Part shown: piece by piece, positions 1 to 39,752 of the stretch | Layout of the letters: each line of letters begins with the position of its first letter | How positions within the stretch are numbered: the stretch's first letter is position 1 | Assembly: GCA_018303185.1 (NCBI GenBank) | Contig: JAGVYR010000068.1 | Location: 1-39,752 of the forward strand | Direction of reading: 5' to 3' | From: Candidatus Woesearchaeota archaeon | GTDB lineage: Archaea > Nanobdellota > Nanobdellia > Woesearchaeales > GW2011-AR4 | DNA: 39,752 nucleotides | The notes under the pieces: generated by a model | The model's database searches: none | What the model saw: only the letters and a program-made list of their open reading frames with translations | Told to the model about the DNA's origin: nothing | Program-made: the position numbers and the translations under genes

Positions 1-127
1 AACTGAGAGAAAAACAAGAAGCAGAATTCTTTTTCTGTTTTTAAGTCAGAGAAAAATAATTTTTATAGAAAAAACCACTTTTTTCAAAGTTCTCTATATT
101 TTTAAACAAAGTTATTTTTTACCATTT
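1..127 (+). promoter_or_regulatory. AT-rich upstream region of the hydrolase gene
   Basis: This stretch is very AT-rich and has no open frame of note. A TATA-like stretch (tctatatttttaaa) lies at about 90-103, roughly 25-35 bases before the ATG at 128, which would fit a promoter with a very short leader. No Shine-Dalgarno-like purine motif stands directly before the ATG. Nothing else was recognised. Confidence 0.35.
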
Positions 128-1036
128 ATGAAAATAAAAAGGAGGATGTTAAAGGCTTTCTCGTTGATTTTTTTAGTTGTTTTGATTTTTGTTGTTTTTT
201 ATTTCGTTTCAATGAAAAAAATTGATTATAAAAACAATGGAAAATATTTTGATGGCAACGGCGTTTTAATCAATTTTCCAAGAGGAGAACTAAATATTGA
301 GAAATCTGACTTTGAAAGCAATGAAAACTACACAATAACGAAATTATCTTACGACAGCTTCGGCACAAGGGTTTACGGGCTGGTTCTTGAGCCGAAAGTG
401 AAAAATAATGTTGGAGTTGTTTTGCTGCCGGGCGCAGGAGTGAGCAAGGAAAGCGAACTTGAGCTTGCAGGGAAAATTGCAGGGCTTGGATATGCTGTCA
501 TAACCATAGACCAGAGGGGTGCTGGGGAGACAGAAGGAATCCCACCGGACATTGAGCATGAGTTTTACAGCTTTGAGAGCGGAAACCTCACCTATTACCA
601 TCTCATGGCTGCTGATGCGCTGAAAGCTGCAGACGTCCTGAGAAATGAAGGCATTGGAAAGGTAATAATGATTGGAGAGAGCCTTGGCGGAAGGAATGCC
701 ATGATAGCAGCGGCTGTCGACGATTCTATAGCAGGATACATAGGAATAAGCACCGCAGGCTTTGGCTATAAGGATTCCGGAATCATGCAGCAGGACAATT
801 TCATGCACTCTATAGATGCTGACTACTACATCCCAAAGATAGCCCCAAGGAAAGCTGTCATGATGCACAACACTTTTGACAGGAACATCCCCATAGATGC
901 TGCAAAAAGCACGTTTTCCCTTGCAAGGCAGCCTAAGGAGTTCATAACAATTAACGATTCAAAATGCAATCATGGGTACTGTAGGAGCTTTTATGAAGGG
1001 CTGAAAAGGAGTTTGGAGAGTTTTGATAATGGCTAA
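128..1036 (+). CDS. Membrane-anchored alpha/beta hydrolase
   Basis: The protein has 302 residues. A basic N-terminus (KIKRR) and one hydrophobic helix (about residues 10-28) suggest an N-in anchor with the enzyme outside the cell. The rest is an alpha/beta hydrolase: strand plus oxyanion region VVLLPGAG (97-104), the family motif DQRGAGETEG (128-137), nucleophile elbow GESLGG with Ser185, likely acid Asp251 in NTFDRNIP, and likely His282 in CNHGYC. The triad is seen as motifs; the fold is inferred from them. The substrate is unknown; the family includes esterases, lipases and peptidases. Two cysteines flank the catalytic His (280, 285) and could form a disulfide in an exported enzyme. The gene is not in an obvious operon; the next gene is on the opposite strand. 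Confidence 0.8.
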   Translation: MKIKRRMLKAFSLIFLVVLIFVVFYFVSMKKIDYKNNGKYFDGNGVLINFPRGELNIEKSDFESNENYTITKLSYDSFGTRVYGLVLEPKVKNNVGVVLLPGAGVSKESELELAGKIAGLGYAVITIDQRGAGETEGIPPDIEHEFYSFESGNLTYYHLMAADALKAADVLRNEGIGKVIMIGESLGGRNAMIAAAVDDSIAGYIGISTAGFGYKDSGIMQQDNFMHSIDADYYIPKIAPRKAVMMHNTFDRNIPIDAAKSTFSLARQPKEFITINDSKCNHGYCRSFYEGLKRSLESFDNG

Positions 1037-1066
1037 ACGTCAGAAGAAAGATATCAATTTTAAGCC

Positions 1067-1333
1067 TTATGAACTCGGGTCAAATATTATCCTAGAATCA
1101 GTAAGATATGTTCTCTGCGGCTCTCCGTATTTAGGCTTGATTGTTTCTGGCATTTTTCCTGTATTCAGCCAGAAATCTACTTCCATCATTCCAGGTTTTT
1201 CTCCCATCCTAACCTGAAGTGTTGGATCTTTGCCGATAACACCGCCCTCTGGTATAATGAGATGTGTTATGTTTGCGGGTTTTCTTGAAATCGGCCCCGG
1301 CTGCCATCCCAATGTTGGAGTTTGGTCTCTCAT
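1067..1333 (-). CDS. Hypothetical small protein (88 aa)
   Basis: I do not recognise this family. The product is 88 residues, rich in Pro, Gly and charged residues, with no membrane segment or signal peptide (for example IIPEGGVIGKDP and EKPGMMEVDFW). It is preferred over the overlapping plus-strand frames because its composition is that of a soluble protein, while those frames look like reversed reading. A TATA-like atttaaat at 1358-1365 lies about 27 bases before the ATG, the spacing of an archaeal leaderless promoter. It lies downstream of, and in the same direction as, the Toprim gene. It could still be a spurious frame. Confidence 0.5.
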   Translation of the reverse strand: MRDQTPTLGWQPGPISRKPANITHLIIPEGGVIGKDPTLQVRMGEKPGMMEVDFWLNTGKMPETIKPKYGEPQRTYLTDSRIIFDPSS

Positions 1334-1357
1334 GCTATCAATAAATCATTCCAAAGA

Positions 1358-1365
1358 TTTAAATT
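1358..1365 (-). promoter_or_regulatory. TATA-like box for the 88-aa gene
   Basis: The sequence atttaaat is centred about 28 bases upstream of the minus-strand ATG at 1333. That is the usual TATA-to-start distance in archaea, so the mRNA would be leaderless. The box overlaps the left arm of the inverted repeat at 1365-1399 by one base. Confidence 0.35.
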
Positions 1366-1399
1366 TTTTGCCTGTCAATTTTTTAAAATCAGGCAAAAA
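1365..1399. repeat. 10-bp perfect inverted repeat between Toprim and 88-aa genes
   Basis: Arms tttttgcctg (1365-1374) and caggcaaaaa (1390-1399) are perfect complements around a 15-base AT-rich loop. The right arm ends directly before the stop codon of the Toprim gene (minus strand, stop at 1400-1402), so the hairpin would form the 3' end of that transcript. There is no long U-run after it on the minus strand, so it is more likely a 3'-end stabilising or processing structure than a classic terminator. Confidence 0.5.
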
Positions 1400-1780
1400 T
1401 CACCTTTCCATTGCCGATAAATAAGAAATCAAGCCCTCAATCTGCCTCAGCTTTGTCTCTTTGAACAGGAATTCCCTGAAAGTGTTGTCGACTTTTATGC
1501 CGAACTGCTGCAGGCCTGAGTTTAATTTCCCATAAAGCTCCTTTCCCTTGCTGTCAAGGTCTGTGAGTATTATGCATTCTCTGGAATTTGAGGCTACCTC
1601 TTCTATTACGTGGTAGAGCGGCTGTTTGCTTAATGTAATTATATTGAAAATTCCGAACTTTTCAAGGGCTTTTTTGTCTTTCTTACCTTCGACAATTACA
1701 AGCTTTTTTGATTTTTTAATATCTTCAAGGTGCTTCAGCAATTCTGTATGCCTATCCATAAGCATTGGGAATAATGACAA
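1400..1780 (-). CDS. Toprim-domain protein (archaeal primase/RNase M5-like)
   Basis: A 126-residue protein that is essentially one Toprim domain. The conserved glutamate motif is LVIVEGKKDKKAL (Glu31) and the DxD motif is IILTDLDSKGKEL (Asp74, Asp76). These acidic residues bind Mg in topoisomerases, DnaG-type primases, OLD nucleases and RNase M5. Small single-domain Toprim proteins are common in archaea, but their role is poorly defined. Alternative starts are Met6 (1765) and Met8 (1759); the latter would remove the overlap with the primase frame. It is divergent from the fused primase gene and the two share a start region, which suggests related regulation and perhaps a nucleic-acid role. 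Domain call is strong; function is not assigned. Confidence 0.8.
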   Translation of the reverse strand: MSLFPMLMDRHTELLKHLEDIKKSKKLVIVEGKKDKKALEKFGIFNIITLSKQPLYHVIEEVASNSRECIILTDLDSKGKELYGKLNSGLQQFGIKVDNTFREFLFKETKLRQIEGLISYLSAMER

Positions 1781-3213
1781 TTATTAAAAATTGTGCATTC
1801 TTCTTGCCCTATATGCTCCCCCCGTACATAACGCTAAACCATTACAAGAGAAGGGAAGTGCAGGAAGAGATAGCCGCAGCCGCGAAAAACAGGGAAGTCG
1901 CTGTCAAGTTCGGCGACCAGTTCGGGAACAGGCCGGATGCTATAAATTATCCAAATGAGATAATAGAGCTGGCAAAGCAAGGGGCAACTTCCTTCCATGT
2001 TTCCGAGGAAAGGTGGGAGAATCCGCTGCTCATAAGGACTGACATGAGAAAGGAAGAGACTGAGAAGCTTAGGACGGGCTGGGATTTAGTGCTGGACATT
2101 GACTGCGGCATCTTCGGGTATTCTAGGATAGCGGCTGACCTCGCCATAAAAGCATTGAAGTACAACGGCGTAAAGTCCATTTCGTGCAAGTTCTCCGGCA
2201 ACAAAGGATTCCATATAGGCGTGCCTTTCGAGGCCTTTCCTGAAACTGTCGGAAGCTATAATGTAAAGGAGATGTTTCCCGAAGCGCCGAGGAGAATTGC
2301 GCTGTACATATCAAGCATGATAATGGGGCCATTGGGAGAAAAAATACTCAATCTTGAGAAAGACATAAGCAAGGTTGCTGAGAAAGTTGGAAAGAGTGTT
2401 CCAGAAATAACTGGCTATAAGCTGGATGAAAACAAGAACAGGGCAAAGATACTTGACGCAAAGCCGTTCCTTGAGATTGATACTATCCTGATAGCTTCAA
2501 GGCATTTGTACAGGATGCCGTATTCCCTGCATGAAAAATCAGGGCTTGTTTCTGTTCCTTTAAACCCGGACAAAGTTCTTGAATTTGAAAAAGAGTATGC
2601 AAAGCCTGACGAGCTGAAGGTTTCGAAGTATAGGTTCCTTGGTGCTTCGAAGGCTGTGAAAGGGGAAGCCAAGCAGCTCATAACACAGGCATTTGATTTT
2701 ACGATACCTGAAGAAGAATCGAGAATGGGCAGGAAAAGGGAATTTGAAGTGCCTGAAGAAGCTGTTCCGGAAGAATTGTTCCCGCCGTGCATCAAAAAGA
2801 TTCTTCTTGGATTGGAGGATGGCAGGAAAAGGGCCCTGTTTGTATTGACAAACTTTCTCTCAAGCGCAGGCTGGGACTATGAAAGCATGGAAAAAATTCT
2901 TGGAGAATGGAACAAAAGAAATAAAGAACCTTTGAAGGAAGTATATATCAAAGGGCAGCTTCGCTATCATAAGCAGGGCTTGAAGAAGATACTGCCTCCA
3001 AACTGCCCCAAGCTGCAGGAACTGATTCCGCTGCCAAACCAGCAGAACTATTACACTGACCTTAGGGTATGCTCTCCCGATAATTTGTGCGGCAGGATAA
3101 GGAATCCTGTGAATTATTCTATAAGGAAAGGGTCTGGCGGGCAAGGAAAGAAAGGGGGAAAGGCCGGGAAAGAGAGCGCCCAAAAAACAGCAGAAACACC
3201 GAAAAATGGCTGA
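1765..3213 (+). CDS. priS: DNA primase, fused PriS-PriL single chain
   Basis: A 482-residue primase joining both subunits of the archaeal/eukaryotic enzyme. The catalytic PriS part shows DLVLDIDC (Asp111, Asp113), SGNKGFH (144-150) and the RMPYSLHEK motif (about 250-258). From about residue 339 the chain has the PriL C-terminal pattern: Cys342 in FPPC, Cys414 in PPNC, and Cys436 and Cys442, the four expected 4Fe-4S ligands. The PriL N-terminal domain is missing. The enzyme would make RNA/DNA primers at replication forks. Nanoarchaeum equitans has a comparable fused primase, so this supports a DPANN origin. The true start may be Met17 (1813), since the first 16 residues are not family-like and overlap the divergent Toprim gene. 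The last 30 residues are a Lys/Gly-rich tail. Confidence 0.9.
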   Translation: MGIMTIIKNCAFFLPYMLPPYITLNHYKRREVQEEIAAAAKNREVAVKFGDQFGNRPDAINYPNEIIELAKQGATSFHVSEERWENPLLIRTDMRKEETEKLRTGWDLVLDIDCGIFGYSRIAADLAIKALKYNGVKSISCKFSGNKGFHIGVPFEAFPETVGSYNVKEMFPEAPRRIALYISSMIMGPLGEKILNLEKDISKVAEKVGKSVPEITGYKLDENKNRAKILDAKPFLEIDTILIASRHLYRMPYSLHEKSGLVSVPLNPDKVLEFEKEYAKPDELKVSKYRFLGASKAVKGEAKQLITQAFDFTIPEEESRMGRKREFEVPEEAVPEELFPPCIKKILLGLEDGRKRALFVLTNFLSSAGWDYESMEKILGEWNKRNKEPLKEVYIKGQLRYHKQGLKKILPPNCPKLQELIPLPNQQNYYTDLRVCSPDNLCGRIRNPVNYSIRKGSGGQGKKGGKAGKESAQKTAETPKNG

Positions 3214-3245
3214 GAATGTTTTTATCATAAAATAGAGAGAAATCC

Positions 3246-3277
3246 CTTATAAATGACATAGCAACCTTTATAAATAA
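3246..3277 (+). promoter_or_regulatory. Tandem TATA boxes of the ribosomal protein operon
   Basis: Two near-identical boxes lie 21-22 bases apart: ccttataaat starting at 3245 and cctttataaata starting at 3265. Each carries a cc just upstream where a BRE would be. Transcription would start near 3275-3280 and/or 3295-3302, leaving a leader of about 150-175 bases before uL3. No other promoter this clear is seen until SecY, so it probably drives the whole long operon. Confidence 0.6.
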
Positions 3278-3307
3278 CCCTGTATTCCTGCATATTCCGT
3301 GAAATAG

Positions 3308-3445
3308 TGCTTAAGGGATGCTTAAGCATGTGAAGACAAGCCTGAAAAGGTGGCCTTTTCAGTACAGTTCTACAGACTGTTTTCTAAAAAAGGCGCCATA
3401 AAAAGGCTTTTTTCAAGCGTAAACGGGATACGTAGGGTTATCCCG
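3308..3445 (+). promoter_or_regulatory. Structured 5' leader of the uL3 operon
   Basis: Three strong hairpins and one weak one sit between the TATA boxes and uL3. A: tgcttaag/cttaagca, 3308-3315 with 3321-3328, 5-base loop. B: ctgaaaagg/ccttttcag, 3342-3350 with 3354-3362, 3-base loop. C (weak): A-run 3386-3391 with T-run 3408-3413. D: cgggata/tatcccg, 3424-3430 with 3439-3445, ending 7 bases before the ATG. All stems of A, B and D are perfect. A ribosomal-protein-binding autoregulatory leader is the natural guess, but no known motif was recognised. Confidence 0.5.
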
Positions 3446-3452
3446 CTCAAAA

Positions 3453-4424
3453 ATGCCAACAACAAGAAAACCAAGAAGCGGAAGCATGCAGTTCTGGCCT
3501 AGAAAGAGGGCTAAAAGGCAATACGCGCGCGTCAGGAGCTGGGCAAGCTCAAAAGATGCCAAAGCCCTCGGCTTCGCAGGCTATAAAGTCGGCATGACGC
3601 ACGCTATAATTGCTGACAACAGAAAAAATTCAAAGACAAAAGGGCAGGGCATCTCGTGCCCGCTGACAATCATTGAATGCCCCCCGCTGAAGGTCATTTC
3701 AGCAAGATTCTATAAAAATTCTGATTATGGCTTAAAAGTTGCTTCTGAAGTCTTTTCCCAAAGTTCCGACAAAGAGCTTGAGAGGAAAATAACGCTGCCA
3801 AAGAGCATAGAGAAGAAGTTTGAAGATATGGCTGATTTTGACGATGTCACGATAATGGTTTACACGCAGCCCAAGCTTACCGGCATAGGAAAGAAGAAGC
3901 CTGAAATCTTCGAGATAGCGATAGGCGGAAAGAAGGAAGACAAGGCGGCATTCGCAAAGGAAAAATTGGGCAAGGAGATAAGCCTAAAAGACGTGTTTAA
4001 TGCCGGGCAGCAGGTTGATATTCACGCAGTCACAAAGGGAAAGGGGTTCCAGGGGCCAGTAAAGAGGTTTGGGGTCTCTATAAGAAGCCACAAGTCTGAG
4101 AAGACAAAGAGGGGTCCAGGAACTTTAGGAGGGTGGAAGGCCCAGGCACACTTCATGTACAGGGTTGCGCACGCAGGACAGATGGGCTACCACCTGAGGA
4201 CAGAATACAACAAATGGATTGTCAGGATAGGAGAGAAGCCGGAAGAGATAAATGCAAATGGCGGCTTCCACGAATATGGCGTAGTTAAAAATGCTTACCT
4301 TCTGGTAAAGGGCTCTGTTGCCGGGGCGAAGAAAAGGCTTGTGAGGATCAACACGAGTACAAGGCCGAACAGAGGCATACCTGCAGAAGCTCCATCAGTC
4401 CAATACATAAATTCAACAGGATAA
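3453..4424 (+). CDS. rpl3: Ribosomal protein uL3 (L3)
   Basis: This 323-residue archaeal uL3 binds 23S rRNA early in assembly, and its central extension reaches the peptidyl transferase centre. The N-terminal signature PTTRKPRSGSMQFWPRKRAK and the core GTLGGWKAQAHFMYRVAHAG followed by QMGYHLRTEYNKW are typical of archaeal and eukaryotic members. The ATG at 3453 gives the family N-terminus and follows leader hairpin D by 7 bases; there is no Shine-Dalgarno. It is the first gene of the operon and its stop is one base before the uL4 start, so translation is probably coupled. Confidence 0.97.
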   Translation: MPTTRKPRSGSMQFWPRKRAKRQYARVRSWASSKDAKALGFAGYKVGMTHAIIADNRKNSKTKGQGISCPLTIIECPPLKVISARFYKNSDYGLKVASEVFSQSSDKELERKITLPKSIEKKFEDMADFDDVTIMVYTQPKLTGIGKKKPEIFEIAIGGKKEDKAAFAKEKLGKEISLKDVFNAGQQVDIHAVTKGKGFQGPVKRFGVSIRSHKSEKTKRGPGTLGGWKAQAHFMYRVAHAGQMGYHLRTEYNKWIVRIGEKPEEINANGGFHEYGVVKNAYLLVKGSVAGAKKRLVRINTSTRPNRGIPAEAPSVQYINSTG

Positions 4425-4425
4425 A

Positions 4426-5232
4426 ATGAAACTCGACATCGTAGATTCGTCAAAAAAGAAAGTCGGTGAGATAGAACTGCCTGTGCAGTTTGGGGAAGAG
4501 ATAAGGCCAGACCTAATTTTGAGAGGCGTGCTCAGCATGCAGAGCAAAACCAGGCAGCCTTACGGCGCCATGGAAGACGCTGGCATGAGGCAGTCCGCAA
4601 AACTCTCAAGGAGAAGGAGAGATTACAGAGGGAGCTACGGCTTTGGCATTTCAAGGGTTCCGAGAAAGATATTTTCAAGGCAGGGAAGAAGGATGAACTG
4701 GCAGGCTGCTGTCGCTCCCGGCACTGTAGGCGGAAGAAAAGCGCATCCGCCAAAGGGTTACAAGATACTCGGGAAAAAAATCAATGTGCAGGAGGGCAGG
4801 AAGGCAATGAGGAGCGCAATAGCAGCTTCGATAAATGCCGGCCTTGCAAAGGAAAGGGGCCATCACGTGCCTGAGGGATACCCATTCATACTGGATACAT
4901 CATTTGAAAATATTGACAGGACGAAAAATGTGAAGGAAGCCCTTGACAGGCTTGGATTTTCAATGGAGCTTGAAAGGTCTGCCGAGAGAAAAGTAAGGGC
5001 GGGAAAGGGCAAGTTCAGGAACAGGAAATACAGGACAAAGAAAGGGCCGCTCATAATAGTATCAAAAGACAGCAGGATAATCAAGGCTGCGAATAACATC
5101 CCTGGGATAGACGCGGTGGATGTGAAGAAGCTTAACATAGGACTTCTTGCGCCGGGCGCTGCGCCTGGAAGGGTTGCACTGTGGACGAAAGATGCCCTGG
5201 CTGTTTTAGAAAAGGAGAGGCTGTTTGCGTAA
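4426..5232 (+). CDS. rpl4: Ribosomal protein uL4 (L4/L1e)
   Basis: 268 residues, the archaeal length for uL4. The globular part binds 23S domain I. The long basic loop seen here (KLSRRRRDYRGSYGFGISRV followed by PRKIFSRQGRRMNWQ, about residues 58-90) would line the polypeptide exit tunnel. The invariant GTVGGRKAHPPK stretch follows. It starts one base after the uL3 stop and its stop touches the uL23 start (taaaatg), so the three are read as a tight block. In bacteria uL4 is an autoregulator of its operon; whether it acts on the leader here is not known. Confidence 0.97.
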   Translation: MKLDIVDSSKKKVGEIELPVQFGEEIRPDLILRGVLSMQSKTRQPYGAMEDAGMRQSAKLSRRRRDYRGSYGFGISRVPRKIFSRQGRRMNWQAAVAPGTVGGRKAHPPKGYKILGKKINVQEGRKAMRSAIAASINAGLAKERGHHVPEGYPFILDTSFENIDRTKNVKEALDRLGFSMELERSAERKVRAGKGKFRNRKYRTKKGPLIIVSKDSRIIKAANNIPGIDAVDVKKLNIGLLAPGAAPGRVALWTKDALAVLEKERLFA

Positions 5233-5233
5233 A

Positions 5234-5494
5234 ATGGATCCGTTCAAAGTCATCAGGCATCCGCTTTCGACAGAAAAGTCGATAAGGATGATGGAGTCTG
5301 ACAACAAGCTTATATTTGTAGTAGACGGCAAAGCGGACAAGCACGACATAAAAAAGGCGATTGAGCAGATGTTCAATGCGCAGGTTGATGAAGTCAAGAC
5401 CGTAAATACCCACGAGGGGGAGAAAAGGGCATATGTCAAATTCTCTCCGAAGAGCCCGGCGATAGACATAGCTACCCAGCTGGGATTGATATGA
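5234..5494 (+). CDS. rpl23: Ribosomal protein uL23 (L23)
   Basis: 86 residues, a standard archaeal uL23. It sits beside the exit-tunnel mouth and forms part of the docking site for SRP and the Sec channel. Family motifs are HPLSTEKSIRMME near the start, NKLIFVVDGKADKHDIKKAI, and the C-terminal KRAYVKFSP. The ATG at 5234 is chosen over an in-frame TTG at 5225, because family members begin with MDP/MD and the longer form would overlap uL4. Pairing with SecY and the insertase at the operon's far end fits co-production of translation and export parts. Confidence 0.95.
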   Translation: MDPFKVIRHPLSTEKSIRMMESDNKLIFVVDGKADKHDIKKAIEQMFNAQVDEVKTVNTHEGEKRAYVKFSPKSPAIDIATQLGLI

Positions 5495-5509
5495 TAATAA
5501 GGTGCTAAA

Positions 5510-6220
5510 ATGGGAAAGAACCTAATTCAGCAGGCAAGAGGGAAGGGCGGCCCGAGATACAGGGCGCCTTCGTTCAGGTACAAGGGAAAGGCAGAATTCG
5601 CAAAAGTTCAGGAAGCGGAAGGAAAAGTCCTTGATATCGTGCACTGCCAGGGGCACAGCAGCCCGCTTGCGCTGATAAAATACGGCAACGGGGAGCAGAC
5701 TTATCTTCAGGCTCCTGAAGGCATAAGGGTAGGAGATGGCGTGGTTGCTGGAAATGAAGCCGAAGCAAATATAGGAAACGTAATCCCTCTCAAAAACATT
5801 CCTGAAGGGACTTCAATCTATAATATAGAGCTCAGGCCCGGAGACGGCGGGAAATTCGTCAGGGCTTCAGGGACATTCGCAAGGATTGTTGCAAAGATGG
5901 CAGACAAAGTGGTCATACAGCTTCCATCCTCAAAGACAAAGGATTTCAACCCCGACTGCAGGGCGTGCATAGGGATAATAGCCGGAAGCGGAAGGAAAGA
6001 GAAGCCTTTCCTGAAAGCCGGAACAAAGCACCATGCAATGAAGGCAAGGAACAAGCTTTATCCGTCAGTATCCGGAACATCCCAGAACGCAGTTGATCAT
6101 CCGTTCGGAGGCTCAAGCTCCTCGGTCAAGGGAAGGCCTACACAGGCTCCAAGAAACGCTCCGCCTGGAAGAAAGGTAGGAAAGATTGCACCGAGAAGGA
6201 CGGGAAGGAAGAAGAGGTAA
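5510..6220 (+). CDS. rpl2: Ribosomal protein uL2 (L2)
   Basis: 236 residues, normal for archaeal uL2. The protein has an OB fold followed by an SH3-like barrel and a C-terminal tail near the peptidyl transferase centre. Family signatures are [20 protein letters not shown] at the N-terminus, the [14 protein letters not shown] core, and NAVDHPFGG near residue 196, which holds the conserved His implicated in peptide-bond formation. The Lys/Arg-rich end ([17 protein letters not shown]) is usual. A short spacer of 15 bases with aaggtgc before the ATG (5500-5506) could act as a ribosome-binding site. Confidence 0.97.
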
Positions 6221-6222
6221 AG

Positions 6223-6606
6223 ATGGCAAAGAAAGAGTTCACTTACAGAGGCAAGACACTGGAAGAGCTCAAGGGAATGAGCATGAACGAGTTTGCAGAA
6301 CTTTTGCCGTCAAGAGAAAGAAGAAGCCTGAAACGCGGGCTTACGGAACAGCAGAAGAAACTGCTGAAAACCCTGAAGAGCAGGAGCAATAATGTGAAGA
6401 CCCACTGCAGGGACATGATAATACTCCCTGAAATGGCGGGAAAGACAATAATGGTGCATAAAGGCAAAGAATTCATGGCGATTGCGGTTAATGAGGAGAT
6501 GCTTGGCCACAGGCTCGGAGAATTTGCAGTGACAAGAAACAAGGTTACGCACTCGGCGCCGGGAATAGGCGCTACGAAATCGAGCGCGAGCCTGTCGGTG
6601 AAATAA
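6223..6606 (+). CDS. rps19: Ribosomal protein uS19 (S19)
   Basis: 127 residues. The archaeal N-terminal form [19 protein letters not shown] is followed by the conserved core [18 protein letters not shown] and the C-terminal [19 protein letters not shown], which contacts 16S helix 42 and the head of the small subunit near the A-site tRNA. It starts two bases after the uL2 stop and ends one base before uL22, so it is translated within the block. No unusual insertion is seen. Confidence 0.96.
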
Positions 6607-6607
6607 A

Positions 6608-7177
6608 ATGGCAGCATACAATCCCGAGAGCATGGCAAGAGCGCATGGCAGGATGCTGCCAATATCATTCAAGCAGTCTATAGAGATATGCAATTCAATA
6701 AGGAACAGAAATGCCAATGAAGCAAAGAAGATGCTTGAGCAGGTTGCAGCCATGAAAAAGGCCATTAAGTTCACAAGGTTCAACAGGGACATGGGGCACA
6801 AGAGAAAAATTGGCCCTGGAAGATACCCTGTAAAGGCATCATCCGAGATAATGGCCCTGATCGAGTCTGCAATTGCAAATGCCCAGTTCAAAGGGCTTAA
6901 TACGTCAGAGCTTGTAATATGCCATGTTGTGGCAAACAAGGGCTCAAAGACCCCAAGATACGGGAGGCAGAGAAGCAGGATTGCAAAGAGGACAAACATA
7001 GACATCTTTGTGCAGGAGAAAAAGACCGCAGGCAAGGAAAGCAAGGCAGATTCCGGGAAAAGCGCCGTGAAAGCCACTGCAGACGTGAAAGAAACAAAGG
7101 CTGCGGCTGCCGGGAAAAAGCAGGAGAAAGCAGAAGCGCAGCATAAAGAGCATATGAAATCAGAGGAGAAAAAATGA
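6608..7177 (+). CDS. rpl22: Ribosomal protein uL22 (L22) with charged C-terminal tail
   Basis: 189 residues. The core up to about residue 140 is a normal archaeal uL22: ARAHGRMLPISFKQSIEICN, the beta-hairpin region that enters the exit tunnel, and CHVVANKGSKTPRYGRQRSR. After it comes a tail of about 45 residues made almost only of Lys, Ala and Glu. Several other proteins in this operon carry similar tails (uS3, eL32, eL14). The uS3 ATG overlaps the stop (atga), so the two are translationally coupled. Confidence 0.95.
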   Translation: MAAYNPESMARAHGRMLPISFKQSIEICNSIRNRNANEAKKMLEQVAAMKKAIKFTRFNRDMGHKRKIGPGRYPVKASSEIMALIESAIANAQFKGLNTSELVICHVVANKGSKTPRYGRQRSRIAKRTNIDIFVQEKKTAGKESKADSGKSAVKATADVKETKAAAAGKKQEKAEAQHKEHMKSEEKK

Positions 7178-7935
7178 TTGAAAGGAAGTTCGTTGCGCAG
7201 AAGATAAAGGAGTTCCAGATAGAAGAATACATCTCTGATAATTTGAAGAATGTGGGGCACAGCGGCACTAAGATGCAGAAGACGCCACTAGGCGAAAAGA
7301 TAATAATCTACGCCTCGAGGCCCGGCCTGATAGTCGGCAGGAAAGGCCAGAACATCAAGCAGCTTACAAAGACCCTAAAGAAAAATTTTGACCTTGAGAA
7401 TCCGCAGATCGAGATAAGTGAAGTCGAAAACATAAATCTTGACGCAAAAATTGTTGCGGAGAAGATTGTCGACCTCCTTGAAAGATTCGGCTCGCAGAAA
7501 TTCAAGGCTGTAGGGCACAAGATAATGACAGATGTCATGGGAGCAGGCGCGCTTGGAATAGAGCTGATAATCAGCGGAAAGATCCCAAGCTCAAGGGCAA
7601 AATCGTGGCGCTTTTACTCAGGCTACCTGAAAAAGTCAGGGGATATAGCGATTACTGGCGTGGATGTTGCGTATGCGCAGGCAAAGCTCAAGACAGGAGT
7701 TATCGGGATAAAGGTAAGGATAATGCCGCCTACAACAAAGCTGCCTGACGACATAGAAGTGTTTGACAGGCCTGAGCCGAAAGCTGAGGAGGCCAAGGAA
7801 GGCGAGCCAAAGGCGGCGCAGGAAGAGAAAGATGAAGCGAAGGAAGAGCCGAAGAAAAAGCCTGCAAAGAAAAGGGCAAAAAAAGCTGACAGGAAAGAGA
7901 AAGAAGCGAAGGAAGAAGAAAATGAAAGTGAATGA
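7174..7935 (+). CDS. rps3: Ribosomal protein uS3 (S3) with charged C-terminal tail
   Basis: 253 residues. The N-terminal type-2 KH domain shows the GxxG loop in GLIVGRKGQNIKQLTKTL (about residues 50-67), and the C-terminal uS3 domain includes GAGALGIELIISGKI and SRAKSWRFYSGYLKKSGD. uS3 lines the mRNA entry channel. From about residue 205 the chain is a Lys/Glu/Ala-rich extension, predicted disordered. The start overlaps the uL22 stop by four bases, and the end overlaps the start of uL29 by 14 bases. Confidence 0.96.
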   Translation: MIERKFVAQKIKEFQIEEYISDNLKNVGHSGTKMQKTPLGEKIIIYASRPGLIVGRKGQNIKQLTKTLKKNFDLENPQIEISEVENINLDAKIVAEKIVDLLERFGSQKFKAVGHKIMTDVMGAGALGIELIISGKIPSSRAKSWRFYSGYLKKSGDIAITGVDVAYAQAKLKTGVIGIKVRIMPPTTKLPDDIEVFDRPEPKAEEAKEGEPKAAQEEKDEAKEEPKKKPAKKRAKKADRKEKEAKEEENESE

Positions 7936-8155
7936 AATAAAAAGCATGGATGGGAAGTCGCTTGATGACAAGATGGCCGAACTGAAAAAGGAGCTTGTCA
8001 AGATAAATGCCCAGGTCGCCATCGGAACAATACCAAAGAGCCCTGGACACGTCAGGCAGGTAAAGAAAGCAATAGCAAAAATACTCACTATACAGAATAT
8101 CAATCAAAAAAAGGCTCAGGAAAAACCTAAGGAGGTAAGGAAAAAGCATGGGTGA
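7922..8155 (+). CDS. rpl29: Ribosomal protein uL29 (L29)
   Basis: 77 residues. The two-helix uL29 core is clear: [18 protein letters not shown] and the [15 protein letters not shown] segment that binds 23S rRNA near uL23 at the tunnel exit. The frame is open much further upstream inside uS3, but the ATG at 7922 gives the family N-terminus and the normal length; it lies 14 bases inside the uS3 end. The last 15 residues are Lys-rich. The stop overlaps the aIF1 start by eight bases. Confidence 0.93.
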
Positions 8156-8456
8156 AATTTGTCCGAAGTGCGGCTTGGTAAAGGAGCTGTGCGTTTGTGA
8201 GACAATTGCCAGGGAGGCGCAGGAGATTGCAGTAAGGGTCGAGAAAAGGGCTTTCGGCAAGAAATACACAGTGATTCAAGGCATAGACACGAAAGAAATC
8301 GACATCAGGGATGTTGCAAGGAAGCTGAAAAGCGCACTGGCATGCGGAGGCACGGCAAAGGACGGGAAGATTGAGCTGCAGGGCGACCACAAAAACAAGG
8401 CCAAGGACCTGCTCATAAAGATTGGGTTTGCTCCAGAATCAGTAAAAGTGATGTGA
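8148..8456 (+). CDS. Translation initiation factor aIF1 (SUI1)
   Basis: 102 residues of the SUI1/eIF1 family, which binds the small subunit near the P site and checks start-codon pairing. The archaeal N-terminus has a small cysteine cluster ([14 protein letters not shown]) that may bind zinc. The SUI1 core follows, with [14 protein letters not shown], a Lys-rich helix, [18 protein letters not shown] and the closing [10 protein letters not shown]. Its position between uL29 and Rpp29 is the standard archaeal order. The ATG at 8148 follows an AAGGAGGTAAGG-like purine stretch (8128-8140), an unusually good ribosome-binding site for this operon. Confidence 0.95.
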
Positions 8457-8460
8457 GCTT

Positions 8461-8697
8461 ATGATCACTGATGAGCTGATTGGCACTCGAGTGAGAGTGC
8501 TCAATAAAAGCCTTGAGGGAAAGGTCGTGGACGAGACAAAGTTTACATTCACAATAAAGACAAAGGAAGGCACCAAGAAGGTGCTCAAGGCCGGCAATAT
8601 GTTTGAATTTGATATCGGCGGCAGGAAACTCGCCGCGAAGGGAGAAGAGCTTGTTGCAAGGCCTGAAGAAAGGATTAAGCTTACAGGCAATCGGTGA
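8461..8697 (+). CDS. rnp1: RNase P protein Rpp29 (Pop4)
   Basis: 78 residues, a short but complete archaeal Rpp29/RNase P component 1. This Sm-like barrel partners Rpp21 and binds the specificity domain of RNase P RNA during 5' maturation of tRNA. The family pattern is DELIGTRVRVLNKSLEGKVV, then DETKFTFTIKTKEG, and the end RPEERIKLTGNR. The gene sits in its usual place between aIF1 and uS17. It begins four bases after the aIF1 stop, with tgagctt just before the ATG. Confidence 0.92.
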   Translation: MITDELIGTRVRVLNKSLEGKVVDETKFTFTIKTKEGTKKVLKAGNMFEFDIGGRKLAAKGEELVARPEERIKLTGNR

Positions 8698-8701
8698 AAA
8701 A

Positions 8702-9127
8702 ATGAAAAAAAGCATAGGCGTTGACGTTAACCAACCAAAGGACAGATGCACAGACAGGAAGTGCCCTTTTCATGGCAATCTTGCATTGAGGGGGAGGTCA
8801 TTTGTCGGCACTGTTGTGTCAGACAAGATGCACAACACTGCTATTGTCGAGTGGAACAGAAGGCACCTGCTTACAAAGTATGAAAGGTATGAGAAAAGGA
8901 AGACCAGGCTGAAAGTGCACAACCCTGAATGTATAAACGCAAAGGAAGGCGACATTGTAAAGATTATGGAATGCCGGCCATTGAGCAAGACAAAGAATTT
9001 CACAATAATAGAAAACATGGGCAAAGAAAAAGGCTATAGGGAGAGAATGGAAGCTGCAGAGCAGTCAAGGATAAAGAGGGCTGTGAAACCTGCTGAAGAG
9101 GCAGAAGGGCAGGAAGCGGGGAATTAA
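8702..9127 (+). CDS. rps17: Ribosomal protein uS17 (S17)
   Basis: 141 residues. The archaeal N-terminal extension carries IGVDVNQPKDRC and CPFHGNLALRGRSF, followed by the OB-fold core GTVVSDKMHNTAIVEWNR and the ending ECRPLSKTKNFTIIEN. uS17 binds 16S helices 7 and 11 early in assembly. The ATG at 8702 is chosen because upstream in-frame codons lie within Rpp29. About 25 residues at the C-terminus are a charged Glu/Ala-rich tail. It begins four bases after Rpp29 and ends two before uL14. Confidence 0.95.
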   Translation: MKKSIGVDVNQPKDRCTDRKCPFHGNLALRGRSFVGTVVSDKMHNTAIVEWNRRHLLTKYERYEKRKTRLKVHNPECINAKEGDIVKIMECRPLSKTKNFTIIENMGKEKGYRERMEAAEQSRIKRAVKPAEEAEGQEAGN

Positions 9128-9129
9128 AG

Positions 9130-9531
9130 ATGCAGTCTGTAAAAGCAAAAATCACAAGAGGGCTTCCGGTAGGAAGCCAAGTTGAGACATGCGACAATTC
9201 AGGCGCTAAGTTGGTCAAGATATTCACAGTGGTGGGCCATAAGACGGTAATGGGAAGAAGGTCTTCAGCAGGCGTTGGCGACCTGGTGATGGTGTCTGTG
9301 AAGAGAGGCAGGCCTGATATGAGGAGCCAGGTTTTTTTTGGCATAGTAGTCAGGCAGAAGAAGGAATACAGAAGGCCAGACGGAATGAGGATAAAATTCG
9401 AGGACAATGCCGTTGTCGTGCTAAAAGACGACAAGGGCAATCCGAAAGGCACAATATTCAAGGGGGCTATCGCGAAAGAGGCATGCGAGAGATGGCCCGG
9501 AGTGGCAAAGGTCGCAAGCATAGTGGTGTAA
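9130..9531 (+). CDS. rpl14: Ribosomal protein uL14 (L14)
   Basis: 133 residues, the usual size. The five-stranded barrel shows VETCDNSGAKLVKIFTV, GVGDLVMVSVKRGRP, and VVLKDDKGNPKGTIFKGAIA, the last being the uL14 signature. It sits at the subunit interface and forms intersubunit bridges with 16S rRNA, next to the site where aIF6 binds. It is part of a tight block with uL24 starting one base after its stop. Confidence 0.97.
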   Translation: MQSVKAKITRGLPVGSQVETCDNSGAKLVKIFTVVGHKTVMGRRSSAGVGDLVMVSVKRGRPDMRSQVFFGIVVRQKKEYRRPDGMRIKFEDNAVVVLKDDKGNPKGTIFKGAIAKEACERWPGVAKVASIVV

Positions 9532-9532
9532 A

Positions 9533-9949
9533 ATGGATGGAAAATTTTCAAAGGAATGGAAAAGAAGCGGCCAGACAAGGAAGCAGAGGCTTTACAGATA
9601 CAATGCTCCGCTGCACATAAAGGGCAAATTTGTAAACGCGTGCCTTTCAAAAGATCTGAGGAAGAAGCACCATGTCAGGAGCATGAGGCTGAAGAAAGGC
9701 GACAAAGTCAGAATTATGGTGGGCCAGTTCAAGAAAACTGAAGGGAAAATCAGCCTTGTTGACATGAAGAATACAAGGGTGTATGTCGAAGGCGCAGATA
9801 TTGTGAAGAAAGACGGCACAAAAGCAAGCTATCCGATAAATCCGAGCAATCTGATGATAGTTGAGCTTGTTTTGGATGATAAGAAGAGGCAGAAAAGGCT
9901 GGACAGGAAAGCTCCTGTAATGGCAGCAAAGGAAAAAGCAGGGAAGTGA
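9533..9949 (+). CDS. rpl24: Ribosomal protein uL24 (L24)
   Basis: 138 residues. The archaeal N-terminal part includes SGQTRKQRLYRYNAPLHIKG, and the KOW/SH3 domain shows LKKGDKVRIMVGQFKKTEGK (about residues 56-75) and NTRVYVEGADIVKKDG. uL24 initiates large-subunit assembly by binding the 5' domain of 23S rRNA. The stop codon overlaps a possible GTG for eS4 at 9946, but the eS4 ATG nine bases later is preferred. Confidence 0.95.
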   Translation: MDGKFSKEWKRSGQTRKQRLYRYNAPLHIKGKFVNACLSKDLRKKHHVRSMRLKKGDKVRIMVGQFKKTEGKISLVDMKNTRVYVEGADIVKKDGTKASYPINPSNLMIVELVLDDKKRQKRLDRKAPVMAAKEKAGK

Positions 9950-9954
9950 ACTTC

Positions 9955-10635
9955 ATGTCAAGACACTTAAAAAGATACAACGCACCGAAATCGTGGGCAA
10001 TCAAGAGGAAAGAAAGGAAATACATAATGAGGCTGAGCCCTGGGCCGCACAACAAGAAAATGAGTGTGCCTTTGAATATAGTCCTAAGGGATATGCTAAG
10101 CTTATCTGACACGAAGAAGGAGACAAAGAGGATACTTTATGCAAATGAAGTGCTGATAGACGGTGTAAGAAGGAAAGATGAGAAATTCCCGGTAGGGCTT
10201 TTTGATGTTGTTGACCTGAAGGGCTCAGGGAAGGCTTATAGGGTGACACTTGACGGAAACGGCATGATAAAGCTTGTTGAAGCAAAAGACCCGAAGGTAA
10301 AGCCGCTCAAGATCATCAGCAAGAGCCTTGCCAAGGGCGGCAGGGTGCAGCTTGGGTTCCATGACGGAAAGACAATCCTCACTGATGGCAGGAAATACCG
10401 AGTGGGTGATTCTGTGCTTGCAGAACTGCCTGAGATGAGCATCAAGAAGAGCCTTGAGCTGGAGAAAGGCGCATCGATATTCCTGATAGGAGGAAAAAAC
10501 ATCGGAGTAGTAGGAAAGGTCAAGGACATTGCAGGAAGAAGAATCATGTACGAAAGCAATGGGCAGACATACCAGACATTAAGAAGCTATGCTTTTGTAA
10601 TAGGAGGGGACAAGCCGTCGATAGCTTTGGAATAA
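9955..10635 (+). CDS. rps4e: Ribosomal protein eS4 (S4e)
   Basis: 226 residues. eS4 is found in archaea and eukaryotes only. The start MSRHLKRYNAPKSWAIKRKE matches the family, so ATG 9955 is chosen over the GTG at 9946. Domains in order are the short N-terminal arm, an S4-like RNA-binding domain (TKRILYANEVLIDGVRRKDE), a central region, and a KOW-like end (FLIGGKNIGVVGKVKDI). It binds 16S rRNA in the small-subunit body. Neighbours uL24 and uL5 keep the standard archaeal order. Confidence 0.96.
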   Translation: MSRHLKRYNAPKSWAIKRKERKYIMRLSPGPHNKKMSVPLNIVLRDMLSLSDTKKETKRILYANEVLIDGVRRKDEKFPVGLFDVVDLKGSGKAYRVTLDGNGMIKLVEAKDPKVKPLKIISKSLAKGGRVQLGFHDGKTILTDGRKYRVGDSVLAELPEMSIKKSLELEKGASIFLIGGKNIGVVGKVKDIAGRRIMYESNGQTYQTLRSYAFVIGGDKPSIALE

Positions 10636-10636
10636 A

Positions 10637-11167
10637 ATGGAAAAAGTTCAGATTATGAGGGAAGTGGTGGTGGGAAAACTTACCCTTAACATTGGGGCAG
10701 GCAAAGACCAGTCCAAGCTAGACAAGGGCATGGAGCTTTTCAAGACAATAACCGGGAAAGTCCCGATAAAGACTTTTACAAACAAGAGAATACAGGAATG
10801 GGGCCTTAGGCCGGGGCTGCCAATAGGATGCAAGGTGACATTGAGGGAGGGGGAAGCTGTCGAACTGCTGAAAAGGCTTATTGAAGCAAAGGATGGCAAA
10901 CTTACCCTGTCGCAGTTTGACGATAATGGGAATATATCATTCGGGATTAGGGAGTATATCGACATACCTGGAGTCAAGTATGACCCGAAGATAGGGATAA
11001 TAGGCTTGCAGGTCTGTGTCACTTTAGAGAGGCCGGGATTTAGGGTAAAAAGGCGGAGCTTCATGAAGCGTAAAATAGGGAACTCCCATAAGATAACCAG
11101 AGAAGAGGCGATAAGCTTCATGAAGGATAATTTCAACATCAGAGTAGGTGAGGGCAATGAGTTATAG
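10637..11167 (+). CDS. rpl5: Ribosomal protein uL5 (L5)
   Basis: 176 residues. uL5 binds 5S rRNA and touches P-site tRNA. Family motifs are [40 protein letters not shown] and [17 protein letters not shown], then the [14 protein letters not shown] end typical of archaea. It starts one base after the eS4 stop. Its 3' end overlaps the uS14 start by 11 bases, and the aggtga that ends uL5 would act as ribosome-binding site for uS14. Confidence 0.96.
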
Positions 11168-11387
11168 CGATTACAGAAAAGCATTCAAGCAGCTCAAGGT
11201 AAAACCCGTCAAGCTCAAGAAGTACATGAAGCACAACAAGCCGAAGGACAGAAAATTCGGCTATATAACAAAGAGATGCAGGAGATGCGGCACTGTAAAG
11301 GGGCATATAAGCAAGTACGGCCTCAACATATGCAGAAGGTGCTTCAGGGAAACTGCGCTGAAGCTCGGCTTCAAGAAATTTTCATAA
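11157..11387 (+). CDS. rps14: Ribosomal protein uS14 (S14), zinc form, N-terminally extended
   Basis: 76 residues. The C-terminal half is the normal archaeal uS14: two CxxC pairs (CRRCG and CRRCF) that bind one zinc, and the ending [13 protein letters not shown]. It binds the 3' major domain of 16S rRNA. Archaeal uS14 is often about 50-56 residues, so about 20 additional Lys-rich residues stand at the front. ATG 11157 is chosen because aggtga lies 5-10 bases before it; a GTG at 11148 is an alternative. It overlaps the end of uL5. Confidence 0.94.
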
Positions 11388-11396
11388 GGTGTAAAA

Positions 11397-11789
11397 ATGG
11401 CAATGAACAACCCAGTGGCGAATGCACTGTCAAAAATAATGAATGCAGAAAAAATAGGGAGAAGGGACTGCCTAGTAAGGCCTGTCTCGAAGCTAATCGG
11501 GAATGTGCTTGATGTCATGAAGAATGAGGGGTTTATAGGGGACATTGAGGAAATTGAAGACGGCAGGGGAAATATGCTGAAAGTCAACCTCCTCGGGAAT
11601 ATAAATAAGTGCGGGCCTATAACCCCTACATTCAATGTAAAGCTCGACTCCTACGAGAGATTCGAAAAAAGATACCTTCCTGCGAAGGATTTCGGCATAA
11701 TGATTGTTTCGACTCCTTTGGGGATAATGGCCCACAAGGACTCAAAGAACAAGAAAGTCGGAGGAAAGCTGCTGGCTTACTGCTATTAA
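11397..11789 (+). CDS. rps8: Ribosomal protein uS8 (S8)
   Basis: 130 residues, normal archaeal length. Family motifs are NNPVANALSKIMNAEKIGRR, VLDVMKNEGFIGDIEEIEDG and the C-terminal KDFGIMIVSTPLGIMAHKDS. uS8 binds the central domain of 16S rRNA. The ATG follows taaggtgtaaaa (11386-11397), where aaggtg can serve as the ribosome-binding site. uL6 begins one base after its stop. Confidence 0.96.
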   Translation: MAMNNPVANALSKIMNAEKIGRRDCLVRPVSKLIGNVLDVMKNEGFIGDIEEIEDGRGNMLKVNLLGNINKCGPITPTFNVKLDSYERFEKRYLPAKDFGIMIVSTPLGIMAHKDSKNKKVGGKLLAYCY

Positions 11790-11790
11790 G

Positions 11791-12366
11791 ATGTCTGAGA
11801 AAAGAGTGCAGAAAACAAAGGGCAAGAAGGATGCTGCCCGGGAATTGGCAGTGCCTGAAGGAGTGAGCGTAGCTTATGCGGGCGGCATATTCAAGGCAAA
11901 GGGAAAATCCGGAGAATGCTCAAAGGCCCTTGTTGCAAAGAATGTGTCCATAAAGATAGAGGGCGAAAAAATACTTTTGAGCGCAAAAAAAGCGACAAAA
12001 AGAGAGAAGAGGATGATTGCTACTTTCATTTCGCACATGAAGAACATGCTAAGGGGCTCAAATGACGGCCATACATACGTGCTCAAGATATGCTCAGGCC
12101 ACTTCCCCATGACGGTCAGCTCAACAAAAGACGAGTTTGTTGTCAAGAATTTCATAGGGGAAAAAATCCCTAGAAAGCTGAAAATAAAGGCAGGGGCTGC
12201 CGTAAAGGTTGACGGCGACAAAGTTGTGGTGCAAAGCGCAAGCAAGGAGATTGCAGGCCAAGTAAGCGCCGATATCGAGAACCTTACAAAAAGGGCAAAT
12301 TATGACACCAGAATATTCCAGGACGGAATCTACATTGTAAACAAGGACGGAAAGGAGCTGAAGTAA
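11791..12366 (+). CDS. rpl6: Ribosomal protein uL6 (L6)
   Basis: 191 residues. uL6 has two similar domains and binds 23S rRNA near the GTPase-associated region and the sarcin-ricin loop. Seen here are the repeat strands VAYAGGIFKAKGKSGECSKA and the archaeal central MKNMLRGSNDGHTYVLKICS, then GHFPMTVSS and the second domain ending in TKRANYDTRIFQDGIYIV. The first 15 residues are a Lys-rich lead-in not present in most family members. The eL32 ATG follows the stop codon without a gap. Confidence 0.96.
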   Translation: MSEKRVQKTKGKKDAARELAVPEGVSVAYAGGIFKAKGKSGECSKALVAKNVSIKIEGEKILLSAKKATKREKRMIATFISHMKNMLRGSNDGHTYVLKICSGHFPMTVSSTKDEFVVKNFIGEKIPRKLKIKAGAAVKVDGDKVVVQSASKEIAGQVSADIENLTKRANYDTRIFQDGIYIVNKDGKELK

Positions 12367-12936
12367 ATGCCGGAAACAAAACTGCTTGAATTAAGGAGAA
12401 GGGCAAAGGCAAGAAAGCCAGCATTCGTCAGGCAGGATATCAACAACAAGAAGAAGCTCAAGAACAAGTGGAGAAGGGCAAAGGGCCTTCAGTCCAAGAT
12501 AAGGCGCGGCCTTAAGGGGTACAGCAGGCAGCCTTCAAGGGGGTTTGGAAGCCCTGCGGCTGTGAGGGGCCTTGACAGGAGCGGGCTTGAGCCGGTCATG
12601 GTTCACAATGCAAACATGCTAAGCAGTATAATCAAGGAAATCCATGGCATAATAATAGGGTCTGGCGTTGGAATGAAGAATAAGATTGAGATTGTAAAGA
12701 TATGCAAGGAAAAAGGGATTAAGATACTAAATATCAAAGATGCCGAAGCCTTCCTGAAAGACGCTGAGAAATCCCTTGAAGAGAGAAAACAGAAGAGCAG
12801 GCAAAAAGAGGCCAAAGCGAAAAAAGAAACCAAGAAGCAGGAGAAGCTTGACGAAAAAGTAGAAAGCAAGAGCGATGATGAAAAGAAAGAGCAGGAAAAA
12901 CTGGAGAAAGACAAGCTTCTTACAAAGAGAGTCTGA
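12367..12936 (+). CDS. rpl32e: Ribosomal protein eL32 (L32e) with charged C-terminal tail
   Basis: 189 residues. The core to about residue 130 is a clear eL32: RRRAKARKPAFVRQDINNKK, then LKNKWRRAKGLQSKIRRG and GYSRQPSRGFGSPAAVRGL, a stretch strongly conserved in archaea. The remaining 55-60 residues are Lys/Glu-rich, probably coiled-coil or disordered, and much longer than usual. The protein binds 23S rRNA on the solvent side. It starts immediately after the uL6 stop. Confidence 0.94.
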   Translation: MPETKLLELRRRAKARKPAFVRQDINNKKKLKNKWRRAKGLQSKIRRGLKGYSRQPSRGFGSPAAVRGLDRSGLEPVMVHNANMLSSIIKEIHGIIIGSGVGMKNKIEIVKICKEKGIKILNIKDAEAFLKDAEKSLEERKQKSRQKEAKAKKETKKQEKLDEKVESKSDDEKKEQEKLEKDKLLTKRV

Positions 12937-12941
12937 TTGAA

Positions 12942-13391
12942 ATGAACCTAAGCACACAGAAGAGGCTGGCTGCCGAAATACTGAAATGCGGCGGGGGAAG
13001 GGTAATACTCGACCAGAACAGCCTTGAGGAGATAAAGGAAGCGATTACAAAAGCCGACATCAGGGGGCTTATCAGCAGGGGCGTAATAAGAAAAGTGCAT
13101 TCTGCAGGCGTATCCAGGGCAAGGGCCAACAAGGCAAAGATCCAGAGAAGAAAGGGAAGGCAGAAAGGCTACGGCTCAAGAAAAGGCAAAAGCAGTGCAA
13201 GGCTTCCGAGAAAAGAGGTGTGGATGGCAGGCATAAGGGTGCAGAGGGAATTTTTAAGCGTACTGAAGGAAAAGGGGGCTATCGGCAATGATGCTTACAG
13301 GAACCTATACCTTAAAAGCAAAGGCGGCTTTTTCAGGAGCAAGAGGCACATAAAACTATACATCCAGGAGCAGGGGCTGCTGAAAAAATGA
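12942..13391 (+). CDS. rpl19e: Ribosomal protein eL19 (L19e)
   Basis: 149 residues, an archaeal eL19. Motifs are LSTQKRLAAEILKCGGGRV at the start, RGLISRGVIRKVHSAGVSRA and the Arg/Lys/Gly-rich KGRQKGYGSRKGKSSARLPR. The domain then becomes a long helix that in the ribosome reaches toward the small subunit. The ATG at 12942 comes five bases after the eL32 stop. The eL19 stop overlaps the uL18 start (atga). Confidence 0.95.
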   Translation: MNLSTQKRLAAEILKCGGGRVILDQNSLEEIKEAITKADIRGLISRGVIRKVHSAGVSRARANKAKIQRRKGRQKGYGSRKGKSSARLPRKEVWMAGIRVQREFLSVLKEKGAIGNDAYRNLYLKSKGGFFRSKRHIKLYIQEQGLLKK

Positions 13392-13969
13392 AAAAAAACA
13401 AAATATACAATGTCCAGGTAAGAAGGAAAAGAGAGGGAAGGACTAATTACAAGAAGAGGATAAAGATGCTCATTTCCGAAAAGCCGAGGCTTGTGATAAG
13501 AAAGTCTCTCAAAAACATACATGCTGACATAGTGGAATTTGACCAGAAAGGTGACAAGGTGCTTGCGAGCGCCCATTCGAAGGAGCTTGAAAAGCTTGGA
13601 TGGAAATTCAGCAGGGGGAATCTTCCGGCAGCATATCTTGTCGGGCTGCTTGCAGGAAAGAAAGCGAAAGCGAAAGGCGTGCAGGAAGCTATTCTTGACA
13701 TTGGGCTCAACAAGTCGGTAAAGGGGTCGAGATTGTATGCCGCATTGTCCGGAGTTGTTGATGCAGGAGTAAACGTCCCGCATGATAAAAGTGTGCTTCC
13801 GGCCAAGGAAAGGGTACAAGGAGAGCATATAGCAAAATTCGCTGCAGAAGCAAAGGGAAACTACAAAATGCAATTTTCAAATTATGACAGGAATGGCGTG
13901 GACGCTGCAGATATCAAGAAGTATTTCAATGATATAAAATCGAAGATAGAGGCAGGTAAGAATGGCTGA
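13388..13969 (+). CDS. rpl18: Ribosomal protein uL18 (L18)
   Basis: 193 residues. uL18 binds 5S rRNA with uL5. Archaeal motifs are VQVRRKREGRTNYKKRIKML, KPRLVIRKSLKNIHADIVEF, the AAYLVGLLAGKKAKAKG segment, and the long C-terminal part with GSRLYAALSGVVDAGVNVPH, which bacteria lack. It starts inside the eL19 stop and overlaps the uS5 start by eight bases, so both ends look translationally coupled. Confidence 0.95.
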   Translation: MKKNKIYNVQVRRKREGRTNYKKRIKMLISEKPRLVIRKSLKNIHADIVEFDQKGDKVLASAHSKELEKLGWKFSRGNLPAAYLVGLLAGKKAKAKGVQEAILDIGLNKSVKGSRLYAALSGVVDAGVNVPHDKSVLPAKERVQGEHIAKFAAEAKGNYKMQFSNYDRNGVDAADIKKYFNDIKSKIEAGKNG

Positions 13970-14747
13970 TGGAAAATTTGCAGATGTGAGGAAGTGGCGC
14001 GGAAGTGGGCGCTTCGGAGACAGAAACAGGGCTCCTGATACAGAGTCATGGATTCCAAAGACTGCGCTTGGGAAGAGGGTAAAGAGCGGAGAAATAACAC
14101 ATATAGACCAGATTCTTGACAAAAGGATGAGAATCATGGAATCCCAGATAGCTGATGTTCTGATGCCGAACCTTACGACTGACCTGCTCCTTATCGGGCA
14201 GTCCAAAGGAAAGTTTGGCGGCGGGCAGAGAAGGGTTTTCAAGCAGACGCAGAAAAAGACGCAGGAAGGCAACAAGCCTAAGTTTGCCACGTATGCTGTT
14301 GTCGGCAATGAGGACGGATATATCGGCCTTGGATACGGAAAGAGCAAGGAGACCGTGCCTGCAAGGGAAAAAGCAATAAGGAATGCAAAGCTGAACATAA
14401 TCAAGATAAGAAGGGGCAGCGGCTCATGGGAAGACATAAGCCCGGAGCCTAGCACTATACCTTTCACTGTGGAAGGGAGATGCGGCTCCGTAAGGATAAA
14501 GCTCATACCTGCCCCGAGAGGGACTGGGCTTTCTGTAGAAAAAGAATGCCAGAAGATACTCAGGATAGCGGGAATAAAGGACATATGGTCAAGGACTTCA
14601 GGCCAGACAAACACAAAGATAAACCTGATAACTGCATGCTTCAATGCTCTCAAGCAGCTCATGGAAGTCCGCGTTCAGGGGCGTTATGAAAAGCAGTTTG
14701 GAATAATTGAAGGGTCGGCAAAGCAGGAACCAGAGGCCAAGACTTAA
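13962..14747 (+). CDS. rps5: Ribosomal protein uS5 (S5)
   Basis: 261 residues, slightly long for archaeal uS5. The archaeal N-terminus (WIPKTALGKRVKSGEITHID) leads to the dsRBD-like domain with FATYAVVGNEDGYIGLGYGK and REKAIRNAKLNIIKIRRGSG, then the C-terminal fold with RIKLIPAPRGTGLSVEKECQ. uS5 lines the mRNA entry and influences decoding accuracy. aggtaag (13953-13959) precedes the ATG as ribosome-binding site. Confidence 0.96.
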   Translation: MADGKFADVRKWRGSGRFGDRNRAPDTESWIPKTALGKRVKSGEITHIDQILDKRMRIMESQIADVLMPNLTTDLLLIGQSKGKFGGGQRRVFKQTQKKTQEGNKPKFATYAVVGNEDGYIGLGYGKSKETVPAREKAIRNAKLNIIKIRRGSGSWEDISPEPSTIPFTVEGRCGSVRIKLIPAPRGTGLSVEKECQKILRIAGIKDIWSRTSGQTNTKINLITACFNALKQLMEVRVQGRYEKQFGIIEGSAKQEPEAKT

Positions 14748-14757
14748 GGTGCTTATC

Positions 14758-15213
14758 ATGGAAAGAAAGCAAGACAGCGAAGAGAAGAAGGGCAGCATAG
14801 CCGTTGTGAAGATAAAGGGAGAGGTAAGGCTGAGCCAGCAGGTAAGGGACACTTTCAATGCGCTGAGGCTGTACAGGAAAAATTACTGTGTTGTTGTCCC
14901 AAACAGCCCGGAGTTTCTTGGAATGGTGAACAAGGTCAAGGATTTTGTCACATGGGGCGAGATAAGCGACGAGGTTCTGAATGAGCTTGTCCTGAAGAAA
15001 GGCGAAGAGGCCAAGGGTGATTTCAGCGAAGAGGCCAAGGTCAAAAGGACTGACTACCATGTTTTCAGTGGAAAGAAGATAAAGAAATTCTTCAGGCTCA
15101 ACAGCCCAAGGAAAGGCTTTGGAAGGAAGGGCATTAAGACCCATTTCAACAAGGGCGGGGCTATAGGCTATAGAGGGGAAAAAATAAGTGATTTGATAAA
15201 AAGAATGATGTAG
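14758..15213 (+). CDS. rpl30: Ribosomal protein uL30 (L30)
   Basis: 151 residues, the long archaeal form. The uL30 core is IAVVKIKGEVRLSQQVRDTF, ALRLYRKNYCVVVPNSPEFL and MVNKVKDFVTWGEIS; the archaeal C-terminal extension has FRLNSPRKGFGRKGIKTHFN. It binds 23S domain II near 5S rRNA. The frame is open upstream into uS5, but ATG 14758 gives the right start and has aaggtg at 14746-14751. Its first 15 residues are charged. Confidence 0.94.
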   Translation: MERKQDSEEKKGSIAVVKIKGEVRLSQQVRDTFNALRLYRKNYCVVVPNSPEFLGMVNKVKDFVTWGEISDEVLNELVLKKGEEAKGDFSEEAKVKRTDYHVFSGKKIKKFFRLNSPRKGFGRKGIKTHFNKGGAIGYRGEKISDLIKRMM

Positions 15214-15223
15214 ATGATGTAAA

Positions 15224-15691
15224 ATGGCTTTCAACAAAAGGAAAAAAAATTCAAGGCAGCGTGGATCGCACACGCATGGATGGGGTGCGAAGAAAAAGCA
15301 CCGCGGCACCGGCAACAGGGGCGGCAAAGGAATGGCAGGCACCGGAAAAAGGGCTGACTCAAAGAAGCCAAGCATCTGGGCTGAAAGATATTTTGGAAAG
15401 CGAGGCTTTAAGACAGAGCAAATTAAGAAGGATACGAAGCCAAGGATAATGAACCTTGCCCATATTGAAGGGCGCCTTAACTCGCTTGTTGAGGGAAAGC
15501 TTGTCGCAAAAGAGAAAGATACTTATATCATAGATTCTGAAAAACTCGGGTTTGACAAGCTGCTCAGCAAAGGCAAAGTAGAAAGGAAGCTGAAGATAAG
15601 CGTCCCATACGCAACTGAAGGCGCTATAGAGAAAGTAAAGGCTGCAGGCGGCGAAGTTGTTGGGCTGATAGCAAAGGAAAAAGCTGAATAA
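15224..15691 (+). CDS. rpl15: Ribosomal protein uL15 (L15)
   Basis: 155 residues. The basic N-terminal arm typical of archaeal uL15 is present (GSHTHGWGAKKKHRGTGNRG and GKGMAGTGKRADSKK), followed by the globular uL15 domain whose end VKAAGGEVVGLIA matches the family. It is a late-assembly 23S-binding protein. It is the last ribosomal gene before SecY, nine bases away. Confidence 0.95.
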   Translation: MAFNKRKKNSRQRGSHTHGWGAKKKHRGTGNRGGKGMAGTGKRADSKKPSIWAERYFGKRGFKTEQIKKDTKPRIMNLAHIEGRLNSLVEGKLVAKEKDTYIIDSEKLGFDKLLSKGKVERKLKISVPYATEGAIEKVKAAGGEVVGLIAKEKAE

Positions 15692-15700
15692 GATAAAAAA

Positions 15701-17116
15701 ATGTCTTTTTGGAATGCGCTGATTAACAATCTGCCTGAAGTCCGTGGCCCTACGCAAAAATTTCTTTCTTTCGGGGAAAAGCTCAAGTGGACGGGCATGG
15801 TTCTTGTCATATACTTCATCCTCGGGCTCATGCCTCTTTTCGGATTGGGAGTGAATGCGCTGCAGAGATTCGAAAGCCTTTCTATTATTCTGGGAGCAGA
15901 GTTCGGCTCGCTCATCAGCCTTGGAATAGGGCCGCTTGTCACGGCATCCATAGTTTTGCAGCTTTTGAATGGCTCCGGAATTGTAAAATTTGACCTTACT
16001 TCCCCTGAAGGAAAAAGGACCTTTCAGGGCATACAGAAGCTTCTCGGAATATTCTTCATATTGTTTGAGGGGTTTATATATGTCTTCATGGGTGGCCTTG
16101 CACCTGCAACAGAGCTTATAGGAACTCCTGTATACAATGAGCTCAGGTTTCTGCTCGTGTTCCAGCTTTTCCTTGGCGGCCTTCTTGTGATGTTCATGGA
16201 CGAGGTTGTCTCAAAATGGGGATTTGGCTCCGGCATATCGCTTTTCATCGCAGCCGGGGTTTGCAAGAGCATTTTCGTGCAGGCTTTCAACTGGCTTCCG
16301 GGACCTACCGGGCTTGCAGGCGTGACTTATTCTGTAGGTGCTATTCCGGCATTATTCCAAAGCCTTGCGGCAGGCGATCCTACGACTGCATTAATCATGG
16401 CAGCCTCCATTATATCAACAATACTTGTGTTCGTGCTTGCCGTATATGCGCAGGCGATGAAGGTTGAAATCCCTCTGTCATTCGGAAGGATAAGAGGGCA
16501 CGGGATAAGATGGCCTTTGTCTTTCATCTACACTTCAAACATCCCGGTCATACTTGTCGCCGCATTGATTGCAAATTTCCAGCTGTGGGGCAGCCTGCTG
16601 CAAAAGGTAGGATACCCTATTTTCGGAAGGTTCAGCGAGGCTACGGGGCAGCCCATATCCGGCTTTGTCGCGTGGATGCAAGGCCAGGATATAGTCAACA
16701 CAATAATCAGGCAGCACACCCTGCTTATAGGCTGGAATGTCTACCTGCAGTCAATATTTTACATATTGATATTCATGCTTGGCAGTGTTGTATTCAGCAT
16801 ATTCTGGATGCAGACTGCGGGAATGGATGCAAGGTCGCAGGCAAAGCAGATGATGTCATCGGGGCTGCAGATACCCGGGTTCAGGAGGGATGAGCGTGTT
16901 TTAGAGAGCATACTTAACAGGTACATATGGCCGCTTACTGTGATGGGCGGGCTTACTGTAGGATTTTTGGCTGCATTTGCAGATTTGACAGGAGCGCTGA
17001 GCAGGGGAACTGGAATTTTGCTTACAGTGATGATTGTCTACAAGCTTTATGAGGAAATATCAAAGCAGCACATGATGGATATGAACCCAATGATGAGAAA
17101 GTTCATTGGTGGCTGA
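15701..17116 (+). CDS. secY: Protein translocase subunit SecY
   Basis: 471 residues with about ten hydrophobic helices, the archaeal SecY (Sec61-alpha) channel. Family features are the N-terminal GLMPLFGLGVNALQRFESLS plug region, GPLVTASIVLQLLNGSGIV (TM2b), ALAVYAQAMKVEIPLSFGRI (the cytosolic loop that docks ribosomes), and DARSQAKQMMSSGLQIPGFR in the next large cytosolic loop. It exports secretory proteins, including the many signal-peptide proteins at the right end of this window, and inserts membrane proteins. The gene ends the ribosomal block and precedes the membrane insertase gene by 29 bases. Confidence 0.97.
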   Translation: MSFWNALINNLPEVRGPTQKFLSFGEKLKWTGMVLVIYFILGLMPLFGLGVNALQRFESLSIILGAEFGSLISLGIGPLVTASIVLQLLNGSGIVKFDLTSPEGKRTFQGIQKLLGIFFILFEGFIYVFMGGLAPATELIGTPVYNELRFLLVFQLFLGGLLVMFMDEVVSKWGFGSGISLFIAAGVCKSIFVQAFNWLPGPTGLAGVTYSVGAIPALFQSLAAGDPTTALIMAASIISTILVFVLAVYAQAMKVEIPLSFGRIRGHGIRWPLSFIYTSNIPVILVAALIANFQLWGSLLQKVGYPIFGRFSEATGQPISGFVAWMQGQDIVNTIIRQHTLLIGWNVYLQSIFYILIFMLGSVVFSIFWMQTAGMDARSQAKQMMSSGLQIPGFRRDERVLESILNRYIWPLTVMGGLTVGFLAAFADLTGALSRGTGILLTVMIVYKLYEEISKQHMMDMNPMMRKFIGG

Positions 17117-17145
17117 AGCCGGCACAATAAAAGAGGGGTGTTAAT

Positions 17146-17889
17146 ATGTCATTTGTGAATATACTGGATTCTGTATTTTCTCCATTGCTTAGGTTGGATT
17201 CTTTTCTCGCGGTGTTTCTTATGTCCCTGCTCGTGTCAGTGATTATAACCTTAATCTACAAGTACACGACTGATCAGAACCTCATGAAACGGCTGAAAGA
17301 TGAGATGAAAGCCCTCCAAAAGGATATGAAAAGTCTGAAGAAAGAGCCTCAAAAGGCCATGGAAGTGCAGAAGAAGGCGATGCAGGCAAACATGAAGTAC
17401 ATGACGCAGTCCATGAAAAGCACACTCTACACAATCCTTCCGATAATAATAATTTTCGGGTGGATGAACGCGAATTTCGCCTATGAGCCTATAATGCCCG
17501 GGCAGGATTTCACTGTGACAGCATCTTTCGCAAAAGGCACATCAGGGGATATTGAAATAAATGTTCCTGAAGGGATGCAAATTGGGGGGGATGCGAAGAA
17601 GAGCATTGAGGGCGACAGCGCAAAATGGGTGCTGAGCGGCGAGGAAGGGGAGTATCTGCTTCTGTTTAATTACGAAGGGGAGCAGTTTGACAAGGATGTG
17701 CTTATAACAAGAGAGCAGGCATACAAGCCTGTTGCGAAGAAAATAAAGGATGACAAGCTAAAGTCAATAAGCATCGAGAACGAAAAGAAAAAAATACTTC
17801 CGGTGGTAGGGTGGGGGTGGCTGGGCACTTACATTATACTATCTATTGCATTCAGCATGGCCCTGAGAAAGGCGCTCAAGATATATTGA
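17146..17889 (+). CDS. EMC3/TMCO1/YidC-like membrane insertase (DUF106)
   Basis: 247 residues. Order: N-terminal segment, TM1 (about 18-38), a positively charged coiled-coil (about 44-90, many Met/Lys/Gln), TM2 (about 93-112), an outside domain, and TM3 (about 219-241). This is the Oxa1-superfamily plan of archaeal DUF106 proteins, which insert membrane proteins and are often next to secY. The odd point is the outside part: about 100 residues (115-215) rich in beta-type sequence (FTVTASFAKG, EYLLLFNYEGE), where many archaeal members have only a short loop. A strong ribosome-binding site GAGGGGTG (17133-17140) precedes the ATG. It is the last gene of the operon; a T-run follows. Confidence 0.88.
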   Translation: MSFVNILDSVFSPLLRLDSFLAVFLMSLLVSVIITLIYKYTTDQNLMKRLKDEMKALQKDMKSLKKEPQKAMEVQKKAMQANMKYMTQSMKSTLYTILPIIIIFGWMNANFAYEPIMPGQDFTVTASFAKGTSGDIEINVPEGMQIGGDAKKSIEGDSAKWVLSGEEGEYLLLFNYEGEQFDKDVLITREQAYKPVAKKIKDDKLKSISIENEKKKILPVVGWGWLGTYIILSIAFSMALRKALKIY

Positions 17890-17911
17890 GGATTTGGCCC
17901 TAGAAAAATTA

Positions 17912-17924
17912 TTTTTATGTTTTT
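17912..17924 (+). terminator. T-run at the end of the ribosomal/SecY operon
   Basis: A run of tttttatgttttt follows the insertase stop by about 22 bases. Short oligo-T tracts are the intrinsic termination signal of archaeal RNA polymerase. It overlaps the 3' end of the convergent pilin-like gene, so the two transcripts would meet here. Confidence 0.45.
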
Positions 17925-18424
17925 CGGGATTGGCATCTCACTATATTCTCTGCCTTGACGGTGGCTTTCGGGCATACATCTATTGATGCCTCTGACTTTA
18001 TTTTCGGGATAAGCTGCATCTGTCTTATTGAGCCGTACGTTGCGAAATCGTAAGAGACTATCTGCTCGTCCCGCTTTTCAAGATTGAGGACCTGTCCCTG
18101 TTTTATCTTTATGTTGTTGAAGTCAAGGAACTTGGTGCTCTTTGAGCCTACAATCCACACTCCAAGACCCTCTAAGTCAACAGATCCTGTGTTTTCGACT
18201 GAAAAGAATACAAGCCCGTCTGCGTCAAGGCCCCTGTAGCAGGCATCATATCCTGAGCTTGAGTCTATAGCTATCTTTACGCCTATGCATTTCTCATCTG
18301 CCTGGCTTGGGTCTATATTCCTGCCCCAGTTCATCACTACAGCGCCAAGAGCGACTGCGAATGAGATGAGAAGCACTGTGGCTATCAATGGCGATACTCC
18401 CTTTTTTTTTAGATTCGTGCCCAT
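17915..18424 (-). CDS. Type IV pilin-like surface protein
   Basis: 169 residues. The N-terminus is the archaeal type IV pilin signature (class III signal peptide): basic head, KKKG followed by VSPLIATVLLISFAVALGAV, with prepilin peptidase cleavage expected after the Gly at about residue 9. The hydrophobic stretch (about 10-33) would form the pilin core helix. The rest is a beta-rich extracellular domain with four Cys (45, 61, 151, 164 approximately), able to make disulfides. Archaeal pilins of this kind form adhesion pili or minor pseudopilins. No ATPase or platform gene is nearby, so its partners must be elsewhere. It is convergent with the SecY operon and monocistronic here. Confidence 0.75.
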   Translation of the reverse strand: MGTNLKKKGVSPLIATVLLISFAVALGAVVMNWGRNIDPSQADEKCIGVKIAIDSSSGYDACYRGLDADGLVFFSVENTGSVDLEGLGVWIVGSKSTKFLDFNNIKIKQGQVLNLEKRDEQIVSYDFATYGSIRQMQLIPKIKSEASIDVCPKATVKAENIVRCQSRKT

Positions 18425-18447
18425 ACCAAAAAATCCCTGTTCTCCAT

Positions 18448-18459
18448 AATATATAAAGG
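18448..18459 (-). promoter_or_regulatory. TATA box of the pilin-like gene
   Basis: On the minus strand the sequence reads ctttatatatta, centred about 29 bases before the ATG at 18424. The transcription start would fall only a few bases before the ATG, so the mRNA is probably leaderless or nearly so. Confidence 0.55.
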
Positions 18460-18814
18460 TTATGATTGAAATTCGCCAACTTAAGGCGCCATTTTGCCCG
18501 GTGGTTTTTTATATTTTTTATTTTATGAAACTATACTCACGGACAAAATCTATTGAGCAATAGTTGTCCGTTCGTAATAAGTAAAGGCATATTTATTGCT
18601 CAAATTTTTGTGCCTTTTACTATATTGCTTCTGTTTATTGAAGAAAAACCATTCCTTGGTTTCGGAACACACTTTTTGCCTCACTCCAAAACAAATGGCG
18701 GGCTTATCTTAACCTTTATTGGGAAAACCATTCCACTCAATCAGAACATGTAACCTGCCTCGCAAAAAATAATGAGGCGGCTTTAAGCCGGCCTTGAAAT
18801 TGCCAACAAAAAGG
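18460..18814. other. Gene-free spacer between pilin-like gene and eL34
   Basis: No convincing gene is seen. The stretch holds a T-rich run (18504-18525), an interrupted inverted repeat at 18539-18571 listed separately, and two copies of aaaaccattcc (18645-18655 and 18724-18734). A plus-strand frame of 66 codons at 18553-18753 is open but has no promoter-like or protein-like features that I trust. Confidence 0.5.
18539..18571. repeat. Bulged hairpin in the spacer
   Basis: Outer arms acggacaa (18539-18546) and ttgtccgt (18564-18571) are perfect complements. Inner arms ctatt (18550-18554) and aatag (18559-18563) also pair perfectly, around the loop gagc, with a three-base bulge (aat) on the left. 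This gives a 13-bp stem in all. It may be a small RNA element, a protein-binding site or a remnant; no T-run follows it directly. Confidence 0.45.
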
Positions 18815-18823
18815 TTTATAAAT
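18815..18823 (+). promoter_or_regulatory. TATA box of the eL34-eL14 unit
   Basis: The sequence tttataaat lies about 26 bases before the eL34 ATG at 18846, which points to a leaderless mRNA. It shows that eL34-eL14 is a transcription unit separate from the SecY operon. Confidence 0.6.
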
Positions 18824-18845
18824 CAAGTTTAATTCCGCTATCTTC

Positions 18846-19112
18846 ATGACAGCACCGAAAGACAAGTCAACCAGCCTGAGAAAGATGAAAGTAAGGGTGG
18901 CTGGAGGAAGAACTGCTACTCACTATAAAAGGAAGGCTCCAAAGGCCGCAAAATGCGGCAATTGCGGGGCAGTCCTGCATGGAATTCCAAGAGCAAGGCC
19001 ATATAAGATGAGGACAATGGCCAAATCAAGGAAGACAGTGGAAAGGCCATTTGGCGGAAACCTTTGCAGCAGATGCATGAGGGCTGCTATTGTGGAGAAG
19101 GCAAGGCAATAG
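18846..19112 (+). CDS. rpl34e: Ribosomal protein eL34 (L34e)
   Basis: 88 residues, the archaeal eL34. Motifs are the basic start (KDKSTSLRKMKVRVAGGRTA), TATHYKRKAPKAAKCGNCG, and LHGIPRARPYKMRTMAKSRK. The cysteine pairs CGNC and CSRC are the expected zinc ligands. eL34 is a 23S-binding protein of archaea and eukaryotes. In many archaea a cytidylate kinase gene follows; here eL14 follows directly after 79 bases. Confidence 0.95.
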   Translation: MTAPKDKSTSLRKMKVRVAGGRTATHYKRKAPKAAKCGNCGAVLHGIPRARPYKMRTMAKSRKTVERPFGGNLCSRCMRAAIVEKARQ

Positions 19113-19149
19113 CTAATATCGGTTAAAAATAAAAACAGTGTTGTCCCAC

Positions 19150-19169
19150 GGGGCTATGGCAACATCCCC
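19150..19169 (+). promoter_or_regulatory. Hairpin with GCAA loop before eL14
   Basis: gggg (19150-19153) pairs with cccc (19166-19169), and after a two-base bulge atg (19156-19158) pairs with cat (19163-19165) around the loop gcaa, a GNRA-type tetraloop. The hairpin ends 22 bases before the eL14 ATG and leaves its ribosome-binding site (ggaggg, 19182-19187) free. It could be a regulatory leader element or chance. Confidence 0.35.
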
Positions 19170-19191
19170 AATATGTGAGACGGAGGGAAAA

Positions 19192-19587
19192 ATGATTGAC
19201 GTAGGAAGGTTATGTGTGAAAACAGCAGGCAGGGATGCCGGCCTTAAGTGCGTTGTTGTTGACATAGCAGACAGCAAGCTTGTTCTTATTGATGGCGAGA
19301 CAAGAAGGAGAAAATGCAATATTGCCCATCTTGAGCCCCTGAATCAGGTTCTTGATATAAAGAAAGGCGCTTCCCATGACGATGTCAGGAAGGAGCTTGA
19401 GAAGCTCGGCCTGAAGGCAAGGGACACGAAGCCTAAGGAGAAGAAGGAAAGGCCCGTTTCACAGAAGCGAGCCAAGGCTGCAGAAGTGAAGGGCAAAGCG
19501 CAGGCTGAAAAATCTGCCGGGGAGAAGGCAAAGGCTGCTCCTGTGAAGAAGGAAGCGAAGAAAGAAAGCAAGGCCAAAAAGGCTTAA
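19192..19587 (+). CDS. rpl14e: Ribosomal protein eL14 (L14e) with Lys/Ala-rich tail
   Basis: 131 residues. The KOW-type barrel covers the first 75 or so: MIDVGRLCVKTAGRDAGLKC, VVVDIADSKLVLIDGETRRR and KCNIAHLEPL are the eL14 pattern. The frame is open 18 codons upstream, but ATG 19192 has the correct family start and ggaggg in front. The last 50 residues are Lys/Ala/Glu-rich and look disordered, as in other ribosomal proteins here. eL14 binds 23S rRNA on the solvent side. Confidence 0.93.
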   Translation: MIDVGRLCVKTAGRDAGLKCVVVDIADSKLVLIDGETRRRKCNIAHLEPLNQVLDIKKGASHDDVRKELEKLGLKARDTKPKEKKERPVSQKRAKAAEVKGKAQAEKSAGEKAKAAPVKKEAKKESKAKKA

Positions 19588-19601
19588 GGGAAGCGAAGGT
19601 T

Positions 19602-19640
19602 TGGTTTTCTCTTTGTTTTTTGCTTATTTTTTGTGTTTTA
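19602..19640 (+). terminator. T-rich terminator after eL14
   Basis: Several T-runs (ggttttctctttgttttttg, then cttattttttgtgtttt) begin about 15 bases after the eL14 stop. Multiple U-tracts are the usual archaeal termination signal. The region to 19731 has no gene and separates eL14 from the convergent pheT. Confidence 0.55.
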
Positions 19641-19731
19641 GTATTGCGTATACCTTTTTTTATGCTTGGATTTTTCCATTGAGGCTTTTTATTTGGATTG
19701 ATTGCAAGATTAGAATAAACCGCCAGAGAAA

Positions 19732-21387
19732 TCACTTCTTCTCCATAGCCTCAAACAGCCCAGTAAGATTAAGCTCGAAAACAGCTACGGGCATTGTAAG
19801 CTGCCAGTTTTCCAGGACTGCCGGCGAAATCTCGCCAATGTATGCGACTTCTTTTCCGTGCACGGATGCCCTTCCCACGCGGCCTTCAATGAATGAGTCA
19901 TGGAGGATTTCCTTGACATCGTATTTCATGCCCAATGAGCTGAAAAGATAATCAAGAACCTGCCTTATTCCTGTGTAATCTGACTTTTCATGGCAAATTC
20001 CGACTGCAATCCTGTCAGCTTCCCTGATTCCCGCCTCTTCCCTGATGTCCTTTGAAAACACGCGACCTATTGCAAAAATATTCTGAGGATATTCGTGGTG
20101 CTTGTTCTTGGAGAAGATTTCGATGATGCTAGGAACCATCCATGCCCTCAAAATGTCATATTCCTGCGAGATTGAGTTTGAAAGCCTTATTGCATCAATT
20201 TTTAAGTTCATTCTTGAAGACTGCAGCTGCTCGTTGCTGAGGCTGTAGGTGCTTGCCTCGATAAAGCCAAGCCCAGTCAAAAGGCCGGCAATCTTGTTCT
20301 TGAAATCCTCAAACCTGTCCTCCTGGCCTATTGTGGCTACATTCGGGATTATGTGCTCAAAATTCTCATAGCCAAACGCGATTGCAATGTCCTCTGCAAA
20401 ATCTGCCTGATGGAGGATGTCTGTCCTGTATGCCGGGACAAGAACCTTGCCGGATTTGCAGCCATGGCCCATCCTTTCAAGGCATTTTTTTGCGCCTGCC
20501 TCATTTAAATTCAGTCCGAGAAGCCTGTTTATGTAAGGAATGTCGAGCTTTATTTCTTCCGGAGCAAGGTCTGGAGTTGTGTGCTTCCTGCCGCCATAAT
20601 GAAGCTCCATTGAATATATCTTCCCGCCCATTTCATATAAGGCGGTTACAATCATATTGAGGCATTTTTTCAGGATGCTGAAGTCAAAGCCGGAGCATTC
20701 TATGAAAACATCTTTCGTATCTTCGGATATTTTCCCGACATTGTGCGAGTTTATTATGGGCGGCATTGACAATACCTGATTGTTTGCATCAACGAAAATC
20801 GGGAAGAGTTTCTTTCCCTCGAGAAGATAGCCATATTCTTTCCCTGTTGGGTGCTGCTCCAGTATCTGCCTTGCAGTCATTTCTTTTTTCCCTTCAAGCG
20901 GATGGAATCTTATCTCTTCAGGCTTCTTCGCCATATACCTTATCGGCATTTTTATCTTTTCAAGCGGATAAATCCCTATTGCAATCTTCTTCCTGTGGCG
21001 GCCGTAGGTTATGTGGAGCTTTTCCTGTATGTCGATTACTTCTTTTATCTTTTCGTCGTCGAATGAAAGTCCGCGAACGATTGCGCAGGCTGTGTACGGC
21101 CTTACATCCTTTACAGAATCCTCAATGATTACTTTTTCTCCGGATTTTTCCACAGGATAATCCCTTAATCCGGTTTTGTGGCCAATGAATGATGAGAAAG
21201 CGCGGGAGAAGCCCTGCACTGAAAGCATGTCTGGTCTGTTTGGGAATATCTCCACTATGATTTCGTCCTTGTTCACTTCATCAAGGTCCGTTCCGAGATA
21301 GCTTATCCTGTCTTTAAGCTTGTCTTCGGGCAGCTTTTTTCCGACAAGCTGCTCAAACACTTTCCTGCTGATGTTTATTGTCGGCAT
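19732..21387 (-). CDS. pheT: Phenylalanine--tRNA ligase beta subunit
   Basis: 551 residues, the archaeal/eukaryotic-type PheT, shorter than the bacterial form. Family features are the start PTINISRKVFEQLVGKKL, the B3/B4 domain with NRPDMLSVQGFSRAF, the B5 domain with PAYRTDILHQADFAEDIAIA, and the catalytic-like C-terminal module including YIGEISPAVLENW. With PheS it forms the alpha2-beta2 enzyme that charges tRNA-Phe; the beta subunit carries editing and tRNA-binding parts. It follows pheS by 14 bases on the same strand, so the pair is one operon. Confidence 0.96.
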   Translation of the reverse strand: MPTINISRKVFEQLVGKKLPEDKLKDRISYLGTDLDEVNKDEIIVEIFPNRPDMLSVQGFSRAFSSFIGHKTGLRDYPVEKSGEKVIIEDSVKDVRPYTACAIVRGLSFDDEKIKEVIDIQEKLHITYGRHRKKIAIGIYPLEKIKMPIRYMAKKPEEIRFHPLEGKKEMTARQILEQHPTGKEYGYLLEGKKLFPIFVDANNQVLSMPPIINSHNVGKISEDTKDVFIECSGFDFSILKKCLNMIVTALYEMGGKIYSMELHYGGRKHTTPDLAPEEIKLDIPYINRLLGLNLNEAGAKKCLERMGHGCKSGKVLVPAYRTDILHQADFAEDIAIAFGYENFEHIIPNVATIGQEDRFEDFKNKIAGLLTGLGFIEASTYSLSNEQLQSSRMNLKIDAIRLSNSISQEYDILRAWMVPSIIEIFSKNKHHEYPQNIFAIGRVFSKDIREEAGIREADRIAVGICHEKSDYTGIRQVLDYLFSSLGMKYDVKEILHDSFIEGRVGRASVHGKEVAYIGEISPAVLENWQLTMPVAVFELNLTGLFEAMEKK

Positions 21388-21401
21388 TTTTCCCTTTCAG
21401 A

Positions 21402-22934
21402 TTATTTCATCCATAACTTGCTTTCCCTCAGCTGCCTGAGGTCGTTCCTGTAAACGTCCCTTACATCCTGGAAGCCGTAGTATTCCATTATTGTCCTTTC
21501 CAGCCCTATTCCCCATGCCAAAACGGGGCATTCAAACCCGAGAAGGGGCTTTACCATCTCCGGCCTGAAGATGCCGCATCCTCCGAGCTCTACCCACTGC
21601 TTTTTTGCCGGGTGCCATACATCAATCTCCGCTGAAGGCTCTGTATACGGGAAATGTGCGGGCCTTATCCTTACATCCGGGAATCCCATCTTAGCGAAAA
21701 ACTGCTTCAGGTAGCCCTTAAGGTGCTTGAAATTTGCATTAGGGTCAACGACAATGCCGCCAACCTGATGGAACTCGAACAGGCTTTTCCATGACAAGGA
21801 TTCGTTCCTAAAGACCCTCATTATCTGGAATGTTTTTATCGGAAGGTCCTCTTTTTTTGTGCTGGCCAGTGTCTTGGCGCTGAGAAAAGTGTCGTGGGTT
21901 ATCATCATAAGCCTTTTTGCCTCTTTCTCGCTCCATTCATACTGCCAGCCTTTGCTTCCTGTTGTCCATCCATTTTCGTGCGATGCCTTTACCTTCTTTG
22001 ACAGCTCTGCTGGTATTTTTCCCTCTGACGGGTCCTTGATATAGAATGTGTCCTGCATATCCCTTGCCGGGTGGTCCTGCGGCACGAATAAAGCATCAAG
22101 GTCCCAGAAAGCTGTCTGGACGTAATTGCCAGTCATCTCCCTGAAGCCAAGGTCAAGCCATATGCTCTTTATGTATTCTATCGCCTGCGGAACAAAATGC
22201 CTTTTCCCGCCTGAAATCTTGGGGACGTTTATTGAAACGTCGTAATGCCTGAACTTTTTGTTTTTCCATGTGCTGCTCTTCAGCATCTCTGGCGTGAGTG
22301 ATTCTATTACGTTCTCGCTCTTCACTCCTGATTTAATGAGCTTTTTGCCTATATCTGTAAGGTGGGGGATGACTTCTTTTACTACACTTACTTTCACAAT
22401 TTCTCTTCTCTTCTTTAGAGATTCAAGGGCGAATTTTTCTTCCGGGCTAAGGCTTTTTACATCAACAGGGAATGTTTTTTTCAGGAATTTTTCTTCAAGC
22501 CACTCTTTTTTTAATAGTGCTTTTCCCTGTTCTGTTATTTCGGCAGCAGGCTCGCTGCCTTCCTTTCCTACATTGATTGCCGCCTTTTGCTTCAGGGCCC
22601 CTATGCTGATGCCTATCTCTTCCCTCTCAAGCCCTGTTTTTTTGGCTATTTCCGAAAGGGCCGTTTTTCCTTCAAGCGCTTTTAAGAAGTTTCTTTCCGG
22701 GAGGCCGTGGTTTTTGTACTTGTCGCCGTTTGTGTCCAAGGAAACCATTTCCCTGAATTCTTTGTTCAGGCCGATAATTTTCTTGTTCTGGAGCCACTGG
22801 AGTGCACGCATTACCTCAAGGTCTTTCAGCCCCGCCTCTTTCATTATCACGCTGAAAGAATTTGTCTTTGCGAGCAAAGGCAGAACTTTCCTTTCCAACG
22901 GATGCAATCCGGCTGCGAGCCTGTCAGTGTCCAT
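21402..22934 (-). CDS. pheS: Phenylalanine--tRNA ligase alpha subunit
   Basis: 510 residues, the archaeal length for PheS. The first 200 or so residues form small winged-helix-type DNA/RNA-binding domains typical of archaeal and eukaryotic PheS (HPLERKVLPLLAKTNSF at the start). The class II catalytic domain follows: HPARDMQDTFYIKDP (motif 2 region), HDTFLSAKTLAST, KTFQIMRVFRNESLSW, and the motif 3 region ending GIGLERTIMEYYGFQDVRDV. It activates Phe with ATP and transfers it to tRNA. It is first in the pheST operon. Confidence 0.96.
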   Translation of the reverse strand: MDTDRLAAGLHPLERKVLPLLAKTNSFSVIMKEAGLKDLEVMRALQWLQNKKIIGLNKEFREMVSLDTNGDKYKNHGLPERNFLKALEGKTALSEIAKKTGLEREEIGISIGALKQKAAINVGKEGSEPAAEITEQGKALLKKEWLEEKFLKKTFPVDVKSLSPEEKFALESLKKRREIVKVSVVKEVIPHLTDIGKKLIKSGVKSENVIESLTPEMLKSSTWKNKKFRHYDVSINVPKISGGKRHFVPQAIEYIKSIWLDLGFREMTGNYVQTAFWDLDALFVPQDHPARDMQDTFYIKDPSEGKIPAELSKKVKASHENGWTTGSKGWQYEWSEKEAKRLMMITHDTFLSAKTLASTKKEDLPIKTFQIMRVFRNESLSWKSLFEFHQVGGIVVDPNANFKHLKGYLKQFFAKMGFPDVRIRPAHFPYTEPSAEIDVWHPAKKQWVELGGCGIFRPEMVKPLLGFECPVLAWGIGLERTIMEYYGFQDVRDVYRNDLRQLRESKLWMK

Positions 22935-22955
22935 AGAAGCGGAAGGAAGGTTTTT

Positions 22956-22966
22956 GGTTTAAAAAG
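22956..22966 (-). promoter_or_regulatory. TATA-like box of pheST
   Basis: On the minus strand the sequence reads ctttttaaacc, centred about 27 bases before the pheS ATG at 22934. This fits a leaderless pheST mRNA. It lies 12 bases from the inverted-repeat element at 22978-23069. Confidence 0.4.
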
Positions 22967-22977
22967 TTGTTGTTTTG

Positions 22978-23069
22978 CAGGCTAAGTCAACTCTGTGGCG
23001 CAAATGGCGCATTTAGCACAAAGTCTACATATAGAATTTTTTACAACTCACGAAAGTTGACTTAGCCTG
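22978..23069. repeat. 92-bp element bounded by perfect 15-bp inverted repeats
   Basis: The arms caggctaagtcaact (22978-22992) and agttgacttagcctg (23055-23069) are exact reverse complements, separated by 62 bases. The interior contains the short palindromic aaatggcgcattt and no open frame. Such a unit may be a small mobile element remnant (MITE-like), or may fold as a long-stemmed RNA. No target-site duplication was confirmed by eye. It lies in the pheST upstream region, which has no plus-strand gene. Confidence 0.6.
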
Positions 23070-23090
23070 TTTTGCGAAGATTTTAAGGCA

Positions 23091-23157
23091 ATCTGAATAG
23101 GTTAGCTGGTTATTTGATATTCTTTACGCTTTCTTATAGAGCTATCTTTATTCAGAT
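23091..23157. repeat. Second inverted repeat, 9-bp arms
   Basis: The arms atctgaata (23091-23099) and tattcagat (23149-23157) are perfect complements 49 bases apart. This lies 21 bases after the end of the 92-bp element, so the spacer 22935-23228 holds two nested-type dyads and no gene. Confidence 0.4.
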
Positions 23158-23228
23158 GGTAATATGTAAATTTTTGCCATTATCATAAGTTTGGAAAATC
23201 ATTAAGATGGCTCTTTATGTTCAAAATA

Positions 23229-23786
23229 TTAATTAGGAAATAGTTCTTTATTTTTCCAAATGTAAAATAAAATTGCAGCCCAAAAAAGAGTTGAAACATA
23301 TCTAAAATATGGAAATCCTGATATTGCAGAAAGATAATCAAATGGGCTATGAATTACAGAAATAACTTTTTCAAAAGATGAAGTGGAAGCGTACCTAGAG
23401 ACCAATAAAGACATTATTTTCTCGAATATAAATTCTAATATGATTAAAATACTAAATATGCCTATCATAACCAATCCTTTTCTTTTAATTCTAAATAAAA
23501 AATAAAAGGAAAATATGCCAAATAATATGAAAATTATCGATACCAAAGAAAGGTAAATCATAGCAACAGGAATGTATCCGCTTCCTAGGTTAAATACTAT
23601 ACCGGCAACTAAATTATATATTTTAGTTATGACTAATAGGATTAATGTTATCAATCCGGCAATGCCGATTATTTTAACTCTTTTTACTCCTTGGTTATCA
23701 ATTTTTTCTGGCATTAATAAATTAAACTGAAAGACGCCATATATAAATCTTTTGAATGCTTTTTTAACCATACGTACTATTACCAT
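23229..23786 (-). CDS. Unknown integral membrane protein
   Basis: 185 residues; I do not recognise the family. It has a basic N-terminus and about four hydrophobic helices, roughly residues 38-62 (IIGIAGLITLILLVIT), 72-98 (IPVAMIYLSLVSIIFILFGI), 103-125 (LVMIGIFSILIILEFIF), and 160-178 (YVSTLFWAAILFYIW). There are no catalytic motifs and almost no polar clusters in the helices. The gene is markedly AT-rich and uses A/T-ending codons much more than its neighbours, a sign of recent acquisition or relaxed constraint. It is divergent from the PurD-like gene and next to inverted repeats. Confidence 0.65.
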   Translation of the reverse strand: MVIVRMVKKAFKRFIYGVFQFNLLMPEKIDNQGVKRVKIIGIAGLITLILLVITKIYNLVAGIVFNLGSGYIPVAMIYLSLVSIIFILFGIFSFYFLFRIKRKGLVMIGIFSILIILEFIFEKIMSLLVSRYASTSSFEKVISVIHSPFDYLSAISGFPYFRYVSTLFWAAILFYIWKNKELFPN

Positions 23787-23925
23787 TATGATGAATTATT
23801 ATTCACAAGTTAATGCTTATATTCTTACTTGCTTGTTTTGTCAACCATTGGCTGTTAACCTTGCCAATAATCAATCAAAAGGAAAACAATAAATACTTGC
23901 CTAATATCCGGGTAAACGGGGTTAT
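23787..23925. promoter_or_regulatory. Divergent promoter region
   Basis: On the minus strand agaatataagc (about 23818-23829) can serve the membrane protein; on the plus strand acaataaatac (about 23886-23896) lies 30-40 bases before the PurD-like ATG. Between them attggc (23847-23852) and gccaat (23863-23868) form a 6-bp dyad with a 10-base loop, a possible operator. Confidence 0.35.
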
Positions 23926-25215
23926 ATGGAAAAGAAACGGTTCCTGTTTATTTCTAAGGAAGCGCTGATAAGCGACATAGCGTGGCAGATAGTGAAGGAA
24001 GGCCATGAAGCGAAGTACTTCATAGAGCACCAAAAAGACAGAGAGGTAGCTGACGGGTTTGTCCAGAAAGTTGACAATTGGGAGAAAGAAGTTGGCTGGG
24101 CGGATGTGATTGTATTTGATGATGTGCTTGGGCATGGGACAATAGCTGACAAGCTCAGGAAAGAAGGCAGGAATGTGATTGGAGGCACGCCATATACAGA
24201 CATGCTTGAGGATGACAGGGCTTTCGGCCAGGAAGAGCTCAGGAAAGCGGGAGTTTCAATCATCCCGCAGTGGAACTTTGACTCTTTTGACGAAGCCATT
24301 GACTTTGTGGAGCAGCATCCTGACAAGTACGTGATAAAGCCTTCAGGGGAGGCGCAGAACATGAAGAGGCTTCTCTTCGTCGGTGAGGAGGAGGACGGGA
24401 AGGATATCGTCAATGTGCTCAAAGCCTACAAGAAGGCATGGTCGAACGAGATCAAGAACTTCCAGATACAGAAGAGGATTACCGGAGTTGAAGTTGCCGT
24501 CGGAGCTTTTTTTGACGGAGAGCAGTTCATCTATCCCATCAACGTGAATTTTGAGCACAAGAAGCTTTTTGCAGGAAACATAGGGCCATCTACCGGTGAG
24601 ATGGGAACAACAATGTTCTGGAGCGGGCCTAACAGGATATTCAACAGCACGCTCAAGAAGATGGAATACAAGCTTCGCGAGGAGAGGTATGTCGGCTATA
24701 TAGACATTAACTGCATGGTCAACAGCAACGGCATCTATCCTTTGGAGTTTACTTCAAGATTCGGATATCCCACAATAAGCATACAGCAGGAAGCCATGCT
24801 TACGCCGATAAGCGAATTCTTCTACGGGCTTGCCACGATGAGCAACCCAAAGCTTAAGGTCAAGAGCGGATTCCAGATTGGCGTCAGGGTTGTTGCGCCT
24901 CCGTTCCCTTTTGATGACAAGGAAGTGTTCAATTCTGAAACTAAGGATGCGGTCATCCTGTTCAAAAAGCCCACTGACGGCGTGCATATAGAAGATGTAA
25001 AACTTGTCAACGGAGAATGGCTGATTACGGGGGGCTCTGGCGTCGTGCTAATAGTAGTGGGGACAGGGCAGACAATGAGGCAAGCCCAGAACCAGGTCTA
25101 CAGCAGGATAAGCAACATACGCATCCCGAACATGTACTACAGGAAAGACATAGGGGACAGATGGTTTGAAGATTCTGATAAATTGCATAACTGGGGCTAT
25201 CTGAGGGAGAATTAG
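23926..25215 (+). CDS. PurD-like ATP-grasp ligase
   Basis: 429 residues, the length of phosphoribosylamine-glycine ligase (GARS, PurD). Family-like parts are FVLGHGTIADKL-type pre-ATP-grasp segments, KYVIKPSGEAQN (135-144, ATP-binding Lys), ITGVEVAVGAFFDGEQ (185-200), NFEHKKLFAGNIGPSTGEMG (208-227) and the end RIPNMYYRKDIGDRW. Differences from true PurD are notable: the N-terminal glycine-rich GREHA motif is replaced, and the metal-binding EFNxRFGDPE reads EFTSRFGYPT (Glu274 kept, Asn replaced by Thr). No other purine biosynthesis gene is in the window. It may be a divergent GARS or a related ligase with another substrate. It is convergent with the transaldolase gene, one base apart. Confidence 0.75.
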   Translation: MEKKRFLFISKEALISDIAWQIVKEGHEAKYFIEHQKDREVADGFVQKVDNWEKEVGWADVIVFDDVLGHGTIADKLRKEGRNVIGGTPYTDMLEDDRAFGQEELRKAGVSIIPQWNFDSFDEAIDFVEQHPDKYVIKPSGEAQNMKRLLFVGEEEDGKDIVNVLKAYKKAWSNEIKNFQIQKRITGVEVAVGAFFDGEQFIYPINVNFEHKKLFAGNIGPSTGEMGTTMFWSGPNRIFNSTLKKMEYKLREERYVGYIDINCMVNSNGIYPLEFTSRFGYPTISIQQEAMLTPISEFFYGLATMSNPKLKVKSGFQIGVRVVAPPFPFDDKEVFNSETKDAVILFKKPTDGVHIEDVKLVNGEWLITGGSGVVLIVVGTGQTMRQAQNQVYSRISNIRIPNMYYRKDIGDRWFEDSDKLHNWGYLREN

Positions 25216-25216
25216 G

Positions 25217-25873
25217 CTATTTCTTCAGCCCCTTCTGCAATTTGTCCCAGTCGTCCAGGAATTTCTTAATGCCTGAATCGGTCAATGAATGCTGGAAAAG
25301 CTGCTCAAAGACCTTGTAAGGCAGCGTGCATATATCTGCGCCTATCAAAGCTGCTTCTTTTACATGAATAGGGTGGCGTATTGAAGCTGCCAATATTTGA
25401 GTCCTGTAGCCGTAATTGCTGTAAATTGTCTTTATTTCCCGTATTAAATCCATGCCAGTCTGCCCAATATCATCCAGCCTTCCTATGAACGGGCTTACAA
25501 GAAATGTGCCTGCCTTTGCGGCCATCAATGCCTGGTTCGCCGAGAAGACGAGGGTTGTGTTGACCCGAATGTTTTGTGCTGTAAGGATGCGGCAGGCCTT
25601 CATGCCTTCAGGAGTCATAGGGACTTTGATGACAATATTCTTGTGTATCTTTGCGAAATCCTTGCCTTCCCTTGCCATGCTGGCAGCATCAGGGGAAATG
25701 GTTTCAGCGCTTATAGGGCCGTCGACAATCTTGGTTATTTCCTTGAGTGTTTCCTTGTAGTCTTTGCCTTCCTTCATTATCAATGAAGGGTTTGTTGTTA
25801 CGCCGTCCAATGGGATGACGCCATTCGCTTTCTTTATCTCATCAATGCTTGCAGTGTCCAGGAATATCTTCAT
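25217..25873 (-). CDS. tal: Transaldolase (small, FSA/TalC type)
   Basis: 218 residues, the size of the short transaldolases related to fructose-6-phosphate aldolase. Motifs are [45 protein letters not shown] with the Schiff-base Lys (about 84), and [20 protein letters not shown], followed by [12 protein letters not shown]. It moves a three-carbon unit between sugar phosphates in the non-oxidative pentose phosphate branch. The two transketolase halves lie just upstream on the same strand, so the three work together to make ribose-5-phosphate from glycolytic sugars. ggtga (about 25880-25884) precedes the ATG. Confidence 0.9.
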
Positions 25874-25998
25874 TTTATTTCACCGTGTTTTATTTTTATA
25901 TTTTGAATTTTTTTGATTTTTATTGTGAATGTTTTATTTTGTTATTTGTTATTTTGCGCTTTTTACTTATTGTTTTTCTTCTTTGGCTTTTTGTTGTC
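25874..25998 (-). promoter_or_regulatory. A-rich spacer before tal
   Basis: This 125-base spacer is extremely T-rich on the plus strand, so it is A-rich on the coding strand, with very few C or G. It holds a TATA-like aaatataaaaataaaac for tal (about 25888-25904). No gene or hairpin is seen. Confidence 0.35.
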
Positions 25999-26952
25999 TT
26001 AATGACGGATAACTTCGCTTTTTTTCTTTAATGCTTCCTTAACCCTGATGGCAATATGCTTTGCGCTTAATCCGTACTTCTCGTACAATTCAGATGGCTT
26101 CCCAGACTCGCCGAAAGTGTCATTCACACCTATTCTTGTGACAAAAACTGGATAATTTTCCGACAAAAGCTCTGAAATTGCGCCGCCAAGCCCGCCAATG
26201 ATGCTGTGGTCTTCTGCAGTTACGACGCAATCTGTTTTTTTTGCCAGATTTATTATTAATTCCTTGTCCAATGGCTTTATTGTGGAAATGTTTACAATAG
26301 ATGCGCCAATGCCATCTGACTTTAACAAATCATAAGCCTTCAAAGATTCATTAACCATAGTTCCTGATGCGAAAATGACTGCGTCTTTCCCTTCTTTCAA
26401 AATTTCTCCCTTTCCGATTTTGAAATCATAATTTTCATTGTGGATTACGGGAACTGCGGTCCTATGGACTCTCATGTATGCAGCGCCTTTGTGCTCTGCA
26501 AGCGCATGAACCATCTTCTCTGCCTCCACAAAGTCTGCTGGCTGCAGTACAATTACATTGGGCAATGCCCTGTAAGCTGCGATATCTTCAATTGCCTGCG
26601 CACTTTTTCCGTCTTCTCCTGTTGCAAGGCCTGAATGGCTTGCTACAAGCTTTACATTCAGGTTGTTTCTTGCCACTATGTTCCTGAAAAATTCGTAAGC
26701 CCTTTCAGAGAAAGTCGCAAAGGTGCTGCAGAATGCCGTCTTGCCGCATACTGAAAGCCCTGCTGCGGTGCCGACCATGCTTTGCTCGGCTATTCCCATT
26801 GTAAAATACCTTTCTGGAAATTCCTTTCCGAACATTTCCGCCTTGGTCGAATCCCCGAGGTCCGCGTCTACAACAACCACATCGGGATTTTTCCTTCCCA
26901 ATTCCAGCAGGCCTTTCCCGAACCCTTCCCTTGTAGCTTTCAAGTCTGGCAT
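25999..26952 (-). CDS. Transketolase, C-terminal (Pyr plus C) subunit
   Basis: 317 residues, the second half of a split transketolase as in many archaea. The pyrimidine-binding domain has ATREGFGKGLLELGRKNPDV, the catalytic-Glu region FTMGIAEQSMVGTAAGLSVC (Glu about 76), and AFCSTFATFSERAYEFFRN; the C-terminal domain has AVIFASGTMVNESLKAYDLL and VTAEDHSIIGGLGGAISELL. It pairs with the thiamine-diphosphate-binding half upstream to transfer two-carbon units. It is not a frameshifted fusion, since the two halves are 222 bases apart and each has its own start and stop. Confidence 0.93.
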   Translation of the reverse strand: MPDLKATREGFGKGLLELGRKNPDVVVVDADLGDSTKAEMFGKEFPERYFTMGIAEQSMVGTAAGLSVCGKTAFCSTFATFSERAYEFFRNIVARNNLNVKLVASHSGLATGEDGKSAQAIEDIAAYRALPNVIVLQPADFVEAEKMVHALAEHKGAAYMRVHRTAVPVIHNENYDFKIGKGEILKEGKDAVIFASGTMVNESLKAYDLLKSDGIGASIVNISTIKPLDKELIINLAKKTDCVVTAEDHSIIGGLGGAISELLSENYPVFVTRIGVNDTFGESGKPSELYEKYGLSAKHIAIRVKEALKKKSEVIRH

Positions 26953-27121
26953 TTTTATTTTGAGTTATTATTTTGCTTTGTATATTTTTTGTTGATTTCT
27001 ATTGTTATTTTGTTTTTTGTTTTTCTTTTTGTTTTGCCGATTTTCTTAGTTATTGTATTTTCCTGTTGTTGTTTATTTCCGTGCTTTTCTTTTTTATTTT
27101 CATAAATCCTATGTTATCTTG
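26953..27121 (-). promoter_or_regulatory. A-rich spacer between the two transketolase genes
   Basis: On the coding (minus) strand this stretch is A-rich with almost no G/C runs; on the plus strand it reads as repeated ttttattttgttttttg-like runs. A TATA-like aaaatatacaaa (about 26977-26988) lies about 30 bases before the ATG at 26952. So the second half may be transcribed from its own promoter as well as from the upstream one. Confidence 0.35.
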
Positions 27122-27167
27122 GCGCGGCCAATGCTGCCGCGCAATATGATGCGCCGCAATACGGCGC
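27122..27167 (-). repeat. Tandem GC-rich hairpins after the transketolase N-terminal gene
   Basis: Two perfect hairpins stand side by side: gcgcggc/gccgcgc (27122-27128 with 27136-27142, loop 7) and gcgccg/cggcgc (27151-27156 with 27162-27167, loop 5). They contrast sharply with the AT-rich flanks. They begin eight bases after the stop of the upstream gene (stop at 27175-27177), so they would sit at the 3' end of its mRNA. No U-run follows on the minus strand. They may stabilise or mark the 3' end. Confidence 0.5.
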
Positions 27168-27174
27168 CCGAAGC

Positions 27175-28008
27175 TTAATTTAATGAACCTTCTATCTTCT
27201 CCAGCTCTTCCATCGCCTTCCTGAACTGCTCGTCGTCAGGAGCTTTCCCGTGGAATTTGTAGTTCAGCTCCATGAATGAAACCCCTTTTCCTTTTATGGT
27301 ATTTGCAACTATCATGACTGGCTTTCCTTTTACGCTTTCTGCCCTGTCCAGCGCTTCAACAATCTGCTTCGTGTCGTGCCCGTCAATTTCAAGCACTTCA
27401 AACCCGAATGCCTTCCATTTTGCAGCGGCGGGATCGATGTTCATTACATCAGCGGTTTTTCCTGTCTCCTGCACCTGGTTTTTATCAAGAATAACTACAA
27501 GATTGTCAAGCCTGTGATACGCAGCTGCAAGCGCCGCCTCCCACACTGCGCCTTCCTGCGCCTCTCCATCGCCAATCACTGCGTAAACCCTGTAGCTTTT
27601 TTTGTCAAGCTTTCCTGCAAGCGCAAGGCCGTTGGCAAAGCAGATGCCCTGCCCCAAGCTTCCTCCTGCAAAATCCACTCCTGCGTGCTTCAGCTCAGGG
27701 TGGCCCTGCAAGCCGCCAAGCTTCCTGAAGGTTTCAAGCTCCTTTTTCGGAAAAAAACCGCGCATTGCCAGTGCTGCATAATAGCCGGGGGAAGCATGCC
27801 CTTTGCTTAATACAAAGCGGTCCCTGTTCTCGTCTTTCGGATTTTTTGGGTTAATCCTTAATTTATAGAAATATAATGCTGCGAGGATGTCTGCCTCTGA
27901 AAGTGAGCCGCCAGGATGGCCGGACTGTGCCCTGTGAGTCATTATTATGGATTCTTTCCTGATGTCGTTCGCTATCCTTTTCAGTTCCAGTATTTTTTTG
28001 CTGTCCAT
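27175..28008 (-). CDS. Transketolase, N-terminal (TPP-binding) subunit
   Basis: 277 residues, the first half of a split transketolase. Thiamine-diphosphate residues are in AQSGHPGGSLSEADILAAL, the His in SKGHASPGYYAALA, and the GDG-30-N motif VIGDGEAQEGAVWEAALAA with LVVILDKNQVQETG. It acts only together with the C-terminal subunit. The order is TPP half, Pyr half, then transaldolase, all on the minus strand; this is a coherent non-oxidative pentose phosphate set. Cytosolic; no membrane or signal segment. Confidence 0.93.
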   Translation of the reverse strand: MDSKKILELKRIANDIRKESIIMTHRAQSGHPGGSLSEADILAALYFYKLRINPKNPKDENRDRFVLSKGHASPGYYAALAMRGFFPKKELETFRKLGGLQGHPELKHAGVDFAGGSLGQGICFANGLALAGKLDKKSYRVYAVIGDGEAQEGAVWEAALAAAYHRLDNLVVILDKNQVQETGKTADVMNIDPAAAKWKAFGFEVLEIDGHDTKQIVEALDRAESVKGKPVMIVANTIKGKGVSFMELNYKFHGKAPDDEQFRKAMEELEKIEGSLN

Positions 28009-28030
28009 CGTATTGGCAGAATGGCTGTGT

Positions 28031-28040
28031 GTATAAAAGA
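28031..28040 (-). promoter_or_regulatory. TATA box of the transketolase-transaldolase set
   Basis: The minus strand reads tcttttatac, centred about 27 bases before the ATG at 28008, so a leaderless mRNA is likely. Confidence 0.5.
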
Positions 28041-28394
28041 TTTTTGTTTAATGAAGATGATATGGCTAACTTAAGTGTGCCATCTGACATTGCCTACGGG
28101 AGATTTTAAGCGGACTCTCGCAAGCAGGTCTCACATTTGCGGCAAGTTATAGCAGGCTCGCGTTCAAATCGCTGTGGTTTTTTGTTCCTGTTAAGGCAGA
28201 GCCGCCAGAGGCTTCGGTTGATTTTTATCTGTTTTAATTGGCTGGCTATTGGCATTGTTTATTGAGGAAAAAAACTTTCTCTTTTGCGATAAGAATGCAT
28301 AGCCTACCTCAGCAGGGAATAATCTAGCACATTCTTTAATCCTTATATACTTTACATATAATTTTCAGAAGCCGTGGTTAAGAGTGAATTTTCG
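28041..28394. other. Gene-free gap between transketolase and surface protein
   Basis: No gene is seen in about 350 bases. The middle (28095-28168) is more GC-rich than its flanks, contains gttcaaatc (28150-28158), which resembles a tRNA T-loop, and is followed by a T-run (28169-28176). The rest of a tRNA cloverleaf cannot be built from it. It might be a small RNA gene on the plus strand, but nothing definite supports this. A plus-strand TATA-like ttatatactt lies at about 28343-28352. Confidence 0.35.
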
Positions 28395-29609
28395 TTATTT
28401 ATTCGATAATAAAAGAGCAATACACGCAAGGGCCAGAATTGTGACTAGAAATACGGATGTGCTTAACAGGAAAAGCTTTTTTCCAAATGCTGACTTTTCA
28501 GAGGCTAAGGGTGCATTCCCTGTTGCCGTAAGCAAGGTTGCTTCCGCTATTGTAGAAGATGGCTGCGCTACTTGCTGGATAGATGGTTGTGTTACCTGAT
28601 TGGCGGATATTTGCGAGAGTTTTTCGCATCGACCATCTATGCATGGCTCATTGGGGTAGGTTAATGCGGCAATGCCGATATTATCCTCTTCTTTTTGGAC
28701 TATTTCCACTTCCGCTTCAATTTTTTCTTTGAATATATAGCCATCCTCGTCCTCACCTTCAAACTCTATGGTGAGATCGTACGTCCCTTCTTTAGCGCCA
28801 TCCGGGACAGAAAAGGTGAATTGTGCGGATTTCTTTTTTTCAGATTGCAAATCGAAATCGTCGCTAACATCCTCCAGGTCTTTGCCATTAGAGATTCCTT
28901 CTAGGGTCGCTATAATCTGGATATCTTGGATATTCTGGGTAAGCTCTCCCAAGCGGATATTTTTAAGGTCAAATTTGAGTTTGAGCTCTGATCCTGCCGC
29001 CACCCCCTTTATTTTATCGCCATCATCAAGGGAACTCTTCTTCTTGATGCCGTTGACGTAAACTTCGACGTCTTTTATCTCCAGCGGCTTGCAGATTTGT
29101 GCATAATTTGGAGTGATACTCAATTCAGGCTCAGGAGCTGAAGATGGTTTGACATCATTGTATATGCCTAGGACATCGCCTTCTTTTGCGCAATAGCGCG
29201 TATTGGAAAAGGTATGCGTCTGAAATGAATAGAATGGAAAATTCAGCAGTGAATTAAAATTAGTGTCATAGCAATTATTTCCAGCGTCATAGGAAGCTAT
29301 GGGTGCATCATGCCACCTGCCGGCCGGTGTTTGCAGGACAGGGAACCAAGCATATTTGCTATTCGCATCACAGATAAAGTTCTCTTCCCCATCACCAATA
29401 TTGCAGAGAATGTGCTGGTTGTTGATCTCCTTAAATGTCGTTTTTTCTATTTTTGAGAGGACTTTGAATGCGTCATCACCCTCATTTACGCCTATACAAT
29501 ACACTTCATAATCGCCGTTTTTGTGCTCTACAAAGACGCCAAGATTAACTCCTGCGGCGGAATGTGCAGATAAGGCAAAGAGAATAAGTATCAATAAGGT
29601 TCTGTGCAT
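28395..29609 (-). CDS. Secreted surface protein with C-terminal membrane anchor
   Basis: 404 residues from the ATG at 29609; the frame is open 30 codons further, but MHRTLLILILFALSAHSAAG is a proper signal peptide, so this start is chosen. After it comes a Cys-containing domain with WFPVLQTPAGRWHDAPI and CAKEGDVLGIYND, faintly like the beta-grasp DUF4430 domain (a weak guess). Then an extracellular Ig-like/CARDB-like beta region (about 190-320, with EGTYDLTIEFEGED), a Thr/Ser/Gln/Pro linker, and a C-terminal helix (about 375-400) ending in NK. This is the layout of an archaeal S-layer-like or adhesion protein. Function is not assigned. It stands alone on the minus strand. Confidence 0.7.
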   Translation of the reverse strand: MHRTLLILILFALSAHSAAGVNLGVFVEHKNGDYEVYCIGVNEGDDAFKVLSKIEKTTFKEINNQHILCNIGDGEENFICDANSKYAWFPVLQTPAGRWHDAPIASYDAGNNCYDTNFNSLLNFPFYSFQTHTFSNTRYCAKEGDVLGIYNDVKPSSAPEPELSITPNYAQICKPLEIKDVEVYVNGIKKKSSLDDGDKIKGVAAGSELKLKFDLKNIRLGELTQNIQDIQIIATLEGISNGKDLEDVSDDFDLQSEKKKSAQFTFSVPDGAKEGTYDLTIEFEGEDEDGYIFKEKIEAEVEIVQKEEDNIGIAALTYPNEPCIDGRCEKLSQISANQVTQPSIQQVAQPSSTIAEATLLTATGNAPLASEKSAFGKKLFLLSTSVFLVTILALACIALLLSNK

Positions 29610-29785
29610 TTTTACTGCTTGGAATTGGCTAATATTATAGATTATGTGTTTTAGGGTTATGGTGCCATGGCCAGTCTTGCCAATTGTTTTTGGTAGCATT
29701 ATCTATTGAAATCCGTTGGGATTAAATATTTATAGCTTCCTTTTAAAAATGAAATAAGAGTAAATAAAAAATAAGAAAAAAGGCT
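29610..29785 (-). other. Spacer between surface protein and TrmB-like gene
   Basis: No gene is seen. On the minus strand, the TATA-like ctataatatt (about 29633-29642) lies near the surface-protein start at 29609 and could be its promoter. The stretch near 29720-29785 is AT-rich, next to the 3' end of the regulator gene. Confidence 0.3.
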
Positions 29786-30601
29786 TTACGCCTTCCTGAT
29801 TTCCGCCGTCTTCATGTTCTTCCATGCAAGCTCGAACAATTCTTCCAGAGCGCTTGCGAAGAAAGGCGTGTTGACCCAGATGCCTACATCATATGTAGGA
29901 TGGACTTCCTGGTCGTCAAGGACCATGAAGATTATTTCCTTTCCGTCAATTATGCAGAACCTGCCCTTGTTGCTTGAGTTTCGGACTTCAGCAACGCCTG
30001 AAAGCTCCTTGACAGCGGCCATGTTTTCCTTTGTTATTGGTGCTGCAATCCTTATCTTGACGCCTCTTTTCTTGAGCTTCTCGAATGTCGGCTTCAGCCC
30101 TTCAACTTTTCTCATAAGGCCCTGCGCTGTTGTCATCAATGAAACTGACTCTTCAGCGTTCCTTATCGTAAGCTCAAGATGGTTGTAAAGGTTATGTCGC
30201 CCTCTAAAGCTGCCTGAAAGGTCAGCCGGCTCCACAAGCTCTACGCCCTGCGTATGAAGAGTGTTAAGCTCATTAACAACCTCTGTCCCCTTAAGGTCTT
30301 CAAGCTTCTTCAGCTGCTCCTTGGCGTCCTCAGCGACATTCTTTTTGACCCTTTCCAAAACTTCCTTTGGCGGGACAGCTATGTACTTTATAGGCTTGCC
30401 AAGCTTCATGACAACAAAGCCCTTTTTCTCCAATGACTCGAGAACGTCGTAGCTTCTTGACCTTGGGACATTTGCTATGTCGCTTAACTCTCCTGCAGTT
30501 GAAACTCCCCTGCTCAGCAAGGCTGTCCAAATCTTAACCTCGTAGAGGTTCAGTGAGAAATACCTTCTCAATTTGCTTAAAAATTCTTCCTTTACTATCA
30601 T
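29786..30601 (-). CDS. TrmB-family transcriptional regulator
   Basis: 271 residues. The N-terminal winged helix (about residues 8-75) has FSLNLYEVKIWTALLSRGVS, NVPRSRSYDVLESLEKKGFV and the wing before IKYIAVPPKEVLERVK, the TrmB pattern. A coiled linker (80-110) follows, then the TrmB C-terminal domain related to phospholipase D folds (LMTTAQGLMRKVEGLK, RIAAPITKENMAAVKEL, GRFCIIDGKEIIFMVLDDQE), which senses sugars in known members. Palindromic sites upstream suggest autoregulation. Acetyl-CoA synthetase ends about 200 bases upstream on the same strand, so it may control carbon metabolism, but its regulon is unknown. Strong ribosome-binding site: ggggggtg just before the ATG. Confidence 0.88.
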   Translation of the reverse strand: MIVKEEFLSKLRRYFSLNLYEVKIWTALLSRGVSTAGELSDIANVPRSRSYDVLESLEKKGFVVMKLGKPIKYIAVPPKEVLERVKKNVAEDAKEQLKKLEDLKGTEVVNELNTLHTQGVELVEPADLSGSFRGRHNLYNHLELTIRNAEESVSLMTTAQGLMRKVEGLKPTFEKLKKRGVKIRIAAPITKENMAAVKELSGVAEVRNSSNKGRFCIIDGKEIIFMVLDDQEVHPTYDVGIWVNTPFFASALEELFELAWKNMKTAEIRKA

Positions 30602-30604
30602 GTG

Positions 30605-30632
30605 TGCACCCCCCTTTTTTACTTAAAAGGGG
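30605..30632 (-). promoter_or_regulatory. G-rich RBS of the TrmB-like gene inside a hairpin
   Basis: Reading the minus strand, ccccttttaagtaaaaaagg leads into ggggtgcacac before the ATG. Arms 30611-30618 (cccctttt on the plus strand) and 30625-30632 (aaaagggg) pair perfectly with a 6-base loop. The G-run at 30609-30614 is the likely ribosome-binding site, so the hairpin would hide it. Whether the transcript includes the whole hairpin depends on the start site. Confidence 0.4.
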
Positions 30633-30671
30633 ATAAAAGATTTTCTGCCACTATTAATATGTTACGATTTT

Positions 30672-30734
30672 TTACCTGTTGGTAGTAATTTCACTTACCA
30701 ATGGTAACGCATTTTTTTAACTGTTCAGTTAAAA
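30672..30734. promoter_or_regulatory. Three palindromes upstream of the TrmB-like gene
   Basis: Two TACC/GGTA dyads, tacctgttggta (30673-30684) and ttaccaatggtaa (30695-30707), are centred about 22-23 bases apart, roughly two helix turns, and a third, ttttaact-gttc-agttaaaa (30715-30734), follows. They lie 70-135 bases before the regulator's ATG, upstream of an AT-rich TATA-like tattaatag (about 30652-30660). This fits an operator array, probably for the regulator itself. Confidence 0.45.
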
Positions 30735-30802
30735 CATTAGTTTTCAATGCCTACTACTATTTAAAGTTTTTGCAGAAATATATAGGAAAGCATGAGAAAA
30801 GG

Positions 30803-32761
30803 CTACTGGACTCTTTCTGCTGCAAGCTTCTCAACCACGGTCGGATCGGCCAAAGTCGACACGTTGCCGTATTCCTTCGTGTTTTCTGCTATAGCTTTTA
30901 AGATGCGGCGCATTATCTTGCCTGAGCGCGTCTTCGGAAGGTCATCCACAAATTGTATTTTATCGGGCTTTGCTATTGGGCCTACTTTGTTTCCTACGTG
31001 CTGTGAAAGCTCGCGCTTCAGCTGTTCGGTCTTTTGGCTGCCCTTCTTCAGCATGACAAAAGCATATATTGCCTGGCCTTTTATGTCGTGCGGATATGGC
31101 ACGCAGGCGGCTTCTGCAACCGCCGGATGGCTGACTAAAGAGCTTTCGACCTCAGCGCTTCCTATCCTATGGCCTGAGACTTTGATGACGTCATCTGTCC
31201 TCCCCATTATCCAGAAATACCCGTTTTCATCTTTCTTGGCGTTGTCTCCCGCAAGATAAAGCCCTGGGAACTGCCCATAGTATTTTTCTATGTATTTCTC
31301 AGGAGCCTTCCATACTGTCCTCAGCATTCCCGGCCATGGCTTCCTTATGACAAGATAGCCGCCTTCATTGATTCCTGCCTCTTTTCCGTCCTCCTTTAGG
31401 ATCACAGGATCGATGCCGAAGAAAGGCCTTGTCGCTGATCCTGGCTTCAATGGGGTTGCTCCTGGGAAGGGGGAAATCATTATGCCGCCTGTCTCTGTCT
31501 GCCACCATGTGTCTACAATCGGGCATTTTTCCTTGCCTATAACCCGGTAATACCACATCCATGCTTCAGGATTTATCGGCTCGCCAACGCTTCCAAGAAG
31601 GCGCAGGCTGCTCATATTGCATCCGTTTGGAAGCTCCTCGCCTTCTTTTGCCAATGCCCTTATTGCTGTCGGAGCCGTATAGAATACTGAGACTTTGTGC
31701 TTCTCTATAACTCTCCAGAACCTGTCGGCTGCCGGAAAAGTCGGGCTGCCTTCATACATCAAGGTTGTTGCGCCGTTTGCCAATGGGCCATAGACAATGT
31801 AGCTGTGGCCAGTTATCCAGCCTATGTCTGCTGTGCAGAAATAGATGTCGCTGTCCTTTATATCAAAAATGTATTTGAAAGTTTCTGCCGCATAGAGAAG
31901 GTAGCCTGCCTGGGTGTGCAAGACTCCCTTTGGCTTTCCTGTTGTGCCGGAAGTGTAAAGTATGAAAAGGCTGTCTTCAGAATTTAATTGCTCAGGCTCG
32001 CAGTAATCCTCTATAGAAGAGTCGGCAAGCATCTCATGCAGCCACATGTCCCTTGGAGGATACATAGGAATCGACTTTTCTGTCCTTTTGACAACAATCA
32101 CTTTTTGAGTTGTCGGGCATTCAAGCAGTGCGACGTCTGCGTTTTCTTTTAACGGATAAACGCGGCCGTTCCTGAAGCTACCGTCTGCCGTGATTAGCAG
32201 CTTCGCTTCACTGTCCTGAATCCTGTCCCTTAATGCGTCAGCGCTGAAGCCGCCGAAAACAACAGAATGAACCGCGCCAATCCTTGCGCACGCCAGCAAA
32301 GAGATTGCCAATTCAGGAATCATAGGGAGGTAGATTTCAACAACATCGCCTTTCCTTATTCCCTGTTTCTTCAGGGCGTTTGCAAGCCTGCAGACTTCTT
32401 TCAGCAGCTGCGCATAGGTATATTTCTTCTCAATGCCGTATTCCGGCTCGAAGATCAAAGCAATCTTGTCTTTTTTTCCGTTATTGAAATGCCTGTCAAG
32501 GCAGTTATAGGAAACATTGATTTTTCCGCCTTCAAACCACTTGAAAAAGCCGCAGTCATTCCTAAGGACAGAGTCCCATTTCCTGAACCAGTGCAGGTCT
32601 TCTGCCTTTGATGCCCAGTAGCCTTCTGGGTTTTCAATAGAATGCCTGTACTCATTCTCATAATCCTGCATGCTCTTTACATGCGCATTTCTGCTGAATC
32701 CTTCAGGCGGATTAAAAACCCTGTTTTCTGTCAGTATAGAAGTGACATGATCATCCGGCAT
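30803..32761 (-). CDS. acsA: Acetyl-CoA synthetase (AMP-forming)
   Basis: 652 residues, the full length of AcsA. Motifs are LFILYTSGTTGKPKGVLHTQ (P-loop-like A3), DIYFCTADIGWITGHSY, VDTWWQTETGGIMISPFPGA (A5), ENGYFWIMGRTDDVIKVSGH (hinge, A8) and PKTRSGKIMRRILKAIAE with catalytic Lys about 615. It makes acetyl-CoA from acetate, CoA and ATP, through acetyl-AMP. Many archaea use the ADP-forming enzyme instead, so this gene suggests acetate uptake or a bacterial-type route. gaggttgat stands just before the ATG (32763-32773). Confidence 0.96.
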   Translation of the reverse strand: MPDDHVTSILTENRVFNPPEGFSRNAHVKSMQDYENEYRHSIENPEGYWASKAEDLHWFRKWDSVLRNDCGFFKWFEGGKINVSYNCLDRHFNNGKKDKIALIFEPEYGIEKKYTYAQLLKEVCRLANALKKQGIRKGDVVEIYLPMIPELAISLLACARIGAVHSVVFGGFSADALRDRIQDSEAKLLITADGSFRNGRVYPLKENADVALLECPTTQKVIVVKRTEKSIPMYPPRDMWLHEMLADSSIEDYCEPEQLNSEDSLFILYTSGTTGKPKGVLHTQAGYLLYAAETFKYIFDIKDSDIYFCTADIGWITGHSYIVYGPLANGATTLMYEGSPTFPAADRFWRVIEKHKVSVFYTAPTAIRALAKEGEELPNGCNMSSLRLLGSVGEPINPEAWMWYYRVIGKEKCPIVDTWWQTETGGIMISPFPGATPLKPGSATRPFFGIDPVILKEDGKEAGINEGGYLVIRKPWPGMLRTVWKAPEKYIEKYYGQFPGLYLAGDNAKKDENGYFWIMGRTDDVIKVSGHRIGSAEVESSLVSHPAVAEAACVPYPHDIKGQAIYAFVMLKKGSQKTEQLKRELSQHVGNKVGPIAKPDKIQFVDDLPKTRSGKIMRRILKAIAENTKEYGNVSTLADPTVVEKLAAERVQ

Positions 32762-32799
32762 ACTATCAACCTCTTTTTTGATTCATTATTTTTGCCAAT

Positions 32800-32809
32800 A
32801 ATATATAAG
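32800..32809 (-). promoter_or_regulatory. TATA box of acsA
   Basis: The minus strand reads cttatatatt here. Transcription would start near 32778, giving a short leader of about 15-20 bases that still carries the gaggttgat ribosome-binding site. The remaining spacer to the pelota stop at 32892 is AT-rich and without a gene. Confidence 0.5.
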
Positions 32810-32891
32810 GTTTGTGATATATTTGAAAAATAGGTTGTTTCATTAATAAAATATCCAATGTTTGAAAAATTAAAGGATAGAAAAATTTAAT

Positions 32892-33953
32892 TCAATAATT
32901 CATCCTATACCTTAATATCGCGCCTATCCCGCCAATTCCCTTTAATTTCTGCCCGGATTCGTGCTCGCTGCTTATAATATGGACTTCTCCTCTTGCGCTT
33001 TCTGCCGCTTTCATCATCTTCTCTATGCGCATATAGCTTCCTTCTTCCCTTGAGCTCTGTATCAATGAGTCTGAAACCAGCAGATCTGAGGCTGCGCCTG
33101 CTGCCACCGCTTTCTCTGTCTCTGCGATTCCGTAAGCAGCCGTCCCTGCTTTTGAAATTTCCTGAAACAGCTTTTCTACAAGGTTTGCCTCTTTTGAAAT
33201 CCTATCTTGTTTTAGTGCTTCCTTAGCTTCCGGCCTTTTCAGCACTTCCTCTATGCCGTTCTTTCCGACTGAGGAGCATGTTGCAAGTATTATTTTTCTC
33301 TTTAACTCTGCGTTTTGCATCTCTTTCATCAAATCCTCTTTCCAGAATGCGGGGCTTGCGATTATTATCTTCTCTGCCATGTATCTTTTTGAGTAATCTT
33401 CTATCAGCTCGATTATTTCAGAATAAAAGCTGCCTGAAGATGCTGTGTCTACTGCTTTCTTTTGCACATTGCCCTTTATCTCTGCAAGGATGTCATAGCC
33501 GTATTTTTTCATCACTGCAAAGACTGCCTCCTCGCGGTCATGCACTGCAATAAGTATTTTTGAAGCGGCCTCTTTGCACGCCTCCTCTATCTTGTCCAGT
33601 TGATACTTGAGCCAATGCTCCTTCACAATTGTAATTTCAGAATTTTCCTCCAGGGTGAAGGAATGGTAGCTGCCTAAAGGGATGTCTTCAGGGCCCTGCG
33701 TTATGGTGCCGAGTATCTTAAGGTTTGAGCCGTTGGAAAACTCAGCCTTCTCTGCCTTCAGCTCGATGAACATAGGCTTCCTCACAGCTTTCTGGCTCCT
33801 GTCTCCTTCCTTGCCGGACTTTATCTTTCTCAAAGTCGTGCCTTTCACAATGTCAGAAGGCTCAATTATGTTGCTCAGGTACCACAAGTCTTCCTGATTC
33901 TCTATTTTTACCTTTATTTCCCCGTTTTTGAGGTTTTTGTGCTTTAGTTTCAT
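32892..33953 (-). CDS. pelA: mRNA surveillance protein Pelota
   Basis: 353 residues, the archaeal aPelota/Dom34. Domain 1 (1-125) is Sm-like: KNLKNGEIKVKIENQEDLWY and the KSGKEGDRSQKAVRK loop region; the middle eRF1-like domain has KILIAVHDREEAVFAVMKKY and the C-terminal eRF1-domain-3-like part has AAGAASDLLVSDSLIQ and HESGQKLKGIGGIGAILRYR. It enters the empty A site of stalled ribosomes and, with aEF1A and ABCE1, splits them. It lacks the GGQ of release factors, as expected. The leader upstream looks structured (see 33983-34060). Confidence 0.95.
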   Translation of the reverse strand: MKLKHKNLKNGEIKVKIENQEDLWYLSNIIEPSDIVKGTTLRKIKSGKEGDRSQKAVRKPMFIELKAEKAEFSNGSNLKILGTITQGPEDIPLGSYHSFTLEENSEITIVKEHWLKYQLDKIEEACKEAASKILIAVHDREEAVFAVMKKYGYDILAEIKGNVQKKAVDTASSGSFYSEIIELIEDYSKRYMAEKIIIASPAFWKEDLMKEMQNAELKRKIILATCSSVGKNGIEEVLKRPEAKEALKQDRISKEANLVEKLFQEISKAGTAAYGIAETEKAVAAGAASDLLVSDSLIQSSREEGSYMRIEKMMKAAESARGEVHIISSEHESGQKLKGIGGIGAILRYRMNY

Positions 33954-33982
33954 TGTAAGGTCGTTTTATTTTCAGCGCCTCG

Positions 33983-34060
33983 GTGGCGGTGCGACGGTTT
34001 TGCTCCGTAAAACCTGCTCGGCATCCCGGATGGAGCATCCCCTGCCTCGCCGCACGCCAC
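33983..34060 (-). promoter_or_regulatory. GC-rich structured leader of pelota (candidate RNA element)
   Basis: gtggcg-g-tgcg (33983-33993) pairs with cgcacgccac (34051-34060), ten base pairs with one bulged G. Inside it are ggtttt/aaaacc (33996-34001 with 34009-34014, 7-base loop) and gctc/gagc (34016-34019 with 34033-34036). Together they make a three-way junction. The block is GC-rich amid AT-rich flanks. The TATA palindrome at 34112-34125 would put the pelota transcript start near 34090, so this lies in its 5' untranslated region. An independent small RNA is also possible. Confidence 0.45.
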
Positions 34061-34111
34061 ACAGCCATATTGTTTTTATTATTGCTCCTGCCAGTTTTTC
34101 CATTCCGATAC

Positions 34112-34125
34112 ATTTATATATAAAT
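34112..34125. promoter_or_regulatory. Palindromic bidirectional TATA box
   Basis: atttatatataaat is a perfect 14-bp palindrome between the divergent pelota gene (ATG at 33953) and the surface gene at 34184. It could serve both directions: leader about 140 bases toward pelota and about 40 bases toward the plus-strand gene, the latter containing the ribosome-binding site gaggag (34172-34177). Confidence 0.5.
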
Positions 34126-34183
34126 CATTTCATTTCCTTACACAAAGGTAGGTATATTTTTAAGTCGTGAAAAGAGGAGTTTC

Positions 34184-35353
34184 ATGAAAAAAGCCCAGTC
34201 AGGCATGAATGCTGCAGTGTTAGTGGCCATAATCGCCGGCCTTATCATATTATACATATTGTTTCTTCCGTCAGTTGAAAGGGAGCAGCTTCTTGAGGGT
34301 GAAGTGAAAGCCAAGGGCGGAGATAACGGAAATGATAAAGACGTGCTTCTAAGGGAATTTCCCGGCAGGCTGGATGTTATTGACAACATAGGCGCAAAGA
34401 ATATCCCGAATATCTTCCTGTTTGAAGAGACAAACTCGAAAATCCTTGACACGATAAACCCGCTTGTTGTGAGGAACGGCATATTTGACAAGAAGCCTGC
34501 AACAGCCTCATTCTCGCTTGAGGATATTGAAAACACTGACAATGTGATGCTTACTTTTACCGCAGAAAAGCACAAAGGTACGCTTACAATAAAGCTGAAC
34601 GGGCAGTCAATCTACGAGAACAGCATAGATTCCCTGAATCCCGAGCCTATAAAGCTCAGGAAGAGCGCTTTGGAAAGGGACAATACCCTGGAATTTTCAG
34701 TTTCCGGGGTTGGAGTGAAGTTCTGGAGCACCAATGAATACAGCCTTGACGGCATACAGGTTGTTGGCGACATAACTGACAAGAGCAGGCAGGAAGCGCT
34801 TAATGTCTTTACACTTACGGGGGAGGAGTTCTATAATATTGATGAGGCAACACTGAAATTCATACCATACTGCTCCGGCGTGCAGAATGTTGGGAGGCTT
34901 GATGTCTCGATAAACAGCAAGAACGTCTTTTCGGCAGTGCCTGTCTGCGAGGACCCCTACAAGCAGGTAATCCCGACAGGGGTGTTCAACATAGGAGAGA
35001 ACAGGATCATCTTCAAGACCGGAAAGGGAAGCTACAGCGTTGAGCAGATAAGGCTTGACTTCAAGGCAAAGGAGCAGAAGACCAAGGTTTATTTCTTTGA
35101 GGTAAACAGCACTCTGCTTAAGGATATTGAGGACAATGACAAAGACGTGGAGCTAAGGCTTGAATTCGTTGAGGACCGGGAGAACAAGAGGGCCGACATA
35201 AATGTCAATGACCGCTTCCTCAGCCTTGACCAGGAAGAAAAGGCTTACAGCAAGGCCATAACTGACAGGATAAAGGAAGGCAACAATTTTATCGAGATAA
35301 GGCCAAGGACAGAGCTTGACATAGTAGAGATAAAGGTTGAAGTTGTTGATTGA
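34184..35353 (+). CDS. Anchored envelope protein with pilin-like N-terminus
   Basis: 389 residues. The start KKAQSGMNAAVLVAIIAGLI and ILYILFLPSV is one hydrophobic helix (about 9-30) after a short basic head; the QSG just before it resembles a class III (prepilin) cleavage site, but uncut anchoring is equally possible. The rest is outside the cell, acidic and beta-rich (EKHKGTLTIKLNGQSIYE, GVGVKFWSTNEYSLDGIQVV) and contains only two Cys (about 233 and 257). I do not know its function. It is first of four co-oriented envelope genes and precedes the lytic-transglycosylase-like gene by 63 bases, so it may anchor or scaffold that protein. Start chosen by gaggag 6-12 bases before. Confidence 0.7.
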   Translation: MKKAQSGMNAAVLVAIIAGLIILYILFLPSVEREQLLEGEVKAKGGDNGNDKDVLLREFPGRLDVIDNIGAKNIPNIFLFEETNSKILDTINPLVVRNGIFDKKPATASFSLEDIENTDNVMLTFTAEKHKGTLTIKLNGQSIYENSIDSLNPEPIKLRKSALERDNTLEFSVSGVGVKFWSTNEYSLDGIQVVGDITDKSRQEALNVFTLTGEEFYNIDEATLKFIPYCSGVQNVGRLDVSINSKNVFSAVPVCEDPYKQVIPTGVFNIGENRIIFKTGKGSYSVEQIRLDFKAKEQKTKVYFFEVNSTLLKDIEDNDKDVELRLEFVEDRENKRADINVNDRFLSLDQEEKAYSKAITDRIKEGNNFIEIRPRTELDIVEIKVEVVD

Positions 35354-35416
35354 TTTCATTCAGAGATTAAATGAAAGAGGTGTTTTGAAGAGAGTTCTTC
35401 TTAGTTGATTCTGAAA
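35354..35416 (+). other. Short spacer before the transglycosylase-like gene
   Basis: The spacer has tttcatt (35356-35362) and aatgaaa (35369-35375), a short dyad, and gaggtg at about 35376-35381, some 35 bases before the next ATG, too far for a ribosome-binding site. No TATA box stands out, so the downstream gene is probably cotranscribed with the gene at 34184. Confidence 0.3.
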
Positions 35417-38416
35417 ATGGCTGATGACGAAAGAGAAAAGGATATGCAGAGAAGGGCAGAAGAGTTCATGAAAGATGAAGAAAATCTTAATGAGCAAAGC
35501 CGCAAGAGAGAGGAAGATTTTGAAAATCGGGCCAGAAAACAAGCAGCGGCAGGATGGAGAAAGGAAAGATTATATGGAGTCATTATAAGCAAGCAGGGAA
35601 TGAAAGCTGCTGCGCAGAATGTAGGGAGAGTTGGTGCTGGGGCTGTAAAGTGGGCCGCCCCAAAAGCTGGCGCAGGCCTGATGGGGGGCCTTGCAATAGG
35701 CGGGGCTGCCGGAGCTGCTGCCGGCAGGGCAATGGCAGGCAACGGCATCTTTTTCATACTGCTTTCTGCACTGCTTTACCTTTCAGACATATATATAACC
35801 GGATTCAACGGCATTGACATCACTTTGTTTCTTCAGAGCGCGTCGCTTGGAAGCGCTTTCGGGTACATAGGGTATATATTCAACAGCTTTGTTGTAATAA
35901 TCGCGCTGGGCTACTATTTCCTTGCGAGGCCAAGCGGCAGAGAATTGGTTTCTTTCGTGATGATAATAATGCTGTCCTCGACAATTTTCTTCATGGGTGG
36001 CTTTGACAGGGGGCTGTTTCATCTTATATTCGTAATCATAGTCTATGTCCTTTTCATAAAGCCGTCTTCACAGGATGCCGCAACTTCCAATTTCATTGTG
36101 TTCGGGCTGATGCTCTTCGATTTTTTTGGGTACGGCATATTAACGCATGCGCTTGGAGGCACTCAGAATATTGCGGCGGCTTTTGTATCGAACAGGCTCC
36201 TTCTGCCGGTATGGTTCTACTATTCCCTGATATTCACTCACGAGCATGAGAAAGGATGGCTGGCTTCTGCCCTGATTATCATAGTGATAATACTAAATGT
36301 CTTCTACTTCGCCCAAGGAATGATGGGCGCAACAAATTTTCAGTCAGTCATTTCACAGGAGCAGCGCCAGGGGCTTTTTGACGGCCTTAAGACGAGCGTT
36401 TCGAATATGCTGAAGGCTGCGAGCCAGATAAGCACGAACATACAAAAAAACCTTGAGCAGAGGGTTATGTATGCGGTTACGGGGAAGGTCGAGGAGAACA
36501 AGTATGAGCCGCTTGGAGTCTATCTGGAAAATGTCAAGAGCCTTGATCCAAAGTACTACGCCCGCGATACAGTGACGATAGTTGGCACTGTCAAGGCGAG
36601 GACGCTTGACGACCCAATAAACATTAAGCTTGGATGCTTCAGGGAAAAGAACAGCCAGAAAGCGGCACCCGACAAAATACAGCCAGACAAGACTTTCTCC
36701 ATATATACCCTTGAAGAGCAGGACTTTGTGTGCCAATTCAAAACTTCCGATACGGATGTCGGCGCCTATTCAATAACTGCCACTGCAAATTTCAATTTTG
36801 ACACTCTTGCTTACCTGAAGGCGTATTTCATGGACAGGGAAAGGTACAGGGCTATGACGAGGGAAGGCCTTGACCCATTAGACGAATTTGGCATAAAAGA
36901 CAAGAAGCCTGTTGCTGCATACACCAACGGTCCCGTAGGCATAGACATGTCTACAACTTCTGCCCTGACCGGAGTTGGCGAACAGGCGCCAACATTGCCG
37001 AGGCTTAACATAAATCTTGTCAATAGGCCCGGATGGGAAGGGAAAATTGACAGTATAAGGGAGTTCGTAGTGCTGCTTCCTGCCGGGATAAGCATAGAAA
37101 AGCCAGCAGAAAGCTGCACAAGGCCTTTCAAGGAATACAGCAAAAGTGAATGCCTGCAGTCATGCGTCACTCTTGTCGAGAAGCCGTGCACAGAGGCGTG
37201 CGCTGCGCAGCTCGGCGATGGCCGCACCAAGTGCGAGGCCAGCTGCAGGGCGAGCACAAAAGACAGGTGCGAGCCAAGCTGTACTGACCTTTTTGTGAGT
37301 GATGAAGGCAATGCAGAGTACAAGGCTTATGCTCTCGACGTAGGCATGATAAATTCACTTTACGGCAATGAGCTCAAGAACATAGACAAGGATCGCTTTA
37401 GGTCTTTCAGCTGCGAGCTGTCCATTGATTCCAAGGCCATTCTCGGCAATACGCCTATAACAACGAAATTCTTCAGGGCAAGGGCAAGATACGAATACAC
37501 TGTGGAGAAGAAGACGTCCGTAAATGTCGAGAAGGTTCCTGAGCCGATAAGCGCTTCAGGCGCGATTGTTGTGCCTCCCGGGCTTAATGCGGAGGGAGAT
37601 GCGAAGAAGAAAATCATAGAGACTGCAAGAGACATGAGCGCCGATTCGCAGCTTACTGCGCTTGCCCTTGCAATTGCGCATCATGAGAGCAGGGGCTCTT
37701 TTAAGCACTGCAAGTCAGGCGGCATAAGCTGCAACACGCAGGATCAGGTTGAATGCAGCAGCGCCAACAGCTGCGGGCTTATGCAGATAAACAGGGATGT
37801 TCATCCTCTGCAAGGCTATGGTTGCGGTCAGGGCCAGACAATATTTGATGCAGAATGCAACATAAGAACCGGCATAAGGATACTTCAGGACAATTACAAT
37901 AATTATGGGAACAATAATGAAAGATATGCAGGCGCTGTAACAAGCAATTGCAAAGATTTGTATTACCAAAGAACGTACCTGAACTACCAGGGATGGGACA
38001 GGGCAATAAGGGCGTATAACGGGCTAGGGTGCAATGCTACTAGAGCCGACAGGACTTATGTAGAATCAGTAAAGCCCTATTGGGAAGGCTACAAGAAGTT
38101 TGATTTCGGCAGGAGTGCAAAGGCCGCACCGCCGACAAACATTGCAGCTTCTGCAGTGAGCGGCGGGATAATGCTTACATGGGCTTTATCGGCTGATGAC
38201 GGGAATAATGAGAATGACATAAGCAATTATTATATACTGGTCAGGGAAAGTACTGACAGCGCATATGGCGATATTGCAGGCATGGGCCCGCAGACTGCCG
38301 AGTACACAGACAATTCTGTGCAGCCCGGCAAGACATACTGCTACAAGGTCAGGGCCTATGACAAAGAAGGAAACTTTGCTGATTCGAGCACAGAAGCATG
38401 TGCAACAGCAGGCTGA
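35417..38416 (+). CDS. Multi-pass membrane protein with transglycosylase/lysozyme-like and FN3 domains
   Basis: 999 residues from ATG 35417 (an in-frame TTG is at 35405). In order: a charged N-terminal region (1-45), an Ala/Gly-rich stretch (74-108), about seven hydrophobic helices (109-302), an extracellular beta region (360-560), a Cys-rich module with four CX3C motifs (579-622), a lytic-transglycosylase/lysozyme-like domain (about 735-890), and a fibronectin type III domain (905-996). The transglycosylase domain has Glu757 in AIAHHESRGS, the SCGLMQIN motif (785-792) and AYNG (866-869), all in SLT-type enzymes. These cleave peptidoglycan in bacteria, which archaea lack. The gene lies between two surface genes on the same strand. 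Possible roles are a VirB1-like opener in a contact-dependent system, or use against bacteria. Function is inferred. Confidence 0.8.
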   Translation: MADDEREKDMQRRAEEFMKDEENLNEQSRKREEDFENRARKQAAAGWRKERLYGVIISKQGMKAAAQNVGRVGAGAVKWAAPKAGAGLMGGLAIGGAAGAAAGRAMAGNGIFFILLSALLYLSDIYITGFNGIDITLFLQSASLGSAFGYIGYIFNSFVVIIALGYYFLARPSGRELVSFVMIIMLSSTIFFMGGFDRGLFHLIFVIIVYVLFIKPSSQDAATSNFIVFGLMLFDFFGYGILTHALGGTQNIAAAFVSNRLLLPVWFYYSLIFTHEHEKGWLASALIIIVIILNVFYFAQGMMGATNFQSVISQEQRQGLFDGLKTSVSNMLKAASQISTNIQKNLEQRVMYAVTGKVEENKYEPLGVYLENVKSLDPKYYARDTVTIVGTVKARTLDDPINIKLGCFREKNSQKAAPDKIQPDKTFSIYTLEEQDFVCQFKTSDTDVGAYSITATANFNFDTLAYLKAYFMDRERYRAMTREGLDPLDEFGIKDKKPVAAYTNGPVGIDMSTTSALTGVGEQAPTLPRLNINLVNRPGWEGKIDSIREFVVLLPAGISIEKPAESCTRPFKEYSKSECLQSCVTLVEKPCTEACAAQLGDGRTKCEASCRASTKDRCEPSCTDLFVSDEGNAEYKAYALDVGMINSLYGNELKNIDKDRFRSFSCELSIDSKAILGNTPITTKFFRARARYEYTVEKKTSVNVEKVPEPISASGAIVVPPGLNAEGDAKKKIIETARDMSADSQLTALALAIAHHESRGSFKHCKSGGISCNTQDQVECSSANSCGLMQINRDVHPLQGYGCGQGQTIFDAECNIRTGIRILQDNYNNYGNNNERYAGAVTSNCKDLYYQRTYLNYQGWDRAIRAYNGLGCNATRADRTYVESVKPYWEGYKKFDFGRSAKAAPPTNIAASAVSGGIMLTWALSADDGNNENDISNYYILVRESTDSAYGDIAGMGPQTAEYTDNSVQPGKTYCYKVRAYDKEGNFADSSTEACATAG

Positions 38417-38421
38417 TAAAA

Positions 38422-39426
38422 ATGAGGGGAATAAAAATTATGGCTATGATGGCGCTTCTGATTATTGCGGTTTCGGGCTGCAAATCGTCAGGATCTGCCT
38501 CCATAGCAGATATAGACGTGAGGAAAGGCACTGAAGGGCTGTCTATGGAGTTCCTGAAGGGAAGCCCTCCTGATAAAGTCTTTGAAGACGCCCCTTTTTC
38601 TGTCTTTTTCGGCATCCATAATAAAGGGGCTTTTGACATAGGGGGGAAGGAAGGCGGCAGAGGCGTTCTTGTATTGGGGATTGAGAATGATGTTATAGGC
38701 ATTGAGGCTAACGGGTTCGGGGATGCGGAAAGCGCGTCCATGGATAGGCAGACCGGAAAGATTCTTTTGAACCTTGAAGGAAAATCCATGATAAACCCAA
38801 ATGGCATGCAGGATTCTATAAGCATAGGCTTAAGGACAAAAAAGGTAGGCGGGCAAAGTGAATCAAGAAAAAGCACAATATCTGCGACTGCCTGCTATGA
38901 CTACGGGACAACGCTTGAAGGAGAAATCTGCGTGGATACTGACCCAAACAGCCTGAGGCCCGGAAGAAAGCCGTGCAGTGTAAAAGACCTTGCCTTTCCT
39001 CAGGGGCAAGGCGCTCCTGTTGTGATAACAAAAGTTGAATCCCAGATGCTGCCTTCAAACGGGCAGATAAGGCCGAATCTCATAATTTACATAGAAAACA
39101 AGGGAAAAGGGGAAGTGGCGAAGCCCAGTATAGCGGAAAAGGTATGCTCTTCAGGAAATCTCGATGTTGGCGACTTGAACCTGCTTTCTGTAAATGCGTT
39201 CCTTTCTGACAAGGAGCTGCAGTGCACATCTTCAAGGATGTCTGAGGACCGCGTTATGGTGAGGCTTGACAAGAAGCAGGGAATTGTAAGATGTGTTGCC
39301 CCTGAGGGCGAAGGATATGATGCAAACCTTGATTCCTTCGTGTCTCCAATCAGGATTGAGTTGAAGTATGGATATACTTTCACCATATCAAAGGAGTTTA
39401 TAGTGGAAAGGGTTCTGACCCATTAG
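38422..39426 (+). CDS. Surface lipoprotein
   Basis: 334 residues from ATG 38422, five bases after the transglycosylase-like gene. The start MRGIKIMAMMALLIIAVSGC is a lipoprotein signal with lipobox VSGC, and Cys20 would carry the lipid. The mature part begins with the segment FLKGSPPDKVFEDAPFSVFF, and IHNKGAFDIGGKEG follows; both recur in the next gene, so the two are paralogs. It has six or more Cys in the C-terminal two-thirds and a beta-rich pattern (CARDB-like) with LIIYIENKGKGEVAKPSI. No enzymatic motifs. The short gap indicates cotranscription with the upstream gene, hence a part of the same envelope complex. Confidence 0.72.
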   Translation: MRGIKIMAMMALLIIAVSGCKSSGSASIADIDVRKGTEGLSMEFLKGSPPDKVFEDAPFSVFFGIHNKGAFDIGGKEGGRGVLVLGIENDVIGIEANGFGDAESASMDRQTGKILLNLEGKSMINPNGMQDSISIGLRTKKVGGQSESRKSTISATACYDYGTTLEGEICVDTDPNSLRPGRKPCSVKDLAFPQGQGAPVVITKVESQMLPSNGQIRPNLIIYIENKGKGEVAKPSIAEKVCSSGNLDVGDLNLLSVNAFLSDKELQCTSSRMSEDRVMVRLDKKQGIVRCVAPEGEGYDANLDSFVSPIRIELKYGYTFTISKEFIVERVLTH

Positions 39427-39428
39427 GA

Positions 39429-39437
39429 AAAATATAA
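39429..39437 (+). promoter_or_regulatory. TATA-like box before the second lipoprotein gene
   Basis: aaatataaa lies about 26-30 bases before ATG 39463. This spacing suggests a leaderless start there and would give the second lipoprotein gene its own promoter besides read-through from the first. Confidence 0.35.
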
Positions 39438-39462
39438 ATAAATGTGCCGAGGCATTATGCTC

Positions 39463-39752
39463 ATGAAAGAAAACAGGCTGGTTTTCACAGTATTTTTGGC
39501 GATTCTGATGCTTATGCCGTCGTGCACCAAATCCGGATTAAGCTCGGGCTCCTCTGGGGCAGAAGGCATTTCAATATCTTTTCTTAGTAACAGGCCGCCT
39601 GACAAAGTGGTGGCTGATTCTGCAGAAGTTGAAGTGCCGATAATGATTGAAGTCAGGAACAAAGGCGCTTTCCCAAAGGCTGAAAGGGATTCGGGAGACG
39701 GGTGGGACAATAATGATGTTGTGTTTGTGAGCGGCTACGACCCAAACATATT
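39463..39752 (+). CDS. Second surface lipoprotein (partial, cut by window end)
   Basis: The frame is open to the window edge without a stop. From ATG 39463 it begins MKENRLVFTVFLAILMLMPS followed by Cys21, a lipoprotein signal; starts at 39457 and 39442 are alternatives, but the TATA box favours 39463. The mature part has FLSNRPPDKVVADSAEVEV and IEVRNKGAFPKA, matching the paralog upstream (FLKGSPPDKV and NKGAFDIG). It is thus a tandem duplicate, and the array may continue beyond this window. Length and stop unknown. Confidence 0.7.
   Translation, partial: MKENRLVFTVFLAILMLMPSCTKSGLSSGSSGAEGISISFLSNRPPDKVVADSAEVEVPIMIEVRNKGAFPKAERDSGDGWDNNDVVFVSGYDPNI

Follow-up and report, generated by a model that had tools for sequence, protein, structure and literature searches.

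The window analysed here is an entire archaeal contig of 39,752 nucleotides, in which the genes c2, c1 and two copies of c0 follow each other on the forward strand (table 1). The genes near c1 on the same contig are archaeal by their Pfam matches (aRF1, SecY and both PheRS chains), and the closest named relatives of the c1 core in a similarity search come from Woesearchaeota/Nanoarchaeota MAGs; the host of c1 is a woesearchaeote. Contamination or mis-assembly of the c1 locus was considered, and it is ruled out by the archaeal neighbours and by conserved synteny on further contigs, including one of 437 kb. A search of NCBIfam with the proteins P0001 to P0003 gave no match.

Table 1. Features of the window, with the c1 gene (product P0001), its domains and its neighbours.
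Feature	Position	Strand	Basis or remark
Source stretch	1-39,752		entire contig C7 of a 1.62-Mb assembly, 91% complete
c2, 389 aa, single-pass membrane protein with beta domains	34184..35353	+	conserved 5′ neighbour of c1
c1 scaffold protein P0001, 1003 aa	35405..38416	+	start TTG; ATG possible at 35417
c1 membrane region, residues 114-308	35744..36328	+	AlphaFold model, hydropathy, charges
c1 ectodomain, residues 366-709	36500..37531	+	conserved, beta-rich; alignment of orthologs, model pLDDT about 90
SLT / GH23 lytic-transglycosylase domain (predicted), residues 739-899, 8 Cys	37619..38101	+	Pfam, profiles, motifs
Codon of predicted catalytic Glu761	37685..37687	+	ortholog alignments
C-terminal fn3 (fibronectin type III) domain, residues 907-1003	38123..38413	+	Foldseek; Pfam sub-threshold
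c0 copy 1, 342 aa, lipoprotein-like, lipobox VSGC	38398..39426	+	start may be 38422
c0 copy 2, truncated by contig end	39457..39752	+	conserved tandem c0 position

In the AlphaFold2 model of P0001, which was built from 29 orthologs, a long N-terminal helix is followed by the membrane helices, the ectodomain, the SLT domain and the fn3 domain. Hydropathy distinguishes six clear membrane segments and one weaker one, and the positive charge of the protein is concentrated in the N-terminal tail, all of which is consistent with a predicted N-in/C-out topology. Taken together, the helices, the charges and the disulphide-style cysteines indicate that the SLT domain is probably displayed outside the cell on a membrane tether. 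The initial annotation had described a multi-pass surface protein of a DPANN-like organism that acts outside the cell, with roughly seven N-terminal helices and a C-terminal FN3 domain, and this description agrees with the predicted architecture. The fn3 fold was matched by Foldseek (3mpc, TMt 0.78), although the Pfam match to fn3 (PF00041, residues 909-991) reaches 21.8 bits and lies under the cut-off of 25. Only SLT and fn3-type matches were obtained for P0001 with Pfam, and a peptidoglycan-binding domain was absent among them. The ectodomain contains a stretch of eight cysteines between two helices (residues 583-626), forming a Cys-rich helical hairpin. Its comparison with PDB sequences returned no relative, and Foldseek returned only Ig/adhesin-like beta folds; because these matches are weak, with low TM-scores and large rmsd, the ectodomain is left unnamed.

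By its sequence, the region between the ectodomain and fn3 is a true SLT (GH23) domain with a predicted catalytic Glu761. The Pfam family SLT (PF01464) scores 29.9 bits over residues 750-871, where the cut-off is 21.3 (E 5.4e-8 in a search of the whole genome). The motifs on which the domain had initially been recognized start at residues 759 (HHESRG), 789 (SCGLMQIN) and 870 (AYNG), and they supply the Glu of the ES motif as well as the G-[LIM]-M-Q-[IV] and YN motifs that characterize SLT domains; the cysteines, estimated earlier at about eight, number exactly 8. With phmmer the domain alone had no useful match in the PDB and an alignment profile was required, which matched only lytic transglycosylases and lysozymes (MltC, 1.5e-5; EtgA, 6e-5; goose lysozyme; Slt70). 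A comparison of the domain with canonical SLT by hhalign gave a probability of 94.7%. The structure search that had been proposed as a check for a lysozyme fold was informative in part: the domain is modelled by AlphaFold2 as helical and with confidence, and in the viral set (BFVD) Foldseek found a putative phage transglycosylase with probability 1.00 but E 0.01, whereas the PDB lists were filled by Ig/fn3 beta folds, for the full model and for the model without fn3 alike.

Conservation of the catalytic residue, read from alignments of the tails, had been named as a second check, and here the result depends on the lineage. Glu761 is invariant in all 21 SLT-bearing orthologs of the family; because 21 orthologs keep the domain with this residue, the match is more than a chance resemblance. 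The residue is also kept in 23 of the 27 SLT slots of the wider set, and in the other four (L181, L183, L184 and L185, all from one family of the order) it is replaced by Thr while the domain is retained. We infer that the SLT tip of P0001 is probably an active enzyme; the four copies with Thr, coming from a single family, make a binding-only role possible in that lineage. The same genome carries a second SLT gene (L001, G000:C13:14426-14704; ORF 1222-2418, minus strand, 398 aa), the product of which is MltD-like (NCBIfam PRK10783.1, 2e-13, far under the cut-off of the model), with a single N-terminal helix and, by eye, a LysM-like C-terminus.

The remainder of the protein is distributed widely. 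The scaffold without the SLT part has matches in 30 of the 36 genomes of the family, and the ectodomain profile in 203 of the 353 genomes of the order, with weaker and shorter ectodomain relatives in other orders of the class. The gene order is nearly constant, with aRF1 on the opposite strand, c2, c1, two to four tandem c0 genes and then a gene that resembles replication factor C by eye. Given sufficiently long contigs, the operon order is conserved in 31 loci of the family and in 60 wider loci, and c2 lies upstream of c1 in nearly all loci with enough contig. A typical c2 has about 390 aa, one membrane helix and beta domains, and the c0 proteins are lipoprotein-like paralogs of about 340 aa. 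This conserved order suggests that c2, c1 and c0 constitute a core envelope complex, in which the products would associate with one another.

Two further observations concern this operon. The N-terminus of c2, MKKAQSGMNAAVLVAIIAGLIILYILFLP, is pilin-like in look, and the pattern K-K/R-A/G-Q-S/G ... NAAVLVAIIAGLIILYILFLP (window positions 34184-34270 and other loci) is strongly conserved; it resembles a class III (pilin-type) signal, but lacks the Glu at +5. In addition, 15 of 31 family copies of c1 lie no more than 1.5 kb from a contig end, where a rough estimate gives an expectation of about 7, a pattern that would fit assemblies breaking at the operon because of its tandem paralogs or of variation between strains.

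The comparison of predicted domains across loci shows that the C-terminal slot of c1 is exchangeable and that hydrolases have been swapped between lineages. Among the 26 tails of the family, SLT is found in 16 (E<=0.01), a GH73 glucosaminidase in two and an fn3 match in eight. In the other families of the order, SLT recurs in 14 of 38 tails (E<=0.01), with GH73, Amidase_2, M23, M15_4 and NlpC/P60 occurring at single loci. GH73 thus occupies the slot three times (L078, L085 and L193), while Amidase_2 (L191, 1.3e-32), M23 (L216, 2.8e-17), M15 (the M15_4 match of L230, 1.7e-11) and the combination of NlpC/P60 with SLT (L209) are found elsewhere; a second case of M23 is a 926-aa ORF with both a core match and an M23 match (G245:C10). 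The active-site motifs of the amidase, the M23 and M15 peptidases and the GH73 copies look intact by eye. In L209, NlpC/P60 seems to be without the usual Cys motif, and the SLT domain that follows it retains the Glu. Placed on an ectodomain tree, which was built quickly and has numerous weakly supported branches, the slot label requires 24 changes, and 43 loci carry the label 'none'. A well-supported clade of 17 rows, mainly one genus, has SLT, a second SLT subtype and GH73 alternating within it. Non-enzymatic contents of the slot, namely fn3, crystallin and PKD tails, are found in other loci. One scaffold ends in a beta/gamma-crystallin domain in place of an enzyme (L069:11427-12488); the c0 paralog that comes after it (L069:13978-17064) is unusually large, at 1028 aa, and gave no match in Pfam. 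Because many scaffold-bearing lineages are without a hydrolase, the scaffold complex probably has another base function.

These non-enzymatic tails, the apparent lack of the usual Cys motif in the NlpC/P60 of L209 and the lineage in which Thr replaces Glu while the domain is kept would also fit a tip that no longer cuts and that serves as a lectin-like adhesin on peptidoglycan or another glycan. For the slot as a whole we regard such a binding-only tip as unlikely, given that the Glu is invariant throughout the SLT-bearing members of the family, that the GLMQI and YNG motifs are intact and that the other slot enzymes keep their active-site motifs.

What the slot enzymes have in common leads to their probable target. 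GH23, GH73, amidase, M23, M15 and NlpC/P60 comprise several folds and cleave different bonds, and they share murein as substrate; SLT and GH73 both belong to the lysozyme superfamily and hence do not count as independent folds. The peptidoglycan polymerase GT51 was found in none of the 36 family genomes, and 10 control genomes were positive. The SLT profile was positive in eight control genomes, all of them bacterial, the control archaea including Haloferax, Sulfolobus and Methanosarcina. As mostly unrelated hydrolases occupy one site in cells that lack a murein polymerase, a device directed against bacterial walls is the best reading, and peptidoglycan would be the real substrate of the SLT tip. 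The list of substrates, which had been left open between a bacterium, a host glycan and the cell's own surface sugar, is therefore narrowed towards bacterial peptidoglycan by the slot enzymes and the lack of GT51.

On balance, we consider it probable, with appreciable doubt, that the locus encodes a surface-displayed membrane complex whose exchangeable wall-hydrolase tip acts on bacterial peptidoglycan at contact. A membrane complex of c2, c1 and several c0 lipoproteins would display the C-terminal domain of c1 at the cell surface, this domain being a lytic transglycosylase in the present genome. On touching a bacterium, the tethered enzyme would cut the MurNAc-GlcNAc bonds of its peptidoglycan, and the resulting local loosening or opening of the wall could permit attachment, uptake or attack. 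Both the use at cell contact and its purpose are conjectural in this scheme. Across lineages, the SLT tip would be exchanged for glucosaminidase, amidase, M23, M15 or NlpC/P60 with SLT, as would be predicted if the tip followed differences in partner or prey.

The slot may just sample a wider repertoire, because SLT, Amidase_2 and M23 are common elsewhere in these genomes. Of the 353 genomes in the order, 153 contain M23 and 52 contain Amidase_2, for the most part outside the scaffold and often in ORFs of more than 1000 aa, and SLT domains are likewise common outside the scaffold. Two SLT-containing giant ORFs, L004 (G007:C30) with 3418 aa and L026 (G006:C13) with 2239 aa, perhaps correspond to the large proteins of a 2021 report. 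Such frequencies, like the second SLT gene of this genome, would suit a general set of peptidoglycan hydrolases with a nutritional or antibacterial use, the fusion to the scaffold being incidental. We find this improbable: different hydrolases land repeatedly on one C-terminus of one conserved operon, which is hard to call incidental.

The tip could instead be aimed at the archaeon's own envelope glycan or at the surface of an archaeal host (for instance pseudomurein). The producer has no peptidoglycan polymerase, so that any target in its own envelope would need to be a different glycan, and the known hosts of DPANN are archaea. This target is nevertheless quite improbable, since the same slot accepts amidases and peptidases of types specific to murein peptides, and the many relatives without any hydrolase imply that it is unneeded for the own envelope. 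Least credible, and very improbable, is the VirB1-like helper of type IV secretion or conjugation brought up initially, which would open the wall for a channel: the union of several membrane helices with SLT in one protein recalls it, as does the L209 tail, given the joining of SLT to an amidohydrolase/peptidase domain described for monoderm VirB1 (PMC12102498), but the family almost lacks secretion ATPases (VirD4-type PF02534 marginal in 2 of the 36 genomes, one of them this genome; VirB4/TraG-type PF19044 above the cut-off in 1 of the 36), none is encoded in the operon, and the 25 Pfam families listed for 29 full-length members include no VirB6-type match.

The complex with a wall-hydrolase tip invites a broader and more tentative proposal, which we hold to be possible rather than probable, namely that the Woesearchaeales share an ancestral c2-c1-c0 surface machine whose distal tip is a cassette for bacterial-wall hydrolases, which selection exchanges in step with the bacterial partners. 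If this proposal were true, the machine would define a new class of contact-dependent device by which an archaeon breaches a bacterial wall, and it would provide direct genetic evidence of a life on bacteria for many DPANN. On the question of whether bacteria or archaea are the partners of woesearchaeota, a scaffold with varied peptidoglycan cutters argues for bacteria. The c1 product offers a definite target for activity assays and for localization, and the type of hydrolase can be read from each genome, yielding a predicted partner or wall type that can be compared with co-occurrence data.

Lytic-transglycosylase proteins of Pacearchaeota and Woesearchaeota have already been published, with the suggestion that they bind and degrade bacterial walls (fam00969, PMC8204110; GH23, PMC9723730). 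As far as the accessible portions of these reports go, they share with P0001 the domain class, the group of archaea and the proposed target, but by description they concern large extracellular proteins of up to 3,000 aa or lists of GH23 genes, whereas P0001 is a multi-pass scaffold; a multi-pass scaffold, an operon or an exchange of hydrolases is not described in those portions. Modular peptidoglycan hydrolases of archaea were shown in 2025 to kill bacteria (PMC12352652), and they likewise combine an archaeal origin with catalytic domains for bacterial walls and show patchy gain and replacement of the catalytic domain; that survey, however, required a cell-wall-binding domain, while P0001 has fn3 only and is tethered by membrane helices. 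The wall hydrolases of VirB1/type IV secretion systems are also SLT-type and sometimes joined to a peptidase domain, but they act on the secretor's own wall, and c1 has no type IV secretion ATPase partners in its operon. EtgA and MltC, the nearest solved sequences to the SLT domain by profile, are bacterial and act on the peptidoglycan of their producer, whereas c1 is archaeal. Lytic-transglycosylase proteins of DPANN are thus already known, and it is the scaffold and its swappable slot that appear new in the literature searched.
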